Shown piece by piece: positions 1 to 64,000 of a stretch of DNA of 64,000 bases. How positions within the stretch are numbered: the stretch's first letter is position 1; each line of letters opens with the position of its first letter. Position numbers and translations under genes: made by a program. Below the pieces are notes generated by a model. That model made no database searches. It saw only the letters and a list, made by a program, of their open reading frames with translations, and was not told where the DNA came from. Source of the DNA: Microtetraspora sp. NBRC 13810 (GTDB taxonomy: Bacteria > Actinomycetota > Actinomycetes > Streptosporangiales > Streptosporangiaceae); NCBI RefSeq assembly GCF_030268685.1, contig NZ_BSRQ01000004.1, positions 124,001-188,000 of the forward strand, read 5' to 3'.

Positions 1-2
1 GC

Positions 3-377
3 CTGGTCCTGCCCGGCGGCGAGGTACGCCAGGGCGAGCTGAACTTCACCGGCCCCCTCACCGAGACGTCCCTGCGCGCCCTGCGCTTCGACACGGCGGT
101 CATCGGCTGCTGCGGCCTGTCCGCCGAGCACGGGGTGACCGCGCACGACCTTCCCGAGGTGGCCGTCAAGCAGGCGGCGATGGACGCGGCCCGCCGGGTC
201 GTGGTCGCCGTCGACTCCGGCAAGTTCGGCCGCACCGCCTTCGGCGCCGTCTGCCCCCTCTCCCGGCTGGACGTCGTGGTCACCGACCCCGGCATCCCGC
301 CCGATCAGCACGACGCCCTGGTCGCCGCGGGCGTGGCCGTACGGCTGGCCGGCCCCGCGCCCGAGGCCGGCGCGTGA
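3..377 (+). CDS. DeoR-family transcriptional regulator, C-terminal part (cut by window edge)
   Basis: Only the last 124 residues are in the window. They match the sugar-phosphate-sensing C-terminal domain of DeoR regulators: LVLPGGEVR near the start, then LRFDTAVIGCCGLSAEHGVT, the lysine region EVAVKQAAMDAARR and the typical VAVDSGKFGRTAF stretch, which in the family lies near the ligand pocket. The helix-turn-helix lies upstream, outside the window. The stop codon overlaps the GTG start of the next gene (GTGA), so regulator and transporter are probably cotranscribed. DeoR proteins usually repress sugar or nucleoside catabolic genes; the effector here cannot be read from the sequence. Confidence 0.85.
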   Translation: MVLPGGEVRQGELNFTGPLTETSLRALRFDTAVIGCCGLSAEHGVTAHDLPEVAVKQAAMDAARRVVVAVDSGKFGRTAFGAVCPLSRLDVVVTDPGIPPDQHDALVAAGVAVRLAGPAPEAGA

Positions 378-1636
378 GCCCGCGCACGCGGGACCACGCC
401 GAGCTGGTCCGCGCCCGGGTCGCGGTCTGCCTGCTGTTCCTGCTGTCCGGCATGGCCATCGGCACGTGGACCGCGAGGATCCCGGCGATCAAGGCCGCGC
501 TGGAGGTGAGCGACGGCCAGCTGAGCCTGGCCCTGCTCGGCATCGCGGCCGGCGCGATCTCCGGCATGATGACCGTCGGCCGCCTGGTCGACCGGTACGG
601 CAGCACCCGGATCATGGTCCCGATGGCGCTGTTGCAGGGTGTCGTGCTCGTGCTGCCCGCGTTCGCGCCCAGCCTGTGGAGCCTGGGCCTGGCGCTGTTC
701 GCCTTCGGCGCGGTGCACGGCACCCTGGACGTGGCGATGAACGCCGGCGCGGTGGACGTCGAGCGCGCCGCCGGGCGGCCGATGATGTCCTCCTTCCACG
801 CCGTGTTCAGCGTCGGCGGCTTCCTGGGCGCGGGCCTCGGCGGCCTGTTCGCCTCCGCCGCCGCCTCCCCGGCCGTGGCCTTCACGACCTCCGCCGTCCT
901 GATCACCGTGATGGCGTGGTGGGCGGCCCGCTGGGCGCTGTCCCCCGCCTCGTCGCTGCGCGCGCCCGCCCCGGCCGCCGCCGCGCGGCCCGTGGCTCAG
1001 GGGCGGCGCGGCGGCGGCACGGTGGCGTGGGTGCTCCTTCTGGGCGCGCTGGGGTTCGGCTGCATGCTCGGCGAGGGGGCCGCGGCCGACTGGAGCTCGG
1101 TCTACGTGCACGACTCGCTCGGCGGCTCGGCCGGTCTCGCCGCGTTCGCCTACGCCGCCTTCTCGATCATGATGACCGCCGGGCGGCTGGCCGGGGACCG
1201 GCTCGCCGCCAGGTTCGGGCCGGTGCTCCTGGTGCGCGGCTGCGGCCTGATCGCCGCCGCCGGGCTCGGCGTGGCGCTGCTCATCGGCCATCCGGTGGCC
1301 GGTGTGGTCGGCTTCGCCTTCCTCGGGGCGGGTCTGTCGTGCATCGTGCCGCAGGTGTTCTCCGCCGCGGGCAACCAGGATCCCGGCCGTGCGGGACGGT
1401 CGCTCGCCCGGGTGGCCGCCCTGGCGTACGCCGGGTTCCTCAGCGGGCCGGTGCTGATCGGGGCCGCCGCGGAGCTGACCGGGCTGCCGGCCGCGCTGGC
1501 GATCCCGGTGGTGCTCGCGTTCTTCGTCTCGCTGGCCGCCCCCGCGCTGCGTCCCCGGCAGGCTCCCGCCCCCTCCCCCGGTGAGCAGGGCGAGGCCGTA
1601 CCGGCTACCCCAGAAAGCGGTCGTAACCCAGCTTGA
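374..1636 (+). CDS. MFS transporter (YbjJ/fucose-permease-like)
   Basis: This 420-residue protein has about 12 hydrophobic segments and the look of the sugar-type MFS branch: an early FLLSGMAIGTWTARIPAIK segment and an MTVGRLVDRYGSTR loop after TM2, a degenerate form of the MFS A-motif. A similar loop (MTAGRLAGDRLAARFG) recurs in the second half, as expected for the internal repeat. The GTG start overlaps the DeoR stop, so the regulator probably controls it and the substrate is probably a sugar or related compound (inference). Its last 32 bases overlap the 3' end of the convergent TauE/SafE gene. Confidence 0.8.
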   Translation: MSPRTRDHAELVRARVAVCLLFLLSGMAIGTWTARIPAIKAALEVSDGQLSLALLGIAAGAISGMMTVGRLVDRYGSTRIMVPMALLQGVVLVLPAFAPSLWSLGLALFAFGAVHGTLDVAMNAGAVDVERAAGRPMMSSFHAVFSVGGFLGAGLGGLFASAAASPAVAFTTSAVLITVMAWWAARWALSPASSLRAPAPAAAARPVAQGRRGGGTVAWVLLLGALGFGCMLGEGAAADWSSVYVHDSLGGSAGLAAFAYAAFSIMMTAGRLAGDRLAARFGPVLLVRGCGLIAAAGLGVALLIGHPVAGVVGFAFLGAGLSCIVPQVFSAAGNQDPGRAGRSLARVAALAYAGFLSGPVLIGAAAELTGLPAALAIPVVLAFFVSLAAPALRPRQAPAPSPGEQGEAVPATPESGRNPA

Positions 1637-2393
1637 GCACCAGGGCCACCACCACGCACAACAGCACCACCCGGACGAACCTCGCCCCGCCGCGCAGCGC
1701 CATCCGGGCACCGGCCTGGGCCCCGGCGACGTTGCACACGGCCATCGCCAGGCCCAGTCCCCACAGCACGTGCCCCTGCCAGGCGAACAGCGCGAGCGCG
1801 CCCAGGTTGGTGCCGGTGTTGACGATCTTGGCGGTGGCCGAGCCGGCGACCAGGTCGGTGCCGAGGATCCAGGTGAAGGCGATGATCAGGAAGGTGCCGG
1901 TGCCGGGGCCGATGATCCCGTCGTAGAAGGCGACGGCGCCGCCGGAGACGAGGACGGCGGCGAGAACCCGGGGCCGGGTGCGCAGGTGCGGGGCGGCCGC
2001 GGCGCCGAAGCCGCGCCGGAACGTCACGAGCAGCGCCACCCCGATCAGGGCCGCCATCACCAGCGGGATCAGCGCGTCCTTGGGGATCGCGGCGGCGCAG
2101 GCCGCGCCCAGGCCGGCCGACGCCACGGCGAGCAGCGCGGCGGGCACGGCCACCGCCCGGTCGATCTTGGTGGTGCGGGCGTAGAGGATCGCGGCGGAGG
2201 CGGTGCCGAAGATCGAGGAGAGCTTGTTGGTGGCCAGCGCCTGCACCGGCGGCACGCCCGCCAGCAGGACCGCGGGCAACTGGAGCAGCCCGCCCCCGCC
2301 CACCACGGCGTCCACCCACCCGGCGCCGGCCGCCGCGACGAGCAGCAGCACGATCTCCCACACACCCACCCGGATCCCCCGACCCCCGACCAT
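1605..2393 (-). CDS. TauE/SafE-family sulfite exporter-like membrane protein
   Basis: A 262-residue polytopic protein with the TauE/SafE signature: the N-terminal stretch GAGWVDAVVGGGGLLQLP, then the conserved ALATNKLSSIFGT after the first hairpin, and a second repeat with FYDGIIGPGTGTFL and ATAKIVNTGTNLG. The family exports sulfite, sulfoacetate or other small anions; the substrate here is unknown. ATG at 2393 gives a normal family length; upstream in the same frame there is no homologous sequence. The gene faces the MFS gene and the two 3' ends overlap by 32 bases, so convergent transcription could matter. Confidence 0.85.
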   Translation of the reverse strand: MVGGRGIRVGVWEIVLLLVAAAGAGWVDAVVGGGGLLQLPAVLLAGVPPVQALATNKLSSIFGTASAAILYARTTKIDRAVAVPAALLAVASAGLGAACAAAIPKDALIPLVMAALIGVALLVTFRRGFGAAAAPHLRTRPRVLAAVLVSGGAVAFYDGIIGPGTGTFLIIAFTWILGTDLVAGSATAKIVNTGTNLGALALFAWQGHVLWGLGLAMAVCNVAGAQAGARMALRGGARFVRVVLLCVVVALVLKLGYDRFLG

Positions 2394-2494
2394 CGCCGCA
2401 AAAATCCGGTAGATCCGGTTGGCCTGTCGAGGGTACCCCGGCAGCGGCCCGGCTCTCCGCACCCGAACGCCCCGGACCCTTACCGGGGGCGGCC

Positions 2495-3262
2495 TCAGAT
2501 CTCGGAGCCGGGATCCTGCGGGTCGCCGTCGGGGGCGGGTGACTGGCCCGGAGCGCTCTGGGTGGCCGTGGGATCGGGCGTGGGCCGCGGCATCGGGGTG
2601 GCCGGCACCGGCGGCGGGGTCGGCACGAACATCGTGGGCGGCAACGGGCGCGGCGGCTGCGGCTCGTCGGCCGGGCGGAAGACCAGCAGCCAGAAGACCA
2701 AGGAGAGCAGCATGAGCATCGCGCCCAGTATCGACCCGGCGACCACCACGGCACGCCGCGGCTCGGTCGGCGGCGGCTTGGGCCGGGGCGGCGCGGGCAA
2801 CGCCGGAGCCCGGTCCGACACCCAGTAGGGCACGAAGTCCGGGCCGTGCCGCTCGCCGATCAGCGTGCCGCTGACCATCACCGGCTCCAGGAACCGCTCG
2901 GCGCCCGCCCGCCCCGTCACGTACGGCGTGGCGACCCAGGGGGCGGGGCCGACGTCCATGGCCAGCACCGGCGGCATGTTCTCCAGCACCGCCGTGCGCC
3001 CGCGCTGGGAGCGCCGGGCCACCCAGCCGCGCACGCCGCCGCGCTCGGGCGCCGAGTCGCGGATCGCGGTGACGAACCGGTCGCGCGCCGAGGCGTCCAG
3101 GGCGGCGCCGGTGGTCAGCAGCGCGACCGAGACGGCCCGCCCGTCGGGAGCCTGCGCCAGGTAGACCAGCCCGGCCGGCCCGACCCGCAGGCGCGCCTGG
3201 ATGACGAAGGGCCCAAGGTAGGGCGGGTCGCCGTGCTGAAGCGGACTGGGCACGCTCATCAT
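2495..3262 (-). CDS. Membrane-anchored protein with degenerate Ser/Thr-kinase N-lobe
   Basis: A 255-residue protein from the ATG pair at 3257-3262. Residues about 10-60 resemble the N-lobe of bacterial Ser/Thr kinases (YLGPFVIQARLRVGPAGLVYLA, then DGRAVSVALL), but the VAIK lysine is replaced by leucine and no HRD or DFG catalytic motifs follow. A single transmembrane helix (about residues 170-195, AGSILGAMLMLLSLVFWLLVF region) precedes a long proline-rich tail. It is therefore unlikely to be an active kinase and may be a sensor or scaffold. It lies divergent to the MoxR operon, about 140 bases away, suggesting a shared promoter region. The kinase relationship is an inference from short motifs. 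Confidence 0.6.
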   Translation of the reverse strand: MMSVPSPLQHGDPPYLGPFVIQARLRVGPAGLVYLAQAPDGRAVSVALLTTGAALDASARDRFVTAIRDSAPERGGVRGWVARRSQRGRTAVLENMPPVLAMDVGPAPWVATPYVTGRAGAERFLEPVMVSGTLIGERHGPDFVPYWVSDRAPALPAPPRPKPPPTEPRRAVVVAGSILGAMLMLLSLVFWLLVFRPADEPQPPRPLPPTMFVPTPPPVPATPMPRPTPDPTATQSAPGQSPAPDGDPQDPGSEI

Positions 3263-3401
3263 GAAAGCACACCTGTCCGGCGCAGGTTCGCCGCGCGTTT
3301 GGTGGAATAACAATCATCAGCAGATCCGTGCCGTCCCGCGAGTGAAAGGAGAGGCGCGCCGTCCGGCCTGCCAGGTCCCGGCGGGCGCGCCGCGAAAGCA
3401 G

Positions 3402-4406
3402 ATGACCGTCGCAGAAGAACTTCCCGGCAACACCGACGCCGAGGTGCTGCGCCAGGCCCTGGCCGAGGTCAAACGGGTCATCGTCGGTCAGGAGCACATG
3501 GTCGAGCGGTTGCTCGTCGCGCTGCTGGCCCGCGGTCACTGCCTCATCGAGGGCGTGCCCGGCGTGGCCAAGACGCTCGCGGCCTCCACACTCGCCACCG
3601 TGGTGGGCGGCACCTTCGCCCGCGTCCAGTTCACCCCCGACCTGGTGCCCAGCGACATCGTCGGCACCCGGGTGTTCCACCCCTCCAGCGAGACGTTCGG
3701 CATCGAGCTGGGACCGGTGTTCGTCAACTTCCTGCTCGCCGACGAGATCAACCGGGCTCCGGCCAAGGTGCAGTCGGCGCTGCTGGAGGTGATGGCCGAG
3801 CGGCAGGTGACCCTCGCCGGCAAGACCCACGCGCTGCCCCGGCCGTTCATCGTGCTGGCCACTCAGAACCCCGTGGAGTCCGAGGGCGTCTACCCGCTGC
3901 CCGAGGTGCAGCGCGACCGGTTCCTGTTCAAGGTGCGCGTCGGGCATCCGGGCGCCCAGGACGAGCTGGAGATCCTGCACCGGATGAGCGTGGCGCCGCC
4001 CACGCCGCGAACCGTGCTGGACGCCGACCGGCTCATGGCGTTGCAGGAGCTCGCCGAGCAGGTCTCGGTGCACCAGCTCGTCGCCGACTACGTCGTGCGG
4101 CTGGTGATGGCCACCCGGGCGCCCGCCGACTACGGGCTGCCCGACCTGCGCGAGACGATCGAGATCGGGGTGAGCCCGCGGGCCACCCTCGGCCTGGTGT
4201 CGGCCGGCCGGGCGCTGGCGCTGCTGCGCGGCCGGGACTACCTGCTCCCCGACGACGTGCGCGACGTCGCGGTGGACGTGATGGGCCACCGGCTGATGCT
4301 CACCTTCGACGCGCTGGCCGACGGGATCGACCCCGACGACGTCGTCCGGCAGTTGCTCACCGCCGTCCCGCCGCCGCTCGTGGTGTGGAACCAAGGACCC
4401 CGATGA
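3402..4406 (+). CDS. MoxR-family AAA+ ATPase
   Basis: This 334-residue protein carries the MoxR form of Walker A (GVPGVAKT), Walker B with [10 protein letters not shown], the sensor region [20 protein letters not shown] and the C-terminal lid domain with [10 protein letters not shown]. MoxR ATPases act as chaperones that mature or insert metal ions into partner proteins bearing VWA domains. ATG 3402 is chosen because the upstream in-frame residues (3261-3401) have no MoxR character and overlap the divergent promoter region. The stop codon overlaps the next start (ATGA at 4403-4406), so it heads a three-gene operon with a DUF58 protein and a VWA protein, the classic partners. Confidence 0.93.
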
Positions 4407-5362
4407 GCGGCGCCGCCAACACCCCCGAGCAGGCGCTGCGCCGGTTGGAGCTGACCATCGTGCGCCGCCTGGACGGCATGCTCCACGGCTCCCACCAGGG
4501 CCTGCTGCCGGGTCCTGGCAGCGAGATGGGCGACAGCCGCCCCTACGTGCCCGGCGAGGACGACGTGCGCCGGATGGACTGGGCGGTCACCGCGCGCACC
4601 ACGGTCCCGCACGTGCGGGACCTGATCGCCGACCGCGAGCTGGAGACGTGGGCGCTGGCCGACCTGTCGCCCAGCATGGACTTCGGCACCGCCGACATGG
4701 AGAAACGCGACCTGGTGGTGGCCGCGATCGGCGCCGTCGGCTTCCTGGCCGGGCGCATCGGCGACCGGTTCGGCGCCTACGTGCTGCACGAGCGGCACCT
4801 GCACCGGATGCCGGCCCGCCCGGGACGGCCCGCGCTGTACGGCCTGCTGCACTCGCTGATGGACGCGCCCCGGGCGGCGCCCGCGCCGGACGCGCCCCGG
4901 CTGGGCGAGGCGATCGGGGTGCTGGCCTCGGCCAGGCGGCGGCGCGGCATGCGGGTGATCGTCTCCGACTTCCTGGACGCCACGCCGGTCCTGGACCCGG
5001 GCGTGGAGCGGGAGTGGGAGCGGCCGATCCGCCGCCTGGCCGCCCGGCACCAGGTGCTCGCGGTCGAGGTGATCGACCCGCGGGAGCTGGAGCTGCCCGA
5101 GGTGGGCCAGATGACCTTCACCGACCCCGAGACCGGCCGGACCGGCGAGATCCGCCTGTCCGCCAAGGTGCGCCGCGCCTACGCCGAGGCCGCGGCGCTG
5201 CAACGGGAGGGCACCCGGGTCGCGCTGCGCCGCAGCGGCGTGGCCCACCTGGTGCTGCGCACCGACCGCGACTGGGTGTTCGATGTGGCGCAGTTCGTGC
5301 TACGTCAGCGGCGTATGGCCCACCTCGCGCACCGGCGCCCGATGTCAGGAGTGCATTCGTGA
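4403..5362 (+). CDS. DUF58-domain protein (MoxR partner)
   Basis: A 319-residue soluble protein with the DUF58 signature [20 protein letters not shown] followed by [12 protein letters not shown], which resembles a degenerate VWA metal site (DLSPS). The middle holds the [16 protein letters not shown] strand. DUF58 proteins accompany MoxR ATPases and are thought to be substrates or adaptors. The ATG overlaps the MoxR stop, and its own stop overlaps the GTG of the VWA gene (GTGA at 5359-5362), so the three proteins are translationally coupled. No membrane segment is seen, unlike the longer DUF58 versions. Confidence 0.9.
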
Positions 5363-6306
5363 CGTTCCTCTCTCCCGGCTGGCTGTGGCTGTTCGCGGCG
5401 GTGCTGCTCGTCGTCGCCGCCTACGTGGCCGCGCAGTTCGCCCGGCGGCGCTACGCCGTGCGCTTCACCAACCTGCCGCTGCTGACCCTGGTCGCCCCGG
5501 CCGCGCCCGGCTGGCGGCGGCACGTGGCGCCGCTGCTGTTCCTGGTCATGCTGAGCCTGATGGTGGTCGCCGCGGCCCGCCCCGCCGACCAGGTACGGGT
5601 GCCGCGCGACCGTGCCACGATCATGATCGCGCTGGACGTGTCGCTGTCGATGGCGGCCGACGACGTCTCCCCGGACCGGATCAGCGCGGCCAAGGACGCG
5701 GCGCAGCGGTTCGTCCGCGACCTGCCCGAGCGGTTCAACGTGGGCCTGGTGTCCTTCGCCCGGTCGGCCGCGGTGGTCATCTCGCCCACCACGGACCACA
5801 TGGCCGTGATCACCGCCGTGGGCAACCTCGGCACCCGGCCGGGCACGGCCATCGGCGAGGCGGTGTTCAACTCCCTGGACTCGGTGCGCTCCTTCGACCA
5901 GCAGGCGGTGACCGACCCGCCGCCGTCGGCGATCGTGCTGCTGTCCGACGGCGACAACACCTCCGGGCGCTCGGTCAACGAGGCCGTGGAGGCGGCCATG
6001 AAGGCCAAGGTGCCGGTCTCCACGATCGCGTACGGCACGCAGGACGGCACCGTGATGATCGACGGGCGGCCGGTGAACGTGCCGGTGAACAAGGCGGTCC
6101 TGCAGTCGCTGTCGGACGGCACCGGCGGGCGGGCCTACAGCGCGGAGTCGGGCACCGAGCTGCGGGAGGTCTACGAGCAGATCGGCACCTCGCTCGGCTA
6201 CCGGATCGTCAACCAGGAGGTCGGCCAGTGGTTCAACCTGGCCGCGATCCTGGTGGGGGTGTGCGTGGCCGGTTCGGCGCTGCTGCTGGGCTCCCGGTTG
6301 CCCTGA
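5359..6306 (+). CDS. VWA-domain membrane protein (BatA/B-like)
   Basis: A 315-residue protein: N-terminal membrane hairpin (about residues 5-25 and 55-75), an extracytoplasmic or cytoplasmic-facing VWA domain with a complete MIDAS ([12 protein letters not shown], then the threonine region [10 protein letters not shown] and [10 protein letters not shown]), and a C-terminal transmembrane helix ([20 protein letters not shown]). This is the organisation of Bat/aerotolerance-type VWA proteins encoded with MoxR. The GTG start at 5359 overlaps the DUF58 stop. With an intact metal site it is the probable client of the MoxR ATPase. Confidence 0.9.
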
Positions 6307-6370
6307 GCGAGGGCCTGAGCGAGGGCCCTGAGCGGGGGGCGAGGCGGTCCGGGGACGGCCGGGGCGTTGG

Positions 6371-6384
6371 TAACGTCTGTCTGC
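6371..6384 (+). promoter_or_regulatory. Candidate leaderless promoter of the methyltransferase gene
   Basis: TAACGT at 6371-6376 matches TANNNT and ends 8 bases before the GTG start at 6385. There is no Shine-Dalgarno sequence between them. No convincing -35 box is visible. Confidence 0.4.
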
Positions 6385-6993
6385 GTGGCACATTACTTCG
6401 AGGAGCGGCCGCAGGCCGTGAGCAGGCCGGGCGCGGTGATGCTCGTCCTGCCGGACCTGCATCTGCGGCTGGAGACCGACAGCGGGGTGTTCTCCCCCGG
6501 GCGGGTCGATCCCGGCACCCGCATCCTGCTGGAGAGCGTGCCGCCCCCGCCGGCCGAGGGCGACCTGCTCGACCTCGGCTGCGGCTACGGCCCGGTGGCG
6601 CTCACGATGGCCACCCGGGCGCCGGGCGCCACCGTGTGGGCGGTGGACGTGAACCGCCGCTCCCTGGAGCTGTGCGGGCGGAACGCCGCGGCCGCCGCCC
6701 TTGACAAAGTAAGGCCGGTGCACGCCGACGAGGTGCCGCCGCAGGTGAGGTTCAAGGCCATCTGGTCCAACCCGCCGATCAGGATCGGCAAGGCGGCGCT
6801 GCACGAGATGCTGGGCCGCTGGCTGTCCCGGCTCACCCCGGACGGGTGCGCCTATCTGGTGGTGCAGAAGCACCTGGGCTCGGACTCGCTGCAGCGCTGG
6901 CTCGGCGAGCAGGGCTGGCCCACCTCGCGGGTGGCGTCCCGGTCGGCGTACCGGATACTCAAAGTCGAAGCCGGAAGGAAGCGGGAAGCGTGA
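6385..6993 (+). CDS. Class I SAM-dependent methyltransferase (RsmC/RlmG-like)
   Basis: A 202-residue protein with the small-methyltransferase fold of the RsmC family: the N-terminal HYFEERP and ETDSGVFSPGRVDPGT motifs, SAM-binding DLLDLGCGYGPVALTMA, acidic AVDVNRRSLELC, and the amino-methylation motif NPP (SNPPIR). Members methylate exocyclic amines of guanine in ribosomal RNA. The GTG at 6385 puts the conserved HYF at residue 3, as in relatives; an upstream TTG is possible but lacks support. The stop overlaps the GTG of the TrmH-type gene, pairing two RNA-modification enzymes in one operon. Confidence 0.85.
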   Translation: MAHYFEERPQAVSRPGAVMLVLPDLHLRLETDSGVFSPGRVDPGTRILLESVPPPPAEGDLLDLGCGYGPVALTMATRAPGATVWAVDVNRRSLELCGRNAAAAALDKVRPVHADEVPPQVRFKAIWSNPPIRIGKAALHEMLGRWLSRLTPDGCAYLVVQKHLGSDSLQRWLGEQGWPTSRVASRSAYRILKVEAGRKREA

Positions 6994-7568
6994 CGGGCAC
7001 CATGGCGGGCGGGGCGGGCGGCGCGCGCAGGCAGTTGCGGGCGACCGACGTCAAGCGGCTCAACCGCACCTGGCGGCGGTCCACCGGCAACCGGCTGGCG
7101 ATGATCCTGGAGTCGGTCACCGGCCCGTTCAACGTCGGCTCCATCTTCCGGACCGCCGCCGCCTTCGGCGTGGAGCGCATCTGGCTGGCCGGCAACGCCA
7201 CCCCGCCCACCAACCCCAAGGCGCAGAAGACCGCGCTCGGCACCGACCGGCTCGTGGACTGGAAGGACCCGGTCCCGGCCGTCGCGGCCGTGCAGGCGGC
7301 CAGGGACGACGGGTTCACGGTGCTCGCGGTGGAGCTGACCGGCGACGCCGTGCCGCTGCACGAGGCGTCCCTGGCCCGCGACGTGTGCCTCGTCGTGGGC
7401 GGCGAGGACCACGGCTGCTCCCCCGCCCTGCTCGACGCGGTGGACGGCGTCTGCTACATCCCGCAGGTCGGCCGGGTCGGCTCGGTGAACGTCGCGGTGG
7501 CCGCCGCCATCGCGCTCGCCGAAGCCCGTCGGCAAGAATGGGCAGGTAAGCCGGGTAGCGACCTATAA
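6990..7568 (+). CDS. TrmH-family (SpoU) RNA 2'-O-methyltransferase
   Basis: A 192-residue SPOUT-fold methyltransferase. Motif 1 is GPFNVGSIFRTAAAFG with its conserved Asn and Arg, motif 2 is LVVGGEDHGCS with the Glu, and motif 3 is IPQVGRVGSVNVAVAAAIA, forming the trefoil knot that binds SAM. It has no separate substrate-binding extension, so its length fits TrmH-like stand-alone enzymes. A purine-rich Shine-Dalgarno (GGAAGGA, 6973-6979) lies 10 bases before the GTG at 6990, which overlaps the preceding stop (GTGA). An in-frame ATG at 7002 is an alternative start. Confidence 0.88.
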   Translation: MTGTMAGGAGGARRQLRATDVKRLNRTWRRSTGNRLAMILESVTGPFNVGSIFRTAAAFGVERIWLAGNATPPTNPKAQKTALGTDRLVDWKDPVPAVAAVQAARDDGFTVLAVELTGDAVPLHEASLARDVCLVVGGEDHGCSPALLDAVDGVCYIPQVGRVGSVNVAVAAAIALAEARRQEWAGKPGSDL

Positions 7569-7605
7569 TGATCTAGTTCGTGACCCAAACGTTCACCTCC
7601 GCGCA

Positions 7606-7643
7606 CTGACGCACGGGGCGGTGAAAGGGGCATACTCCTCCAC
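7606..7643 (+). promoter_or_regulatory. Candidate promoter of the GDPD gene
   Basis: CTGACG (7606-7611) and CATACT (7631-7636) are spaced 19 bases apart. The -10 box ends 7 bases before the GTG start at 7644, which implies a leaderless transcript. Confidence 0.4.
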
Positions 7644-8441
7644 GTGCAGCGCCGGCACCCGTTCCTGGAGCATCCCGGCCCGCTGGCCTTCGCCCACCGA
7701 GGCGGGGCGCGGGAGAACCGGGAGAACACCGTGGCCGCCTTCACCCGGGCCGTGGACCTCGGCTACACCTACCTGGAGACCGACGTCAACGCCACCGCCG
7801 ACGGCGTCCTGCTGGCCTTCCACGACCAGACCCTGGACCGGGTCACCGACGGGCACGGCCGGATCGCCGAGCTGCCCTACCGGGTCGTACGGCGGGCCAG
7901 GGTGGGCGGCGTGGACGAGATCCCGCTGCTGGAGGACCTGCTGGGCAACTGGCCGCAGGCCCGGTTCAACATCGACGTCAAGGACACGGGCGCGATCGAG
8001 CCGCTGGCCAGGGCGGTCCGGCGTACCGGCGCCCACGAACGGATCTGCCTGACCTCCTTCTCCGACGAGCGCCTGGCCAGGGCCCGCGCCGCGGTCGGCG
8101 GCGAGGTGTGCTCGGCGCTCGGCCCGCGCGGCGTGGCCACGCTGCGCGCCGCCGCCAGCACCTCCGGCTACGGCCGGCTGCTCACCCGGCTGGCCCGCGC
8201 GGGGGTGCCCTGCGCCCAGGTGCCGATCGGCTTCCGCGGGCTGCGCGTGGTCACCAGGTCCCTGGTGCGCACCGCGCACGCCCTCGGCATGCAGGTGCAC
8301 GTGTGGACCGTCAACGACCCCGGGACCATGGAACGGCTGCTCGACCTGGGCGTGGACGGCATCATGACCGACAACATCACGGGCCTGCGCCAGGTGCTCA
8401 CCTCACGGGGCGTCTGGCATCCCCTACCTGCGGCGTCCTGA
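7644..8441 (+). CDS. Glycerophosphodiester phosphodiesterase
   Basis: A 265-residue TIM-barrel enzyme of the GDPD family, which hydrolyses glycerophosphodiesters to glycerol-3-phosphate and an alcohol. Seen motifs: FAHRGGARENRENT (metal and phosphate binding HRG with ENT), ETDVNATADG with the metal-binding Glu and Asp, FHDQTLDRVTDGHG with catalytic His, FNIDVKD for the second metal-binding Glu/Asp position, and the C-terminal VHVWTVND and GVDGIMTDN motifs. No signal peptide is seen, so it acts in the cytoplasm. It may run into the MFS gene 23 bases downstream. Confidence 0.92.
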   Translation: MQRRHPFLEHPGPLAFAHRGGARENRENTVAAFTRAVDLGYTYLETDVNATADGVLLAFHDQTLDRVTDGHGRIAELPYRVVRRARVGGVDEIPLLEDLLGNWPQARFNIDVKDTGAIEPLARAVRRTGAHERICLTSFSDERLARARAAVGGEVCSALGPRGVATLRAAASTSGYGRLLTRLARAGVPCAQVPIGFRGLRVVTRSLVRTAHALGMQVHVWTVNDPGTMERLLDLGVDGIMTDNITGLRQVLTSRGVWHPLPAAS

Positions 8442-8464
8442 CCGCGCATCCCCCCGGAGACCAC

Positions 8465-9820
8465 ATGACCACCGCCCCCGCCACCGTCGGCGAGTCCCCC
8501 GCCGCCCGCCTCCGCGAGCAACGCGGCTGGTACTGGTACGACTGGGCCAACTCCGCCTTCCCCACCACCGTCCTGACGGTCTTCCTCGGCCCGTACCTGA
8601 CCGACGTCGCCGAGACCGCCGCGGCCGGCCGGGAGTTCGTCGACGTGCTCGGCTTCGACGTGCGGCCCAGCGCCTACTACTCCTTCGTCGTCGGCGCCGC
8701 CGCCATCCTGCAGATCATCCTGATGCCGGTGGCCGGCGCGCTGGCCGACCACACCGGCCGCAAGCGGGAGCTGCTCGGCGTCTTCGCCTTCCTAGGGGCC
8801 GCGGCGACGGTCTGCTTCTGGTTCGTCACCGGTGGCGCGTATCTGCTCGGCGGGGCGCTGTTCCTCGTGGCCAACGTGGGGTTCGCGGCCGCGTTCGTGG
8901 TCTACAACTCGTTCCTGCCCGAGATCTCCACCGCCGCCGAACGCGACCGGGTCTCCGCCCGCGGCTGGGGGTTCGGCTACCTGGGCGGCGGCCTGCTGCT
9001 GGCGATCCACCTCGGGATGTACCTCAACACCGACGCCCTGGGCATCGACGGCGGCACCGCCGCGCGCATCGCGCTGGCCTCGGCGGGCCTGTGGTGGGGC
9101 GGCTTCACGATCATCCCGCTGCTGCGGCTGCGCAACCGCCGCAGGGCCATCGCCGCCGAGAACGCGGGCCAGGCGGTCTCCCGCAGCTTCCGCGAGCTCG
9201 CCCGCACGGCCGCCGACCTGCGCCGCTACCCGCTGACGCTGGCGTTCCTGGTCACCTACCTGATCTACAACGACGGCGTGCAGACCGTGATCTCCTTCTC
9301 GGCCACCTACGCCGACCGGGAGCTCGGCCTGAGCGAGACGGTCCGGATCGGGTCGCTGCTGATGGTGCAGTTCGTCGCGTTCGGCGGCGCGCTGCTGCTC
9401 GGGCGGCTCGCCGGGCGGTACGGCGCCAAGCGCGTCGTGCAGTACGCGCTGATCGTGTGGGTCGCCGTGGTCGGCGTGGCGTACTTCCTCCCGGCGGGGT
9501 CGGCGCTGCCGTTCTTCGCCCTGGGCATCGCGATCGCGATCGTGATGGGCGGCACCCAGGCGCTGTCCAGGTCGCTCTTCTCGCACGTGATCCCCAAGGG
9601 CAAGGAGGCGGAGTACTACGCGCTGTACGAGATCAGCGACAAGGGCTCGACGTTCCTCGGGTCCTTCGCCCTCGGCATCGCGCTCCAGCTCACCGACAGC
9701 TACCGGCTGGGCATCCTGTCGCTGCTGATCTTCTTTGCGCTCGGCTTCGTGCTGCTGGGACTCATCAACATGCCCAAGGCGATCCGGGCGGCCGGGAACG
9801 AGGTGCCCGACCGGGTGTGA
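8465..9820 (+). CDS. MFS transporter of the UMF1/Atg22-like family
   Basis: A 451-residue, about 12-helix protein. The N-terminus WYWYDWANSAF is the hallmark of the UMF1 (Atg22-like) branch of the major facilitator superfamily, and the PVAGALADHTGRKR loop is its A-motif. The C-terminal ALYEISDKGSTFLG region is also typical. Yeast Atg22 exports amino acids from vacuoles; bacterial substrates are mostly unknown. It starts at ATG 8465 just after the phosphodiesterase stop and may be cotranscribed with it. Confidence 0.88.
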   Translation: MTTAPATVGESPAARLREQRGWYWYDWANSAFPTTVLTVFLGPYLTDVAETAAAGREFVDVLGFDVRPSAYYSFVVGAAAILQIILMPVAGALADHTGRKRELLGVFAFLGAAATVCFWFVTGGAYLLGGALFLVANVGFAAAFVVYNSFLPEISTAAERDRVSARGWGFGYLGGGLLLAIHLGMYLNTDALGIDGGTAARIALASAGLWWGGFTIIPLLRLRNRRRAIAAENAGQAVSRSFRELARTAADLRRYPLTLAFLVTYLIYNDGVQTVISFSATYADRELGLSETVRIGSLLMVQFVAFGGALLLGRLAGRYGAKRVVQYALIVWVAVVGVAYFLPAGSALPFFALGIAIAIVMGGTQALSRSLFSHVIPKGKEAEYYALYEISDKGSTFLGSFALGIALQLTDSYRLGILSLLIFFALGFVLLGLINMPKAIRAAGNEVPDRV

Positions 9821-9830
9821 CGCCCCGCGA

Positions 9831-9877
9831 CGAGGCGCGTGGTGAGCCCCGTCTCACCCGCGCCGGAGGGCGCCTCG
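9831..9877 (+). terminator. Nested hairpin after the UMF1 gene
   Basis: CGAGGCGC (9831-9838) pairs with GCGCCTCG (9870-9877), and inside it GGTGAG (9841-9846) pairs with CTCACC. No U-run follows, which is common in actinomycete terminators. Confidence 0.4.
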
Positions 9878-9882
9878 CGGCC

Positions 9883-9901
9883 GTCGTGAGGTTCTCACGA
9901 C
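9883..9901. repeat. Perfect 8-bp inverted repeat upstream of rbpA
   Basis: GTCGTGAG and CTCACGAC are separated by 3 bases, 30 bases upstream of the SigR promoter. Tightly spaced symmetry without a T-run fits a protein-binding site or a small hairpin; its role is not known. Confidence 0.45.
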
Positions 9902-9931
9902 AAAAAGCGCGATTGGATCTCCCTCTGCGTG

Positions 9932-9957
9932 GGAATCCATCCACGGTATCAAGCGTT
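9932..9957 (+). promoter_or_regulatory. SigR-type (oxidative/thiol stress) promoter of rbpA
   Basis: GGAAT (9932-9936), then exactly 18 bases, then GTT (9955-9957). This is the consensus of the ECF sigma factor SigR in Streptomyces and the homologous SigH in mycobacteria. It lies about 55 bases upstream of the rbpA start, leaving a leader of roughly 45 bases with an AGGAGG ribosome-binding site (9997-10002). rbpA is a known SigR target in Streptomyces coelicolor, which supports the assignment. Confidence 0.8.
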
Positions 9958-10011
9958 GTACGCCGTGGGAGACACACCCCTCACGACGGGGCCCTCAGGA
10001 GGCATTAAAAC

Positions 10012-10356
10012 ATGGGCGAGCGTGCGCTTCGCGGAACCCGACTCGGCGCGACCAGCTACGAGAACGACCGCAACACCGATCTGGCTCCGCGCCAGGAGGT
10101 GTCCTACACCTGCCCGAAGGGCCATCGATTCGACGTACCGCTCGCCGCCGAGGCGGAGATCCCCTCGACGTGGGAGTGCCGCAGTTGCGGCCTCGTCGCG
10201 GTGCGCGTCGACGGTGAGCAGCCGCAGACCAAGAAGCTGAAGCCCCCGCGGACACACTGGGACATGCTACTGGAGCGGCGCACCATCGAGGATCTGGAGG
10301 AGGTCCTCAACGAGCGGCTGGCGATCCTTCGCGCCCAGCGCCGCAAGAGCGCCTGA
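10012..10356 (+). CDS. rbpA: RNA polymerase-binding protein RbpA
   Basis: A 114-residue protein that matches actinobacterial RbpA along its length. The N-terminal tail contains LRGTRLGATSYENDRN, the core domain is the small beta-barrel with CPKGHRFDVPLA and WECRSCG (two CxxC/CxxH-like elements), followed by the basic linker KKLKPPRTHWDMLLERR and the sigma-interacting helix IEDLEEVLNERLAILR. RbpA stabilises the open complex of RNA polymerase with the principal sigma factor and contributes to basal rifampicin tolerance. AGGAGG lies 9 bases before the ATG. It is monocistronic between a SigR promoter and a strong hairpin. Confidence 0.97.
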   Translation: MGERALRGTRLGATSYENDRNTDLAPRQEVSYTCPKGHRFDVPLAAEAEIPSTWECRSCGLVAVRVDGEQPQTKKLKPPRTHWDMLLERRTIEDLEEVLNERLAILRAQRRKSA

Positions 10357-10419
10357 CCGGGGGGCGCAGCCCGACGCGCACGATAGGGCGCGCCGCCCCT
10401 GGGAAACGCGTACTACCGA

Positions 10420-10463
10420 CGCCCCCGCCCGCCGAGCACCGGCGGGCGGGGGCGGCGGCTTTT
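10420..10463 (+). terminator. Rho-independent terminator of rbpA
   Basis: A perfect 14-bp G/C stem (10420-10433 with 10441-10454) closes a 7-base loop and is followed by a short T-run (10460-10463). It lies 64 bases after the rbpA stop. Confidence 0.85.
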
Positions 10464-10479
10464 CGCCAGGTCGCCAAAG

Positions 10480-10812
10480 GTTCGTGGCCTTGAGCCCCAT
10501 GCGGCCGGTGAACGCTCGCAGGAAACGCGCGCCCAGTTCGGCCTTGGACGCGCGCGGGTGCGGCGAGTCGGTATGGCCGAAGACCGAGCCCGGCAGGTCG
10601 GGCGCGATCACCGGACCGTGGGCGCTCAGCTCGGCGATGGTGTCCGTCCACATCGACGCACTGCCGGCCATGGGGTGAATCAGCAGGTGGGTGAGCCCGC
10701 CCTGGCCCTTCCCCGCGCTCAGGTAATGGACCTTGGTGCCGGAGACGTCGATCTCCTGGCTGCGGATTCCGGCCCACCGTGGGGAACGTTCGCCCCAGTC
10801 TGCATACCGCAC
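10480..10812 (-). pseudogene. Alpha/beta hydrolase, N-terminal remnant
   Basis: Read from 10812, about 110 residues match the start of epoxide-hydrolase-type alpha/beta hydrolases: GIRSQEIDVSGTKVHYLSAG, then LLIHPMAGSASMW and VIAPDLPG (the oxyanion-hole and strand 4 regions) and LGARFLRAFTGRMGLK, which should be followed by the GxSxG nucleophile elbow. Instead the homology stops at about 10480 and the frame runs on into the rbpA terminator. The catalytic Ser, Asp and His are therefore all missing. The remnant marks the left edge of the disturbed 10.5-21 kb region. Confidence 0.7.
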
Positions 10813-10895
10813 CCCTTCAGCCTGCCACGCCGGGCCCGAGGGGTGGACCCAATTGGGGCGCCGGGAAAGATCAGCAGAGGATCAGAGACGCCCTC

Positions 10896-11097
10896 TCAGC
10901 ACGGTCCGATCAATAGGCTCGCGGCCTTGGTGGACTGGACCCGGAGCTTGCGCAGTTCGCCATGGGCCGCTTCGAGCCGGGCGGTGAGGTCGGCGACCTC
11001 GGCGCGCAGTTGGCGGTTGCGCTCCAGCGAGTCTCCAGCCTGCTCTGCAGCGAGGACCTCGCTTGCGCCCTGGGCACGGGACCTCGAAGTCTTTGGC
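10896..11097 (-). pseudogene. C-terminal coiled-coil remnant of a transposon-associated (DUF6262-like) protein
   Basis: About 66 residues remain, dominated by a helix with heptad character: ERNRQLRAEVADLTARL then EAAHGELRKLR. This resembles the C-terminus of the DUF6262-type proteins encoded after tyrosine recombinases in actinobacterial transposons. Upstream the same frame passes into recombinase-derived sequence without homology. Family assignment is tentative; the coding-like composition and its place beside recombinase remnants are what is seen. Confidence 0.45.
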
Positions 11098-11113
11098 GTG
11101 CGCTGCCGGAGCC

Positions 11114-11377
11114 GGCCCGCTTGCGCTTGCGGCTGGCCGGCGACAGCTCGGCGAGCTCGGCCAGGTAGGCGCGGATCGGCGTCGCGGTCAGCTCGCCGAT
11201 CTCCTCGCCGTGGTGGGCGGCAAAAGCGATCAGGTCGCTGCGGTAGGCGCGCCGGGTGTGCGGTGAGGTGCCGGCGTTGGCCAGGTCGGTGAGGAAGTCG
11301 TCGAGATGGCGGGCGAGCGGGTGGGCACGGCCGAGCTGCTCGGCGATGATCGGATCGATGCGGTACGCCTCCACCAC
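11114..11377 (-). pseudogene. Tyrosine recombinase, N-terminal (SAM-like) domain remnant
   Basis: From GTG 11377, about 88 residues match the core-binding domain of tyrosine recombinases: LARHLDDFLTDLANAGTSPH, TRRAYRSDLIAFAAHHG and a following IRAYLAELAELSPASRKRKR helix. Homology ends abruptly at the RKRKR stretch; the catalytic domain is absent here and the sequence jumps to the coiled-coil remnant. A catalytic half of the same recombinase type lies on the same strand at 19425-19739. The gene start sits next to the repeat array at 11386-11490, as recombinase genes often sit beside their own sites. Confidence 0.75.
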
Positions 11378-11385
11378 CCGCCGAG

Positions 11386-11490
11386 TTGCCAGATAACCGG
11401 GATACGAAGCGTGCGCGCCGGACGGTGGTCGCCCAGCTCGCGCTACGTCGCTGATCGCTGTCTTGCCAGATAACGAATGTTATCCCGCAA
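11386..11490. repeat. Recombination-site-like repeat array (inverted core plus direct repeat)
   Basis: TTGCCAGATAAC occurs at 11386-11397 and again at 11463-11474. The second copy faces GTTATCCCGCAA (11479-11490), its imperfect inverse (10 of 12), across 4 bases; counted differently this is an 11-6-11 dif-like site with ATAA and TTAT arm ends. An inverted core with an extra direct-repeat arm resembles the internal resolution site of TnpI-type Tn3 transposons. Tyrosine recombinase and Tn3 remnants flank it. Confidence 0.55.
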
Positions 11491-11520
11491 CCAACCCGGC
11501 ATCCTGTTCCCAAAACTGAC

Positions 11521-11610
11521 CCCCAGCCACGAGTAGTGATGGGGGCGTAGCTCGCCGACGGCGGTCGACAGGTAGCGGCTGTTCCACAGCGCGACGGACT
11601 GGATCAGGCG
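11521..11610 (-). pseudogene. Tn3-type transposase, short C-terminal remnant
   Basis: Reading the complement of 11610-11521 gives LIQSVALWNSRYLSTAVGEL and RPHHYSW. This matches the conserved region near the end of Tn3-family transposases, where VVLWNTRYL-type motifs are found. About 30 residues remain. It overlaps the last bases of the TetR gene at 11604 and abuts the repeat array. Too short to say which Tn3 subgroup it came from. Confidence 0.5.
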
Positions 11611-12173
11611 AGCAACCGGTCGACCAACCCGTCGAGGTAGTCAGGGGTGAGCGGGCCCGCGCCGAACAGGACGCGCATGTAGATCGGCGCCAGGAGATGG
11701 TCCAGCACCTCCAGTACGTCAGGCGGGTCCTCGCCGCGGCCGCGGGCGCGGTCGAGCATGGCCTGCAACTGCCTGGTGCGGTCGGCCAGGAGCTCGTCGC
11801 GCGCCTGAAGGCCCTGCCGGCCCTCGCATGACAGCGCGATGGTCAGCCGCACCAGCGCCAGGCCGTCGGGTCCGGTGACCTCGCGGGCCACGTTGGCGGC
11901 GTGGGTCCGCAGGTCGCCGGCCAGGCTGCCGGTGTCAGGCATCGGTGACTGCGCGTTGAGCCGGGTCAGCAGCACATCGCTGAGCAGGGCTTGGAGGTTG
12001 CCCCACCGGCGGTAGAGGCTGGTGTCGGCCACGCCCGCGCGGGCCGCGATGTCGCCGACGGTGAAGTTCCCGTAGCCGCGCTCCCTGACCAGGTCGGTAA
12101 CGGCCTGGTGCACGGCCGCGCGGACCCGGGCGCTGCGCCCCCCGGGCCGCCTGGCCCGCCCCTGCTCATCCAT
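11604..12173 (-). CDS. TetR-family repressor of the adjacent DHA2 pump
   Basis: A 189-residue protein with an N-terminal TetR helix-turn-helix (RVRAAVHQAVTDLVRERGYG, then FTVGDIAARAGVADTSLYRR with the W-G-N recognition end) and a ligand-binding C-terminal domain. It is divergent from the MFS gene with an 89-base gap that contains inverted TAACGCA sites. Its own -10 box (TAAGGT, complement of 12180-12185) ends 6 bases before the ATG, so the transcript is probably leaderless and autoregulated, because the operator overlaps that box. Confidence 0.88.
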   Translation of the reverse strand: MDEQGRARRPGGRSARVRAAVHQAVTDLVRERGYGNFTVGDIAARAGVADTSLYRRWGNLQALLSDVLLTRLNAQSPMPDTGSLAGDLRTHAANVAREVTGPDGLALVRLTIALSCEGRQGLQARDELLADRTRQLQAMLDRARGRGEDPPDVLEVLDHLLAPIYMRVLFGAGPLTPDYLDGLVDRLLA

Positions 12174-12179
12174 GCCCCC

Positions 12180-12236
12180 ACCTTAACGCAGTCGAGACTT
12201 GCGTTAGAGCCTATGTGAGCCTATGTTAACGCAGTC
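12180..12236. promoter_or_regulatory. Operator and divergent promoter region between TetR and the pump
   Basis: TAACGCA (12184-12190) and TGCGTTA (12200-12206) form an inverted repeat with a 9-base spacer. A third half-site, TTAACGCAGTC, lies at 12226-12236, and GAGCCTATGT is repeated directly at 12207-12216 and 12217-12226. The inverted repeat overlaps the TetR -10 box. Confidence 0.65.
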
Positions 12237-12262
12237 ATCAACTGCCTTTAGGAGAGATGTGC

Positions 12263-13696
12263 GTGAAAGCGTTGCTCACCCTGACCTGCGCAGGTCAGTT
12301 CATGGTGCTGCTCGACAACACGATCGTCGGCGCCGCCCTGCCCGACATGCAGCAGCGGCTCCACACCGGGCTGACCGGCCTGCAGTGGATCGTCGACGCC
12401 TACGTGCTGCTGGTAGCCATGCTGCTGCTGTCGGGCGGCGTCTTCGCCGACCGGTTCGGCCGCAGGCGGGTGTTCCTGGCCGGGGTGGTGGTGTTCACGG
12501 CCGCGTCGGTGGTGTGTGCGCTCGCGCCCTCGATCGGCTGGCTGATCGCCGGGCGGGTACTGCAGGGCGTCGGGGCCGCGGCACTGAGCCCCGCCTCACT
12601 AGCGCTGCTCGCCGCCGCGTATCCCGCCCCGCGAGAGCGCGTCAGAGCGATCGGGTTGTGGGCCGGGTTCAGCGGCATCGGCCTGGCCGCCGGACCGCTG
12701 GCGGGCGGGATCCTGGTGGAGTCCTTCGGCTGGCCCGCCATCTTCCTGGTCAACGTGCCCATCGGGGCGGTCCTGCTGTTGGCCGGGCTGCGCGTGCTGG
12801 GAGAGTCCCACAACCCGAGCGCACCGCCGATCGACGTCCCCGGCACGGTCCTGTCCGCCGCGGGCGTGGGCGCTGTGACCTACGGCCTGATCGAGGGCGG
12901 TTCCCGAGGCTGGACCTCGCCGGTGATCCTGGGCAGTTTCGCCGCCGGACTGGTGCTCCTGGCCGCGTTCGTCGTGGTCGAGGCTCGGGTGCCGACGCCG
13001 ATGCTGCCACTGCGGCTGTTCCGTCAGCGGCTGTTCACGGTGTCCAACACGGCGATGGTCGTGGTCGGGTTCGCGCTGATGGGGTCGTCGTTCTTCTTCT
13101 CCCAGTTCTTCGTCTACGTCCAGGGCACTTCGATCCTGGTGGCCGGCCTGCAGACCTTGCCCGTCTCGCTGGCCATGGTGATCGTCAGCCCGTACGCGGG
13201 CCGGTTCGCGGCCAGGTACGGCTTCCGTGTCGTCGTCAGCATCGGCCTGGCGCTCGCCGGGCTGGGGCTGCTGGCGCTGGGCTTCGTCCACGCCGATACC
13301 GGCTACGGGAACGTGTGGTGGCGGCTGGCGGTCGTCGGCATCGGGTTCGCTCTCACCATGTCGCCGCTGACCGGGGCCGCAATCCAGGCGGTCAGCCCGC
13401 AGGAGGGCGGCCTCGCCTCGGGCGTCAGCAGCACCACCCGGCAGATCGGCGCGGTGCTCGGCGTGGCGGTGCTCGGGGCGATCGTCCACACGCGGGAGTC
13501 CGGCGGCGCCTCCTTCGAATCCGGCCTCAACAGCGCCTTCCTTGCGGCGGGTGCCGTGACGCTGGCCTGCGCCGTACTCACCGGCCTGTGGCTGACCGCG
13601 GCCCGGACGCCGAGGGACGTCCGGGCCGAACGGTCAGGAGGCCAAGCGGTCAGTGAGCCGCCGCTGACGGCTTCTCCCAGTCGGCCGACGTCTTGA
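12263..13696 (+). CDS. DHA2-family (EmrB/QacA-like) MFS drug transporter
   Basis: About 477 residues and 14 predicted helices. Motif D1-like LDNTIVGAALPDMQ, the A-motif LSGGVFADRFGRRR and motif C AAGPLAGGILVESFGW are all present, as in drug/H+ antiporters of the DHA2 family. GGAG (12251-12254) is 8 bases before GTG 12263, a better start than ATG 12257, which is only 2 bases from it. The last 20 or so residues (after ARTPRDVRAE) are read through the remains of an SDR gene on the other strand, so the original C-terminus was probably replaced. Controlled by the divergent TetR. Confidence 0.88.
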   Translation: MKALLTLTCAGQFMVLLDNTIVGAALPDMQQRLHTGLTGLQWIVDAYVLLVAMLLLSGGVFADRFGRRRVFLAGVVVFTAASVVCALAPSIGWLIAGRVLQGVGAAALSPASLALLAAAYPAPRERVRAIGLWAGFSGIGLAAGPLAGGILVESFGWPAIFLVNVPIGAVLLLAGLRVLGESHNPSAPPIDVPGTVLSAAGVGAVTYGLIEGGSRGWTSPVILGSFAAGLVLLAAFVVVEARVPTPMLPLRLFRQRLFTVSNTAMVVVGFALMGSSFFFSQFFVYVQGTSILVAGLQTLPVSLAMVIVSPYAGRFAARYGFRVVVSIGLALAGLGLLALGFVHADTGYGNVWWRLAVVGIGFALTMSPLTGAAIQAVSPQEGGLASGVSSTTRQIGAVLGVAVLGAIVHTRESGGASFESGLNSAFLAAGAVTLACAVLTGLWLTAARTPRDVRAERSGGQAVSEPPLTASPSRPTS

Positions 13697-13770
13697 GCCG
13701 CTTGGCGTAGGCCTGCTGGGTCATCCGCAGCCCTTCGGTGCCGAAGAACACCCGCAGCGGCGAGCGAGCC
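13650..13770 (-). pseudogene. SDR oxidoreductase, C-terminal remnant
   Basis: The complement reads SPLRVFFGTEGLRM, QQAYAKRLKTSADWEKPS and AAAH before a stop. This resembles the C-terminus of classical short-chain dehydrogenases of the PPLRVFFG...YxxRLxTWxxW type. No Rossmann fold or catalytic residues remain upstream; instead the Tn3 fragment begins. It overlaps the end of the MFS reading frame. Confidence 0.5.
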
Positions 13771-13775
13771 GCCGG

Positions 13776-14690
13776 TTATGGGGCGAAGAGGACTAGGGAC
13801 TCGAGGTCGAGTCGGGTGGTGGGGTTGGCGACCGGCGGGGTCAGGTTGAGGATCCAGTTGCCGAACCGGCGGATGACGTGGGTGATGTAGGGCGAGACGG
13901 TGGCCAGGTCATCGAGGTCGACGGGGTGGCCGTCGGCGGCGCTGGCGTTGGCCGCGTCCGTGATGTCCCGAGCGGTCGAGTAAATGACGCAGTTGGCCGG
14001 CAACTCGTCGAACGTGATGATCTTCTCGTGGTAGTCGGGATCGTTGTGGCCGATGAGCTTGCCGCCGAACATCAGCCAGTCGGCGAAGTTGTGGAAGGAC
14101 TCGTTTCGGTCGGTGACCTGGGTGATCTGCTCGCAAAGGTCTCCGACAAACACCGCAAGAGCGTGATCGTCCTGACCGCGCCGCACCCCGGTCCGCGCCG
14201 TGTGCAGCAGGCTCACGATCAATGTGATGCCCTTGTCCTCATCCAGCACCTTCCGTAGGTCCGCGACATCGGTGACCCTCGCCTCTCCGGCGAAATGCGC
14301 GATCTTCCCCGGCGGGATCCCCTCCAGCCACGCCTCGGTCGGCCCGGGGGCGTCCAGTCCCCGCAGGAACGCCAGACGGCCCTTGAACTTGTTGAGCGAC
14401 ACCGCCTGCGCCGCGTCCTTCAACCCGTCGTACGCGCTGCGCCGGGTGATGGGGTCGACCAGCAGCAGCCGGGCCAGCCTCGCCTGGGCTCCGGAGTCGA
14501 CCCGGCTGGACAGCAGCGTGAAGAATCCGCGGTTCACCTCGGTGCGGATTTTCTTGGTCATCTCATCCAGCGTCGTGTAGCCGGGCAACTCACACTCGGC
14601 GCGAACCAGCTCCTCCAGCGCCACATTGATCAAGTCAGCGGGGTTGTCCTTGGCCTGGGCCGCCTTGCGGATCGCAACCGCGGCGGGGCT
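13776..14690 (-). pseudogene. Tn3-family transposase, N-truncated and lacking the catalytic core
   Basis: About 300 codons stay open. The first two thirds match the middle of Tn3 transposases (NPADLINVALEELVRAECEL, LPGYTTLDEMTKKIRTEVN, WLEGIPPGKIAHFAGEARV). After about LAVFVGDLCEQI the sequence jumps to the extreme C-terminal region (RNESFHNFADWLMFGG, ANCVIYSTARDI, VSPYITHVIRRFGNW), so the DDE catalytic segment is gone. The N-terminus is cut at about 14690, where M28 peptidase sequence begins on the other strand. Cannot be functional. Confidence 0.75.
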
Positions 14691-14703
14691 GGCGGCGTTC
14701 GGC

Positions 14704-16494
14704 CAGGTCGACAACATCGTGGCCGGGCTGCGGGGAACGGACTCGACCGGCACCGTGCTCATCGCCGCGCACCACGACTCCGCGGCCATGGGACCGGGCG
14801 CCTCCGACGACGGCGCGGCGGTGGCCGCGATGATCGAGACCGTCCGGGCGCTGCGCGCCGGTCCCGGCCCGCGGAACGACATCGTGCTGCTCATGTCGGA
14901 CGGTGAAGAGGACGGCGTGCTCGGCGCCGAGGCCTTCGCTCGCGAACATCCCGTGGGCAAGGCCGGAGGCGTGCTGCTGAACTGGGAGGCCCGCGGGGTC
15001 AGCGGCCCCTCGCTGATGTTCCAGACCTCCGCGAACAACGCCCGCCTGGTCGAGACCTTCGTCAACGCCGTCCCCGCTCCGCGAGGGCACTCCGCCATGG
15101 CCGAGCTGTATCGGCTGCTGCCCAACAACACCGACTTCACCCCGCTGACCAGGGCCGGCTTCAGCGGCATGAACTTCGCCTACATCCAGCGCTCCTCGCT
15201 CTACCACACCGCGAACGACTCCATCGCCAACCTCAACCCGGGCAGCCTGCAACACCACGGCACCAACATGCTGGCGCTGACCCGTGCCCTCGGCGACGCG
15301 GACCTGCGGATGCCGGCCCCCGACCACGACGCCACCTACTTCCGCGCGCTCGGCACCATGATCACGTATCCGAACCAGCTCGTCTGGCCGCTGGCGTTGC
15401 TGGCCGTCGTCGCGGTAGCCGGCCTGGCGGTGCTGGCCCGCGTCAGGCGCCTGCTGAGCCTGCCCCGGCTGATCGCGGCGACGGTCTCGGCGCTGGTGCC
15501 GTTGGTGGTGTCGGCCGCGTTGGCGCAAGGACTGTGGCAACTGCTGGTGGCCTGGCGGCCCGCCTACGACCTGATGGGCGGTCTGCTGCACAGCCCGCGC
15601 CCGTACCAGGCGGCGATCGTGGTCCTGTGCGCGTCGGCGGTTCTCGGCTGGTATCTGCTTCTGCGGCGCGGGCTCGGTCCGGCGGCGCTGGCGGTCGGGG
15701 CGCTGACCTGGTTCGCCGGGCTGGGCTCGCTGTGCGCCCAGGCCGCTCCCGGGGCGTCTTTCCTCTTCGCCCTGCCGGCGCTCGTGGGCGCGCTCGGCTG
15801 GCTGGCCGCACTCCTGCTCCGTACGCCGGCCTGGGCGCGGACGGTCGTGGCGATGCCGGGTCCGGTCACGGCCGCGATGCTGCTGCCGTCCCTGGCCGGG
15901 GACGCCTTTGACGGGATGGGGCTGGCGCTCGGCGGGGTGAGCGCGCTGGTACTGGCACTGTTCGGGCTGATCGTCGTGCCGATCGCGGAACTGCTCCTGC
16001 CCGATCTCGCCACCCGGCCGAGACGTGCCGCCGTCCTCGCAGCACCCTTGACGGCCCTTCTCCTCGCGGCGGTGCTGGTCGCCACCGGGCTCGTGGTGGA
16101 CGACTTCGACGCCGACCGACCGCAGCGCAGACACCTGGCGTACGTCATGGACGCCGACACCCGCACCGCCCACTGGGTCAGCGCCGACGCGGCCCCGCCC
16201 CCGTGGACCAGGCAGTACGTGTCCGGCCATGACACCTCCACGCTGCCCGCCGGGTACGCACGGGGCACGCTGTGGACCGGTCGCGCACCGGCGATCGCCG
16301 CCGGCGGCCCGCGAGTCGCCGTCCTGGCTCCCAGCGGGGACACCGTCAAACTGCAAGTGGCCGTCGAAAAGGGCACGCCCCGACCTCCTCACCTGGTCAG
16401 CGCCACCAGGGAGGACGGCGACCTCATCGCGGTCACCCCCGGATACACCCTGACCGGCCACTCCCGGACCCCGGCACGCCTGCCGTCCGGCTGA
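14704..16494 (+). pseudogene. M28-family membrane zinc peptidase, 5'-truncated
   Basis: The frame is open from a TTG at 14626, but M28 homology begins at about 14704 (VDNIVAGLRGTDSTG). It keeps zinc-site motifs AAHHDSAAMGPGASDDGAAV, LLMSDGEEDGVLGAEAF and the late histidine region LYHTANDSIANL, followed by about nine transmembrane helices, the layout of large membrane-bound M28 aminopeptidases. The N-terminal transmembrane helix and about the first 100 residues are missing, replaced by antisense transposase. The C-terminus may also be clipped by the next Tn3 fragment. Without its membrane lead-in it is probably not expressed properly. Confidence 0.65.
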
Positions 16495-16499
16495 GGCAA

Positions 16500-16996
16500 G
16501 CCGCGATCGCTTCTGGGCGCGAACGTGCCGAGGTGGCAGGAGTGGCCGCCCGGCCCTGTCGCGACCGGAGCTGGAGCGGTTCTTCTTCCTGGATGACGAG
16601 GACCGCAAGCTGATCGCGAAGCGGCGCGGGGACCACAGTCGGCTCGGGTTCGCTCTCCAGATGTGCACGGTGCGCTACATCGGCCGGTTCCTCCCGGACG
16701 ACCCGCCAGACGTGCCGTGGGTCGTGATCGAGCACCTGGCCGGCGCAGCTCGGCATCGCGGGCGGCGCGCGCTCTGGACGACCCGCTACATCGACGCCGC
16801 CGTCGCCCAGCTCCAGGCCGAGGGCCACGAGATCCGCGAGGAGGACATCGCCCGGCTTTCCCCGCTCAAGCACCGCAATGTGAACCTGCTCGGCCACTAC
16901 AGCTTCACCGCCAGCGTCCCGGCCGCCGGCGCCCTACGCCCGCTGCGCGACCCGGACGCGCCTGGGCTGGACGAGGACGACGAAGCCGGGGAGTGA
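16500..16996 (+). pseudogene. Tn3-family transposase with internal deletion (N-terminus joined to C-terminus)
   Basis: The frame holds the DUF4158-type N-terminus (LSRPELERFFFLDDEDRKLI, KRRGDHSRLGFALQ, FLPDDPPDVPWVVIEHLAG), then jumps within a few residues to the C-terminal end (RALWTTRYIDAAVAQLQAEG, DIARLSPLKHRNVNLLGHYS). About 800 residues including the catalytic DDE core are missing. The C-terminal sequence differs clearly from that of the 13776-14690 relic, so this is a different Tn3 subgroup. Both relics have their N-termini toward the M28 gene. Confidence 0.75.
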
Positions 16997-17141
16997 GCAC
17001 GCTGCTCGACATCTCCCGGGCGCCCTCGATCTCAGCGGTGAGAGCGTAGGCGATCTTAGCATGCCGGGCATGCCACTGGACCCCGAGAGCACCCGCTACG
17101 TGGTGCGACACCAGCAATTCGGTGATCCGTCAACCGTTTGC

Positions 17142-17765
17142 TCAGACGGGAAGTTCGGTGATGCTGAGGGCGAAGTCCAGGTTCCCCACCCCGTGGTTGG
17201 CGAGGCCCACCGTGACCACGCCCGCGCCTTCCAGCCAGTGCGCCATTTTCAGGCCGCCGACGTCCAGCGGGCGCAGCCCGAGGCTCTCGATGAACGCCTC
17301 CACACTTGCCTTGGCCTGCGCGTTATCGCCGGCGATGAAGACGTCGGGCCGACCCTTCTCCAGGACATGACGGAAGATGGTGTTGAACGCCTTCACCACG
17401 CTGGCGCCGGCCGGGGCCGCCTTGGCGACTTCCTGCGCGATCGAGGTCTCCTCGCGGTGGGCTAGCCCGTCGAACGTGGAATTGAAGGGATTGCTGATGT
17501 CGACGATGACCTTGCCCGCGAGAGCGTCTCCGTACTGAGCGACGACCGGCACGACACTGTCGTACAACAAGGCCACGATGACGATGTCCCCCGCCGGGGC
17601 GGTGCCCCATTCTCCCGTCGTGGCGCTGCCGCCGAGAGCCTTGGCCAGGTCAGCGGCCTTGGACTGATCGCGGCCCATGACCTCGACGGTGTTGCCGCCC
17701 GCTACCGCCCGCGCGCCGATGGTGCGAGCCATGTTCCCGGTGCCGATGATGCTGATGTTGCTCAT
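17142..17765 (-). CDS. NADPH-dependent F420 reductase-like oxidoreductase
   Basis: A 207-residue Rossmann protein: SIIGTGNMARTIGARAVAGG is the dinucleotide-binding motif with the M/A pair typical of the F420-dependent NADP reductase family, followed by EVMGRDQSKA (phosphate-recognising Arg) and VDISNPFN and VVKAFNTIFRHVL. Related proteins transfer hydride between F420 and NADP or act on unknown substrates. ATG 17765 is the natural start. The gene lies 34 bases downstream of the SDR gene on the same strand, so both are probably transcribed together from the TetR-controlled promoter at 18584-18677. Confidence 0.8.
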   Translation of the reverse strand: MSNISIIGTGNMARTIGARAVAGGNTVEVMGRDQSKAADLAKALGGSATTGEWGTAPAGDIVIVALLYDSVVPVVAQYGDALAGKVIVDISNPFNSTFDGLAHREETSIAQEVAKAAPAGASVVKAFNTIFRHVLEKGRPDVFIAGDNAQAKASVEAFIESLGLRPLDVGGLKMAHWLEGAGVVTVGLANHGVGNLDFALSITELPV

Positions 17766-17799
17766 AAGATGTCCTGCCCTGGGGTTGTGTGTTGTCGGT

Positions 17800-18534
17800 T
17801 CAGATGGCGGTGGTGCCGCCGTCGGCGACGAGTTCCATGCCGTTGACGTAGCTGGAGTCGTCGGAGGCGAGGAAGAGGGCGACGGTGGCGATTTCGTCGG
17901 GGCGGCCCATCTGGCCACGGGGGATGAGGGACTCGAACTGGCGCTTGGTGGCCTCGTCGAAGAGTTCTTCCTGCTTGGCAGTGGCGACCTGGCCGGGGGT
18001 CAGGACGTTGACGCGGATGCGGCGGTCCTTGAGCTCGTTGAGCCAGATTCGGGCCCAGGCTTGTTGGACGGCCTTGCTGCCGGCGTAGACGCTCCAGCCG
18101 GGGAAGGCGCCGAGGGAGGCGTTGGAGCCGGTCATGAGGATGGAGCCGCCGTCGTTGAAGAGCGGGAGGGCCTTCTGGACGGTGAACAGGGTGCCGCGGG
18201 CGTTGAGCCCGAACCAGGTGTCGAACTGGGCCTCGGTGATCTCGCCGAGCGGGGCGGGCTCGCCCCCTCCGGCGCTGGCCCACAGCACGTCGAGGCTTCC
18301 CTTCTCCCGCTTGACGGTGTCGTACAGGCGGTCCAGGTCGTCCAGGTCGGCAGCGTCGCCCCGGACGCCGGTGACGTTGCGGCCGATCTGCTTCACGGCC
18401 TCGTCCAGGGCCTCCTGGCGGCGGCCGGTGATGAAGACGTGCGCTCCCTCATCGACGAACAGCTTCGCGCCGGCCAGCGCCATGCCGCTGGTGCCGCCGG
18501 TGATGACCGCGACCTTGCCGTCAAGCTTTCCCAT
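17800..18534 (-). CDS. SDR-family oxidoreductase
   Basis: A 244-residue classical short-chain dehydrogenase. The cofactor motif is TGGTSGMALAGAKLF, where the usual GIG is replaced by GMA; the NNAG motif appears as ASAGGG, and the catalytic pair is SNAS with YAGSK (Tyr and Lys spaced correctly). The C-terminal DGGTTAI end is typical. The altered glycine motif and the missing NNAG may lower classical activity but occur in relatives. It is the first gene after the divergent TetR promoter and probably its main target. Confidence 0.85.
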   Translation of the reverse strand: MGKLDGKVAVITGGTSGMALAGAKLFVDEGAHVFITGRRQEALDEAVKQIGRNVTGVRGDAADLDDLDRLYDTVKREKGSLDVLWASAGGGEPAPLGEITEAQFDTWFGLNARGTLFTVQKALPLFNDGGSILMTGSNASLGAFPGWSVYAGSKAVQQAWARIWLNELKDRRIRVNVLTPGQVATAKQEELFDEATKRQFESLIPRGQMGRPDEIATVALFLASDDSSYVNGMELVADGGTTAI

Positions 18535-18583
18535 AGTCGCTCCCTTGGGTCGGTGGTGCCCTGCGCACCAGGGGTGACGATGT

Positions 18584-18677
18584 TATGTACACCGATCTGT
18601 GTGCTTACGGTACGGGGTGGACGGCCGGGACGCAAACTATGTACACCGGTCGTTACCCAGCGGCGTACCATGGACCC
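18584..18677. promoter_or_regulatory. Divergent operator region (TATGTACACCG repeats) and leaderless promoter
   Basis: TATGTACACCG occurs at 18584-18594 and at 18638-18648, each centred on the palindrome TGTACA. TACCAT (18666-18671) is a TANNNT box ending 6 bases before the TetR ATG at 18678. The two sites are placed to control both the TetR gene and the SDR/reductase pair. Confidence 0.65.
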
Positions 18678-19289
18678 ATGACGGAGATGGAGAAGGGCCC
18701 CAAGGGCCGCCGTCGCGGCCGGGGCGCCCGCGAGCGCATCCTCAGTGCGTCCCAGCAGCTGTTCCGCGAGCAGGGCGTCAACCGCACCGGCATGAACGAG
18801 CTTTGCGCGGCGGCCGAGGTGTCCAAGCGCACGGCCTACCAGCACTTCACCGGCAAGGACGAAATCGTCGCCGAGTACCTGCGCCGGTTCGACCCCTCCG
18901 TTCTGTCCGGCGTGTTCGACCGCACCGACCTCACGCCCCGCGAACGGCTCCTCGCCGCCTTCGACATCCCCCCCACCACCCCCCTGTGCCCCTTCATCGC
19001 CGCCGCCGTTGAACTCCACGACCCCCAGCACCCCGCGTCCCAGTACGCACGCGACTACAAGAAAGCCGTCGCCGCGCGGTTCGCCGACACCGCCCGCGAA
19101 GCCGGCGCCGCCGACCCCGAACAGCTCGGCGAGCAGCTCGCCCTGCTCATCGACGGCGCCGCGGCCCGCACCCGGGTCCTCAACGCCGACGCCTTCCCCA
19201 CCGCCGCCGCCATCGCCGCCGTCCTCATCGACAACGCCATCCCCGCCGCAGCCGGCGATGACCGGCGATGGGAGGAGGTGTCAAGTTAA
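18678..19289 (+). CDS. TetR-family regulator (divergent to SDR)
   Basis: A 203-residue TetR protein. The DNA-binding domain is RERILSASQQLFREQGVNRTG, then MNELCAAAEVSKRTAYQHF with the TGKDE end; the C-terminal domain contains PLCPFIAAAVELHDPQHP and LALLIDGAAARTRV, as in many YxaF/LmrA-like repressors. ATG 18678 is preferred to the earlier in-frame ATG because it follows a TANNNT box and places the helix-turn-helix at the usual distance. The operator repeats lie immediately upstream. Its end abuts recombinase remnants. Confidence 0.88.
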   Translation: MTEMEKGPKGRRRGRGARERILSASQQLFREQGVNRTGMNELCAAAEVSKRTAYQHFTGKDEIVAEYLRRFDPSVLSGVFDRTDLTPRERLLAAFDIPPTTPLCPFIAAAVELHDPQHPASQYARDYKKAVAARFADTAREAGAADPEQLGEQLALLIDGAAARTRVLNADAFPTAAAIAAVLIDNAIPAAAGDDRRWEEVSS

Positions 19290-19291
19290 CG

Positions 19292-19409
19292 TGGCACTCC
19301 GCGGCGGGGCTGGACGCGCTGCCGGTCGCGCGACCGCACCCGCTGGTACGCGACACCAGCCGCCCGGCACCTGGCCTGGGGTCGTCAACGAGCACCGAAC
19401 GGAGTGCCA
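19292..19409. repeat. 10-bp inverted repeat bounding a 118-bp segment
   Basis: TGGCACTCCG (19292-19301) and CGGAGTGCCA (19400-19409) are perfect inverses. They bound non-coding sequence between the TetR gene and a recombinase remnant. They may be the ends of a small deleted element, but no target duplication was recognised. Confidence 0.35.
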
Positions 19410-19424
19410 TGTCATTGGCTATGC

Positions 19425-19739
19425 GAGTGTCATGATGAGCTGCAGCGGGACTTCGGCTTCGCCGAGGTGGGTGGCGGCGCTGTGGCGCAGCTGGTGCAGG
19501 TCGAGCCCGGCGTACTTCTCCAGCAGGACGCGGGCGCGGTCGTAGCCGAGGCGGGCGCGGCCGGTGTGCGGGCAGATGTCGGCGGCCGCCGGACGGCGGG
19601 CGGGGACCGGGCGGCGTTCGGACAGGAACAGCGGGCCCTGCGTGCGTGTGCTGCCGTCCGGGAGGAGGAAGGCGTCGGCGGCCGCGGCGAGGCTGACGCC
19701 TCCACCGCGCAGGGCGGTGACCTTCGCCACGGCGCTCAT
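19425..19739 (-). pseudogene. Tyrosine recombinase, C-terminal catalytic remnant
   Basis: Read from 19739: VSLAAAADAFLLPDGS, GPLFLSERRPVPARRPAAAD, ICPHTGRARLGYDRARVLLE and the catalytic box LHQLRHSAATHLGE with its His and Arg. After EVPLQLIM the family sequence, which should carry the second His and the nucleophilic Tyr, is lost. It is the complementary half of the recombinase type whose N-terminal domain remains at 11114-11377, on the same strand but in reversed order. Not functional. Confidence 0.75.
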
Positions 19740-19925
19740 GCCGACCGCCCGGCGGCGCTCGTTGCGCCGGCCTTGCTGATGTGCTTATCACGCACATGGG
19801 TCAGGACGATCTGGGCCCGATTCGGAGTCGGCGGGTGGCTGTTCGACCGGGAAGAAGATCGGGCTGAACAGGTGCTGTGTGCGGTCCGGCGTTGGCTGGT
19901 TGGTCAACAGGGGCAGGATCACGAG

Positions 19926-20609
19926 GTGACCCACACCCACGCCGCCCAGGTGGCGGCAATCTCGGACTTCACGATGAGCGACGAGTACGTCCCGCACGCC
20001 GTCGCGGCCATCCGCCTGCTCCAGCGCCGCCCGGCCGTCGACGCCGGGCGGGTGTTTGTCGTGGGCCACAGCATGGGCGGCAAGGTCGCCCCGCGGGTCG
20101 CCGCCGCCGAGCCGTCCGTGGCCGGGCTGGTGATCTTGGCCGGTGACACCCAGCCGATGCACCGGGCCGCCGTTCGCGTCGTCCGCCATCTCGCCTCGCT
20201 CGATCCCGGTGCGCAGGCCGCGGTCGAGGCGATCACGCGGCAGGCCGCACTCGTCGACAGCCCTCAGCTGTCGGCCGAGACACCCGCCGCGGACCTGCCA
20301 TTCGGCTTTTCGGGAGCGTACTGGTTGGACTTGCGCGGCTACGACCCGGTCGCGACCGCGGCCGCGCTGGACAAGCCGATGCTCATCCTGCAGGGCGGCC
20401 GCGACTACCAGGTGACCGTCGCCGACGACCTCGCGGGCTGGCAGGCAGGCCTCGCCCACCGTACGGACGTCACCATCCGCGTCTACGACGCCGACGACCA
20501 CCTGTTCTTCCCCGGCTCAGGCCCGTCCACGCCCGCGGACTACGACAAGCCCCAGCACGTCGACGCGGCCGTGGTCACCGACATCGCCGACTGGCTGGCA
20601 CGACGTTGA
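19926..20609 (+). pseudogene. Alpha/beta hydrolase, N-terminally truncated
   Basis: From about 19926 the frame matches the catalytic half of a dienelactone-hydrolase-like alpha/beta hydrolase: DEYVPHAVAAIRLLQRRPAV, VFVVGHSMGGKVAPRVA (nucleophile Ser in GHSMGG), LILQGGRDYQVTVAD with the acid residue and YDADDHLFFPGSG with the His. The triad is intact, but the first 100 or more residues of the fold are missing; upstream is recombinase-derived sequence. A 212-residue product from ATG 19974 could be made but would lack several core strands. Called a pseudogene on that ground. Confidence 0.6.
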
Positions 20610-20735
20610 CCGGGCCACAATCGCCAGCCCAGAGGACACGACGGTGCGGACGCGGGCGAACACCCGCATCCGCATCCCGAGAGTGCCTACCTGCACCGGA
20701 ACGGCCAGTGGCGAGGACCCGAACCCCACGGCTCG

Positions 20736-20954
20736 TTAAAGCCGCTGGCCGTTCGGTTGCTGATCAAGCCCCGCTTCGCCCGGCAGACTGGTCAGCTCCA
20801 GGCGGCGATCGGTTCGCAGCTGGATCTCGCCGTACGGGGTCATGTTCGAGTGAAAGATCGGGGTTAGGCTCCGCCGGTCGGCGTCGGTCAGCACGCCCTG
20901 CCACTCCTGCTCTGCACGTCGGTTGGAGGCGAGCTCGCCGGGCCGCCCCATGGT
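20736..20954 (-). pseudogene. Possible Tn3-type transposase C-terminal remnant
   Basis: About 70 codons read MGRPGELASNRRAEQEW, LTDADRRSLTPIFHSNMTPY, GEIQLRTDRRLELTSLPG and then a stop. The pattern of an L-T-P motif, a His/Asn-containing helix and Y-G followed by an RRLEL tail resembles the end of some actinobacterial Tn3 transposases. No other domain remains. The identification is by pattern only; it is clearly a coding remnant rather than random sequence because of its codon bias. Confidence 0.4.
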
Positions 20955-20962
20955 CAGGGCGG

Positions 20963-21517
20963 TCAGGGCAGCCGCTGTTGCGGCGGGCGGGGGTCTTCGT
21001 CCCGGTCCTGCTCGCGGATGACCTGGCCGTGGATGACCGGGCCGCGGTTGTCCTCGCGCTCGGCGAAAGGGCCGCCGAACGGTGAGCCGCCGAACGGCAC
21101 CTGGCCGAACGGGGATCCGGCGGCGCCCTGCCGCTGCGCCGCGGCGGCCATCGCCTTCATCCGCCGGGTGAAGAACCAGCGGGCGAGCCTGCGCACGGCG
21201 GGCCGGGTGAAGGGCAGCACGGCCAGGAAGCCGGCGATGTCGGTGACGAAGCCGGGGGTCAGCAGCAGCGCGCCACCGGCCAGCACGGCGCCGGCGTCGG
21301 CCAGCTCGCGGTCGGGCATCCGGCCCGAGGTCAGCGCGTCCTGCAGGCTGCGCCAGACGCGGCGGCCCTCCCGGCGCACCAGCCACGCGCCCAGCAGGCT
21401 GTCGGCCAGCAGCAGCGCCACGGTGGGCCATCCCCCGATGACCTCTCCGACCTGGATGAGCACCCAGATCTCCAGGACCGGGACCACCAGGAACGCGAGG
21501 AACAACAGTAGGCGCAT
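20963..21517 (-). CDS. fxsA: FxsA-family membrane protein
   Basis: A 184-residue protein with the FxsA domain: N-terminal helix LLLFLAFLVVPVLEIWVLIQ, then IGGWPTVALLLADSLLGAWL, VRREGRRVW and GALLLTPGFVTDIAGFLAVL, all conserved in the family. FxsA was found in E. coli as a suppressor of phage T7 exclusion by the F plasmid; its cellular role is otherwise unclear. The C-terminal 45 residues are glycine- and proline-rich, as in other actinomycete versions. GAGGAAGAG directly precedes ATG 21517, which is preferred over the ATG five codons upstream. Confidence 0.88.
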   Translation of the reverse strand: MRLLLFLAFLVVPVLEIWVLIQVGEVIGGWPTVALLLADSLLGAWLVRREGRRVWRSLQDALTSGRMPDRELADAGAVLAGGALLLTPGFVTDIAGFLAVLPFTRPAVRRLARWFFTRRMKAMAAAAQRQGAAGSPFGQVPFGGSPFGGPFAEREDNRGPVIHGQVIREQDRDEDPRPPQQRLP

Positions 21518-21640
21518 CTCTTCCTCAATCAACGCGGCAGCCGTATAGGAGACTCAACGTCGAAACCCGCCCCGGCGTTCCACGCCGGCGCAAAACCACC
21601 CGCCGATCTTCGCAGCCCCCGCCGCCTCGGCACGCCACGG

Positions 21641-21750
21641 GCGAAGCCGATCCGGTAGCGACAACCGCGCACGGCGCGCCGCAGGCAAAACCGATCCGAT
21701 ACCGGCAACCGCGCACGGCGCACCGCGGGCGAAGTGGATCCGGTCCCGGC
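21641..21750. repeat. 44-bp tandem repeat, 2.5 copies
   Basis: Units at 21641-21684 and 21685-21728 and a half unit at 21729-21750 begin with GCGAAGCCGATCCGGT or close variants and share ACCGCGCACGGCGC. They fill much of the 324-base gap between fxsA and alsD, which holds no gene that I can support. The function is unknown. Confidence 0.6.
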
Positions 21751-21841
21751 GGCGCGCCCGAGCGGGTGCGGCCGATCGGGGGTCCTCGAAGTATCGGCCC
21801 CGCCGCGGGCCGTGGGGCGTGGCCTCCTCCCCGGCTCCCCC

Positions 21842-22639
21842 TCAGCCGCCTTCCGCCTTCCTGACGTGTGCCGCGATGTTCTCCAGGGACAGCCTCGCGT
21901 TCAGGAACGCCTCCGTCCTGGGCAGGCTCAGGTGCAGCTCCGACGAGCTGCCGACCGCTATCTCCCCATGCGCCAGCTCGAAGTCCAGCGCGTGCCCGCC
22001 GCGGCGGTGCGAGGCGTCGAGGAAGTGCAGGTGGTAGCCGGCCACCGAGATGCCCTGCTCGTAGTCCGGGGTGCGGAAGCCCGCCAGGGTGCCGGTGACG
22101 CCGGTGAGGTCGGTGACCGGTTCGTTCTCCGTCGCCCGGGTCAGCGGCGGGTAGGGCGGCGTCTGGGCCATGACCGTCCTGGTCCGCATCCGGGCGAACG
22201 TCCCGTCGATCCGGACGGCCTGGATGAGGTTGTTCGTGCCGACGGCCCGGTCGATGAGCGCGACGACGGCGTCCCTGCCGGCCGGGGACGTCACGGACAG
22301 GCGGGTCTCGGGGCGGAAGCCGGTGACGACGGCGAACGGGGTGCGCTCGCCGGGGGCGGCGACGGTGGCGCGGCCGTCGGAGCGCAGATGGTGGCAGACG
22401 CCGTCGAGGACGACCATCTCGCCGTCGAGCCGGTTGAACGTGCCGAGCCCGAAGTCGCCGTGGGTGAGAAGCTCGGCGACGGTCACGTCGCCGACGTAGA
22501 TGCCGTCGAGCAGGGCGCCGATCGTCGAGGTCTGGTAGATCACGCGGGAGACGTCCGGGTCGCCGCCGCCTCCGTGGTGGTGCGCCAGCACGGTGCGCAC
22601 CCACGCGCCGAAGCGGTCGCGCGCGGCGGGCTCCTTCAT
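21842..22639 (-). CDS. alsD: Alpha-acetolactate decarboxylase
   Basis: A 265-residue enzyme that converts alpha-acetolactate to acetoin. Family motifs are visible: IYQTSTIGALLDGIYVGDV, GLGTFNRLDGEMVVLDG, TPFAVVTGF and the zinc-binding region GISVAGYHLHFLDASHRRGG with three histidines. GGGAGG lies 5 bases before ATG 22639. The gene starts 18 bases after the acetolactate synthase stop, so the two enzymes form an acetoin operon working in the cytoplasm. Confidence 0.93.
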   Translation of the reverse strand: MKEPAARDRFGAWVRTVLAHHHGGGGDPDVSRVIYQTSTIGALLDGIYVGDVTVAELLTHGDFGLGTFNRLDGEMVVLDGVCHHLRSDGRATVAAPGERTPFAVVTGFRPETRLSVTSPAGRDAVVALIDRAVGTNNLIQAVRIDGTFARMRTRTVMAQTPPYPPLTRATENEPVTDLTGVTGTLAGFRTPDYEQGISVAGYHLHFLDASHRRGGHALDFELAHGEIAVGSSSELHLSLPRTEAFLNARLSLENIAAHVRKAEGG

Positions 22640-22657
22640 CGCTGCCTCCCGATGCGG

Positions 22658-24337
22658 CTATTCGAAGGGATCGTCGGACAGATGGGCGTACAGCTCGGTG
22701 TTGTGGGTGTAGTCGACCGGCACGTCGACGACGGAGGGGCCGGGTTCGGCGAGGGCCCGCCTCAGCGTGGGGACGAACTCCTCCGAGGAGCGCACCCGGT
22801 GGCCGTGCGCCCCGAACGCCTCGGCGTACCTGACGACGTCGAGGTCGCCCAGCTCGACGCCGACCTTGCGGCCGAACTTGAGGAGTTGCTGGAATCCCAC
22901 CATGTCATAGCCGTTGTCCCGCATGATCACGTGGGTGAACGTCGCCCCCAGGCGTACCGCGGTGTCGAGTTCCATGGAGGAGTACAGGAAGCCGCCGTCG
23001 CCGGAGACCGAGACGACCTGCGTGCCGGGGCGGACGAGCGTCGCGGCGATCGCCCACGGCAGGGCGACGCCGAGCGTCTGCTGGCCGTTGCTGAACAGCA
23101 GGTGGCGCGGCCGGTAGGCGCGGAAGTGGCGGGCCATGTAGACGTAGTTGGAGCCCACGTCGCAGGTCACCGTCGCGTCGTCGGCGAGCTCCTCGCGCAG
23201 CCGCAGCACCAGGGCCGTCGGGTTCATCCCGGTCAGGCCGTGGTCGCGGCTCCCGGCGATGTCGTCGATCGCGGCGAGGGCCTGGCGCTGGGCGGCGATC
23301 TCCATCCGGTGCTCGTCGTTCAGGGTGAGACCGGTCAGCGCGCGGTCCAGCTCGCCGACCGTGGCCGCGACGTCGCCGCGCAGTTCCAGGGCGGGCTGGT
23401 ACCGGTTGTCGATCTGGGCCGGGATCGAGTCGACGTGCACGATCTCCCGGGCTCCGGCGTTCCACAGGGCGGGGTCGTACTCGACCGGGTCGAAGCCGAC
23501 GGTGACGACGACGTCCGCGGCGCCGATGACCATGTCGCCGGGCTGGTTCCTGAACAGCCCGACCCTGCCCAGGTAGTGCGACTCCAGCTCCCTGGACACC
23601 AGGCCCGCCGCCTGGAAGGTCTCCACCAGCGGCAGGCCGGGGATGCCGGCCAGCAGCGCGCGCACCGCGGCGGAGGCGGCGGGTCCCGCGCCGCGCGCGC
23701 CGGCGAGCAGGGCCGGCCTGCGGGCCGAGCGGATCAGCCGCGCGGCCCGTTCGACGCCGGCGGCCGGGGCGGGGCCGAGGGCTCCCACGGCCGGCGGCCT
23801 GGCGATGCGCTCGGCGGTGGGGGCGGCCATGACGTCGCTCGGCAGGATGAGGGCGGCCGCGCCGCGGGGTTCGGTCACCGCGGCGCGCAGGGCGTTGGCC
23901 ACCGCCTCCGGCACGTTGTCGGGGTCGTCGACCTCGCCGGTGTACTTGGTGACCGCCGCCAGCAGCGTCTCGGCGTTCATCGACTGGTGGGTGCGCTTGA
24001 GCCGCCCGGCGCGCGGCACCGCGCCGCACAGCGCCAGCACGGGGTCGCCTTCGGTGTCGGCCGTGACCAGGCCGGTGGCGAGGTTGGCGGTGCCGGGGCC
24101 CGAGGTGACCAGGACGACGCCCGGGATGCCGGTCAGCCGGCCGACGGCCGCGGCCATGAACGCGGCGTTCTGCTCGTGGCGGCACACGACCAGGCGGGGT
24201 CCCCCGTCGGCCAGGGCGTCGTACACCTGGTCGATCTTCGCTCCGGGCACCCCGAAGATGTACCGCACCCCGCGGGCCTGGAGTTCGTCGATGACCCGCT
24301 GGGCGCTGCGCACCGGGTGGGTCTCGGTCGCGTGCAT
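22658..24337 (-). CDS. alsS: Catabolic acetolactate synthase
   Basis: A 559-residue thiamine-diphosphate enzyme. The PYR domain has the catalytic Glu in VCRHEQNAAFMAAAVGRLTG, and the ThDP/metal motif is VSGDGGFLYSSMELDTAVRL followed by RDNGYDMVGFQQ. The FAD-type regulatory insert residues of biosynthetic IlvB are not obvious, and there is no small IlvN subunit gene nearby, as in AlsS/BudB. It condenses two pyruvates to alpha-acetolactate, which AlsD then decarboxylates. GAAGAAGGA precedes the ATG. It heads the alsSD operon; no LysR-type AlsR is present in the neighbourhood. Confidence 0.9.
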   Translation of the reverse strand: MHATETHPVRSAQRVIDELQARGVRYIFGVPGAKIDQVYDALADGGPRLVVCRHEQNAAFMAAAVGRLTGIPGVVLVTSGPGTANLATGLVTADTEGDPVLALCGAVPRAGRLKRTHQSMNAETLLAAVTKYTGEVDDPDNVPEAVANALRAAVTEPRGAAALILPSDVMAAPTAERIARPPAVGALGPAPAAGVERAARLIRSARRPALLAGARGAGPAASAAVRALLAGIPGLPLVETFQAAGLVSRELESHYLGRVGLFRNQPGDMVIGAADVVVTVGFDPVEYDPALWNAGAREIVHVDSIPAQIDNRYQPALELRGDVAATVGELDRALTGLTLNDEHRMEIAAQRQALAAIDDIAGSRDHGLTGMNPTALVLRLREELADDATVTCDVGSNYVYMARHFRAYRPRHLLFSNGQQTLGVALPWAIAATLVRPGTQVVSVSGDGGFLYSSMELDTAVRLGATFTHVIMRDNGYDMVGFQQLLKFGRKVGVELGDLDVVRYAEAFGAHGHRVRSSEEFVPTLRRALAEPGPSVVDVPVDYTHNTELYAHLSDDPFE

Positions 24338-24470
24338 CGGATCCTTCTTCCCCGGCGGGCGGCCGGGCCGGGCCCGGCGGCGCGCCTTCAGGATCTCCGC
24401 GCTCGGTCGTGGAACGCCTCTCCACCAGCCTACGCGGGCGGATCCCGGGGGTGCGGGGCGGTGCCGCCGG

Positions 24471-25214
24471 TCAGCGGGGGCGGCCGAAGCGGCCGGGGAG
24501 CCCGGTGACGCCCCAGACGGTGACCCGCCACAGGGCCTCGGCCACGACGTTCCGGCTCATCTTGCTCTGGCCGGCCGTGCGGTCGACGAAGGTGATGGGC
24601 ACCTCGGTCACCCGCAGCCGGTTGCGGACCGTGCGCAGGGTGAGGTCGACCTGGAAGCAGTAGCCCTGCGACTCGACGTCGTCCAGGCCGATCTTCTCCA
24701 GGGTGCCCGCGCGGTAGACCCGGAACCCGGCCGTGGCGTCGCGGACCGGCACGCCCAGCATCATCCGGGTGTAGAGGTTGGCGCCGCGGGACAGGAACTC
24801 CCGCGAGCCGGGCCAGTTGACCACCTTGCCGCCCGGCACCCACCGCGACCCGATCACCAGGTCGGCCCCGTCCAGCAGCGCGTCGAACAGCCTGGGCAGC
24901 TCTTCGGGCTGGTGGGAGCCGTCGGCGTCCATCTCGACCAGGACGTCGTAGCCCTCCCGCAGACCCCAGCGGAATCCGGCGATGTAGGCGGCGCCGAGAC
25001 CCTGCTTGGCCTCCCGGTGCAGCACGTGCACGTGGTCGTCCCCGGCGGCGAGCGCGTCGGCGATCTCGCCCGTGCCGTCGGGGCTGGCGTCGTCGACGAC
25101 GAGCAGGTGCACCTCGGGCACGGCGGCCCGGAGCCTCGCGGCGATCTGCGGAAGGTTGTCCCGTTCGTTGTACGTCGGGACGATCACCAGGACCCTGCCC
25201 AGCATCCGCTCCAT
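24471..25214 (-). CDS. ppm1: Polyprenol-phosphate mannosyltransferase (Ppm1)
   Basis: A 247-residue family 2 glycosyltransferase. [15 protein letters not shown] is the nucleotide-binding start, [11 protein letters not shown] and [11 protein letters not shown] carry the DXD-type metal site, and the C-terminal [17 protein letters not shown] is typical of dolichol/polyprenol-phosphate mannose synthases. It makes polyprenyl-phosphate-mannose from GDP-mannose for protein O-mannosylation and lipoglycans. No membrane helices, as in actinobacterial DPM1 types. The ATG at 25214 overlaps the lnt stop, an arrangement that in mycobacteria is a single Lnt-Ppm1 fusion. Confidence 0.9.
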
Positions 25215-26860
25215 CACGAGTCCCCGCCTTCCGCGAGTTCGCCCCGGCGTCTCCTGCCCTGCCAGAACGCGGCGGCCACGGCGCCGGCGCCCAGTGCTAT
25301 GAGTGCCCATTCGGGCGCCGCGCCCACCCTCGTGGCGATGGTCAATTCGGTACGTACCGGGACAGTCACTACATTCATGTCGGGGACGAGTTCCCGCGTC
25401 TCCCAGGCCACATGACCATCGGGGGTGACGTAGGCGGAGATCCCCGTGGTCGCCGCCGTGATCACCGGGCGGTTGTGCTCCACCGCGCGGAGCTGGGACA
25501 TGGCGAGCTGCTGCGGGGGCAGGTTGGTCAGGGCGTACGTGGCGTTGTTGGTCTGCACGACCAGCGGCGAGCCGCCGGCCCGCACGGTGCCGCGGACCAC
25601 GCCGTCGAAGGCCACCTCATAGCAGTTGACCGCGCCGACGGTGACCGGGCCCATCCTGAGGTCGCCGTCCCGGTCGCCGGCCACCGACTGGCGTCCCACC
25701 AGGTTGGCCCGCTGGAACAGCTTCAGCACGATGTCCTTCATGGGGGTGAACTCACCGAAGGGCACCAGTTTCTGCTTGTCGTAGAAGGCGCCCGGGCCGG
25801 TGGCCGGGTCCCAGACCAGGCTGCGGGTCGCCCGGTGCTCGTCGCCGATCGCGACGACCGCGCCGACCAGGACGGGCACTCCGACGTCCTTGACCGCCGC
25901 GTCTATGGTGGCGTTGGCGTAGGCGTCACGGTAGGGGTCGATGTCGGTGGAGTTCTCGGGCAGGGCGACCAGGTCGGGCCTGGGCAGCTTGCCCTCGCGG
26001 ACCGCCTGGGCCATCTCGTGCAGCTTGCCGGTGTGGTTGCGCAGCACCACGGCGGGCTCGTCGCCCATCGGGGTCATGCCGCGGCCCGGCACGTTGCCCT
26101 GGACGATGCCGACGTTCACCGTCCGGCCGCCCTCCCCGCCCGGCCGCTGCACGGCGTAGGCGAGCAGCGGAACGGCCAGCGCCCCGGCCACCGGCAGCGC
26201 CAGGAGACGCGTGAGCCCGCGAGAGCGGCCCGCGTCGCGCGCCTGGCCCCGCCGTACGGAGGCCAGGGTCAGGGCGATCAGCGTGCCGCACAGGGCCACG
26301 GCGAAGGTGACCAGCGGAACGCCGCCGAGCGCGGCGTAGGGCGTGAAGACCGACTCGCCCTGACTGAAGCCGACCCGCGCCCACGGGAAGCCGCCGAACG
26401 GGAAGGCGCCGCGCGCCCACTCCGTCGGCACCCACAGGCAGGCGGCCCACAGCGGCCACCAGCGCAGCCGGCAGACCAGCGCGACCCCCACGCTCATCAC
26501 GGCGTAGTAGAGGCTCTCGATGGCGACCAGGCCCGCCCAGGCGTCGTACCCGATCGGGCGCACCCAGGCCAGCGTGGGCAGCAGGAACGCCGCGCCGCCG
26601 ACGTAGCCCAGCCACAGGGCCCGCCGGAGGCGGACGCCGCGCACCGACAGGGTCAGCAGCGCGATGCCGAGGGGCGCCAGGAACCACAGGCTGATCGGCG
26701 GGAAGGCGAGGAACAGCGCAAGGCCGCCGGCGACGGCGGCGGCCACCCGCGCGGGAAGACCGCCGGGGAAGGCCGCGCCCCGCGGTGTCGCGGCTGTCGT
26801 CTCGGGGGGTGTCACGGCGGCCGGGGCGGCGGCCGGGGCGCCAGTCTTGTCCTGCACCAC
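25214..26860 (-). CDS. lnt: Apolipoprotein N-acyltransferase
   Basis: A 548-residue membrane enzyme that adds the third acyl chain to lipoproteins. About eight N-terminal helices (from [20 protein letters not shown]) are followed by a periplasmic-type nitrilase domain with the catalytic triad Glu in [11 protein letters not shown], Lys in [12 protein letters not shown] and Cys in [12 protein letters not shown], then a last helix. The GTG at 26860 lies 11 bases after AAGGAG, better than upstream in-frame starts. The N-terminal 35 residues are Ala/Pro-rich and cytoplasmic. Overlaps ppm1. Confidence 0.9.
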
Positions 26861-27791
26861 GAGAGGGGGCTCTCCTTGCGTCGGCACTGGTCGGGGCGCC
26901 GCCGGCGGGTGCTCCTGACCGTATAGCCGAAACGCTACCGCTCCCGGGTGCGTTTCCCGAACCCGGTGGCACGAAAGGGGTACGCCCTGATTTCCGGCGC
27001 CGTCCGCCGCGATCGCGCCCCCGGACCGCGATCGGCGCCGCGTCGCGGGGTGACCCCGATGGCCGGCCGCCACCAGGGTCACCCGACGCGTGCGGTGACC
27101 TGCACGGAACGGGAAGAGGGCCCGGAGACCCTTCGGACCGGATCCGTCCCGTCGGCGGCGAGCTCGGAACTCCGTTGTCTACTGGGCATCCGGGCCCGTC
27201 CCGGGTCCAACCCCCCGCCCGGCTGGGGTGCCCCGACTCGACGGATCACCGGCCCTGCGCCTGGCTGTACGGACGAAGTCGCACTCCGTCACGGGCGCAG
27301 GATCCGACGATGTCAGAGACGGCCAACCGGCCAGTCCCGTGCTGGACTGCGCAGCAAACTACCGACCTCAGCTCAGATGTCAACCGTGCCCCGATCAGCG
27401 AGAAAGCAATGTTTGGCTGTGGCCTTCTTTTGCCGATCCGGGAGACAGCGAATCCGCAGGCCGGCAGCCGTTTGTCGGCCGATGACAGGGAGTGGCCGAG
27501 TCTCCGGAATCCCCCTGCCGCCGCCCCCCGTTCCGCCGCTTACCGGTCATCCACCGGTCAACGGCCGGCGCACGCAAGGAGCACGGAACCGGGCAACCCC
27601 AAACCGAACGAGAACAAGGACGGCAGCACCGCCTACAGCGCCATGTACGAGGACCCCGTGGGCGAGTGGGCCACGAAGACGGTCAAGAGGCCGCAGGGCG
27701 CCGCTTCGCCGGGCCCCGGTTCCGGGGACGCGAGGGGCGCGGAAGGCCGCCGCCCCGGGTGGTGCCACGCCGGAGCGGCGACACGCGGCCC
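26861..27791. other. 931-base gap between lnt and helD, no gene supported
   Basis: The first 80 bases upstream of lnt hold its likely promoter (TATACG on the minus strand near 26921) and Shine-Dalgarno. From about 27200 to 27500 the GC content drops visibly and no frame has coding bias. From 27594 to about 27700 one plus-strand frame looks coding but lacks a good start (see findings). Confidence 0.5.
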
Positions 27792-30161
27792 CTACCGGCC
27801 GCCGAGCCGTCCGGGGTGTCCGGGGTGTCCGTTCAGCCGGGAGAGGACCTGCGGGAGCCGTCCGGTGTGCACCACGCCGAGGCGCTGGGTGGCCCGGGTC
27901 AGCGCCACGTACAGGTCGCCGGCGCCGCGCGGGGACTCGGTCAGGATCAGCCCCGGCTCCACCACGATCACCGAGTCGAACTCCAGCCCCTTGGCGTCGG
28001 CGACGGTGAGCACGGCGGCCGGCGCGTCCAGCGCGGCGGCGCCGGGCCCGGCCACCGCGCCCGGCACCGACGCGGTCACCGCCGCGCCCACCTCGGCCGC
28101 GAGCGAGCGGGGGACGAGCACCGCCAGCCGTCCCTCTCCGGCGGCCTCCTCGCCGGCGATCTCGCCCACGTCCGCCGGCGCCGCCTCCAGCGCCCACGGC
28201 GCGGCGCCGGCCTCGCGCACCGAGGAGGGCACTTTCAGCTCCGGGCCGATGAGCCGCAGCACGTCGGCGGCGACCGCCATCAGCTCGGCGGGGGTGCGGT
28301 AGTTGACGGTGAGGGTCTCCTCGCGGTGGCGGCCCTGGGTGTAGGGGGCGAGCATCTCGGCCCAGGAGCGCGGGGCGACGGTGGAACCGGTCTGGGCGAT
28401 GTCACCGACGATGGTCATGGCCCTGGCGGGGCAGCGGCGCATCACCGCCCGCCAGGCCATCGGGGACAGCTCCTGGGCCTCGTCCACGATCACGTAGCCG
28501 AAGGTCCAGGTGCGGTCGGCGGCGGCGCGCTCGGCGGTGGTGCGGTAGTCGGCGTCGCCGGTGTGCCGGGAGGCGAACCGCTCGGCGTCCATGATGTCGG
28601 CCATGCCGGTCAGCTCCAGCACCTCCTTGGCGTACTTGAGCTGCAGCTCGCGCTCCTCCTCCTCGGCCTCCCTGGCCGCGGCGCGCTCCTCCTCCGCCAT
28701 CCACGCGCTGGCCCGCAGCACGTGCTCGTCGATGTCGCCGAGCAGTTCGGCCGCCTCGTCGAGCAGCGGCACGTCGGCCTCGGTCCAGTAGTCCGCGCCG
28801 GCCCGCGGCGGCTCGCGGCGCAGCAGGGCCCGCTCGTCGGGGGTGAGGTCCGCGGCGGCGTAGCCGATCCGCTCGGGGGAGGTGTAGAGGCCGATGAGGA
28901 GCTGCTGCGGGGTGAGGTAGGGCCACATCTTGTTCAGCGCGGCGCGTACGGCGGGCTCGGTGCGCAGTTCCTCACGGATGTCGGCGAGTTCCTCGTCGTC
29001 GATGACGCCCCGGCCGAGTTGCTTGGCCGACTGGCGGGCCAGCGCGTTGAGCAGGTGCCGTACGAAGACCGCGCGGGCCTCGTTGTGTCCCCGGCGCGAG
29101 CGCGCGGCCTTGTTCCTGGCCGCCTCGAAGGCGCGCCCGTCCAGGACGAGCCGGCGGTCGCCGAGGTCGATCTCCACGGGCCGGCGCGGCACCCGCTGCC
29201 GGTCGCGTACGGCCCGCGCGATGACGCCCGCCATCCGCGCGTCCCCCTTGACCGCGGCGACGGCGGCGGGCTCCACGGCCCTGGCGGTGATCCCCGGGTA
29301 CAGCTCGCCCACGGTGGACAGCAGCACGTCGGTCTCGCCGAGGGAGGGCAGCACCTGCTCGATGTAGCGCAGGAAGGTGAGGTTGGGGCCGAGGATGAGC
29401 ACGCCGCGTTTGGCGAGCTTGTCCCTGTGCGTGTAGAGCAGGTAGGCCGCGCGGTGCAGGGCGACGACGGTCTTGCCGGTGCCCGGGCCGCCCTGGACCA
29501 CCAGGACGCCGCCGAGGTCGGCGCGGATGATCCGGTCCTGCTCGGCCTGGATGGTGGCGACGATGTCGCGCATGCGGCCGGTGCGCGCCGCGCCGAGCGA
29601 GGCGAGCAGGGCGGCCTCGCCGTTCAGCGTGGCACGGTCGGCGTCGGCGAGGTTGTCCAGGTCGAGCAGGTCGTCGTCGATCCCGGTCACCCGCCGTTCC
29701 CTGGTCTGCAGGTGCCTGCGCCGGGTGACGCCCATCGGCGCGGCGGGGGTGGCCCGGTAGAACGGCTGGGCGACCGGCGCGCGCCAGTCGATCAGCAGCC
29801 GCCGCTCGTCGTCGGAGAGCCCGATCCGGCCGACGTAGAGGGAGGTCTGGTCGGCGTGGTCGAGGCGGCCGAAGCACAGGCCGCTCTCCACCGCCCACAG
29901 CCGCGCCAGGCGCTGGGCGTACATGTCGGCGAAGGAGTCACGCTCGGAGCGGTTCTGCATCGTGCCTCCCCCGCCCTGGGCGAGCACGCCGTCCAGTTGC
30001 CGCCGCGTGTGCTCGCGCAAGGCGTCGAGTCGCCGGTAGAGCCGCGACACGTAGTCCTGCTCCTTGGCCAGCTCTGCTTGACGGCGAGCCGCCGCTCCGT
30101 TAATATTGGTGGTAATGGGAGTCTCCGGGCCTGTGTGCTTGTTGTGACGACAAACTCTCAC
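27792..30161 (-). CDS. helD: HelD-type RNA polymerase-recycling helicase
   Basis: A UvrD/Rep-like superfamily 1 protein of about 775-789 residues. N-terminal coiled-coil arm (AELAKEQDYVSRLYRRLDAL, REHTRRQLDG), Walker A VVQGGPGTGKTVVALHRAAY, Walker B YVIVDEAQELSPMAW, motif III VGDIAQTGS, motif IV-like TVNYRTPAEL and motif VI LYVALTRATQRLGV. HelD proteins release stalled RNA polymerase by inserting arms into its channels; actinobacterial members can confer rifamycin tolerance. The start is uncertain: GTG 30161 lies inside a TANNNT box, and ATT 30116 with GGAG 7 bases upstream is an alternative. The C-terminus has a GHPGHPG repeat. Confidence 0.88.
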   Translation of the reverse strand: MRVCRHNKHTGPETPITTNINGAAARRQAELAKEQDYVSRLYRRLDALREHTRRQLDGVLAQGGGGTMQNRSERDSFADMYAQRLARLWAVESGLCFGRLDHADQTSLYVGRIGLSDDERRLLIDWRAPVAQPFYRATPAAPMGVTRRRHLQTRERRVTGIDDDLLDLDNLADADRATLNGEAALLASLGAARTGRMRDIVATIQAEQDRIIRADLGGVLVVQGGPGTGKTVVALHRAAYLLYTHRDKLAKRGVLILGPNLTFLRYIEQVLPSLGETDVLLSTVGELYPGITARAVEPAAVAAVKGDARMAGVIARAVRDRQRVPRRPVEIDLGDRRLVLDGRAFEAARNKAARSRRGHNEARAVFVRHLLNALARQSAKQLGRGVIDDEELADIREELRTEPAVRAALNKMWPYLTPQQLLIGLYTSPERIGYAAADLTPDERALLRREPPRAGADYWTEADVPLLDEAAELLGDIDEHVLRASAWMAEEERAAAREAEEEERELQLKYAKEVLELTGMADIMDAERFASRHTGDADYRTTAERAAADRTWTFGYVIVDEAQELSPMAWRAVMRRCPARAMTIVGDIAQTGSTVAPRSWAEMLAPYTQGRHREETLTVNYRTPAELMAVAADVLRLIGPELKVPSSVREAGAAPWALEAAPADVGEIAGEEAAGEGRLAVLVPRSLAAEVGAAVTASVPGAVAGPGAAALDAPAAVLTVADAKGLEFDSVIVVEPGLILTESPRGAGDLYVALTRATQRLGVVHTGRLPQVLSRLNGHPGHPGRLGGR

Positions 30162-30165
30162 CCTA
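30160..30165 (-). promoter_or_regulatory. Candidate -10 box of helD
   Basis: TAGGGT on the minus strand matches TANNNT. If used, transcription would start near 30152, downstream of the GTG at 30161 and upstream of ATT 30116. No inverted repeat resembling the rifamycin-associated element was recognised nearby. Confidence 0.35.
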
Positions 30166-30283
30166 GCAGGTCCGTCGAGTTTTCCCCTCCCCCAAGCGTC
30201 CACATTTTGCTTCGCCGGTGACGTTCGCCCTTCTTCCGTCCCGATGTCCCGGTCCGGCCGGTCCCGGGGCATCGGTTCCCGCG

Positions 30284-30556
30284 TCACAGCAGGGTCTTCA
30301 GCAGGTTCCGGGTGCGGCCCGGCTCGGTCCGGGTCGCCCTGTGCGACAGGCCCACGCCGAGCGCGAGCCGCCCGCCGGGGCGGTGTGGACGGTCAGCGCC
30401 TGCTGGGCGAGCGCCGCGGGGGCCGCGGGTAGGTCGAGGCGACCGCGGTGCCGGGCACGCCTGCGGGGCGCGACCGACGGCGGCGCGCACCTTGGCCCGC
30501 AGCACGTCGAGCGTGTCTGGCCCGTGGGGCAGGTCGAGCATGAGACCTGTCCGCAT
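30284..30556 (-). pseudogene. LLM-class F420-dependent oxidoreductase, decayed
   Basis: From ATG 30556 the start MRTGLMLDLPHGPDTLD is a near-perfect N-terminus for this family. The next segment is missing or shifted; the piece GTAVASTYPRPP and a later QQALTVHTAP are in another frame, and GGRLALGVGLSHR returns in the first frame. So at least one deletion and two frame changes have occurred, and only about 80 codons remain of roughly 300. No function is likely. Confidence 0.6.
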
Positions 30557-30682
30557 CGTAACCGAATTCTGTTCTAGAACATGGTCCGCCAGCTTGAAGC
30601 CGCACGGCCGCCACCGGCGAACGGACAACCGGCCCCCCAGGGAGCGCGACCGGCGGCGGGGACGTGTCAGACGGCGGGCGTG

Positions 30683-31153
30683 TCAGGCGGGGCCGTTCGC
30701 CTCCTCGCCCGGCGTGAGACCGGGCGCGCGGTGCTCGTAGGGGATGCTGAGCACCACCGTCGTCCGGGTCGAGACGTTGGCCGAGGCGCGGATCTGCTGC
30801 AACAGCTCCTCCAGGCCCAGCGGGGAGGTGACCCGTACCTTGAGGATGTAGCTCTCCTCCCCCGCCACGCTGTAGCACGACTCGATCGCGGCCAGGTGGG
30901 TGAGCCGCTCGGGCACGTCGTCCGGCGCGGAGGGGTCGATCGGCTTGATCGACACGAAGGCGGTGAGCGGGAGGCCGATCGCGTCGTGGTCGACCAGCGC
31001 CGCGTACCCGCGGATCACTCCGCGCTTCTCCAGCCGTCGCACCCGCTGGTGCACGGCCGACACGGACAACCCGGTCTCCCTGGCCAGATCGGTGAAGCTC
31101 ATCCGCCCGTCGGCGGCCAGCAGCGTCACGATCCGGCGGTCGATCTCCTCCAT
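30683..31153 (-). CDS. Lrp/AsnC-family transcriptional regulator
   Basis: A 156-residue protein. The N-terminal winged helix EIDRRIVTLLAADGRMSFTD and LARETGLSVSAVHQRVRRLE leads into the RAM effector domain: GVIRGYAALVDHDAIGLPL, CYSVAGEESYILKVRV and LEELLQQIRASANVSTRTT. Such proteins form octamers that respond to amino acids. The flanking genes are remnants on both sides, so its original target is unclear; helD or autoregulation are possible. AAGGAG lies 12 bases before the ATG. Confidence 0.93.
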   Translation of the reverse strand: MEEIDRRIVTLLAADGRMSFTDLARETGLSVSAVHQRVRRLEKRGVIRGYAALVDHDAIGLPLTAFVSIKPIDPSAPDDVPERLTHLAAIESCYSVAGEESYILKVRVTSPLGLEELLQQIRASANVSTRTTVVLSIPYEHRAPGLTPGEEANGPA

Positions 31154-31198
31154 CGGTCGATGGCTCCTTAATAGGGGGTGAATACCTCTGGCCGCGAC

Positions 31199-31233
31199 GG
31201 GAGCACGCGGGCCCGCGTTTCCCTCGTGCTCCC
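31199..31233 (-). terminator. Hairpin between FtsX remnant and asnC-type gene
   Basis: GGGAGCACG (31199-31207) and CGTGCTCCC (31225-31233) form a perfect 9-bp stem with a 17-base loop. There is no T-run on either strand. It could end transcription of the remnant or fold in the leader of the regulator gene. Confidence 0.4.
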
Positions 31234-31289
31234 ATACTTCAGGCGCGAAGCGTAACCGAATCGGGCCGCCCCCCGTCCACGGCCGGTCC

Positions 31290-32305
31290 TCACCGGCGGC
31301 GGGCGCCTCCGGCCATCGGCAGCAGCCCGGCGAGGAGGGCCGCGATGACGCAGGCGGCGGCCGTCGCGAGCAGGGGCGGCCAGGGGATCGCGAGCGGCAC
31401 GGTGGACACGAGGGGTCGCACCGCGACCGCGACCGCGGCGAGGGTCGCCGCCGTGACCAGGCAGGCGAGAAGCGCGCCGGCGACGCCGGTGAGGGCCGCC
31501 TCGCACCCCGCGATCATGAAGAGCCGGCCCCAGGTCGCGCCGGCGAGCCGGAGCGTGGTCAGATCGTGGGCGCGGCCGGTGGCGGCCATCAGGTGCACGT
31601 TGGCGACGGAGATGCCGGTGTAGACGACGGCCATGCCGATGATCGCGAGAAGCGCCAGGCGGGCGAGCGAGTCGAACTCGGCGTCCACCGCGGCCAGGTG
31701 GACGGCGGTGGGGACCACCGTCCCGCCGAGAGGCCGCACGGCCGCCTCGACCGCCTCGATCACGGCGGCGGCGCTGGCGGTGGTGGCGGTGGGGGTGGCG
31801 GTGGCGGTGGTGGCGGTGGCGGTGGCCTTGGGGGCGAGGGCCAGGTAGACCGCGTCGGGTGCGGGCACCGCAGTGTGCCCGGAGGCCAGCGGCCAGGCCA
31901 GCAGGAAGGCGGGCAGCCCCAGCCGGTCCCGGTACGTCGCGGCCACGCGCAGCCGTACGGCGGCGCCGTCGCCGAGCCGGAGCGTCGCCTGGGAGCCCAC
32001 CCGCCAGCCGTGGGCGTCGGCCACCGTCTGGGCCACCGCGACCGCGCCGCCGGTCAGGCCGGCCGCCGAACCCGCCGTGACGGGCAGGCGCAACACCCGC
32101 GTCACGTCCGGGCCGTCCACGTACCAGGCGGCGCGCTGCCGGACCATGCCGTCCTCCCGGTCGTAGGCGGAGGTCCGCTTGACCCGCACGGCGGCCGTCA
32201 CGCCCGGCGCCCGGCGCGCCGCCGCCGCGACCGTGTCCGGCAGCGCCGCCGCCCCGGCCGCGACGACGGCGACCGGGGCGGTGACGTGGTCGCGGGCGCC
32301 CTGGG
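31290..32305 (-). pseudogene. FtsX-like ABC permease, C-terminal remnant
   Basis: About 338 codons correspond to the second half of a macrolide-export/FtsX-type permease: an extracellular MacB-like region, then helices ARLALLAIIGMAVVYTGISVA, ALTGVAGALLACLVTAATLA and ATAAACVIAALLAGLLPMAG, with the conserved LRLAGATWGRL cytoplasmic motif. A run of TATATTATATPTA (GGC/GGT DNA repeats at 31763-31830) lies in the loop. At about 32305 homology ends and sensor-kinase sequence on the other strand begins, so the first half and any ATPase partner are lost. Confidence 0.7.
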
Positions 32306-32690
32306 CCATCCCCAGGTCCTGACCGAGCACGGCCTGGCCCCGGCCGTGGCCGAGCTGGCCGACCGCTGTGCCGTGCCGGTCCATGTCGGCGTCGACCTGC
32401 CCATCCGGCTGCCCGCGCCGGTGGAGGCGGCCGCCTGGTTCGTCGTCGGCGAGGCTCTCACCAACGTGAGCAGGCACAGCGGGGCGGAGCAGGCCTGGGT
32501 CGGGGCGCGGCTGCGGGGCGGCGTGCTGGTGCTGGAGGTCCGGGACGACGGCGCCGGCGGAGCCGACTCGGGGCGGGGCAGCGGGCTGGTCGGGCTGGCC
32601 GACCGCGTTTCCGTGCTCAACGGGCGGATCACCCTGACCAGCCCCGCGGGCGGGCCTACAGTACTGGGCGTGGAGCTGCCGTGCGTGTAG
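32306..32690 (+). pseudogene. NarL-type sensor histidine kinase, C-terminal ATPase remnant
   Basis: The plus strand reads PQVLTEHGLAPAVAELADRC, then VVGEALTNVSRHSGAEQAWV (N-box), VRDDGAGGADSGRGSGLVGL (G1/G2 region) and TLTSPAGGPTVLGVELPCV. This is the HATPase_c domain of a NarL/DesK-type kinase from just after its phospho-acceptor helix. The sensor and His-containing part are missing because the frame is fused at about 32305 to antisense permease. The stop overlaps the GTG of the response regulator by 10 bases, preserving the original operon junction. Confidence 0.75.
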
Positions 32691-33008
32691 TCGTCGCAGA
32701 GGATTCCGCCCTGCTGCGCGAGGGGCTCACCCACATCCTCACCCATTTCGGGCACGGTGTCCGGGCGGTGGCCGACGCGGCGGGGCTGCTCGCCGCCGTG
32801 TCCGAGGACCCGCCGGACATCGTGATCACCGATATCCGCATGCCGCCGGAGTTCCGCGACGAAGGGCTGCGCGCGGCCCTCGACCTGCGCCGCCGTCACC
32901 CCGGTCTGCCCGTGCTGATCCTGTCCCAGTACGTCGAGCAGAGGACCTTCCCCCGCCCCCGACGACCACCGCCGCGTCCTCGCCGTGCTCACCTACCTGC
33001 GCGGCTGA
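32681..33008 (+). pseudogene. NarL-type response regulator, receiver fused to its C-terminal tail
   Basis: From GTG 32681 the receiver domain is intact: VVVAEDSALLREGL (acidic pair), IVITDIRMPP with the phospho-acceptor Asp, and LPVLILSQYVEQR. At about 32943 the frame shifts; another frame reads PAPDDHRRVLAVLTYLRG and stops at 33008, which is the normal end of such regulators. The LuxR helix-turn-helix, about 80 residues, has been deleted. It follows the kinase remnant, so the whole two-component system is dead. Confidence 0.75.
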
Positions 33009-33067
33009 CGCGGCGCCGAGCCCGCCCCGGCGGGCCGCGCGCGCAGCTGCTTCCGGGGCCGGGCGCG

Positions 33068-34981
33068 CTACAGGTGGGCCGAGCGCAGGGCGTGCAGGCG
33101 CAGGGCGAGCTGGATCTCCAGGGCGCGTTCGGAGTCCTGCCAGCCCTCGCCGAGGAGGCGGCCGACCCGGTCAAGCCGCTGGATGACCGTGTTGACGTGG
33201 ATGTGCATCTGCTCGGCCGTCCTGGACTGACTGCATCCTGTGGTGAAGTAGGTGCGCAGGGTCTGGATGAGGGCGGTGCGGCGGCGGCTGTCGTAGTCGA
33301 GCACCGGTCCGATCACCTGGGTCACGAACGCGGACACGTCGCGCCGGTCGCTGATGAGCAGGCCGACGAAGCCCAGTTCTCCGGCGCCCGCGCCCTCGCC
33401 GGTGCGGCCCAGCGCCTGGAGGGCGTCGGCGCACCTGCGCGCCTCCTCGAACGCGGCGGGGATGCCCTCGGGGCCGACCGGTCCCGCCGCGCCGGCCGTG
33501 GCGACGCTGCCGAGGCCGGAGGTCAGCTCCTTGGCCACCTGGCGGGCGGCCAGGCCCGGCTGGTCTCCCGGGAGCATGAGGACGATCTCCGCGCCCCGGG
33601 AGGCGGCCAGGCCGTGGTTGGCCGCGGCGTGCGAGGCGGCCCAGAACGCGGCCCGCCGCCGGTGGCCCTCGTCGTCGGCGTCGATCCGGCCCACGACCAC
33701 CACGTGCGGCGCCTCGACGTCCACGCCGAGCCGCCTGGCGCGGCGGGCCAGGCCGTCGGCGTCGGCGACCCGGCCGGCGATGATGTCGTCGAGGAGCTCG
33801 CCGCGCACCCGGGCCTCGGTGTCGGTGACGCTGCGCTGGAACAGCAGGAGCAGCGCGGTGACGAGCGCGGCGCGTTCCAGGATGCGCTGGTCGGTGGCGG
33901 TCACGTCGGCGCGGGTGCGCAGGACCAGCGTGCCGAGGGTCTCGGTGCCGGTGGCGACGGAGGTGACCCACAGGTCGCCGCGCTGGACGCAGCGGCCGAG
34001 CACCCTGGAGGAGGCGACGGCCCTGCCGACCTCGGCGTCGTCCAGGTCGCCGATCGCGCCGACGTCGGCGAGGCGGCGGCCGTCGGCGTCCAGCACGAGG
34101 AGCGCGCCGCCGAGCACGTCGGTGACCACGGCCGCCACGTCGGCCACGCCGCCGCCGCGCACCACGACGTCGGTCATCCGGTCATGGGCCTGCGCCGCGC
34201 GCTCGACGTCGGCGCTGTGCGCCCGGATGAACTCGTTGGCCTGGCTCAGCTCCTCCAGCGCGGTGCGGGTCTCCTGGAGCAGCCTGGCGTTGTCGATGGC
34301 GATGGCGGCGTGCGCGGCGAGCGAGCACAGCAGCGCCACCTCCTCCTGGGCGAACGGCCGGGGGCTGCGGTCGGCGGCGAACAGCACCCCGATGACCTGG
34401 CCGCCGAGCAGCATGGGCACGCCGATGATGCCGACCAGGCCCTCTTCCCGCACCGCGACGTCGATCCCGTTCAGGTGCTGGAACCGCTCGTCGTTGAAGT
34501 AGTCGGCGGTCGCGTACGGCACGCCGCTCTGCGCGACCAGCCCGCCGAGGCCGGCGCCCATCGGCAGCCGCAGCCGCTGGAAGGCCGCCGACACCGACCC
34601 GTCGGTCACCCGCATATAGGTGTCGCCCCGCTCGCCGTCGTGCAGGGTCATGTAGGACAGGTCGGTGTTGAGGAGCTGGCGGGCGCGGCGCACGATCGCG
34701 TCGAGCACCGCGTCCACGTCGCGCAGGGCGGCGAGGTCGCCCGCGGTGTCGAACAGCGCGGACAGCTCCGCCTCTCGCCGTGCGCGGTGCCGCAGCAGGG
34801 AGCGGACCTGGAGGGCGACCAGCTTGCGGCGTTCGAGGTCCTCGATCGCCTCGCGGCTCGCCCCGGCCGCCCTGGCCTCGATCAGCGGTCCCTCGAACTC
34901 GACCGGGGAAGCCTCGCGGGCCAGGAGTTCCAGGAACGGCTCGGACGTCCTGCGGCCCGCGCCTGCTACTGGGCGGTCCAT
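33068..34981 (-). CDS. PucR/CdaR-type regulator with GAF domain
   Basis: A 637-residue regulator: a short N-terminal region, a GAF domain (about residues 85-230, with MGAGLGGLVAQSGVPYAT and GVPMLLGGQVIGVLFAADR), a coiled linker, a second sensory segment, a CdaR GGDEF-like domain, and the PucR helix-turn-helix at the end (LRTYFTTGCSQSRTAEQMHI, HVNTVIQRLDRVGRLLG). Such proteins control catabolic genes in response to small molecules. ATG 34981 overlaps the end of the 3-hydroxybutyrate dehydrogenase gene by 16 bases, so it is the last gene of the liv-dehydrogenase block. Confidence 0.88.
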   Translation of the reverse strand: MDRPVAGAGRRTSEPFLELLAREASPVEFEGPLIEARAAGASREAIEDLERRKLVALQVRSLLRHRARREAELSALFDTAGDLAALRDVDAVLDAIVRRARQLLNTDLSYMTLHDGERGDTYMRVTDGSVSAAFQRLRLPMGAGLGGLVAQSGVPYATADYFNDERFQHLNGIDVAVREEGLVGIIGVPMLLGGQVIGVLFAADRSPRPFAQEEVALLCSLAAHAAIAIDNARLLQETRTALEELSQANEFIRAHSADVERAAQAHDRMTDVVVRGGGVADVAAVVTDVLGGALLVLDADGRRLADVGAIGDLDDAEVGRAVASSRVLGRCVQRGDLWVTSVATGTETLGTLVLRTRADVTATDQRILERAALVTALLLLFQRSVTDTEARVRGELLDDIIAGRVADADGLARRARRLGVDVEAPHVVVVGRIDADDEGHRRRAAFWAASHAAANHGLAASRGAEIVLMLPGDQPGLAARQVAKELTSGLGSVATAGAAGPVGPEGIPAAFEEARRCADALQALGRTGEGAGAGELGFVGLLISDRRDVSAFVTQVIGPVLDYDSRRRTALIQTLRTYFTTGCSQSRTAEQMHIHVNTVIQRLDRVGRLLGEGWQDSERALEIQLALRLHALRSAHL

Positions 34982-35745
34982 CCGCCGTCGATCGTCAGCG
35001 AGGCGCCGGTCACCATCGAAGCCTGCTCGGTGCACAGGAAGGCGACGACCTCGGCCACCTCCTCCGGCTCTATCAGACGTTTCACCGCGGAACGGGTCAA
35101 CATTACCCGTTCCACGACTTCGTCCGGCGGCAGGTCGTGGGCCTTCGCCTGGTCGGCGATCTGGCCCTCCACCAGCGGCGTGCGCACGTAGGCCGGGCTC
35201 ACGCAGTTGGACGTGACACCGTACGGCGCGCCCTCCACGGCGATCACCTTCGACAGGCCCTCCAGGCCGTGCTTGGCCGTGACGTAGGCCGACTTGAAGG
35301 GCGAGGCGCGCAGCCCGTGCACCGAGGAGATGTTGACGATCCGGCCCCAGCCCCGCTCGTACATGCCGGGCAGGGCGCGCTGGGTGAGGCGGAAGGGCGC
35401 CTCCACCATGACGGCGAGAATCCGGCTGAACAGCTCGGGCGGGAACTCGGTCAGCGGGGCCACGTGCTGCAGGCCGGCGTTGTTCACCAGGATGTCGACC
35501 GAGCAGTCGAGCCGGTCGATCGCGGCCGGGTCGGCGAGGTCCGCCGCCTGCGCGATGCCGCCGATCTCCCGGGCGACCTCCTCGGCCGCGTCCCGGTGCA
35601 GGTCGGCGATCACCACCTCGGCGCCGGCCGCGGCCAGCCGCTGGGCGCAGGCCCGGCCGATGCCGCGGGCGCCGCCGGTCACCAGCGCCCGCCTGCCGGT
35701 CAGGTCGAGGTCCGGCACGGCGCGCACGGCCGTCTGCTTCGTCAT
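34966..35745 (-). CDS. bdhA: 3-Hydroxybutyrate dehydrogenase (SDR family)
   Basis: A 259-residue classical SDR that oxidises (R)-3-hydroxybutyrate to acetoacetate with NAD. Cofactor motif TGGARGIGRACAQRL; NNAGLQHVAPLTEFP, LPGMYERGWGRIVNISSVHG, SPFKSAYVTAKHG (Tyr-x3-Lys) and the C-terminal SLTIDGGWTAQ are all diagnostic of this enzyme. ATG 35745 has GTGGTGG 5 bases upstream; GTG 35757 is an alternative. It follows livM by 82 bases on the same strand. Confidence 0.9.
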   Translation of the reverse strand: MTKQTAVRAVPDLDLTGRRALVTGGARGIGRACAQRLAAAGAEVVIADLHRDAAEEVAREIGGIAQAADLADPAAIDRLDCSVDILVNNAGLQHVAPLTEFPPELFSRILAVMVEAPFRLTQRALPGMYERGWGRIVNISSVHGLRASPFKSAYVTAKHGLEGLSKVIAVEGAPYGVTSNCVSPAYVRTPLVEGQIADQAKAHDLPPDEVVERVMLTRSAVKRLIEPEEVAEVVAFLCTEQASMVTGASLTIDGGWTAQ

Positions 35746-35827
35746 TTCTGCCACCACTTGGCCCCCCTGGGCACATTCGACGTGAGACTCGGCACAGACA
35801 CAGGAGACACGGGAGACGCCGGAAGGA

Positions 35828-36859
35828 TCACCGGCCGGCCCGTTCCACGGGCGCGGCGGGCGTGCCCGCCTCGGCGGACGCGTCCGGCTCGGGATCCTCC
35901 CCGGACGGCCGGGCCTCCCGGCGGCGCAGCGCGTCGCGCGCCGTCCCCCAGATGCCCTTGCGGAAGAGCAGCACCATGACGACGAAGATGGCGCCGGTCA
36001 CCAGCCCGATCTCCTCGAAGCCGGCGGTGGCGAGATAGTCGTTGAGCTCCACGACCAGGGCCGCGCCGATGACGCTGCCCCACAGCGTGCCGATGCCGCC
36101 GAGCACCACCATCATGATCACGTTTCCGGAGGTGGTCCAGTTCACCTCCTGGAGCGAGGAGAAGCCGTGGCTGATCGCGAACAGGCCGCCGGCCAGGCCG
36201 GACAGCGCGGCGGACAGGACGAAGACCAGCAGCTTGTACCGGTCCACCGGGTAGCCGAGCGCGCGGGCGCGGGCCGGGTTGTCGCGGATCGCGGTCAGCA
36301 CCCGGCCGAACGGCGAGTGCACGATGCGCCAGGCGGCGAGGAGTCCCAGCAGGATCAGCGGAAGCGCGAAATAGTAGAAGTAGAACGGATCGGACAGGTC
36401 CAGGCCGAAGAACTCCCGGGGGATGCCCTGGAGCCCGTTCTCGCCGCCGGTGACGTCACGCCACTGGTTGACGACGAAGTAGACCATCTGGGCGAAGGCC
36501 AGGGTGACCATCGCGAAGTAGATGCCGCTGCGCCGTACGGACAGGTAGCCGATGGGCAGGGCGAGCAGGGCCGCGCCCGCGGCGCCGCCGAGGACGGCGA
36601 CCGGGAAGGGCAGGCCGGTGTTCAGCGCGATCAGGCCGGAGATGTAGGCGGCGCCGCCCCAGAAGGCGGCGTGCCCGAAGGAGAGCAGGCCGGTGTAACC
36701 GAGCAGCAGGTCCACGGCGACCGCGAACAGCGCCCAGCAGGCGATGTCCAGGGCGACCGGCGGATAGATCAGCCAGGGCAGCGACAGCGCCGCCACCAGG
36801 CCGACGACCAGCAGGACGAGCCGGTTCCTGCGGCCGGACGCCAGGGCCGGGCGGGTCAT
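35828..36859 (-). CDS. livM: Branched-chain-type ABC importer permease LivM
   Basis: A 343-residue membrane protein of the LivM type: LLLGYTGLLSFGHAAFWGGA and TLAFAQMVYFVVNQWRDVTG are family motifs, and the EAA-like region AIRDNPARARALGYPVDRYK couples to the ATPases. The C-terminal 35 residues are charged and variable. The start overlaps the livH stop by 4 bases (ATGA). The family transports branched-chain amino acids but also urea, amides and organic acids; here the neighbouring dehydrogenase hints at a hydroxy acid. Confidence 0.92.
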   Translation of the reverse strand: MTRPALASGRRNRLVLLVVGLVAALSLPWLIYPPVALDIACWALFAVAVDLLLGYTGLLSFGHAAFWGGAAYISGLIALNTGLPFPVAVLGGAAGAALLALPIGYLSVRRSGIYFAMVTLAFAQMVYFVVNQWRDVTGGENGLQGIPREFFGLDLSDPFYFYYFALPLILLGLLAAWRIVHSPFGRVLTAIRDNPARARALGYPVDRYKLLVFVLSAALSGLAGGLFAISHGFSSLQEVNWTTSGNVIMMVVLGGIGTLWGSVIGAALVVELNDYLATAGFEEIGLVTGAIFVVMVLLFRKGIWGTARDALRRREARPSGEDPEPDASAEAGTPAAPVERAGR

Positions 36860-37719
36860 GACAGCGCCTCCTCACGTCCGAACAGACCGGCCGGCCGCCA
36901 CAGCAGCACGACGGCCATCAGGATGAACACCAGGGTCTGGGAGAGGGCGGGCACGTAGAGGTTGCCGATCGCGGCGATGAGCCCGATCGCGAAGCCCGCG
37001 GCGACCGAGCCGAAGATCGACCCCAGGCCGCCGATCACCACGACCGCGAACACCGTGATGATCAGGTCGGCGCCCATGAGCGGGTTGACCGCGCGCATCG
37101 GGGCGGCCAGCACCCCGGCGAGACCGGCCAGCGCGACGCCGAACCCGAACACCGGGGCCACCCAGCGGCCGACGTCGATGCCGAGCGAACGGGTGAGCTC
37201 GGGCCGCTCGGTGGCCGCCCGGACGATCACGCCCACCCTGGTCCGGGCGAGCACGGCCCACACGGCCACGCACACCGCGACCGAGACGGCGAGCACGAAC
37301 ACCTGGTAGGCCGGGTAGGTGAACGGGCCCAGGTCGATCGTGCCGGTGAGCCCGGCGGGCTGCGGGTAGGGCTGGGACTGCACGCCGTACCTGCTGCGGA
37401 CGAGGTCCTGCAGGATGAGGGTGAGCCCGAAGGTGAGCAGGAAGTTGTAGAGCGGGTCCAGGTCGGCCAGGCGGCGGATGAGCAGGCGTTCCAGCACGAT
37501 CCCCAGGACGGCGAGCACGGCGGGGACCAGCACGAGCGCCAGCCAGAAGCTCACGCCCCACTCGCTGAGCATGATGTAGGCGCCGAACGCGCCGAGCATG
37601 TAGAAGGCGCCGTGGGCGAAGTTGACCACGCGCAGCATGCCGAAGATGACGGCGAGGCCCAGGGCGAGCAGGGCGTAGAACGCTCCGCCCACGAGGCCGT
37701 TGAATGCCTGTTGCAGCAC
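36856..37719 (-). CDS. livH: Branched-chain-type ABC importer permease LivH
   Basis: A 287-residue permease with LivH motifs FNGLVGGAFYALLALGLAVI, FGMLRVVNFAHGAFYMLGA and the coupling segment RAATERPELTRSLGIDV. GGAGG sits 5 bases before GTG 37719; the GTG two codons upstream (37725) overlaps that ribosome-binding site and is less likely. It pairs with LivM as a heterodimer in the membrane and follows livK by 73 bases. Confidence 0.92.
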   Translation of the reverse strand: MLQQAFNGLVGGAFYALLALGLAVIFGMLRVVNFAHGAFYMLGAFGAYIMLSEWGVSFWLALVLVPAVLAVLGIVLERLLIRRLADLDPLYNFLLTFGLTLILQDLVRSRYGVQSQPYPQPAGLTGTIDLGPFTYPAYQVFVLAVSVAVCVAVWAVLARTRVGVIVRAATERPELTRSLGIDVGRWVAPVFGFGVALAGLAGVLAAPMRAVNPLMGADLIITVFAVVVIGGLGSIFGSVAAGFAIGLIAAIGNLYVPALSQTLVFILMAVVLLWRPAGLFGREEALS

Positions 37720-37792
37720 GTTCACCTCCGGAGAGGATGGGAAGGGGTGGACGGGTCACAGCCGGGGCCGGTCCGGCCGTGCCCGGGCGGGG

Positions 37793-39040
37793 TCAGAACT
37801 TGCAGGTGTTCTGCGACAGCGGCTTGAACGCCTCGGCCGCCGGGATCGTCTTGATGATCTTCTCGTAGTCCCACGGCTCCGCGACGTCCTTGGCCGGCTT
37901 GACCTCGGCCAGGTAGACGTCGTGGATCATGCGGTGGTCCGCGGCGCGCACCTCGCCGTTCTTGGCGAAGACGTCCTCGAACTTGTAGTTCTCCAGCGCC
38001 TTGACGATCTCGTCGGAGTTGTCGGTGCCGGTGCGCTGCACGGCCTCCAGGTACTGCAGGGCGGCGGAGTAGTTGGCCGCGTGCGCGAAGGAGGGCCGGG
38101 TGCCGGTGCGCTGCTGGAACTTGTCGGCCCAGGCGCGGTTGGCCGGGTCCGCGTTCCAGTACCAGGCGTCGGTGAACGTGGTGCCGGCCAGGGCGTCCGG
38201 GCCGAGGGAGTGGATGTCGGTGATGAACATCAGCCCGACGGCCAGCCCGATGCCCTTGTCGCGCAGCTTGTACTCGTTGTACTGCTTGACGAGGTTGACC
38301 AGGTCACCGCCGGCCTGCATGGTGCCCAGCACCGCCGGCTTCGGGCTCAGCCCCGGCGCCTTGATCAGGAAGGTGGAGAAGTTGTCGTTGGGGAACGGCG
38401 TGGGGTCGCTGGCCACGATGTTGCCGCCGGCCCCCTTGATGGCGGTGGAGAAGCTCTTCTCCATGTCCTGGCCGAAGGCGTAGTCCGGGTAGACGATGTA
38501 CCAGTCCTTGGCGCCTTCCTTGGTCACGGTGTCCCCCGTGCCCTGGGCCAGCATGTAGGTGTCGTAGGCCCAGTGGAAGGTGTACTTGTTGCACTGGGCG
38601 CCGGTGAGTTCGGTGGTGGCCGCGCCTATGTTGATGTAGAGCTTCTTCTTCGCCTTGGCGACGTTGGCCACCGCGAGCGCGGCCGAGGAGGTCGGCACGT
38701 CCAGGATGACGTCCGCCTTCTGCCGGTCGTACAGCTCCTGGGCCTTGGAGTTGGCGATGTTCGGCTTGTTCTGGTGGTCGGCCGACACGACGTCGATCTT
38801 CTGTACGACGGCCTTGTCGCCGTACTTCGCCTTGAAGTCCTCGATGGCCATCTTGACGGCCTCGACGCTGTTCTTGCCGGACAGGTCGGCGTAGATCGCG
38901 GACTGGTCGTTGAGCACCGCGAGGGTGATGCCGTCGTCGCTGAACTTGCCCCCGCCGCCGCCGGGGCCGCCGCCGCAGCCGGCGGCGAGCAGGATCGCCG
39001 ACACGGACAGTGCGGCGGCCTTTGTGACGCGGTGTGTCAT
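37793..39040 (-). CDS. livK: Substrate-binding lipoprotein LivK-type
   Basis: A 415-residue periplasmic-binding-protein-like receptor. The lipoprotein signal peptide ends in LLAAGCGGG, so Cys about 22 is lipidated and the protein is anchored outside the membrane. The type I fold is visible in GITLAVLNDQSAIYADLSG, DVPTSSAALAVANVAKAKKK, YVVYPDYAFG-like WYIVYPDYAFGQDMEKSF and TFTDAWYWNADPANRAW. This subgroup (with ADHQNKPNIA and HDVYLAEVKP) is common in actinobacteria and its ligand is not well known. Placed between livF and livH in the operon. Confidence 0.92.
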   Translation of the reverse strand: MTHRVTKAAALSVSAILLAAGCGGGPGGGGGKFSDDGITLAVLNDQSAIYADLSGKNSVEAVKMAIEDFKAKYGDKAVVQKIDVVSADHQNKPNIANSKAQELYDRQKADVILDVPTSSAALAVANVAKAKKKLYINIGAATTELTGAQCNKYTFHWAYDTYMLAQGTGDTVTKEGAKDWYIVYPDYAFGQDMEKSFSTAIKGAGGNIVASDPTPFPNDNFSTFLIKAPGLSPKPAVLGTMQAGGDLVNLVKQYNEYKLRDKGIGLAVGLMFITDIHSLGPDALAGTTFTDAWYWNADPANRAWADKFQQRTGTRPSFAHAANYSAALQYLEAVQRTGTDNSDEIVKALENYKFEDVFAKNGEVRAADHRMIHDVYLAEVKPAKDVAEPWDYEKIIKTIPAAEAFKPLSQNTCKF

Positions 39041-39059
39041 TTCCGTCTCCTTGGGGGGT

Positions 39060-39767
39060 TCAGATTCCGAGGTATGCGAGGAGCTCGTGCTCGCGGGACT
39101 TGACCTCCGCGTTGCCGAGCGATTCGACGATGCGGCCTTCGGCGATCAGGTAGTGCCGGTCGGCCACGGAGGACGCGAAGTGCACGTTCTGCTCGATGAG
39201 CAGGACCGTCACGCCCTGGGCCTTGACGGCGCGCAGGATGTCGCCGATCTGCTGCACGATCAGCGGGGACAGCCCCTCGGTCGGCTCGTCGCACAGCAGC
39301 AGCCGGGCCCCCATCCGCAGCACCCGGGCCAGCGCGAGCATCTGCTGCTCGCCGCCGGACAGCTTGGTGCCGGGGAACCTGCGGCGTTCGCGCAGCTGGG
39401 GGAAGGTCTCGTAGACCTTGGCCAGGGACCACGGGTCGGGGCCGACGCGCGGCGGGAGGGTCAGGTTCTCCTCCACGCTGAGCGTGGCGTAGATGCCGCG
39501 GTCGTCGGGCACGTAGCCGAGTCCCGCCCTGGCCCTGCGGTGCGCGGGCAGGGCGGCGATGCCCGCGTCGAGGAAGGTGACGTCCCCGCTGACCCGCAGG
39601 CCGGAGCCGCCCAGGCCCATCACGCTGCGCAGCAGGGTCGTCTTGCCGGCGCCGTTGCGGCCGACCAGCGTGACCACCTCGCCGGCGGCCACCTCGATGG
39701 AGACGTCGTCCAGCGCCCTGGCCTCTCCGTACCAGGCGGACAGGCCGTCAATGCGGAGCATCGGCAT
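39060..39767 (-). CDS. livF: ABC importer ATPase LivF
   Basis: A 235-residue ATPase: Walker A LVGRNGAGKTTLLRSVMGLG, Q-loop region GLGYVPDDRGIYATLSVEEN, signature KLSGGEQQMLALARVL, Walker B LLLCDEPTEGLSP and switch His in LLIEQNVHFA. These are the LivF versions. The start overlaps the livG end by 20 bases; ATG 39761 is an alternative to 39767. Confidence 0.93.
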   Translation of the reverse strand: MPMLRIDGLSAWYGEARALDDVSIEVAAGEVVTLVGRNGAGKTTLLRSVMGLGGSGLRVSGDVTFLDAGIAALPAHRRARAGLGYVPDDRGIYATLSVEENLTLPPRVGPDPWSLAKVYETFPQLRERRRFPGTKLSGGEQQMLALARVLRMGARLLLCDEPTEGLSPLIVQQIGDILRAVKAQGVTVLLIEQNVHFASSVADRHYLIAEGRIVESLGNAEVKSREHELLAYLGI

Positions 39768-40512
39768 CTCCCAGGTAAGCGTTGATCACTCGGGGGTCCC
39801 GCCGCACCTCGGCGTACGGGCCTTCGACCAGCACCTGGCCGAACTGCAGCACGGTGACCCGGTCGGCGAGCCTGGACACCACGCTCATGTTGTGCTCGAC
39901 CAGCACGACCGTGCGGCCGGCGCGCACGCTCCGCACCAGCTCGACCGTGCGGTCGATGTCCTCCACGCCCATGCCCGCGGTCGGCTCGTCCAGCAGCAGC
40001 ACCTTGGGGTCAAGGGCCAGCGCCAGCGCGAGCTCCAGGGCCCGTTTGCGGCCGTAGGCCAGCGATCCGGCGGGCACCTCGGCGTAGCCGGCGAGCCCGA
40101 CCCGGTCCAGCAGCTCCATCGCACGGTCCCGCTTGGCGGCCAGCAGCCGGTCCGAGCGCCAGAAGCGCCAGCCGAGCCCGGTGCCGGAGGCCAGTGCCAG
40201 CTCCACGTGCTCGCGCGGGGTCATCTGCGCGAAGAGGCTGGTGATCTGGAAGGACCGCGCCACGCCCAGCCGCGCCACCTGCTCCGGCGGCTTGCCGGTC
40301 AGGTCGCGGTCGCCGAGCGTGATCCGTCCCGCGGTGGGTTTCAGGAACCCGGTCAGCAGGTTGAACAGCGTCGTCTTGCCCGCGCCGTTCGGCCCGACGA
40401 GCGCGTGCACGCTGCCCTCGGCGACATCGAGATCGACACCGTCGACGGCGCGAAAGCCCCGGAACTCCTTGGCCAGTCCCCGGGCCGACAGGATCGGCGT
40501 CAACGCCGTCAT
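39748..40512 (-). CDS. livG: ABC importer ATPase LivG
   Basis: A 254-residue ATPase: Walker A ALVGPNGAGKTTLFNLLTGF, GVARSFQITSLFAQMTPREH, the signature region here is SLAYGRKRALELALALAL (LivG has a weak LSGG), Walker B VLLLDEPTAGM and switch His in VLVEHNMSVV. GGAGG lies 5 bases before ATG 40512, so the shorter start is chosen. It is the first gene of the liv operon, whose promoter must lie in 40513-40860. Confidence 0.93.
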   Translation of the reverse strand: MTALTPILSARGLAKEFRGFRAVDGVDLDVAEGSVHALVGPNGAGKTTLFNLLTGFLKPTAGRITLGDRDLTGKPPEQVARLGVARSFQITSLFAQMTPREHVELALASGTGLGWRFWRSDRLLAAKRDRAMELLDRVGLAGYAEVPAGSLAYGRKRALELALALALDPKVLLLDEPTAGMGVEDIDRTVELVRSVRAGRTVVLVEHNMSVVSRLADRVTVLQFGQVLVEGPYAEVRRDPRVINAYLGDADAPH

Positions 40513-40860
40513 GCACCCCTCCTTCACCATCTCGGGTCCGCGCCGGCCCAGCGCTCACGCCAGGCCGCCGTGCCCGGGAACGATAGGTCGTCCGCAGATC
40601 GCGAACTATGTGTCCCGGCCACACATTCCGACGGCCGCATAGGAGTGTGACCCACACCACTCGTCCGGCCGCCTCGCCGGAAGATACGTGGTCACCACGG
40701 GCGAAGCGCGCGATTCACCGGTAGGACGGGGCCGGGAGGATCAGGCGGCCCACTCCATAATGATCTTGGGAATAGTGTCCGCCGGCTCCATGGTCCGCGC
40801 CGCCACACAGGAGCAGGATGACGCCATTCATGTGACGTGCGTAACACGATGGGAACCTGG
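40513..40860. promoter_or_regulatory. Divergent control region between liv operon and secreted hydrolase
   Basis: 348 bases without a gene. ATGTGT (40608-40613) and ACACAT (40621-40626) are inverse across 7 bases; GTGTG (40645-40649) and CACAC (40653-40657) are inverse across 3. These TGTG/CACA palindromes are candidate sites for the PucR-like regulator of the cluster. No clear -35/-10 pair was fixed. Confidence 0.45.
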
Positions 40861-42231
40861 ATGTCGTCCAAGCGTCATCTGCTGGCCGCCATGACCGCCG
40901 TGGCCGCCGGCGCCGTACTTCTGACCGCGCCCCCGGCCTCCGCCGCCGCGCCCGCAGCCTGTGCCCGGCAGGACCGGATCACGGTGCCCGGGGCCGAGCG
41001 GCAGGTGAGCGCCTGCCTGGCCGACCTGACCACCACCGGAACGGTGGCGAGCGGCCACACCATACCCGCCGACTGGGCGGGCCTGCACCCGGCGAACGCC
41101 GACAGCCCGAGCGGGGTCCCCGGGATCCAGCTCGACGGCTACTTCCCCGACACCTCCACCTTCAACACCCGGCACGGCTGGAACCACGACGCGCAGTTCG
41201 TGATCCGGCTGCCGGAGAAATGGAACGGCGGCCTGATCGTCTCCGGCGCGCCGGGCGTGCGCGGCCAGTACGCCAACGACTTCACCATCTCCGACTGGGT
41301 GCTGGCCAAGGGCTACGCGTTCGCCTCCACCGACAAGGGCAACAGCGGCGCGCAGTTCTACCAGGACGGCAAGACGCCCGGCGACGCCATCGCCGAGTGG
41401 AACGACCGCTTCACCCAGCTCGCCGTGGCCGCGAAGTCCGTGGTCGCCCAGCGGTACGGCAGGCAGCCGGGCCGCACCTACGCCGCCGGCATCTCCAACG
41501 GCGGCTACCTGGTCCGCTGGCAGCTGGAGAACCGCGCCTGGCTGTACGACGGCGGCCTGGACGCCGAGGGCACCCTGTGGCGGGAGAAGGGGCCCAACCT
41601 GCTCACCTACCTGCCCGGCACGCTGCGCGACTACCCGCTCGCGGCCGGCGGCGACCGGGCCGCACGCGACCGCATGGTGGCGGCGGGCTTCCCCGCGGAC
41701 TCGGAGTTCCTGTGGGACTACCACTACAAGACCTACTGGGACCTGACCCAGCGGATCTACCGTGAGGAGGTCGATCCGGCCTTCGACGGCGCGACCGAGG
41801 CGGGCACGCCGTTCTGCGCGCCGGGCACCCCGGCCTGCGACGCCGACTACGACTACGCGGCCCGGCCGCGCTCGGTCGGGAAGGCGGTGTCGAAGATCGC
41901 GCTCACCGGCAGGATCTCCAAGCCGCTGATCACCCTGCACGGCACCCTCGACGTGCTGCTGCCCATCTCGCTCAGCTCCGACCCCTACGCGGCCATGATC
42001 CGGAGCAGGGGCAGGGCGGGCGAGCACCGTTACTACCGGATCGAGGGCGGCACCCACGTGGACGGTCTCTACGACGCCTATCCGGACCGGCTCCGGCCGC
42101 TGCTGCCCTGCTTCCGGGAGGCGTTCGACTCGCTGGACCGCTGGGCCGTCAAGGGCGTCGCGCCCCGGCCGAGCGCGACCCTGCCCCGTCCCGCCTCGGG
42201 CGACCTGGCCAACGCCTGCCCCGAGCTGTAA
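40861..42231 (+). CDS. Secreted alpha/beta hydrolase (tannase/feruloyl esterase or 3HB-oligomer hydrolase type)
   Basis: A 456-residue exported enzyme. The signal peptide MSSKRHLLAAMTAVAAGAVL ends near ASAAAP. The nucleophile elbow is YAAGISNGGYLVRWQLENR with Ser in G-x-S-x-G; the acid is probably in LITLHGTLDVLLPISL and the His in GGTHVDGLYDAYPDR. The CFREAF and CPEL cysteines suggest disulfides. The family includes tannases, feruloyl esterases and hydroxybutyrate-oligomer hydrolases; the last fits the divergent dehydrogenase and importer genes, but this is inference. ATG 40861 is chosen to give a normal signal peptide; ATG 40849 and GTG 40837 are possible. Confidence 0.75.
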   Translation: MSSKRHLLAAMTAVAAGAVLLTAPPASAAAPAACARQDRITVPGAERQVSACLADLTTTGTVASGHTIPADWAGLHPANADSPSGVPGIQLDGYFPDTSTFNTRHGWNHDAQFVIRLPEKWNGGLIVSGAPGVRGQYANDFTISDWVLAKGYAFASTDKGNSGAQFYQDGKTPGDAIAEWNDRFTQLAVAAKSVVAQRYGRQPGRTYAAGISNGGYLVRWQLENRAWLYDGGLDAEGTLWREKGPNLLTYLPGTLRDYPLAAGGDRAARDRMVAAGFPADSEFLWDYHYKTYWDLTQRIYREEVDPAFDGATEAGTPFCAPGTPACDADYDYAARPRSVGKAVSKIALTGRISKPLITLHGTLDVLLPISLSSDPYAAMIRSRGRAGEHRYYRIEGGTHVDGLYDAYPDRLRPLLPCFREAFDSLDRWAVKGVAPRPSATLPRPASGDLANACPEL

Positions 42232-42327
42232 CGGTTCCATCAGGCGGAAGTCGGGTGGCCGCGCCGTCGGGCGGTGCGTGAGAGTCGGCTCACACCATCC
42301 CCCCGATGTCACCAGGAGCTGGGTGCC

Positions 42328-43353
42328 ATGACTTTCGCGCGGAACCAGTGGTACGTCGCCGCGTACGGAGAGGAGCTCGGCGACGGCCTGCTCGCCAGGA
42401 CGATCTGCGGCGAGCCGCTCGTCTTCTACCGCACCTCCGCCGGGAAGGCGGTGGCGCTGGCCGACCGCTGCGTCCACCGCCGCTACCCGCTGTCGGAGAG
42501 CAACCGGGACGGCGACCGGATCGTCTGCGGCTACCACGGCTTCACCTACGACCCGGACGGCACCTGCGTGGCCGTCCCCGGCCAGACCCGCATCCCGCGC
42601 ACCGCCCGCGTCCCGGCCTACCCGGTCGTGGAACGGGACTCGCTGGTGTGGGTGTGGATCGGGGACGCCGCGCGGGCCGACGCGACCGCCGTCCCGCGCG
42701 CCCCGTGGCTGGACTCGCCCGGCTACGTCACGGTGCGCGGCTTGGAGCCGCTCGCCGCGCGCTACCAGCTCCTGGTGGACAACCTGATGGACCTGTCGCA
42801 CGAGACCTACCTGCACGCCGGCTACATCGGCACCCCGGAGGTGGCGCAGACGCCGATCACCACCGAGGTCGACGAGGAGGGCGGCGTCGTGCGCGTGCGG
42901 CGGCGGATGAAGGACGTCGAGTGCCCGTCCTTCTATGCCGAGTCCACCGGCATCCGGGGCCGCATCGACCGCTGGCAGGACATCGAGTACCACCTGCCCT
43001 GCCTGTACCTGCTGCACAGCCGGATCGCGCCGACCGGCGTCGAGCCGGGTCCCGACGGCGACGACGGCGGCGCCTTCCACGCCGAGATCGTCTACGCGAT
43101 CACGCCGGAGACCGAGACCAGCACGCACGACTTCTGGATGGTCGCCCGGGACTTCGCCCTGGAGGACGAGAAGGTCTCGGCGTTCCTCGCCGAGAGCAAC
43201 CGGACCGTCGTGTTGCAGGACGTGACCGCGCTGGACCTGCTGGAGAAGGTCATCGCCGCCGAGCCGGAGGGTTACCAGGAGCTCAGCATCAACATCGACA
43301 CCGGCGGCCTCGCCGCGCGCCGCCTGCTCGCGCGGATGACCGGGACGTCATGA
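42328..43353 (+). CDS. Rieske [2Fe-2S] oxygenase, VanA-like
   Basis: A 341-residue oxygenase component. Rieske cluster ligands are CVHRRYPL and CGYHGFTYD; the mononuclear iron site is DNLMDLSHETYLHAGYIG. The layout matches vanillate O-demethylase-type terminal oxygenases, which hydroxylate or demethylate aromatic acids. AGGAGC lies upstream of ATG 42328. The stop overlaps the next ATG by ATGA, and a matching VanB-type reductase follows one gene later, so this is a two-component monooxygenase; the aromatic substrate is unknown. Confidence 0.88.
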   Translation: MTFARNQWYVAAYGEELGDGLLARTICGEPLVFYRTSAGKAVALADRCVHRRYPLSESNRDGDRIVCGYHGFTYDPDGTCVAVPGQTRIPRTARVPAYPVVERDSLVWVWIGDAARADATAVPRAPWLDSPGYVTVRGLEPLAARYQLLVDNLMDLSHETYLHAGYIGTPEVAQTPITTEVDEEGGVVRVRRRMKDVECPSFYAESTGIRGRIDRWQDIEYHLPCLYLLHSRIAPTGVEPGPDGDDGGAFHAEIVYAITPETETSTHDFWMVARDFALEDEKVSAFLAESNRTVVLQDVTALDLLEKVIAAEPEGYQELSINIDTGGLAARRLLARMTGTS

Positions 43354-43505
43354 GCGGCTCGGGTACCTTCCGGGTGATCTGGGAGCCCGGTTCCGACCTG
43401 CTGGTCGGCGTCTGCCACTGCGAGGCGGAGGGCCGGGCGGAGGATCCGGTCGAGATCTGGCGCTGGCTCCTCGCCCACCCCGACCACGGGACGGGCGCCC
43501 CGTGA
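43350..43505 (+). CDS. 51-residue conserved-looking protein between oxygenase and reductase
   Basis: MSGSGTFRVIWEPGSDLL, VGVCHCEAEGRAEDP and VEIWRWLLAHPDH make up most of this small protein. Its ATG overlaps the oxygenase stop (ATGA) and its stop overlaps the GTG of the reductase gene (GTGA), so translation is coupled on both sides, strong support that it is real. It has two nearby cysteines (CHC) and a Trp-rich helix. I do not recognise a family; a role with the oxygenase, for example in assembly or electron transfer, is only a guess from context. Confidence 0.65.
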   Translation: MSGSGTFRVIWEPGSDLLVGVCHCEAEGRAEDPVEIWRWLLAHPDHGTGAP

Positions 43506-44635
43506 CCGCCGCCACGACCACCACAGCGGCGACCGGGACGGCGACGGGGACGGCCGGTGAGACGGTGACCCAGGTCGTGGTGGCCGGGCGGCGGGAGGTG
43601 GCGCAGGACGTCGTCGAGCTGACGCTGCGCTCCGCCGGCGGCGGGCCGCTCCCGGCCTGGGAGCCGGGCGCCCACGTCGACCTGCTGCTCGGCCCCGGCG
43701 ACGGCCCCGACGGCGAATCCCCCGACGGACCTGGCGACGGACCCGGCGACGGACCGGGTCTGGTCCGGCAGTATTCGTTGTGCGGGGACCCCGCCGACTC
43801 CGCCGTCTGGCGGGTGGCCGTGCTGCGCGAGGCCGCCGGGCGGGGCGGCTCGTCCTGGGTGCACGACCGTCTCGCGCCCGGCGTACGGCTGGCCGCCCGC
43901 GGCCCGCGCAACCGTTTCCCGCTGCTGCCGTCCCGGCGTTACCTGTTCATCGCCGGCGGCATCGGCATCACCCCGATCCTGCCGATGGTCGCGGCGGCGC
44001 GGGCGGCGGGCGCGGAGTGGCGGCTCGTGTACGGCGGGCGGCGGCGCGCGTCCATGGCGTATCTCCGTGAACTCGGCGAACTCGGCGAACTCGGCGAACT
44101 CGGCGACCTCCGCGGACCGGGCGAACTCGACGGAGCAGGCGAACTCGGCGGGCCGGGTGCGGGCGGCGGGCGGGTGGACGTGTGGCCGCAGGACGAGACC
44201 GGGCTGCTCGACCTCGACGCCCTGCTCGCCGATCCCGCGCCGGACACGCTGGTGTACTGCTGCGGCCCGGAACCGCTGCTGGCCGCGGTCGAGGAGCGTT
44301 GTGCCCGGTGGCCGGCGGGCTCGCTGCGGACGGAGCGTTTCACCGCGCGCCCGGATGACGGGCCGAGGGACGCGTTCGAGGTGGAGCTGGCCGGCAGCGG
44401 GCGGGTGCTGGCGGTGCCTGCGGGCGCGTCGATCCTGGAGACGGTGGAGGCGGCCGGGCTGGGGGTGTTGTCCTCCTGCCGGGAGGGCACCTGCGGCACC
44501 TGTGAGACGGGCGTGCTGGCCGGCGTCCCCGACCATCGCGACTCGGTCCTCACCGAGGAGGAGCGGGCGGGCTGCGACGTGATGATGATCTGCGTGTCCC
44601 GTTCGCGGACTCCGCGGCTCGTGCTGGATCTGTGA
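43502..44635 (+). CDS. VanB-type ferredoxin reductase (PDR family)
   Basis: A 377-residue FMN/NAD/2Fe-2S reductase. FMN region RQYSLCGDPADSAVWRVAVL, NAD region FIAGGIGITPILPMVAA and CCGPEPLLAAVE, and the C-terminal plant-type ferredoxin domain with SCREGTCGTCETGVL and the last Cys in MMICVSRS. It passes electrons from NADH to the Rieske oxygenase. Two in-frame low-complexity inserts are odd: DGP/GDG repeats (about residues 65-85) and a (GEL) repeat made of a 9-bp DNA unit at 44067-44110. Compared with relatives it is about 60 residues longer for this reason. Confidence 0.9.
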   Translation: MTAATTTTAATGTATGTAGETVTQVVVAGRREVAQDVVELTLRSAGGGPLPAWEPGAHVDLLLGPGDGPDGESPDGPGDGPGDGPGLVRQYSLCGDPADSAVWRVAVLREAAGRGGSSWVHDRLAPGVRLAARGPRNRFPLLPSRRYLFIAGGIGITPILPMVAAARAAGAEWRLVYGGRRRASMAYLRELGELGELGELGDLRGPGELDGAGELGGPGAGGGRVDVWPQDETGLLDLDALLADPAPDTLVYCCGPEPLLAAVEERCARWPAGSLRTERFTARPDDGPRDAFEVELAGSGRVLAVPAGASILETVEAAGLGVLSSCREGTCGTCETGVLAGVPDHRDSVLTEEERAGCDVMMICVSRSRTPRLVLDL

Positions 44636-44718
44636 CCTCCGGGCCGGGCCGCGGCGGTGACCGCGCCGGCCGGAGCGTCCTAAACTCCAGAGCACGCATG
44701 AGACAGGTGGAGGCGGCT

Positions 44719-45564
44719 ATGGGGCACGCCGGCCCGAGCAGGCCCTCGGTGACCCAGCGGGCGCTCGGCATCCTGGGGGCGTTCGCGCCGGAGCGCAGCT
44801 CCATGTCGCTGACCGAGCTCAGCAGGCATGCCGGGCTGCCGCCCGCGACGGCGCACCGGCTGGCCGGCGAGCTGGTCCGCTGGGGCGCCCTCGAACGCGA
44901 CGACCAGGGGATCTACCGGATCGGCCTGCGGTTGTGGGAGGTCGGCGCGCTCGCGCCGCGCGGGCCGGGGCTGCGCGAGGCCGCGCTGCCGTTCCTGGAG
45001 GACCTCTATGAGGCGACCCACCAGAACGTGCAGCTCGCCGTGCTCGACGGGCTTGAGGTGATCTTTCTGGAGCGCCTGTCCGGCCGGGACGCGGTGCACG
45101 TCTTCACCCGGGTCGGGGGCCGCTTCCCCGCGCACGCGACCGGCGTGGGGCTGGTCCTGCTCGCCTACGCCGATCCCGAGGTGCAGGAGCGGGCCATCGC
45201 GGGACCGCTGCGCCGCTTCACCGAGCGGACGATCTGCTCGGGGCCGCGGCTGCGCCGGGCGCTCGCCGACGTGCGCCGGACCGGCACGGCGGTCAGCGAC
45301 GGGCAGGTGGAGCTGTTCGCGCTGTCGGTGGCCGCGCCGATCCACGGCCCGGACGACTCGGTGGTCGCCGCCGTGTCGATCGTCGTGCCCGGCCACGACC
45401 GCCGGGCCCAGACGCTCGTCCCGGCGGTACGCGCCAGCGCCCGCGGCATCTCCCGCGCGCTCGGCGCCCCCAGCGCGCTGCGCTCCCCCGCCTCGGCCGC
45501 CCGGGAGAGCAGCCCCGGCCCGGTGTCCCGGACGCGGTCCCAGCACGGCCTGAGAATCAACTGA
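44719..45564 (+). CDS. IclR-family regulator
   Basis: A 281-residue regulator: winged helix TQRALGILGAFAPERSSMSL with LTELSRHAGLPPATAHRLAG, then the IclR effector domain LPFLEDLYEATHQNVQLAVL, FPAHATGVGLVLLAYADPE and VSDGQVELFALSVAAPI. GGTGGAGG lies 5 bases before ATG 44719, which decides this start over ATG 44698 and GTG 44632. TAAACT at 44681-44686 could be a -10 box giving a short leader. It probably controls the oxygenase operon just upstream. Confidence 0.9.
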   Translation: MGHAGPSRPSVTQRALGILGAFAPERSSMSLTELSRHAGLPPATAHRLAGELVRWGALERDDQGIYRIGLRLWEVGALAPRGPGLREAALPFLEDLYEATHQNVQLAVLDGLEVIFLERLSGRDAVHVFTRVGGRFPAHATGVGLVLLAYADPEVQERAIAGPLRRFTERTICSGPRLRRALADVRRTGTAVSDGQVELFALSVAAPIHGPDDSVVAAVSIVVPGHDRRAQTLVPAVRASARGISRALGAPSALRSPASAARESSPGPVSRTRSQHGLRIN

Positions 45565-45575
45565 GCGGCGGGCAC

Positions 45576-45587
45576 TAGGCTTTCCCG
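45576..45587 (+). promoter_or_regulatory. Leaderless promoter of nfi
   Basis: TAGGCT (45576-45581) fits TANNNT and ends 6 bases before GTG 45588. No Shine-Dalgarno lies between, so transcription probably starts at the start codon. Confidence 0.45.
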
Positions 45588-46232
45588 GTGGACTGGCCGA
45601 GCACGATCCCCGAGGCGGAAGCCGTACAGGAGCGGCTGCGCCCGCTGGTGGATCTCACCGATCCCGGGCCGGCGGAGGTGGAGTTCGTCGCCGGGCTGGA
45701 CGTCGGGTACGCGGCCGCGGGTGACGAGGTCACCGGGGCCGTCGTGGTGCTCGACGCCGGGACGCTGGAGGTCGTGGACCGGGCGGTGGTGCGGGAGCGG
45801 GCGCGGTTCCCGTACGTGCCGGGGTTGTTCGCGTTCCGGGAGCTGCCGCCGCTGCTGGCCGCGCTGGAGGGGTTGCGGGTGGCGCCGCAGTTGCTGGTGT
45901 GCGACGGGTACGGCCTGGCCCATCCGCGGCGGTTCGGCCTCGCCTGCCATCTCGGCGTGCTGACCGGGCTGCCGACCGTCGGCGTGGCCAAGACCGCCTT
46001 CGTCGGGCGGCACGAGGATCCCGCGCCGGGACGCGGTTCGTGGACCCCGATCGTGCTGGACGGTGACGTGGTGGGACGGGCGTTGCGCACCCGTGACGGC
46101 GTCAAGCCGGTCTACGTCTCCCAGGGGCATCGCGTCGGTCTCGGCAACGCCTGCGCGCATGTGCTCCGCCTGGCCCCGCACTACCGGTTGCCCGAGCCGA
46201 TCCGCCAGGCCGATCGCCTGTCGCGCTCCTGA
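45588..46232 (+). CDS. nfi: Endonuclease V
   Basis: A 214-residue repair nuclease that cuts near deaminated bases (inosine). RNase H-like fold motifs are visible: VAGLDVGYAAAGDEV with the first catalytic Asp, FPYVPGLFAFRELPPLLAAL with the wedge PYVPG and catalytic Glu, LLVCDGYGLAHPRRFGLA with the next Asp, and GVAKTAFVG. The C-terminal KPVYVSQGHRVGL is also typical. It stands alone after the IclR gene. Confidence 0.93.
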   Translation: MDWPSTIPEAEAVQERLRPLVDLTDPGPAEVEFVAGLDVGYAAAGDEVTGAVVVLDAGTLEVVDRAVVRERARFPYVPGLFAFRELPPLLAALEGLRVAPQLLVCDGYGLAHPRRFGLACHLGVLTGLPTVGVAKTAFVGRHEDPAPGRGSWTPIVLDGDVVGRALRTRDGVKPVYVSQGHRVGLGNACAHVLRLAPHYRLPEPIRQADRLSRS

Positions 46233-46300
46233 GAGAATCCCGGAGCCAACTGCCCGAATTTCCTCTTGTTGGCGGCCGAAACGGCTGGCACAATGGCGCA

Positions 46301-46675
46301 ATGTTGCTCCACGGGCGTAGGTCATTATACAACTCGAACCTGGCGCCCCAGGAGGAAGGTGACCAATCCCACAACGACCAGTTCTTGGCGATCAAGATTC
46401 CGGTCGGCGAGTGGCGTGCGCACTACACCCCCCTGGGCGCCATCGAACACGCGCTCCGGCGGGTCGCCGAGAACACCGGAGCCGGCGCGTGGGACGGCCA
46501 CCACGCCGACAACAGGTCAAGGGTCGTCACCATGTTCCTGCGCGGCCCGGATGTCGATCGGCTGTTCGCCGCCGTGGAGGGCGTGCTGAAGGCGTTCGCC
46601 CTGCCCCCGCGCAGTCTGGCGATCAAGCGTTACGGCCCGGCCGGATCCAGGGAGGCGCAGGTCCTGCTCCGGTGA
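46301..46675 (+). CDS. Hypothetical protein, 124 residues
   Basis: I do not recognise a family. The central part DQFLAIKIPVGEWRAHYTPL and the later RSRVVTMFLRGPDVDRLFAA and SLAIKRYGPAGSREAQVLLR suggest a compact alpha/beta domain with no membrane segments and no cysteines. The first 25 residues look weaker, and an unusual start further in is possible because AGGAGG (46349-46354) lies inside the frame; no in-frame ATG or GTG follows it at a good distance. Its neighbours, nfi and a convergent cupin gene, give no clue. Confidence 0.55.
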   Translation: MLLHGRRSLYNSNLAPQEEGDQSHNDQFLAIKIPVGEWRAHYTPLGAIEHALRRVAENTGAGAWDGHHADNRSRVVTMFLRGPDVDRLFAAVEGVLKAFALPPRSLAIKRYGPAGSREAQVLLR

Positions 46676-46787
46676 TCTCCGGCCGGGCCCGGCTCGCCCC
46701 GCTCCCCGCAGGCGGGCCGGACCCGGCGGCATGACGATCCGGGCGGGCGCCTTTACAAAGTAATCCGACGGCCTCCGGCGGCGTCCC

Positions 46788-47300
46788 TCACAGGTCGACC
46801 AGGTTGACCCGCCCGCCCCCGGACGCGGTCGCCCGCCGCCAGAGCGGGCTGTCCACGAAGTGGTTGTCGAAGCGCTCCTGCGTCTCCAGGATCTCCCGCG
46901 GGCTCGCCTCGCCCCGGCGGACGCGGTCGGCCAGCCGGAAGTAGTCGAAGCGGTTGTTCGCCGGCGCCTTGATGATGAGCACATCCGCGCCGGTGTCGTC
47001 CGGCGTCCCCCACGCGTGCGTCATGCGCGGCGGCACGAGGAGGAAGTCACCCCTCCCGATCGTGACGATCCGGTCGCCGGTCAGCATCCGGAGCGCGCCG
47101 TCCAGCATGAAGAACAGCTCCGGGGACTCCTCGTGGTAATGCGGCGGCGGGCCGTCGGTGCCCGGTCCCAGCGTGGTGCGGACCGCGTTCATCACCCCGC
47201 CCGTCTCGTCGGCGTCCGCCAGCAGCCAGGTGCCGTTGGGCCCCTCGCCGAGGCGCTCGGCCCGGTCGGCCCGCGTCAGCACCGCTTCGGTGTCCGGCAT
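46788..47300 (-). CDS. Cupin-domain protein
   Basis: A 170-residue protein with one conserved cupin barrel: PPPHYHEESPELFFMLDG supplies the two His and the Glu of motif 1 and RGDFLLVPPRMTHAWGTPDD the His of motif 2, so a metal site is complete. The C-terminal 60 residues form an added helical part. Such proteins are often small-molecule dioxygenases or isomerases; the substrate is unknown. Convergent with the hypothetical gene. Confidence 0.88.
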   Translation of the reverse strand: MPDTEAVLTRADRAERLGEGPNGTWLLADADETGGVMNAVRTTLGPGTDGPPPHYHEESPELFFMLDGALRMLTGDRIVTIGRGDFLLVPPRMTHAWGTPDDTGADVLIIKAPANNRFDYFRLADRVRRGEASPREILETQERFDNHFVDSPLWRRATASGGGRVNLVDL

Positions 47301-47466
47301 GTTCCCTCCATCCAGTAGTTTTGTGCCAGACAGTACGACGTCTAACTATCTCACGTCAAACCGGTGGTCTGGGAGCACGCTCCTACCGGTCCCGCCCGCC
47401 GCTCCCAGTGCGCGAACCGTGCCGCCGGAGGAGGTTCCGGGACGGGACGGCGGCGAGGCTGGGAAT

Positions 47467-48366
47467 GTGATTACGACAGTGGATCTCACGAAACGCTACG
47501 GTTCGACCTCGGCCGTGGACGGGCTCTCCTTCACGGTGGAAAGCGGCCGGGTGACCGGGTTCCTCGGTCCTAACGGCGCGGGAAAGTCGACCACGATGCG
47601 GATGGTCCTCGGGCTGGACCGGCCCACCAGGGGGCACGCCCTCATCGGCGGCCGGCCGTACGTGGAGCTCAGGGAACCGCTCCGCCGGGTGGGCGCGCTG
47701 CTGGACGCCCGGGCGGTGCACGGCGGGCGTACGGCCCGCAACCACCTGCTGTACCTCGCGCAGAGCAACAGGCTGCCGGTCTCCCGGGTCGGCGAGATGC
47801 TCGACCTGGTCGGGCTCGGCCAGGTGGGCGACCGGCGGATCGGCGGGTTCTCGCTCGGCATGTCGCAGCGGCTGGGCATCGCCGGGGCGCTGCTGGGCGA
47901 CCCCGAGGTCCTGCTGTTCGACGAGCCGGTCAACGGGCTCGACCCCGAGGGCATCCTGTGGATCCGCACGCTCATGCGCCGCCTGGCCGCCGAGGGGCGG
48001 ACCGTCTTCGTCTCCAGCCACCTGATGAGCGAGATGGCGCAGACGGCCGATCACCTCGTCGTCATCGGGAAGGGCCGGCTGATCGCGGACTCCAGTGTGG
48101 ACGCGTTCATCGGGCGCAGTTCCCGGCGTCACGTCCGGGTGCGGTCCCCCGAACTCGCCCGGCTCGTCCCGCTGTTACCGCAGGGCCACGTCACGACACA
48201 CGGCGACCACGTACGGGTCACCGGCACGACGGCGGGATCGGTCGGCGAGACCGCCGCGGCGGCCGGGATACCCCTGCACGAACTCGTCGAGGTGGAACCG
48301 AGCCTGGAGTCCGCCTACATGGAGCTCACCCAGGCCGACACCGAGTTCGCGGCGGACCGGTCATGA
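47467..48366 (+). CDS. ABC transporter ATPase (exporter type)
   Basis: A 299-residue ATPase: Walker A GFLGPNGAGKSTTMRMVLGL, signature GFSLGMSQRLGIAGALLGDP, Walker B VLLFDEPVNGLDPEG, and the switch His in VFVSSHLMSEM. The C-terminal 80 residues are typical of BcrA/CcmA-like exporters. GTG 47467 is the start that begins the beta-strand VITTVDLTKRYG. Its stop overlaps the permease ATG (ATGA). The pair may expel an antibiotic or peptide; a histidine kinase gene lies just beyond, as is common for such exporters. Confidence 0.9.
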   Translation: MITTVDLTKRYGSTSAVDGLSFTVESGRVTGFLGPNGAGKSTTMRMVLGLDRPTRGHALIGGRPYVELREPLRRVGALLDARAVHGGRTARNHLLYLAQSNRLPVSRVGEMLDLVGLGQVGDRRIGGFSLGMSQRLGIAGALLGDPEVLLFDEPVNGLDPEGILWIRTLMRRLAAEGRTVFVSSHLMSEMAQTADHLVVIGKGRLIADSSVDAFIGRSSRRHVRVRSPELARLVPLLPQGHVTTHGDHVRVTGTTAGSVGETAAAAGIPLHELVEVEPSLESAYMELTQADTEFAADRS

Positions 48367-49106
48367 GCGGGGTCATGCTCTCGGAGTGGACCAAGCTGCG
48401 CACGGTACGGTCCACCGTGTGGACGATGCTCGGCGTCGTCATCGTCATGATCGGCTTCGGCTACCTGAACGCCGCCGCCGCGCGGGGGCAGGCGGACCGG
48501 CACCCCATGATCGACCCGGCCCTGCTCACCCTGGGCGGCGCCCCGGTCGCCTCCCTGATGGTCGCGTCGCTGGGCGTGCTGGCGATCAGCGGCGAGTACC
48601 GCACCGGCATGATCCGCACCACCCTGCTCGCGGTGCCGCGCCGGATGCGGATGCTGGCGGCCAAGACCGCCGTGTTCACCGTGTTCTCCCTCACCGTGAG
48701 CCTGCTGACCTGCTTCGCGACGTTCTTCGTCGGCCAGGTCGTGCTCGGCCCGTACGGGACGGGGCTCGGCGAGCCCGGCGTCCTGCGCATCGTGGGCGGC
48801 TGCGCGCTCTACATCACCGGCTCCGGCGTGTTCGGGCTCGCGCTCGGCGCGCTGGTGCGGCACACGGCGGGCGGCATCGTGGCCGTCACGGTGACGTTGT
48901 TCCTGCTGCCGCAGCTCGTCGGCGTCATCCCCGGGGGCACCGGGGCGCGGCTCATGCCGTACGTGACGAGTGTCGCCGGGATGCGGGTGATGTCGCCGGA
49001 GACGGCCGGAGGGCTCGCGCCGTGGACCGGGTTCGGCGTCTTCTGCCTGTGGATCGCGGTGGCCCTGGCGGGCGCGGCGTACCTGCTGCGCCGGCGTGAC
49101 GCGTGA
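48363..49106 (+). CDS. ABC-2-type permease
   Basis: A 247-residue protein with six helices, starting with LSEWTKLRTVRSTVWTMLGV as in the ABC-2 permeases that pair with CcmA-type ATPases. The motif ISGEYRTGMIRTTLLAVPRR is the cytoplasmic coupling element of this family. Translationally coupled to the ATPase upstream. It ends 2 bases before the 3' end of the convergent kinase gene. Confidence 0.88.
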   Translation: MSGVMLSEWTKLRTVRSTVWTMLGVVIVMIGFGYLNAAAARGQADRHPMIDPALLTLGGAPVASLMVASLGVLAISGEYRTGMIRTTLLAVPRRMRMLAAKTAVFTVFSLTVSLLTCFATFFVGQVVLGPYGTGLGEPGVLRIVGGCALYITGSGVFGLALGALVRHTAGGIVAVTVTLFLLPQLVGVIPGGTGARLMPYVTSVAGMRVMSPETAGGLAPWTGFGVFCLWIAVALAGAAYLLRRRDA

Positions 49107-49108
49107 GG

Positions 49109-50356
49109 TCAGCCTGATCGTCCGGTGCGCCCGCCGGCCTCCTCCCGCTCCGGGACGGGGATCGTGGCGTACACCCGGAACCCCTCCCCCGGCCGCGGGC
49201 CGGCGTGCAGCACCCCGCCGCACAACGCCACCCGCTCGGCCATGCCGCTCAGCCCGAAGCCGCCCCCGGCTTCGGGCTCCGGGCGTGCCGTCCCGTCGTC
49301 CAGCACCTCCACCTCGACCGTTCCCGGCAGGTAGGCCACCCGTACCCCGGCCCTGGCGCCCGGGGCGTGCCTGCGGATGTTGGTCAGCGCCTCCTGAACG
49401 ACCCGGTAGACGGCGTGGTCGACGGCCGCAGGAAGCGGCACGGCGGTGCCCGTGACCTCCAGGGCGACCGGCGCCCCGGCCGCCGCCGCCCGCTCGACCA
49501 GCGCGCCGAGCTGCGCCGCGCCGGCGCCCCGGCCGTCCAGGGCTCCGGCGGGACCCGTGCCGTCCGCATCACCGACCTCGCCGACCTTGTCGGCCTTGTC
49601 GGCCTTGTCGGCCTCGTCGGCCCGCAGCACCCGCAACAGCTGGCGCATTTCGGCCATGGCCGCCCGCCCGGTCCGCTCGGCGGTCAGGAACGCCTCCTCC
49701 GCGCCCGCCGGGTCGGACGCCATCGTCGTACGGCCGGCACCCACCAGGACGTTGATCACGGTGATGTGGTGGGCCACGACGTCGTGCAGCTCCCGGGCGA
49801 TCCTGCGCCGCTCGGCGCGCACGGCGTCCTGCGCCGCCTGCCGCGCCCTGCGCTCCCTGAGCCGCCACCGCAGCCGGAACAGCCGGCCGACCACGACGGC
49901 GGCCACGACCTGGCAGGCGACGCCGATCTGGTTGCCGTGGCCGAGCGCCAGCGCGGCGGCGAAGTAGGCGGCGACGGCCGCGCCGCCCATGGACCACGCG
50001 GCGCGCCGCGACCCGTACCGGCCGAGCCCGTAGAGCGCGACGGTGGCGGGCAGGCCCGCCAGCAGCGGCGGCGGCACGTTCGCGGAGAGGAACAGCGGCA
50101 GCGCCGCCAGGTCGGCGGCGACGGTCGCCGCGGTCACGGGAACCGGCCTGGCGCGCCACCCGGACAGCGTCAGCGCGGCGGCGACCCACAGCGCGACCAC
50201 GGCTGTCAGCGCCGGCCCCGACACTGCGCCGAGCAGCGGCACCACGGCGCCGCAGGCCGCGACGACCAGCACCGCGTCCACCACCCGCGGACGCGTGACC
50301 GCTCTCCCCCCGACACGGATCACGGCCCGGAACCCCATGCCCCGACCGTACGACAT
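49109..50356 (-). CDS. NarL-type (HisKA_3) sensor histidine kinase, orphan
   Basis: A 415-residue kinase with about five N-terminal helices and no large extracellular domain, the HisKA_3 box RRIARELHDVVAHHITVINV with the phospho-acceptor His, a linker, and the ATPase domain with VVQEALTNIRRHAPGARAGV and GGGFGLSGMAERVALCGGV. The linker contains ADEADKADKADKVGEVG, made by a 9-bp DNA repeat (49572-49620). ATG 50356 follows GGGGA; the upstream in-frame residues are Gly-rich and unlikely. No response regulator is next to it, so it is an orphan or its partner is elsewhere. Confidence 0.85.
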   Translation of the reverse strand: MSYGRGMGFRAVIRVGGRAVTRPRVVDAVLVVAACGAVVPLLGAVSGPALTAVVALWVAAALTLSGWRARPVPVTAATVAADLAALPLFLSANVPPPLLAGLPATVALYGLGRYGSRRAAWSMGGAAVAAYFAAALALGHGNQIGVACQVVAAVVVGRLFRLRWRLRERRARQAAQDAVRAERRRIARELHDVVAHHITVINVLVGAGRTTMASDPAGAEEAFLTAERTGRAAMAEMRQLLRVLRADEADKADKADKVGEVGDADGTGPAGALDGRGAGAAQLGALVERAAAAGAPVALEVTGTAVPLPAAVDHAVYRVVQEALTNIRRHAPGARAGVRVAYLPGTVEVEVLDDGTARPEPEAGGGFGLSGMAERVALCGGVLHAGPRPGEGFRVYATIPVPEREEAGGRTGRSG

Positions 50357-50528
50357 TCCCCGCCCACCCGGCGTCCCCCACCCGCCCTGGAACCCCCGCC
50401 CGCCCTGGCCCCCGAACGCCCGGAATCCCCGCGCGCCCGGCGTCCCCTGGGCGATCGGCGCCCCCGACCGACGCCCCCACGCGCCCGACGTCGCTGAGGG
50501 TGGTCGGCTCGCCTGAGGCGGGGGTGGG

Positions 50529-51107
50529 TCAGTCGTTCTGTTCCTCGTGGGCCAGGGTGTGCAGGGCATGGAGGATCTGCTCGCCGGTAGGCAGGGAGCC
50601 GGGGTCCAGGAGTGACTGGAACGCCAGGCCGACGATCAGCGCGTGCACCACGGAGCCCAGGCCGCGAGCCGTACCGGCGTCGACGTCCGCGGCGGCGGCG
50701 CCCAGGACCATGGCGGCCAACTGGACGCGCCCCTCCTCGGCCGCCTCGGTGAGCGGCACCCGGATGTCGTCGGCGAACTGCGCCTGGGCGTAGGCCTGCG
50801 CGCTCGCCACGATGAGCTCGCGCTGCCGGGGCAGGGCGGCCACCAGCTCGTCCAGGCCGATCCGCAGCCGCTGCGACGGGCCGGCGTCGCCTGCGGCGCG
50901 CACCACCGCCTCGATCATGTCGCCCCACTCCGCCTGGGCTTCCAGGGCGGCTATGTTCATCAGGGCGTCCTTGGACCCGAAGTGGTAGCCGATCGACGCC
51001 AGATGCGCCCCGGAGGCCGCGGCGATGTCCCGCGCGGTGGTCCGGTGGTACCCCTTCTCGATCAGGCACTTCTTGGCCCCGGCCAGCAGGTCCTCGCGTT
51101 GGCTCAT
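50529..51107 (-). CDS. TetR-family repressor (GTACGTAC operator)
   Basis: A 192-residue TetR protein: REDLLAGAKKCLIEKGYHRT and TARDIAAASGAHLASIGYHF form the helix-turn-helix, and the C-terminal domain resembles TetR_C families that bind lipophilic drugs. TAGGGT (complement of 51115-51120) ends 7 bases before the ATG, so it is probably leaderless. It is divergent from a DHA2 pump, with GTACGTACGT repeats between. Confidence 0.9.
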   Translation of the reverse strand: MSQREDLLAGAKKCLIEKGYHRTTARDIAAASGAHLASIGYHFGSKDALMNIAALEAQAEWGDMIEAVVRAAGDAGPSQRLRIGLDELVAALPRQRELIVASAQAYAQAQFADDIRVPLTEAAEEGRVQLAAMVLGAAAADVDAGTARGLGSVVHALIVGLAFQSLLDPGSLPTGEQILHALHTLAHEEQND

Positions 51108-51114
51108 GCCCACC

Positions 51115-51177
51115 ACCCTAGCATTTGAACGTACGTACGTCTTGACCCTCGATTTGTACGTACGTACGATCGCCCCC
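51115..51177. promoter_or_regulatory. Divergent TetR/MFS promoter with GTACGTACGT operators
   Basis: For the pump: TTGACC (51142-51147), exactly 17 bases, TACGAT (51165-51170), then ATG 51178 only 7 bases on, so the mRNA is leaderless. GTACGTACGT occurs at 51131-51140 and again from 51156; the second copy overlaps the -10 box and the first the space before the -35. Binding of TetR there would block both genes. Confidence 0.75.
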
Positions 51178-52680
51178 ATGCCGACCACTCCCAAGGCCAC
51201 CCTCCGCACCTGGGCCGGCCTGCTCGTGCTGCTGCTTCCCGCGCTGCTGACCTCGATGGACATCTCCGTGCTGTTCGTCGCGGCGCCGGTGATCGCCGAG
51301 ACGCTGCGGCCCAGTGCCACCCAGTGGCTGTGGGCGATGGACGTCTACGGCTTCGTCATGGCCGGCCTGCTCATCACGATGGGCGGCCTCGGGGACCGTG
51401 TCGGGCGCAGGCGACTGCTCCTGGCCGGCGCGGCGCTGTTCGGGGCCGCCTCGGTGGCGCTCGCCTACGCGCCGACCCCGGAGCTGCTCATCCTCGCCCG
51501 GGCCGCGCTGGCGATCGGCGGGGCGACCCTCGCCCCCTCGACGCTGTCCCTGATCCGGGGGATGTTCGCCGACGAGGCCCAGCGGCGCGCGGCGGTGGGG
51601 GCGTGGACCGTCGCGTTCTCCGGCGGCGCGGTGGCCGGGCCGGTCGTCGGCGGCGTGCTGCTGGAGCACTTCTGGTGGGGCTCGGTGTTCCTGATCAACG
51701 TCCCGGTGATGGTCCTGCTCCTCGTGGCGGCGCCGTTCCTGCTGGCCGAGTCGCGGGATCCGGCGCGGGCCGGGTTCGACGTGTTCGGCGTGGTCACCTC
51801 GCTGGTGGCGATCCTGAGCCTGGTCTACGCCCTGAAGCAGGTGGCCGGGCACGGTTTCGGGCTCGTCGCCGCCGGCGCGGCGCTCGCCGGGGCCGGCGCG
51901 GCGGCGGTGTTCCTCGCGCGCCAGCGGCGGGCCGCGCACCCGCTGATCGACCTTTCGCTGTTCCGCGTCCGCGCCTTCTCCGCCGCGGTCGGCGCGAGCG
52001 CGGTCGTGGCGATGGCGACCGTGGGCCTGGGCGTCCTCGCGTTCACGTTCATGCAGACCGTGCACGGTCTCACGCCGCTGCAGGCCGCGCTGTGGGCGGC
52101 GCCGACCTTCGCCGGCACCTTCGCCGGCGCGGGGGCCGCCGCCGCGCTCGCCGCCAGGGTCTCCCCCGCGCCGCTGCTGACCTGCGGGCTGCTGGCCGCC
52201 GCGGCCGGCTTCGGGATCGTCGCCACCCTCGGGCCGGGTACCGGGCTGTGGGTGTTCCTCGCCGGGTACACGGTCCTCACCTTCGGCGTCGGGATCACCG
52301 CCACGATCGCCAACTCCCTGGTGCTGTCCACGGCGCCCCCCGAACGCGCCGGGACGGCGTCCGGGATCGCCGAGACCAGTACCGAGCTCGGCGGGGCGCT
52401 CGGCATCGCCGTCCTGGGCACCGTCGCGAGCGCCGCCTATCGCACCACCATGACCGGCCTCGCGCCGGCGGGCACCGGCCAGGCGGCCACCGAAACGGTC
52501 ACCGGCGCCGTCGCGGCGGCACGGGAGACCGCGGGCCCCGCGGGCGCCGCCCTGCTCGACGCGGCCCACACCGCCTACACCGCCGGGGTCACCACCGCCG
52601 CCCTCATCGGCGCCCTCCTCACCGCCGCGGTGGCGGTCCTGACCGCCGTCACCCTGCGCGCGAGGCGTCCGCTGCCCTGA
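51178..52680 (+). CDS. DHA2-family MFS drug transporter
   Basis: A 500-residue, 14-helix antiporter: LLPALLTSMDISVLFVAAPV (motif D1-like), ITMGGLGDRVGRRRLLLAG (A-motif), SGGAVAGPVVGGVLLEHFWW (motif C) and a late ERAGTASGIAETSTELGGAL. Similar proteins export quaternary ammonium compounds and antibiotics. Divergent from and controlled by the TetR gene. ATG 51178 fits the leaderless promoter. Confidence 0.92.
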   Translation: MPTTPKATLRTWAGLLVLLLPALLTSMDISVLFVAAPVIAETLRPSATQWLWAMDVYGFVMAGLLITMGGLGDRVGRRRLLLAGAALFGAASVALAYAPTPELLILARAALAIGGATLAPSTLSLIRGMFADEAQRRAAVGAWTVAFSGGAVAGPVVGGVLLEHFWWGSVFLINVPVMVLLLVAAPFLLAESRDPARAGFDVFGVVTSLVAILSLVYALKQVAGHGFGLVAAGAALAGAGAAAVFLARQRRAAHPLIDLSLFRVRAFSAAVGASAVVAMATVGLGVLAFTFMQTVHGLTPLQAALWAAPTFAGTFAGAGAAAALAARVSPAPLLTCGLLAAAAGFGIVATLGPGTGLWVFLAGYTVLTFGVGITATIANSLVLSTAPPERAGTASGIAETSTELGGALGIAVLGTVASAAYRTTMTGLAPAGTGQAATETVTGAVAAARETAGPAGAALLDAAHTAYTAGVTTAALIGALLTAAVAVLTAVTLRARRPLP

Positions 52681-52705
52681 CCCGCCCGGTGCGGCCTGGG
52701 CGACG

Positions 52706-52993
52706 TCACTCCCGCGGCACGGCGAGGGTGCGGCCCGCCTCGATGGCGTCGCGCAGGCTGCCGGCCAGGGCGTTCTCCAGGGCGTCCACCTGTTCGGTGA
52801 GCACGGTCAGCCCCTGGACGTCCCCGGTCTGCGCCAGCAGGTCCCGGTACCGGTCGTTGCCGTCCATCAGCTCCTGGGCGCGGAGCGCGGCGTCGGCCTC
52901 CAGCACCCGGCGGGCGTACGCCTCCAGGTCGAGAACCTGCCGGGTGATCGCGGCCAGCGCGCGGTCCAGGGCCTCGCGCTGCGGGGTGAGCAC
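52706..52993 (-). CDS. Hypothetical coiled-coil protein, probably the shifted 3' part of the upstream gene
   Basis: Up to 95 residues from GTG 52993: TPQREALDRALAAITRQVLD, LEAYARRVLEADAALRAQEL and LTEQVDALENALAGSLRDAI, all long amphipathic helices with coiled-coil character. There is no ribosome-binding site. Just upstream the preceding gene reads EVMTPS and stops, while this frame reads DDPELTAVLTPQ; adding one base in the C-run complementary to 53006-53009 would join them as MTPELTAVL. So this is more likely the end of a single 270-residue protein than a separate gene. Confidence 0.5.
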   Translation of the reverse strand: MLTPQREALDRALAAITRQVLDLEAYARRVLEADAALRAQELMDGNDRYRDLLAQTGDVQGLTVLTEQVDALENALAGSLRDAIEAGRTLAVPRE

Positions 52994-52998
52994 CGCCG

Positions 52999-53532
52999 TC
53001 AGCTCGGGGTCATCACCTCGCCCGCCGCCTCCTCGTGCTCCGCCCGCAACGCCACCTGCGCGCGGAGCAGACGGGCGATGTTCCACAGGCTCTCCTGGAG
53101 CACGGCCTCGCCGGCCGCGTCGCCGAGCAGTCCCAGCCGGTGGACGCGGGACGCGGACACCCGCTCGATCGCCCGCCGGGCGCGGCGGACCAGGTCGAGG
53201 GCGCCGGCGTCGAGATCGGCCGGGATCACGTAGCAGTCGCCGTAGACCCGCCGCAGCCGTACGGCGAGGCTCCGGCGGGCGGCGCCGGCGAAGAGCCCGG
53301 CCATGGCGATGAGGAGCACGGCGGAGACGGCGGCGATCTGCGAGTCGGACTGCATGGCCACCCCGGCGAGGAACGCCCCGATCGCTCCCGCGACGACGCC
53401 GCCGCCGAGGTGGAACCGGCGAGCCTCCGACGCGGGCTCGCCCGACCTGTCCAGTGAGGCCGCCGCGCCGATGATCTGCCAGCGGACCCGCTCCGGGACG
53501 CCCGGATCCACGATCGGCTCGTCGTCCTCCAT
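52999..53532 (-). CDS. Hypothetical two-helix membrane protein (5' part of a probably frameshifted gene)
   Basis: A 177-residue protein: acidic N-terminus MEDDEPIVDPGVPERVRWQI, two membrane helices (GGGVVAGAIGAFLAGVAM, IAAVSAVLLIAMAGLFAGA), and a cytoplasmic helical region RRVYGDCYVIPADLDAGALD ending in EEAAGEVMTPS. The helical part would continue as coiled coil in the next frame downstream. I do not recognise the family. The combination of a membrane hairpin with a long cytoplasmic coiled coil could act as a scaffold or sensor, but that is speculation. Confidence 0.6.
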   Translation of the reverse strand: MEDDEPIVDPGVPERVRWQIIGAAASLDRSGEPASEARRFHLGGGVVAGAIGAFLAGVAMQSDSQIAAVSAVLLIAMAGLFAGAARRSLAVRLRRVYGDCYVIPADLDAGALDLVRRARRAIERVSASRVHRLGLLGDAAGEAVLQESLWNIARLLRAQVALRAEHEEAAGEVMTPS

Positions 53533-53779
53533 CGGCTCAACCCCTCACGATCACCTGCGGCCGGATTCGAGGTGCCGGAAATCGCCTCTGTGCCATTCTT
53601 CAATGTTCTGTGGCGCTTCGTGAATCGTCTGCGCGGCTTCCCCGGGCCTTCTCACCGGTGCGCCGTGTCCCCGGCGTGGCCGCTAGCATGGGGTGCTCCT
53701 CGCCTGGGCGGTGTCCGCTGGACGGGTCCCGGGGCGGGAGCCGCCCGACCGCCGAGCCCGGAAGGCCCTGACCAGGACC

Positions 53780-54508
53780 ATGCCCACCGTCACCGTCGTG
53801 ATCCCGACGTTCAACGAGGTGGACAACCTGCCGCTGATCGCGGAGGCCCTGCTCGCGCTGCCGCTCGACGACCTGCGGCTTCTGGTCGTCGACGACGATT
53901 CGCCCGACGGCACCGGGAAGGTGGCCGACGAACTGGCCGCCGCGCATCCCGGCCGGGTCTCCGTCGTGCACCGCCCGGTCCGCGAGGGGCTGGGCCGCGC
54001 CTACGTGCAGGGGCTGGAGACGGCGCTCGCGGCCGGGGCGGAGTTCGTGGTGCAGATGGACGCCGACTTCTCCCATCCCGTCGACGCCGTGCCGCGCCTG
54101 CTCGGCACCGCGCAGGCGACCGGGGCGGCGTGCGTGATCGGCAGCAGGTACGTGCCGGGCGGGACGCTGGCCGCGGAGTGGAGCCGGGGGCGGCGGGCGC
54201 TGTCGGCGTGGGCGAACTTCTACGTGCGCACCATCCTGCGCATCAGGTTGCGCGACGTGACCGCCGGGTTCAAGATCTGGCGGGCGGACGGCCTCGCCGC
54301 GCTCGACCTCGGCGAGATCGCCTCGGGCGGTTACAGCTTCCAGGTGGAGATGCACTACCGGGCGACCAGGGCGGGGATGACGATCATCGAGATCCCCATC
54401 CACTTCTCCGACCGCCGGGCGGGCGCCTCGAAGATGAGCCTGCGGGTGCAGCTTGAGTCGGCGCTGATGCCGTGGCGGCTGCGCTTCAGGCACCGCGCGC
54501 GGTCCTGA
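53780..54508 (+). CDS. Polyprenol-phosphate sugar synthase (DPM1-like), second paralogue
   Basis: A 242-residue GT2 enzyme similar to the Ppm1 encoded at 24471-25214: VTVVIPTFNEVDNLPLIAEA, LLVVDDDSPDGTGKVADELA, VQMDADFSHPVDAVPRL, VIGSRYVPGG and IPIHFSDRRAGASKMSL. It should make a polyprenyl-phosphate-hexose, mannose being most likely. The two proteins share the same layout but differ clearly in sequence, so they are old paralogues and may use different sugars or lipids. ATG 53780 gives the normal N-terminus. Confidence 0.87.
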   Translation: MPTVTVVIPTFNEVDNLPLIAEALLALPLDDLRLLVVDDDSPDGTGKVADELAAAHPGRVSVVHRPVREGLGRAYVQGLETALAAGAEFVVQMDADFSHPVDAVPRLLGTAQATGAACVIGSRYVPGGTLAAEWSRGRRALSAWANFYVRTILRIRLRDVTAGFKIWRADGLAALDLGEIASGGYSFQVEMHYRATRAGMTIIEIPIHFSDRRAGASKMSLRVQLESALMPWRLRFRHRARS

Positions 54509-54510
54509 GT

Positions 54511-54547
54511 CCGGCGGCCGCCCCCGGTCACGCGGGACGGCCGCCGG
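54511..54547. terminator. Convergent terminator hairpin
   Basis: CCGGCGGCC (54511-54519) pairs with GGCCGCCGG (54539-54547). It fills the gap between the convergent glycosyltransferase and reductase genes and can serve both directions. No U-run. Confidence 0.55.
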
Positions 54548-54553
54548 AACGGG

Positions 54554-55405
54554 TCAGCGGAAGTCCTCCGCGTGGTCGGACGCCCACCGGGCGAAGGTGC
54601 GGGCCGGGCGGCCAAGGACGCGTTCGACGTCGGCCGCGTCCGGGAGGATCCCCCGCGCGCCCACCGTCGAGCCGTAGAGGTCGAGCAGCCAGTCGATGAC
54701 CGCGTGGTCCACGCCGTGCTCCGGCGCGTACCACTCCTCGTGGGTCTGCTCGGGGGTGAGCTCCAGGAGGCGGATCTCCGCCCCGATCGCGTCGCCGACG
54801 ATCCGCGCCTGCTCGGCGAAGGTCAGTTCCTGCGGCCCGCCGAAGGTGTAGATCCGCCCGGTGTGCCCGTTCCCGAGCAGGGCGGCGGCGGCCACCTCCG
54901 CGATGTCGGCCTCATGCGTGGGACGGCCGACCGCGCCGGTGAACGGCCGCCGCACCTCCCTGCGGTCCCGTACGCCAGGGGCGTGGTCGAGCCAGTTGGC
55001 CGCGAACTCGCCGGGACGGACGAACGTCCAGTCCAGCGCCGACTCCTCGACCGCGATCTCCACCGGACGGTAGCCGGCCTCGTCCCCCTCCTCCTGTCCG
55101 GCGAGCGCGCCGGACAGGACGACGATCCGCCGGACCCCGGCCTGTTCCGCCATCGCGACCACCTCCCGCGCCGTCTCCGGCACCGGGAACAGGTACATCC
55201 GCTCGACGCCCGCGAGCGCCGGCGCCAGCGACGCCGGATCCTCCAGGTCGCCCCGGACGACCTCCGCCGCGGCCGGCAGTCCGGCCGTCCCGGGGCTGCG
55301 GGTCAGCGCGCGGACCCGCGCACCGGCCCGCAGCAGTTCCGCGACGACCTCGCGGCCGACCCTGCCGGTCGCCCCGGTCACCAGCACCCGCCCCGCCGCG
55401 GTCAC
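54554..55405 (-). CDS. NmrA-like NAD(P)-binding reductase, paralogue 2
   Basis: A 283-residue atypical SDR: VLVTGATGRVGREVVAELLR is the cofactor motif, then VVRGDLEDPASLAPALAGVE, RMYLFP, WTFVRPGEFAANWLDHAPG and YTFGGPQELTFAEQARIVG. It lacks a clear YxxxK, as expected for NmrA-type redox sensors and isoflavone-reductase-like proteins. The C-terminal RTFARWASDHAEDFR matches the end of the upstream gene product almost exactly. GTG 55405 overlaps the upstream stop. Confidence 0.85.
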   Translation of the reverse strand: MTAAGRVLVTGATGRVGREVVAELLRAGARVRALTRSPGTAGLPAAAEVVRGDLEDPASLAPALAGVERMYLFPVPETAREVVAMAEQAGVRRIVVLSGALAGQEEGDEAGYRPVEIAVEESALDWTFVRPGEFAANWLDHAPGVRDRREVRRPFTGAVGRPTHEADIAEVAAAALLGNGHTGRIYTFGGPQELTFAEQARIVGDAIGAEIRLLELTPEQTHEEWYAPEHGVDHAVIDWLLDLYGSTVGARGILPDAADVERVLGRPARTFARWASDHAEDFR

Positions 55406-56310
55406 CGGAAGTCCCCGGCGTGGTCGCGGGCCCACTGTTCGAAGGTGCGCGGCGGCCGACCGGTGATCCGTTCGAAGGTGTCGTTGGGCGGCAGCAGCCC
55501 CTCCCCTTCGACGGAGGCTTCGAGCACCGCCAGCAGCCAGTCCAGGGTGTCGTGATCCATCCCGAGCTCCGGGTCGTGCCATTCCTTCCTGGCCTGTTCG
55601 GGGGTGAGCTCCACGAGACCGACATCCGCGCCCACGGCCCGGCCGATCGCCCGGACCTGGTCGGCCTGGGTGACCTTGGCCGGCCCGGTGACGGTGTGGG
55701 CGGCGCCGAGGTGGTCGTCGGTGAGGAGGGCTGCGACGGCGACCTCCGCCACGTCGGCCTCGTGCACCAGGGCGTTCCCCGCGCCGGGGTACGGCGCGCG
55801 CACGGCCCGGGTGGCGCGGATCCGGTCGCTCCAGTCCAGCGCGCCCGCGGCGAGCAGCGCGGGGCGGACGTGCGTCCACTCGGCGCCGCTGTCCTCCACG
55901 GCCCGTTCCACGTCGCGGTGGCCCTCGCGCTCGTCGGCGAGGTGGCGCCGGAGCGGCGGGAGGGCGGCGTCGCCGGGGTCGCCCTGGTGGTCGAGCGCCG
56001 CCGCGGCGGCGGAGTGCACCACGAACCTGCGCACCCCCGCCTCGACCGCCGTGCCGACGAAGCCGGGACCGGCGGCGGGCGCCGGGTCCACGAAGGGGAA
56101 GAGGTACACCCGCTCGACCCCGCCGAGCGCGGCCGGCCAGGTCTCCGGCCGGTCGAAGTCGCCGTGCACCACCTCGACGCCCGCGGGAAGCCGCGCCGCC
56201 GCGGCGCGCGGGTCGCGGCTCATGGCGCGCACCCGCTGCCCCGCTCCGACCAGCCCGGCGACCACCCGCCTTCCGATGTTCCCGGTCGCTCCTGTCACCA
56301 ATGTCGTCAC
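55402..56310 (-). CDS. NmrA-like NAD(P)-binding reductase, paralogue 1
   Basis: A 302-residue atypical SDR: LVTGATGNIGRRVVAGLVGA, VVHGDFDRPETWPAALGGVE, RVYLFPFVD, WTHVRPALLAAGALDWSD and HTVTGPAKVTQADQVRAIG. The C-terminal RTFEQWARDHAGDFR is nearly the same as in the next gene, so the two arose by tandem duplication. The duplicate has since lost about 20 residues. Both probably bind NADPH. Their reaction is unknown. The start is 162 bases from the collapsed MFS gene. Confidence 0.85.
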   Translation of the reverse strand: MTTLVTGATGNIGRRVVAGLVGAGQRVRAMSRDPRAAAARLPAGVEVVHGDFDRPETWPAALGGVERVYLFPFVDPAPAAGPGFVGTAVEAGVRRFVVHSAAAAALDHQGDPGDAALPPLRRHLADEREGHRDVERAVEDSGAEWTHVRPALLAAGALDWSDRIRATRAVRAPYPGAGNALVHEADVAEVAVAALLTDDHLGAAHTVTGPAKVTQADQVRAIGRAVGADVGLVELTPEQARKEWHDPELGMDHDTLDWLLAVLEASVEGEGLLPPNDTFERITGRPPRTFEQWARDHAGDFR

Positions 56311-56472
56311 GTAAACTCCTCTGCGGTTGCCTTGACGGTCGCCGGGGAACCGCCGCGCCCGTGCCCGCGTTCGCGGCGGTTCCGCTTTCGCGAGGATGCT
56401 AGGACGGATCCGTTCCCTTCGCGCATGGACCGTTCCACGCCGGCGGTCCCGGCCGCCTCGTGGGCTGAGCGG

Positions 56473-56984
56473 TCACCGCGTCCCGTGCGGCCGGGCGGGC
56501 GGGGCGGCCTCGCGGCGGCGTGCCGGCAGCAGCAGGGCCGGGATCGCCGCGAGTGCCAGCAGCGCCGCCGCCCACCAGTAGGTGTCCCGGAACGCGTCCG
56601 CCTGCCGGGCCACGCCCGCGCCCGCGCCGTTCGACGCCAGCAGCACCGACAGCAGGGCGGTGCCGATCGAGGCGCCGACCTGGGAGACGATGTTCGGCGT
56701 CGTGCTGCCGGACGGGACGTCGTCGCGCCGAAGCGGCCCATGGCCCAGGCGGCGACCGGGATCACGGCGCTGAGCGCGAGGGTGTAGCCGGTGGCGACCC
56801 ACTGCACGTCGGCCGGCGGCGCCCCGAACGCGACGGCCAGCGGGTGCAGGGCGACGTTGACGATGGTGACGTCCAGCACGGCCATGATCGAGCTGATGAC
56901 GACGACGGTGATGATCCCGGCCAGGCCGGGGACGGCCGGGTCGCCGGCGGTCGTCGCCGGGCGGGTGTGGACGGCGTCGGGCAT
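56473..56984 (-). pseudogene. DHA2-type MFS pump with large internal deletion
   Basis: From ATG 56984 the frame encodes helices 1-2 (VVVISSIMAVLDVTIVNVAL with motif D1, VQWVATGYTLALSAVIPVAA, WAMGRFGA). At about 56735 it jumps frame to the last part of such a pump (DVPSGSTTPNIVSQVGASIG, TALLSVLLASNGAG, WWAAALLALAAIPALLLPAR) ending at 56473. Ten or so helices, about 330 residues, are missing. The divergent TetR gene and its two operators are intact. Confidence 0.8.
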
Positions 56985-57025
56985 GGATGTCCCCCTGGTG
57001 TGCTTGCTCGATCCCGCCGTAAGGT

Positions 57026-57076
57026 ACAACGCACGTTGTGATTAGTGCAACGAGCGTTGTAGTTAGGATGTGTGCC
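57026..57076. promoter_or_regulatory. Two TetR operators and leaderless promoter
   Basis: ACAACG-CA-CGTTGT (57026-57039) and CAACG-AG-CGTTG (57048-57059) are perfect palindromes 22 bases apart, about two helical turns. TAGGAT (57064-57069) ends 7 bases before ATG 57077. Confidence 0.75.
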
Positions 57077-57739
57077 ATGGCGGAGACGACGGCCTCACGG
57101 CCGGGACGGATGACCAAGGCGGCGGCGATCGCGCAGGCCGCGTGCGAGGTGTTCGGCAGGGACGGCTACGCCCGCGCGGCCGTCGACGCGATCGCGGCCG
57201 AGGCCGGCGCCTCCACCCGCACGCTCTACAACCACTTCCCCGGCGGCAAGGAGGAGCTGTTCCGGGAGGTCGTGCGGTGGAGTTCCGGCCAGGTGCGGGA
57301 CGCGCAGATCGCGCTGCTGCGGCGACATCTCGACGCCGGGCGCCCGCCGCGTCCCGCCGACCTCGGGCGCGACCTGCTCGCCCTGGCCCGCGCCTGGTAC
57401 GCCCTGCTGAAGGACTTCCGCGGCCACTTCGCGCTGGTCCGGCACATCTACGCGGAGGCCGGCCACGTCCCGGCCGAGTTGCTGGACGCCTGGCAGGAGG
57501 CGGGCCCCCGCGCGGTAGCCCGGGAGACGGCCGCCGCCATGGCCGTCCTGGAGGAGCACGGCCTGATCGACGCGCACGGCGACCCGGCCCAGGCCGCCGC
57601 CCACTTCATCGCGCTGACCTCGACGGACACCGCGCTCCGCTCCTACTGGGGCGTCGTCCCGCTGCCGGAGGAGGAGGCCGACCGGCTCACCTCCGCCGGC
57701 GTCCGGGCCTTCCTGCGCGCGTACGGCCGCGCGGGCTGA
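57077..57739 (+). CDS. TetR-family regulator
   Basis: A 220-residue TetR protein: MTKAAAIAQAACEVFGRDGY, ARAAVDAIAAEAGASTRTLY and NHFPGGKEELFREVV make the DNA-binding domain; the C-terminal part (HFALVRHIYAEAGHVPAELL) is of the AcrR/TetR_C type. Its usual partner, the divergent MFS pump, is a pseudogene, so it may now only repress itself or act elsewhere. Its stop TGA is fused with the stop of the convergent gene in the palindrome TGATCA (57737-57742). Confidence 0.9.
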   Translation: MAETTASRPGRMTKAAAIAQAACEVFGRDGYARAAVDAIAAEAGASTRTLYNHFPGGKEELFREVVRWSSGQVRDAQIALLRRHLDAGRPPRPADLGRDLLALARAWYALLKDFRGHFALVRHIYAEAGHVPAELLDAWQEAGPRAVARETAAAMAVLEEHGLIDAHGDPAQAAAHFIALTSTDTALRSYWGVVPLPEEEADRLTSAGVRAFLRAYGRAG

Positions 57740-58192
57740 TCAGAGCTGGAGCTTGAAGCCCACATGGGAGGCGGTGAAGCCGAGGCGCTCGTAGAAGCGG
57801 TGCGCGTCCACGCGGCTCGCGTCGGTGGTGAGCTGCACCAGGGCGCATCCCCGGCGGCGTGACTCCTCGACCGCCCACTCGATCAGCCGGCTGCCCAGGC
57901 CGCCGCCACGCTCCGCGGTGTGCACCCGGACTCCTTCGACGAGCGACCGGGTGGCCCCCTGACGCGACAGTCCCGGGATCACGGTCAGCTGGAGGGTGCC
58001 CACCACCTGCCCTTCGCGCTCGGCCACGACGAGGGACTGTGCGGGGTCGGCCCGCAGCCGCTCGAACGCCGCCTCGTAGGGGGCCAGGTCGCCGGGGGTC
58101 TCGCGGGCCGCGCCCAGCATGTCGTCGGCGAGCATGGCGACGATGGCCGGCACGTCCGCGGCCGTGGCGGGACGGATGAGGATGTCTGTCAC
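57740..58192 (-). CDS. GNAT-family N-acetyltransferase
   Basis: A 150-residue acetyltransferase: ILIRPATAADVPAIVAMLAD start, LVVAEREGQVVGTLQLTVIP, the acetyl-CoA loop VEGVRVHTAERGGGLGSRLI (Q/RxxGxG/A type) and AHRFYERLGFTASHVGFKL. GTG 58192 is preceded by TAGGGT (complement of 58201-58206) 8 bases upstream, giving a leaderless message, and in-frame upstream residues do not belong to the fold. Substrate unknown. Confidence 0.88.
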   Translation of the reverse strand: MTDILIRPATAADVPAIVAMLADDMLGAARETPGDLAPYEAAFERLRADPAQSLVVAEREGQVVGTLQLTVIPGLSRQGATRSLVEGVRVHTAERGGGLGSRLIEWAVEESRRRGCALVQLTTDASRVDAHRFYERLGFTASHVGFKLQL

Positions 58193-58224
58193 ATCGGACG
58201 ACCCTAGTCCCGGCGGCCCGGGGG

Positions 58225-58542
58225 TCAGTCCGGCATCGCGTCGAGGTGGCGTTCCAGCGCGTCGAGCCGGTCGCCCCACAGCCGCCGGTAGGGTGCGAGC
58301 CAGGCGTCGATGTCCAGCAGCGGCTCCGGGCGCAGCCGGTACCAGCGGCGCTGCGCGTCCCTGCGCACCTCGACCAGACCGGCCTCCCGCAGCACCCTCA
58401 GATGCTTGGAGACCGTCGGCTGGGTCAGGGCGAGCCTGCCGACGATCTCGCCCGCCTGCCGCTCGCCGTCCCGGAGCAGGTCGAGGATCTCCCGCCGCCT
58501 GGGCTCGGCCAGCACCTCGAACGCGGTCCGCACACCGGTCAC
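58225..58542 (-). CDS. ArsR-family regulator
   Basis: A 105-residue winged-helix protein: AFEVLAEPRRREILDLLRDG, ERQAGEIVGRLALTQPTVSK and HLRVLREAGLVEVRRDAQRR. No metal-binding cysteines, as in the subgroup paired with SRPBCC proteins. GTG 58542 overlaps the stop of the upstream SRPBCC gene (GTGA). The order SRPBCC then ArsR is the reverse of the more usual one. The operator at 59062-59087 probably binds this protein. Confidence 0.9.
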   Translation of the reverse strand: MTGVRTAFEVLAEPRRREILDLLRDGERQAGEIVGRLALTQPTVSKHLRVLREAGLVEVRRDAQRRWYRLRPEPLLDIDAWLAPYRRLWGDRLDALERHLDAMPD

Positions 58543-59057
58543 CCGAGAGCGCGCTCGTAGCCGGCCAGAAGCGGCTCCATCGCCGGCGGCTCCGCCGGGC
58601 GGCCGTCCAGCAGCGCCGCGAGGAGGTCGAGGCCGGCGTGCCAGCCCGCGCCCAGCGCGACCGCGGAGTCCCGGTCGCCGAAGATGTTGGTCAGCACCAG
58701 CAGGCACCCGGTCTCACCGTCGGCCTCCAGCTCCCAGCGGAGCGTCTCGGCGTCCCAGGTGTACTCCAGCAGGCGAGGCGGATCGGCCCGGAGGACCTCG
58801 CCGCGCCCGGCGGGCAGCCCCAGCCCCGCCCTGGGCACGAAGGCGATCTCGGCCCCGGCCCGGGGATCGAGCCGGAACCGGTCGTAGTCGAGGATCTGCG
58901 CGAACCACGCGCGCAGCTGATCGGCCTCGGTGAGCGCCCGCCACACCTTGGCCCGGGGATGCCCCAGCCTGCGCTCGAACCTCAGCGCGAAGCGGCCGTC
59001 CCCGGTGGTCACCAGCGTTCCGTGCGCGCCCGGGGCGCCTTCCACCGTATTTTCCAT
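58539..59057 (-). CDS. SRPBCC (AHSA1-like) protein
   Basis: A 172-residue START/Bet v 1-like protein: RFALRFERRLGHPRAKVWRA, LTEADQLRAWFAQILDYDRF, EYTWDAETLRWELEADGETG and GAGWHAGLDLLAALLDG. The hydrophobic cavity of the fold may bind a small lipid-like molecule. It is the first gene of a two-gene operon with the ArsR regulator. TATATT (complement of 59064-59069) ends 6 bases before the ATG, so it is leaderless. Confidence 0.87.
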   Translation of the reverse strand: MENTVEGAPGAHGTLVTTGDGRFALRFERRLGHPRAKVWRALTEADQLRAWFAQILDYDRFRLDPRAGAEIAFVPRAGLGLPAGRGEVLRADPPRLLEYTWDAETLRWELEADGETGCLLVLTNIFGDRDSAVALGAGWHAGLDLLAALLDGRPAEPPAMEPLLAGYERALG

Positions 59058-59090
59058 GTCAGGAATATAGACGACTCGGCATATTCCCTG
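59058..59090 (-). promoter_or_regulatory. Promoter and operator of the SRPBCC-ArsR operon
   Basis: GGAATAT (59062-59068) and ATATTCC (59081-59087) are perfect inverses with a 12-base spacer. The left arm overlaps the -10 box TATATT, which explains autorepression by ArsR. Confidence 0.65.
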
Positions 59091-59187
59091 TCAAGCGCCC
59101 CCATGACAGGGGCGTGGTGGACAGCGGCGCCCTCGTCGGGTCAACGCGCTGCCCGGAACGGCACGGAGAGGGACGCCGCGGCCCGGT

Positions 59188-60543
59188 TCACCGGTCGGGG
59201 AGCCAGCTTCCGTGGAAGCCGAGCGGCACCCGCACCGGCAGGTGGACGCGCGCGACGGGCTCGCCGGTGAAGTCCCGCGCGGAGAGGATCACCAGGTCGG
59301 CCGCGCCGCGCTCCGGGTCGTGCACGTAGGCCAGGAGGTAGCCGTCGTCCTCGCCGGCCCCCGCGGCGGCGAAGACGCCCTCGCCCACGGCGGCGCCGCG
59401 GCCGAAGCGGTGCACCTCGACGGTGCCCCGCTCGTAGTCGTGCTTGATCAGCGCGTTGTCGAACGCCTCGTCCGGCGGCGGCCCGGCCATGGCGGAGAAG
59501 GTGGCCTCGTTCATCTCGCCGATGACCGCGGCGTAGCCGTACCGGTGGCGGCGCGACAGGACGCCGTCGTTGACCCGGGGGAACTCCTGCGGCCGGTCGT
59601 CCACCGTCCGCCGGCGCACGGTCCCGGCGTCCGGGTCGATCGTCCAGCGTTCCAGCGCGGGCGGTTCCGCGGTGAGCGTGCGCACGTCCATCCGCGGGTA
59701 CCTGACGAGGTCGAGGATCACGGCCGAGCCCTCGTCGTAGGCGTTGAGGGTGTGCGCGACGTAGCACGGGTCGATGTCGAGCCACCGCACCGCGCCGCCT
59801 TCGCGCGGCATGACGCCGACCCGCGCCTGGTGCCCCTCGTCCCAGACGTAGGGCGCGGGCTCGCCGCTCCGCATCGCCTCCATGCTGAACGTCACCGGCT
59901 GGTCGATCAGCACCACGTGCCGCTCGGTCAGCGCGAAGTCGTGCATCATCGGGGCGTCCGGGATCGGGATCTCGGTGGTCCGGGTGACCGCGCCGGAGGC
60001 GTCGAGCACCAGGTGCCGTACGTGGTCCCACAGCGGGAAGTACGTGACGGCGTGCAGTTCGCCGCTCACCGGGTCCAGCTTGGTGTGCGCGGTGAACGCG
60101 TCCTCCAGGGTCCCGTCGAAGTCGCAGGTCCCGACGGTGCGCAGCTCGTCGTCCAGCTCGTACGGCGGCGGCCCGGACTCCATGAGCGCGAGGGTGCGGC
60201 CGGCGTGCCGGATGACGTGCGTGTTCGGGGCGAAGTCCAGCCACGGGTCGCCGGCGGGCGGGCCTGGCCGGGGCGGTTCGCCCAGCCGGGCCGCCACCGA
60301 GGCGGACCGGACCCACCGGTTGCGGTACCACTCGGCGCGGCCGTCGCGCAGCCGGACACCGTGGATCATGCCCGCACCGAGCATGTAGTGGTGGGCCACC
60401 GGATCCTCGATGCCGAGCGGGTTGGGGCCGTTGCGCAGGTAACGCCCGTTCAGCTCCTGGGGTATGCGCCCGGTCACCGGCAGGTCGTAGGCGGTGACCT
60501 CTTCCTTGACCGGCGCGAAAGCGCCTTCCAGATAGGGATTCAT
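59188..60543 (-). CDS. Carotenoid oxygenase family protein
   Basis: A 451-residue seven-bladed propeller enzyme of the carotenoid/apocarotenoid/stilbene dioxygenase family. Iron-binding histidines are in AFTAHTKLDP, APMMHDFALTERH, YVAHTLNAYDEG and the C-terminal GFHGSWLPDR. N-terminal GRIPQELNGRYLRNGPNPLG is the usual entry motif. ATG 60543 starts directly before NPYLEGAFAPV; the upstream in-frame extension is unlike the family. No carotenoid synthesis genes are in the window. Confidence 0.93.
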   Translation of the reverse strand: MNPYLEGAFAPVKEEVTAYDLPVTGRIPQELNGRYLRNGPNPLGIEDPVAHHYMLGAGMIHGVRLRDGRAEWYRNRWVRSASVAARLGEPPRPGPPAGDPWLDFAPNTHVIRHAGRTLALMESGPPPYELDDELRTVGTCDFDGTLEDAFTAHTKLDPVSGELHAVTYFPLWDHVRHLVLDASGAVTRTTEIPIPDAPMMHDFALTERHVVLIDQPVTFSMEAMRSGEPAPYVWDEGHQARVGVMPREGGAVRWLDIDPCYVAHTLNAYDEGSAVILDLVRYPRMDVRTLTAEPPALERWTIDPDAGTVRRRTVDDRPQEFPRVNDGVLSRRHRYGYAAVIGEMNEATFSAMAGPPPDEAFDNALIKHDYERGTVEVHRFGRGAAVGEGVFAAAGAGEDDGYLLAYVHDPERGAADLVILSARDFTGEPVARVHLPVRVPLGFHGSWLPDR

Positions 60544-60651
60544 GGCGGACCGTCCTTCGGGTCTGACCTTGGTCGGATGAACATCGCCGAGCGTCGCCGG
60601 GGGCGCTGACGGCCGGCGCACCGGCCGCTGACGGACCCCGTCAGCGGTGTT

Positions 60652-61395
60652 TCAGGACGTGCGGCGACGGAAGAGCGCGATCGAGGCGGCCATGCTCACC
60701 GCCACGATGGCCGCGCACCAGGCCAGTGCCAGCCAGGGGCTCTCGCCGACCGGCCGGCCGAGGAGCAGGCCGCGCAGGGACTCGATGACCGGGGTGATCG
60801 GCTGGTTCTCCGCGAAACCCTGCAACCAGGACGGCATGGTGTCGATGGGCGCGAACCCGCTCGACGGGTAGGGCAGGAAGCCGACGACGAAGGCGAAGCC
60901 GCTCGCCGCCTCCGCCGACCTGGCGAGCAGGCCGACCGCCGCCGCCAGCCAGGCCACCGCGAAGACGAAGGCCAGCAGGACGCCGGCCGCGGCGAACCAT
61001 CCCGCGGCGGTGGCCTGGGGGCGGAAGCCGATCGCGGCGGCCACCGCGAGGACGAGGACGGACGCGGCGACGTTGCGGGCCAGCGCGGCGGTGACGTGGC
61101 CGGCGAGGATCGCGGGGCCGCCGACGTCGAGGGAGCGGAAGCGGTCGATGATCCCTCCCGTCATGTCCTGGGACACGCTCACGGCGGTGCTCCCCGCGCC
61201 GAATCCGGCGCACAGGACGAGGACGCCGGGCACGACGTACTGCACGTAGGCGTCGCCGGTGCTGATCGCGCCGCCGAACAGGTGAACGAACAGCAGCATC
61301 AGCATCATCGGCAGCGCGAGAGAGGTGAGCAGGGCCTCGACGTTGCGGGAGCTGAGCCGGACGGAGCGGCCGATCATCGTCACGGCGTCAGACAC
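60652..61395 (-). CDS. ABC-2 permease (DrrB-like)
   Basis: A 247-residue, six-helix exporter subunit: SSRNVEALLTSLALPMMLML, FVHLFGG, SVSQDMTGGIIDRFRSLDVG and VGFLPYPSSGFAPIDTMPSW, all typical of DrrB-type drug exporters (daunorubicin resistance family). The GTG start overlaps the ATPase stop by 8 bases. It forms one operon with the ATPase under the TetR operators at 62361-62440. Confidence 0.9.
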   Translation of the reverse strand: MSDAVTMIGRSVRLSSRNVEALLTSLALPMMLMLLFVHLFGGAISTGDAYVQYVVPGVLVLCAGFGAGSTAVSVSQDMTGGIIDRFRSLDVGGPAILAGHVTAALARNVAASVLVLAVAAAIGFRPQATAAGWFAAAGVLLAFVFAVAWLAAAVGLLARSAEAASGFAFVVGFLPYPSSGFAPIDTMPSWLQGFAENQPITPVIESLRGLLLGRPVGESPWLALAWCAAIVAVSMAASIALFRRRTS

Positions 61396-62344
61396 GCTGG
61401 TCCTCCTTGCGCGCGGAGTTGCCGGTCAGGGTGAGGAACACGTCGTCGAGGGTCGCGGTGCGCACCGCGAAACGCTCGACGAGGCGACGGCCGGGATCGA
61501 CCGCGTCCAGGAGGTCGCGCACGTCGCCGGCGCCGCCGCTGGTAGGCACGCCGAGGACGAGCGTCTCGGGGTCGCGCCGCACGATCCGGTCCGCCAGCAG
61601 GCCGGCCACCCGCTCGTACGCCTCCGGCCCGGCGAGCGTGAGGTCGAGGCGCTCGCCCGCGACGCGCCGCTTGAGGTCGGCCGCGGTGCCCTCGGCGACG
61701 ATCCGGCCGCCGTCGATGAGTGCGATGTGGCCGGCGAGACGGTCGGCCTCCTCCAGGTACTGGGTGGTGAGGAAGACGGTCACCCCGGCGCCGGCCAGCT
61801 CCGTGACGACGTCCCAGACGGCCAGCCGGCTGCGCGGGTCGAGGCCGGTGGTGGGCTCGTCCAGGAAGATCACGGACGGCTCGCCGACGAGGGAGGCGGC
61901 GAGGTCGAGGCGGCGGCGCATGCCGCCGGAGTAGGTGGCGACACGGCGGCGGGCCGCGTCCGTCAGGCCGAGGCGCTCCAGCAGTTCGCCGGCGCGGCGC
62001 CCGGCCCGCGCCCGGGGCAGGCCGGAGAGCCTGGCCATCATGCGCAGGTTCTCCTCGCCGGTCTGCTCCTCGTCGAGCGCCGCGTACTGCCCGGTGAGGC
62101 TGATCGCACGGCGCACCAGGGAGCGCTGCGACACCACGTCGTGACCGGCGACCCTGGCCCGGCCGGCGTCGGCCTTCAGCAGGGTGGCGAGGATCCGGAC
62201 GGTGGTCGTCTTGCCCGCGCCGTTAGGCCCGAGCAGGGCGAAGACGCCGCCCCGCCGGACGGTGAGGTCGACGCCGCCGAGGACGCGGACGCCGCCGTAG
62301 GACTTCTCCAGGCCGCACGCCTCGACGGCCGGTTCATGGGTCAT
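61388..62344 (-). CDS. ABC transporter ATPase (DrrA-like)
   Basis: A 318-residue ATPase: Walker A LLGPNGAGKTTTVRILATLL, Q-loop ISLTGQYAALDEEQTGEENL, signature YSGGMRRRLDLAASLVGEP, Walker B VIFLDEPTTGLDP, switch His replaced by Gln in FLTTQYLEEAD as in DrrA, and the C-terminal DrrA domain with TLDDVFLTLTG. It powers the DrrB-like permease. The proximity of a TetR gene suggests drug-inducible resistance. Confidence 0.93.
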   Translation of the reverse strand: MTHEPAVEACGLEKSYGGVRVLGGVDLTVRRGGVFALLGPNGAGKTTTVRILATLLKADAGRARVAGHDVVSQRSLVRRAISLTGQYAALDEEQTGEENLRMMARLSGLPRARAGRRAGELLERLGLTDAARRRVATYSGGMRRRLDLAASLVGEPSVIFLDEPTTGLDPRSRLAVWDVVTELAGAGVTVFLTTQYLEEADRLAGHIALIDGGRIVAEGTAADLKRRVAGERLDLTLAGPEAYERVAGLLADRIVRRDPETLVLGVPTSGGAGDVRDLLDAVDPGRRLVERFAVRTATLDDVFLTLTGNSARKEDQRV

Positions 62345-62360
62345 CTGGGACCCTCCCTTT

Positions 62361-62447
62361 CTGTGTACGACTTACACGCTACTGCGTATGCCGTAAACGG
62401 TACTGCGTAGACCATACACTTTGCTGCGTATGGCGTAAACTCCCGGC
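62361..62447. promoter_or_regulatory. Four operators at exact 21-bp spacing, with leaderless promoter
   Basis: CTGTGTACGACTTACAC (62361), CTGCGTATGCCGTAAAC (62382), CTGCGTAGACCATACAC (62403) and CTGCGTATGGCGTAAAC (62424) start exactly 21 bases apart. Each is an imperfect palindrome of the type GYGTA-N5-TAMAC. TAAACT (62436-62441) inside the last one is a -10 box 6 bases before the TetR ATG. The array controls the TetR gene and the DrrAB-like operon. Confidence 0.8.
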
Positions 62448-63200
62448 ATGGACAGCGAGAACGGCGGCGCCTTCCCCGCGAGCATCGAGGCCGTCTGGGG
62501 GCTGCGCGGACGCCCGCCGAAGGGACCGCGGCCCGGGCTCACCCTGGAGGGCATCGTGGCCGCCGCGGTGCGGACCGCCGACGCGGAGGGGCTCGACGCC
62601 GTGTCGATGAGCCGGGTGGCCAAGGAGCTCGGCGTCTCCACCATGGCGCTCTACCGCTACGTCGCCACCAAGGACGAGCTCGTCGTGCTCATGGCGGACG
62701 CCGCGGTCGGCCCGCCGCCGCCGCTCCCGGAGGGCGCCGACTGGCGGAAGGGGCTCGAACACTGGGCCTCCGCCATGCGCACGGCCCTGCTCGCGCACCC
62801 CTGGGCGGCCCCGCTGATGGTGACCACCGGCCCGCCGGCCACCCCCAACCAGCTCGCCTGGCTCGACCTGGCGCTCCAGGCGTTGGCCGGCACCGGCCTG
62901 CCGGCCCGCGCGAAGCTCGCCACCGAACTGCTGGTGGGCGGGCACGTGCTGAGCGAGGTGAGCGTCGTGCTGGGCATGGCGGCCGAGCAGGGCCCCGGCC
63001 CGCGATGGGCCGACTACGAGCCCTTCCTGCGCCGGGTCACCGGCGACGGGCGGCTGCCCGCGCTGCGCGCCGCGATCGAGGCGGGCGCCTTCGGCGACGA
63101 CGAGCCCGGCGGCGCCGAGGAGGTGCACGGCACCTTCGCCTACGGCCTGGCCCGCATCCTGGACGGCGTCGAGGCCCACCTCCGCACCCTGCGCTCCTGA
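62448..63200 (+). CDS. TetR-family regulator of the DrrAB-like exporter
   Basis: A 250-residue TetR protein of the TetR/TetR_C_1 type: GLTLEGIVAAAVRTADAEGL-like start, DAVSMSRVAKELGVSTMALY and RYVATKDELVVLM form the DNA-binding domain, followed by WRKGLEHWASAMRTALLAHP. The RGRPPKGPRPGL segment before it may contact the minor groove. Transcribed divergently from the exporter across four tandem operators, so strong cooperative autorepression is likely. Confidence 0.92.
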   Translation: MDSENGGAFPASIEAVWGLRGRPPKGPRPGLTLEGIVAAAVRTADAEGLDAVSMSRVAKELGVSTMALYRYVATKDELVVLMADAAVGPPPPLPEGADWRKGLEHWASAMRTALLAHPWAAPLMVTTGPPATPNQLAWLDLALQALAGTGLPARAKLATELLVGGHVLSEVSVVLGMAAEQGPGPRWADYEPFLRRVTGDGRLPALRAAIEAGAFGDDEPGGAEEVHGTFAYGLARILDGVEAHLRTLRS

Positions 63201-63310
63201 CACCGGCAAGGTCAGGAGCTTACGGCGGCCGATCGAGGACATCCTCACAGGGAGGACCGGTCCGCCGCCGGGGGGCGGCGCGGGAGACCGGGAGCCTTTG
63301 GGGAGGGCCT

Positions 63311-64000
63311 ATGACAGCGGACGTGGTGGTGGGCGTGGACGGCTCACCCTCCTCACACGCCGCGACCGTGTGGGCGGCGGGCGACGCCGCCCGCCGCGCC
63401 TGCGGCCTGCGGATCGTGCACGCGTGCTCGCCGTGGTACGACACGCCCCTGCGCACCCCGCCGGGCTTCCGCGACTCGATGGACGAGTGGTGCGACGACG
63501 TGCTCCGGACCGCGGCGGGCCTGGCACGCGAGCAGGCGCCGGGCCTCCGGACGGAAAGCGTGCTGGAGGTGGGCGAACCCGCCGAGGTCCTGCGCCGCGC
63601 GGCCGAGGGGGCGCAGGAGGTCGTGGTGGGCAGCCGGGGCCACGGCGGGTTCGCCGGCCTCCTGCTCGGCTCGGTCTCCCTGGCGCTCGCCGGGCACGTT
63701 ACCCCGCCGGTGGTCATCGTCAAGGACGTGCCGGAGACGGCCCACGGCGAGATCGTCGTCGGCATCGACGGGTCCGAGCACTCCCGGGCCGCCCTGGCGT
63801 ACGCCTTCGGCGAGGCGGCGCTGCGCGGGGCCCGGGTCCACGCCGTGCACACCTGGTTCGTGCCCTACATGGGGGTCGCCGCGACCGCGTACGCCACCGT
63901 GACGGACGACATCATCGACGCCGAGCAGCGGGTCACCCGGGAGGCGCTGGCCCCCTGGCGGGAGCGGTTTCCCGGCGTGCCGGTGCGCGAGACGGTCGAG
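63311..64000 (+). CDS. Universal stress protein, two UspA domains (cut by window end)
   Basis: 230 codons are in the window and the gene continues beyond it. Domain 1: VVVGVDGSPSSHAATVWAAG and the ATP loop VVVGSRGHGGFAGLLLGSVS followed by VTPPVVIV. Domain 2 begins at EIVVGIDGSEHSRAALAYAF. The ATP-binding G2xG9xG(S/T) motif is present in domain 1 (GSRGHGGFAGLLLGSVS). Tandem Usp proteins are common in actinobacteria, often under hypoxia or stress control. GGGAGGG (63301-63307) lies just before ATG 63311. The 110-base gap upstream shows no recognised DosR box. Confidence 0.92.
   Translation, partial: MTADVVVGVDGSPSSHAATVWAAGDAARRACGLRIVHACSPWYDTPLRTPPGFRDSMDEWCDDVLRTAAGLAREQAPGLRTESVLEVGEPAEVLRRAAEGAQEVVVGSRGHGGFAGLLLGSVSLALAGHVTPPVVIVKDVPETAHGEIVVGIDGSEHSRAALAYAFGEAALRGARVHAVHTWFVPYMGVAATAYATVTDDIIDAEQRVTREALAPWRERFPGVPVRETVE

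Follow-up and report, generated by a model that had tools for sequence, protein, structure and literature searches.

The window, that is, the whole analysed stretch of 64,000 nucleotides from Microtetraspora sp. NBRC 13810, contains at 11386-11490 an array of three short arms, which lies at the start of a truncated tyrosine recombinase gene and is read in the recombinase orientation on the (-) strand. The proximal (right) core arm, TTGCCAGATAAC on the (+) strand and GTTATCTGGCAA on the (-) strand (11463-11474), and the distal (left) core arm, GTTATCCCGCAA on the (+) strand and TTGCGGGATAAC on the (-) strand (11479-11490), face each other across the 4-bp spacer GAAT (11475-11478), the presumed strand-exchange region, and are complementary at 10/12 positions within a 28-bp core (11463-11490). 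The accessory arm (11386-11397), again TTGCCAGATAAC or, on the (-) strand, GTTATCTGGCAA, is an exact copy of the right core arm in direct orientation, 77 bp away from start to start, with 8 bases between it and the recombinase remnant. Thus, the facing 12-bp arms across 4 bases, the third identical arm 77 bases away in direct orientation, and the position of the array at the start of the remnant, as described in the original prediction, were all borne out. Two further conserved blocks lie on the same strand between the arms, namely TTCGTATCCCG (11398-11408; consensus TTCGtTTCCcG), which abuts the accessory arm, and GCGAGCTGGG (11432-11441), at +33 to +42 from the right core arm. The latter is a possible degenerate second accessory arm, with 6/12 matches in the window; the best inner arm match starts at +33 in 9 of the 30 loci of the consensus set described below, with a mean of 6.6/12 versus 5.9 in the reverse-complement control.

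The arm TTGCCAGATAAC has just three matches at no more than 2 mismatches in the 64 kb, with 0.60 expected, and at least three matches occurred in 1 of 100 shuffles. As a bare pattern, defined by an exact 12-bp direct pair within 120 bp and an inverted partner of at least 10/12, the array has a counterpart in 1 of 60 Markov windows and a second case in the window itself, at 49468, which is GC-rich and lies within a 486-aa open reading frame (49109-50569) that we take to encode a histidine kinase. The bare pattern, considered without relatives, could therefore be chance in GC-rich DNA and is weaker than its appearance; the array is significant because homologues carry the same layout.

The recombinase gene itself is a remnant of 276 bases (11102-11377, (-) strand), which covers the N-terminal ~92 residues of a TnpI-like (XerC-like) tyrosine recombinase, recognised by its SAM-like domain (Pfam, E 3.9e-08) and by 81.5% identity to residues 1-92 of the L020 protein, and has lost the catalytic domain. 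It is fused to an unrelated coiled-coil-like coding fragment (about 10896-11108, (-) strand), which marks the deletion junction; this fragment gave a weak CC149 match alone, under the cut-off (E 0.0055), and presumably resembles the C-terminus of Tn554 TnpC-like proteins. A C-terminal tyrosine-recombinase piece at 19419-19739 on the (-) strand was weighed as the missing part of the gene and rejected, having a weak Pfam match and none to the family at E 1e-6. On the other side of the array, the passenger module adjoining the distal arm includes a tetR-family regulator (11604-12173, (-) strand; Pfam TetR_N and TetR_C_11) and an MFS transporter (12257-13696, (+) strand; Pfam MFS_1, E 2.5e-63). 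Joined to the tetR stop codon is a scrap of the C-terminal region of a Tn3 transposase (11545-11607, (-) strand), a weak match of 21 residues, 57% identical to residues 975-995 of the L020 TnpA (E 0.005). The same junction in genome G643 (L120) continues into tnpA, with 47 residues at 83% identity (E 4e-22). Transposase-like scraps of varying length follow the tetR stop in several genomes (L118-L125), tnpA being confirmed by tblastn for L120 only, which suggests one old fusion that decayed differently among genomes. The tetR region next to the array is common to many genomes of the family: a search with the left-flank DNA (tetR, transposase scrap and distal arm) matched 208 of 250 genomes at E <= 0.001, the distal arm being reached, among the matches listed, in the own genome and G070 only.

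Further along, two Tn3 transposase remnants were found, one of the C-terminal DDE part (13857-14132, (-) strand), with no match to the four cassette-linked TnpA lineages defined below, and another with an internal deletion (16559-16945, (+) strand), 44-56% identical to lineage a. The expectation of Tn3 remnants on both sides of the array was not confirmed: these two and the scrap all lie on the higher-coordinate side, and on the lower-coordinate side neither the Tn3 DDE family nor the four transposase queries found a match. No terminal repeats of class 1, 2 or 3 were found in the window at the thresholds used. The window copy is a relic, a decayed resolution site, and cannot work as found, because the catalytic domain of the recombinase is lost and no terminal repeats were found. 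A second decayed copy is present in the same genome on contig C30 (L149, 7824 onward).

Of 150 genomes searched from the family to which the window belongs, 16 contain relatives of the N-terminal recombinase piece, some of these relatives being open frames near 350 residues, and the upstream DNA of several relatives carries identical arms at identical distance. When named genomes were scanned with an alignment built from four long recombinases (A1), 57 loci emerged, mostly in Nonomuraea and other Streptosporangiaceae, further in Nocardia, Kutzneria, Amycolatopsis, Actinocrispum, Actinomadura and Actinoallomurus, and, more distantly, in Chloroflexota and a cyanobacterial MAG. Among the 48 loci examined for arms, the right core arm together with the accessory arm was present in 26 (77 bp apart in 23, 76 bp in 3) and an accessory arm without intact core in 6, while L083 has the core without the accessory arm and L060 a single arm. 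An arm of the window type was absent in the remaining 14, which comprise 9 loci whose match begins at residue 51 or later, so that the 5' part is missing or diverged, 4 distant loci, and L068. At L051 (9986-10010) and L081 (7083-7107), both from Nonomuraea sp. G32, a single base separates the distal arm from the accessory arm, and both the right core arm and the inter-arm DNA have been lost. Catalytic-type residues are conserved in the four intact recombinases.

The strict 28-bp pattern was found in 1 of 396 genomes of the phylum, namely the own genome, an exact search across the phylum being too strict. In the genus of G140, a shorter form of the core at no more than 1 mismatch occurs in 21 of 54 genomes, with none in the reversed-pattern control. 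Of the 25 distinct cores, 22 were examined, and the accessory arm was seen at 17 and a recombinase match likewise at 17; neither was seen at four (L158, L160, L162 and L167), of which three retain array sequence beside the core and look truncated and L160 retains none. The search of actinobacterial genomes for the array revealed intact arrays within Tn3 transposons, where they immediately precede intact tyrosine recombinase genes; the repeat does recur near recombinase and Tn3 genes and was not found to be a part of an ordinary gene regulatory region.

An apparently intact 7.2-kb Tn3 transposon at L020 (8567-15790) carries the recombinase (350 aa), the core, the accessory arm, TetR, a carboxylesterase and TnpA (1058 aa; NCBIfam Tn3 transposase, 835.6 bits) between 38-bp inverted repeats (8567-8604 and 15753-15790), flanked by the target duplication ttgtc on both sides if one extra base is counted into each repeat. 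In total, seven distinct elements have both class-1 repeats and the cassette, with perfect 5-bp duplications in four (L020, L022/L052, L028, L049) and none in L040, L045 and L053. The L028 element is a 1.7-kb version with the array, a recombinase gene with an internal deletion, and further DNA between the core and the far repeat. Decay is frequent among the copies. Among the 22 named loci with a long recombinase match, defined as at least 280 residues in one stretch, eight (L039, L044, L046, L051, L054, L056, L058, L067) lack a match to any of the four TnpA lineages in their locus DNA. The eight passenger open reading frames tested encode such regulators as TetR (twice) and ArsR, and an MFS transporter (twice), a flavodoxin-fold reductase, a glyoxalase and a carboxylesterase. 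L053 also has a 330-bp stretch (12507-12836) with class-1 repeats at both ends and without target duplication, a possible miniature (TIME-like) derivative. At L057 (205-6872), weak class-2 repeats enclose a Tn3 transposase and a further tyrosine recombinase, which has 29% identity to the family and is accompanied by a core-like palindrome (5690); this locus possibly represents a second tyrosine-recombinase Tn3 group.

The consensus of 30 loci chosen for the presence of core and accessory arm is TTnCnnGATAAC-nnnn-GTTATCtGGCAA. The mean consensus frequency is 0.97 in the right core arm, 0.91 in the accessory arm, 0.98 in the inner half (GATAAC) and 0.71 in the outer half of the distal arm, 0.60 in the variable spacer, and 0.43 in the 30 bases outside, values which describe the motif and do not test it, because the loci were selected by it. 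Independent support for the array comes from distant relatives (44-50% identical), in which core and accessory arm have changed together: another arm, TTCCTGTGATAA, stands in the same core and accessory layout on the Rhodococcus plasmid pRZP5 (L097), at two loci of Chloroflexota (L075, L076) and in the cyanobacterial MAG (L079), with accessory spacings of 76, 76, 78 and 65 bp, the last being 11 bp off, a shortening by roughly one turn of the helix. Of the two core arms, the distal one is again the weaker in L075, L076 and L079. The fifth distant locus, Deinococcus L098, showed no such core and a single arm-like match near the gene start.

Taken together, the array is very probably what remains of a site at which a Tn3-family transposon would resolve its cointegrates, by means of a TnpI-like, XerC-like tyrosine recombinase and not a serine resolvase. 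The reading as a TnpI-like resolution site is supported because the relatives keep the array, the recombinase and tnpA, and the distant ones keep the layout, and the suggestion of an actinobacterial Tn3 transposon with a tyrosine recombinase gains from the intact relatives, their inverted repeats, and the 5-bp duplications in four of seven elements. In the intact relatives, the recombinase, as the putative resolvase, would occupy both inverted arms of the core, cleave within the 4-bp spacer and swap strands between the two sites that a cointegrate contains, and its binding to the direct accessory arm ~77 bp off would serve as a topological filter. Binding, cleavage position and control of direction are predictions.

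In the actinobacterial loci, the transposase genes upstream of the core and on the same strand belong to four lineages: lineage a (L020, L037, L040, L045, L049, L052, L053), lineage b (L047), one that resembles a lineage of the own genome (L071, L074), and a third lineage (L041, L042). Their mutual identity is 24-41% where aligned; the query of the third lineage is truncated and aligns with b and the own-genome lineage over ~200 residues and not with a. The cassettes of 12 loci, nine of which are among those just named, have a DNA identity of 80-94%. A core-plus-recombinase cassette of ~1 kb is thus common to four TnpA lineages and two plasmid backbones. At L042, a different, third type of terminal-repeat pair encloses the lineage-3 tnpA, passengers, core and recombinase, with no target duplication recognised at these repeats. 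At L041, L047, L071 and L074, the element boundary was found in part or not at all, and it is therefore less certain that tnpA and cassette belong to one element there. The plasmids are two of Nocardia farcinica, with the recombinase and array in the backbone; no transposase is annotated in the 17-kb stretches read, with no convincing TnpA match, and a role of the cassette in plasmid multimer resolution is likely.

The flanks of the cassette were compared among 41 distinct loci (820 pairs), with a cassette identity of 80% or more over 300 bp in 249 of the pairs. On the distal side, the similarity stops at the arm: a flank is shared within 40 bp of it in 3 of the 249 pairs, two of these over 37-69 bp only, and none of the 16 pairs at least 90% identical in the cassette shares the distal flank. 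The reverse arrangement was also met. The window and L026 are 96.4% identical on the left (964/1000) and 75.7% on the right (345/456), and L071, L087 and L163 are 94-98% identical on the left and 76-85% on the right. At putatively neutral sites, the window and L026 agree at 101/114 positions on the left versus 44/58 on the right (p = 0.045 only), so that this pair alone is weak. The pair L071 and L087 gives a stronger contrast, 199/200 versus 163/192 (p = 6e-9), with a left side that is coding, and the contrast between left and right is confounded by selection on passenger genes. A mirror accessory arm left of the core in L071 and L087 was judged to be chance. The left-hand halves, comprising transposase and passengers, thus appear to have been exchanged by recombination between the cores of different elements, an exchange driven by the recombinase at the core being likely. 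A broader proposal, to be held tentatively, is that the core-plus-recombinase cassette might be a general exchange point of actinobacterial mobile DNA, at which the recombinase would join the cores of different Tn3 elements and also of plasmids, re-sorting transposase lineages and detoxification or efflux passengers, while the looser distal arm would be carried along by each arriving module. Host Xer sites may take part in such exchange, as the distal arm resembles a single arm of the host dif candidate described below (9/11).

The abrupt change of flanks would also be expected if the array were an attachment site, with a circle integrated there by the recombinase and the distal arm as the border to the target DNA, for the sequence beyond this arm differs between loci right up to it. 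However, the ends, where found, are Tn3 repeats, four of seven with 5-bp duplications, and the core is internal to them; the distal flank often holds tnpA and passenger genes; the full core was found at most once per locus in a search of 1.34 Mb of loci, with no second copy; and the recombinase has SAM-like and catalytic domains only in Pfam, which makes such a site highly improbable. Even less probable is a dif-like site for the host XerC/XerD, that is, a Xer-exploiting element, which had been named as the alternative. The core can be read as 11-6-11, its left arm is identical at 9/11 positions to that of the host dif candidate, and the best NCBIfam match of the recombinase is XerC. Nevertheless, the comparison with this candidate did not favour the host site: the right arm agrees at 5/11 positions and the whole core at 16/28, the XerC score of 159.5 bits is far under the equivalog cut-off of 335, the site usually stands beside its own recombinase (at 17 of the 22 cores examined), and the candidate, TTGCTCGATAATGTACATTATGTCAAGT, lies in a different place outside the window (C4:84302-84323, or L150 4303-4324), ~40 kb before it and ~51 kb from the array. 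A tyrosine-recombinase-like gene (L150 6228-7286) is found ~2 kb from the candidate on contig C4.

In attI, a core and direct accessory repeats are followed by an integrase gene reading away. The layout of the array is similar, and passenger genes abut the core, as might be expected of an integron-like platform that captures gene cassettes there. This is the least probable of the readings considered, however, since full cores are not repeated along the passenger DNA, in a comparison that covers repeats of the full core, and the integron integrase model gives 55 bits versus a cut-off of 265. Apart from the core, loose inner-half palindromes alone were seen, for example at L042 13488, L043 16512 and L057 5690, and were judged by eye to be unrelated.

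The TnpI-like resolution site, as the preferred reading, may finally be compared with the systems described. Tn4430, Tn5401 and TnBth4 are of Bacillus origin, and in Tn4430 tnpI precedes tnpA in colinear arrangement. In a 2020 survey, TnpI-type resolution is listed for these 3 of 190 Tn3 elements, with sites composed of an inverted-repeat core and two direct accessory repeats (DR1, DR2), upstream of and adjoining the recombinase gene (PMC7157771). The present elements share with TnpI/irs a Tn3 transposon, a tyrosine recombinase, and an inverted core with a direct accessory repeat upstream of its gene. The claim of exactly the TnpI organisation stands for the inverted core and the direct accessory arm, with one clear accessory arm found here versus two in the TnpI sites described in that survey (PMC7157771). 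Besides, the actinobacterial tnpA lies on the same strand, upstream of the core and with passengers between, whereas in L076, L077 and L079 (Chloroflexota and the cyanobacterial MAG) it is divergent from the recombinase gene; the hosts belong to other phyla, and the cassette occurs with four transposase lineages. The array is TnpI/irs-like by its anatomy, a likeness of layout, and TnpI was not recognised among the plasmid matches. No paper on TnpI with Tn3 in Actinobacteria, or on Tn3 in Nonomuraea, was found among the open-licence papers searched.

For the serine-resolvase TnpR res sites of Tn5501/TnTsp1 and Tn5501.12, the survey describes how transposons swap, at the crossover point, whatever lies to the left of the res site (PMC7157771). 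The swap of the left side at the crossover is alike, but the core here is that of a tyrosine recombinase, and the exchange is read from sequence comparison. TIME-RES is a portable tnpR/res unit suggested to serve transposons and plasmids (PMC4133298); there, the tnpR/res pair is located on a miniature element, whereas the present cassette is common to full transposon lineages. With Xer/dif the array shares the GATAA/TTAT inner arms and a XerC-like recombinase, but it has both core arms of one type, its own recombinase gene and an accessory arm. The TnpS/TnpT rst type has a divergent helper gene, tnpT, and two pairs of inverted repeats; the accessory arm here is a direct repeat. The border of module exchange is visible at nearly single-base resolution, and the naturally varied sites, with two arm sequences and spacings of 65 to 78 bp, offer material for testing the topological filtering by tyrosine recombinases. 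In contrast to the three TnpI elements of the survey, the related layout reaches Streptosporangiaceae, Nocardia, Rhodococcus, Chloroflexota and a cyanobacterial MAG.
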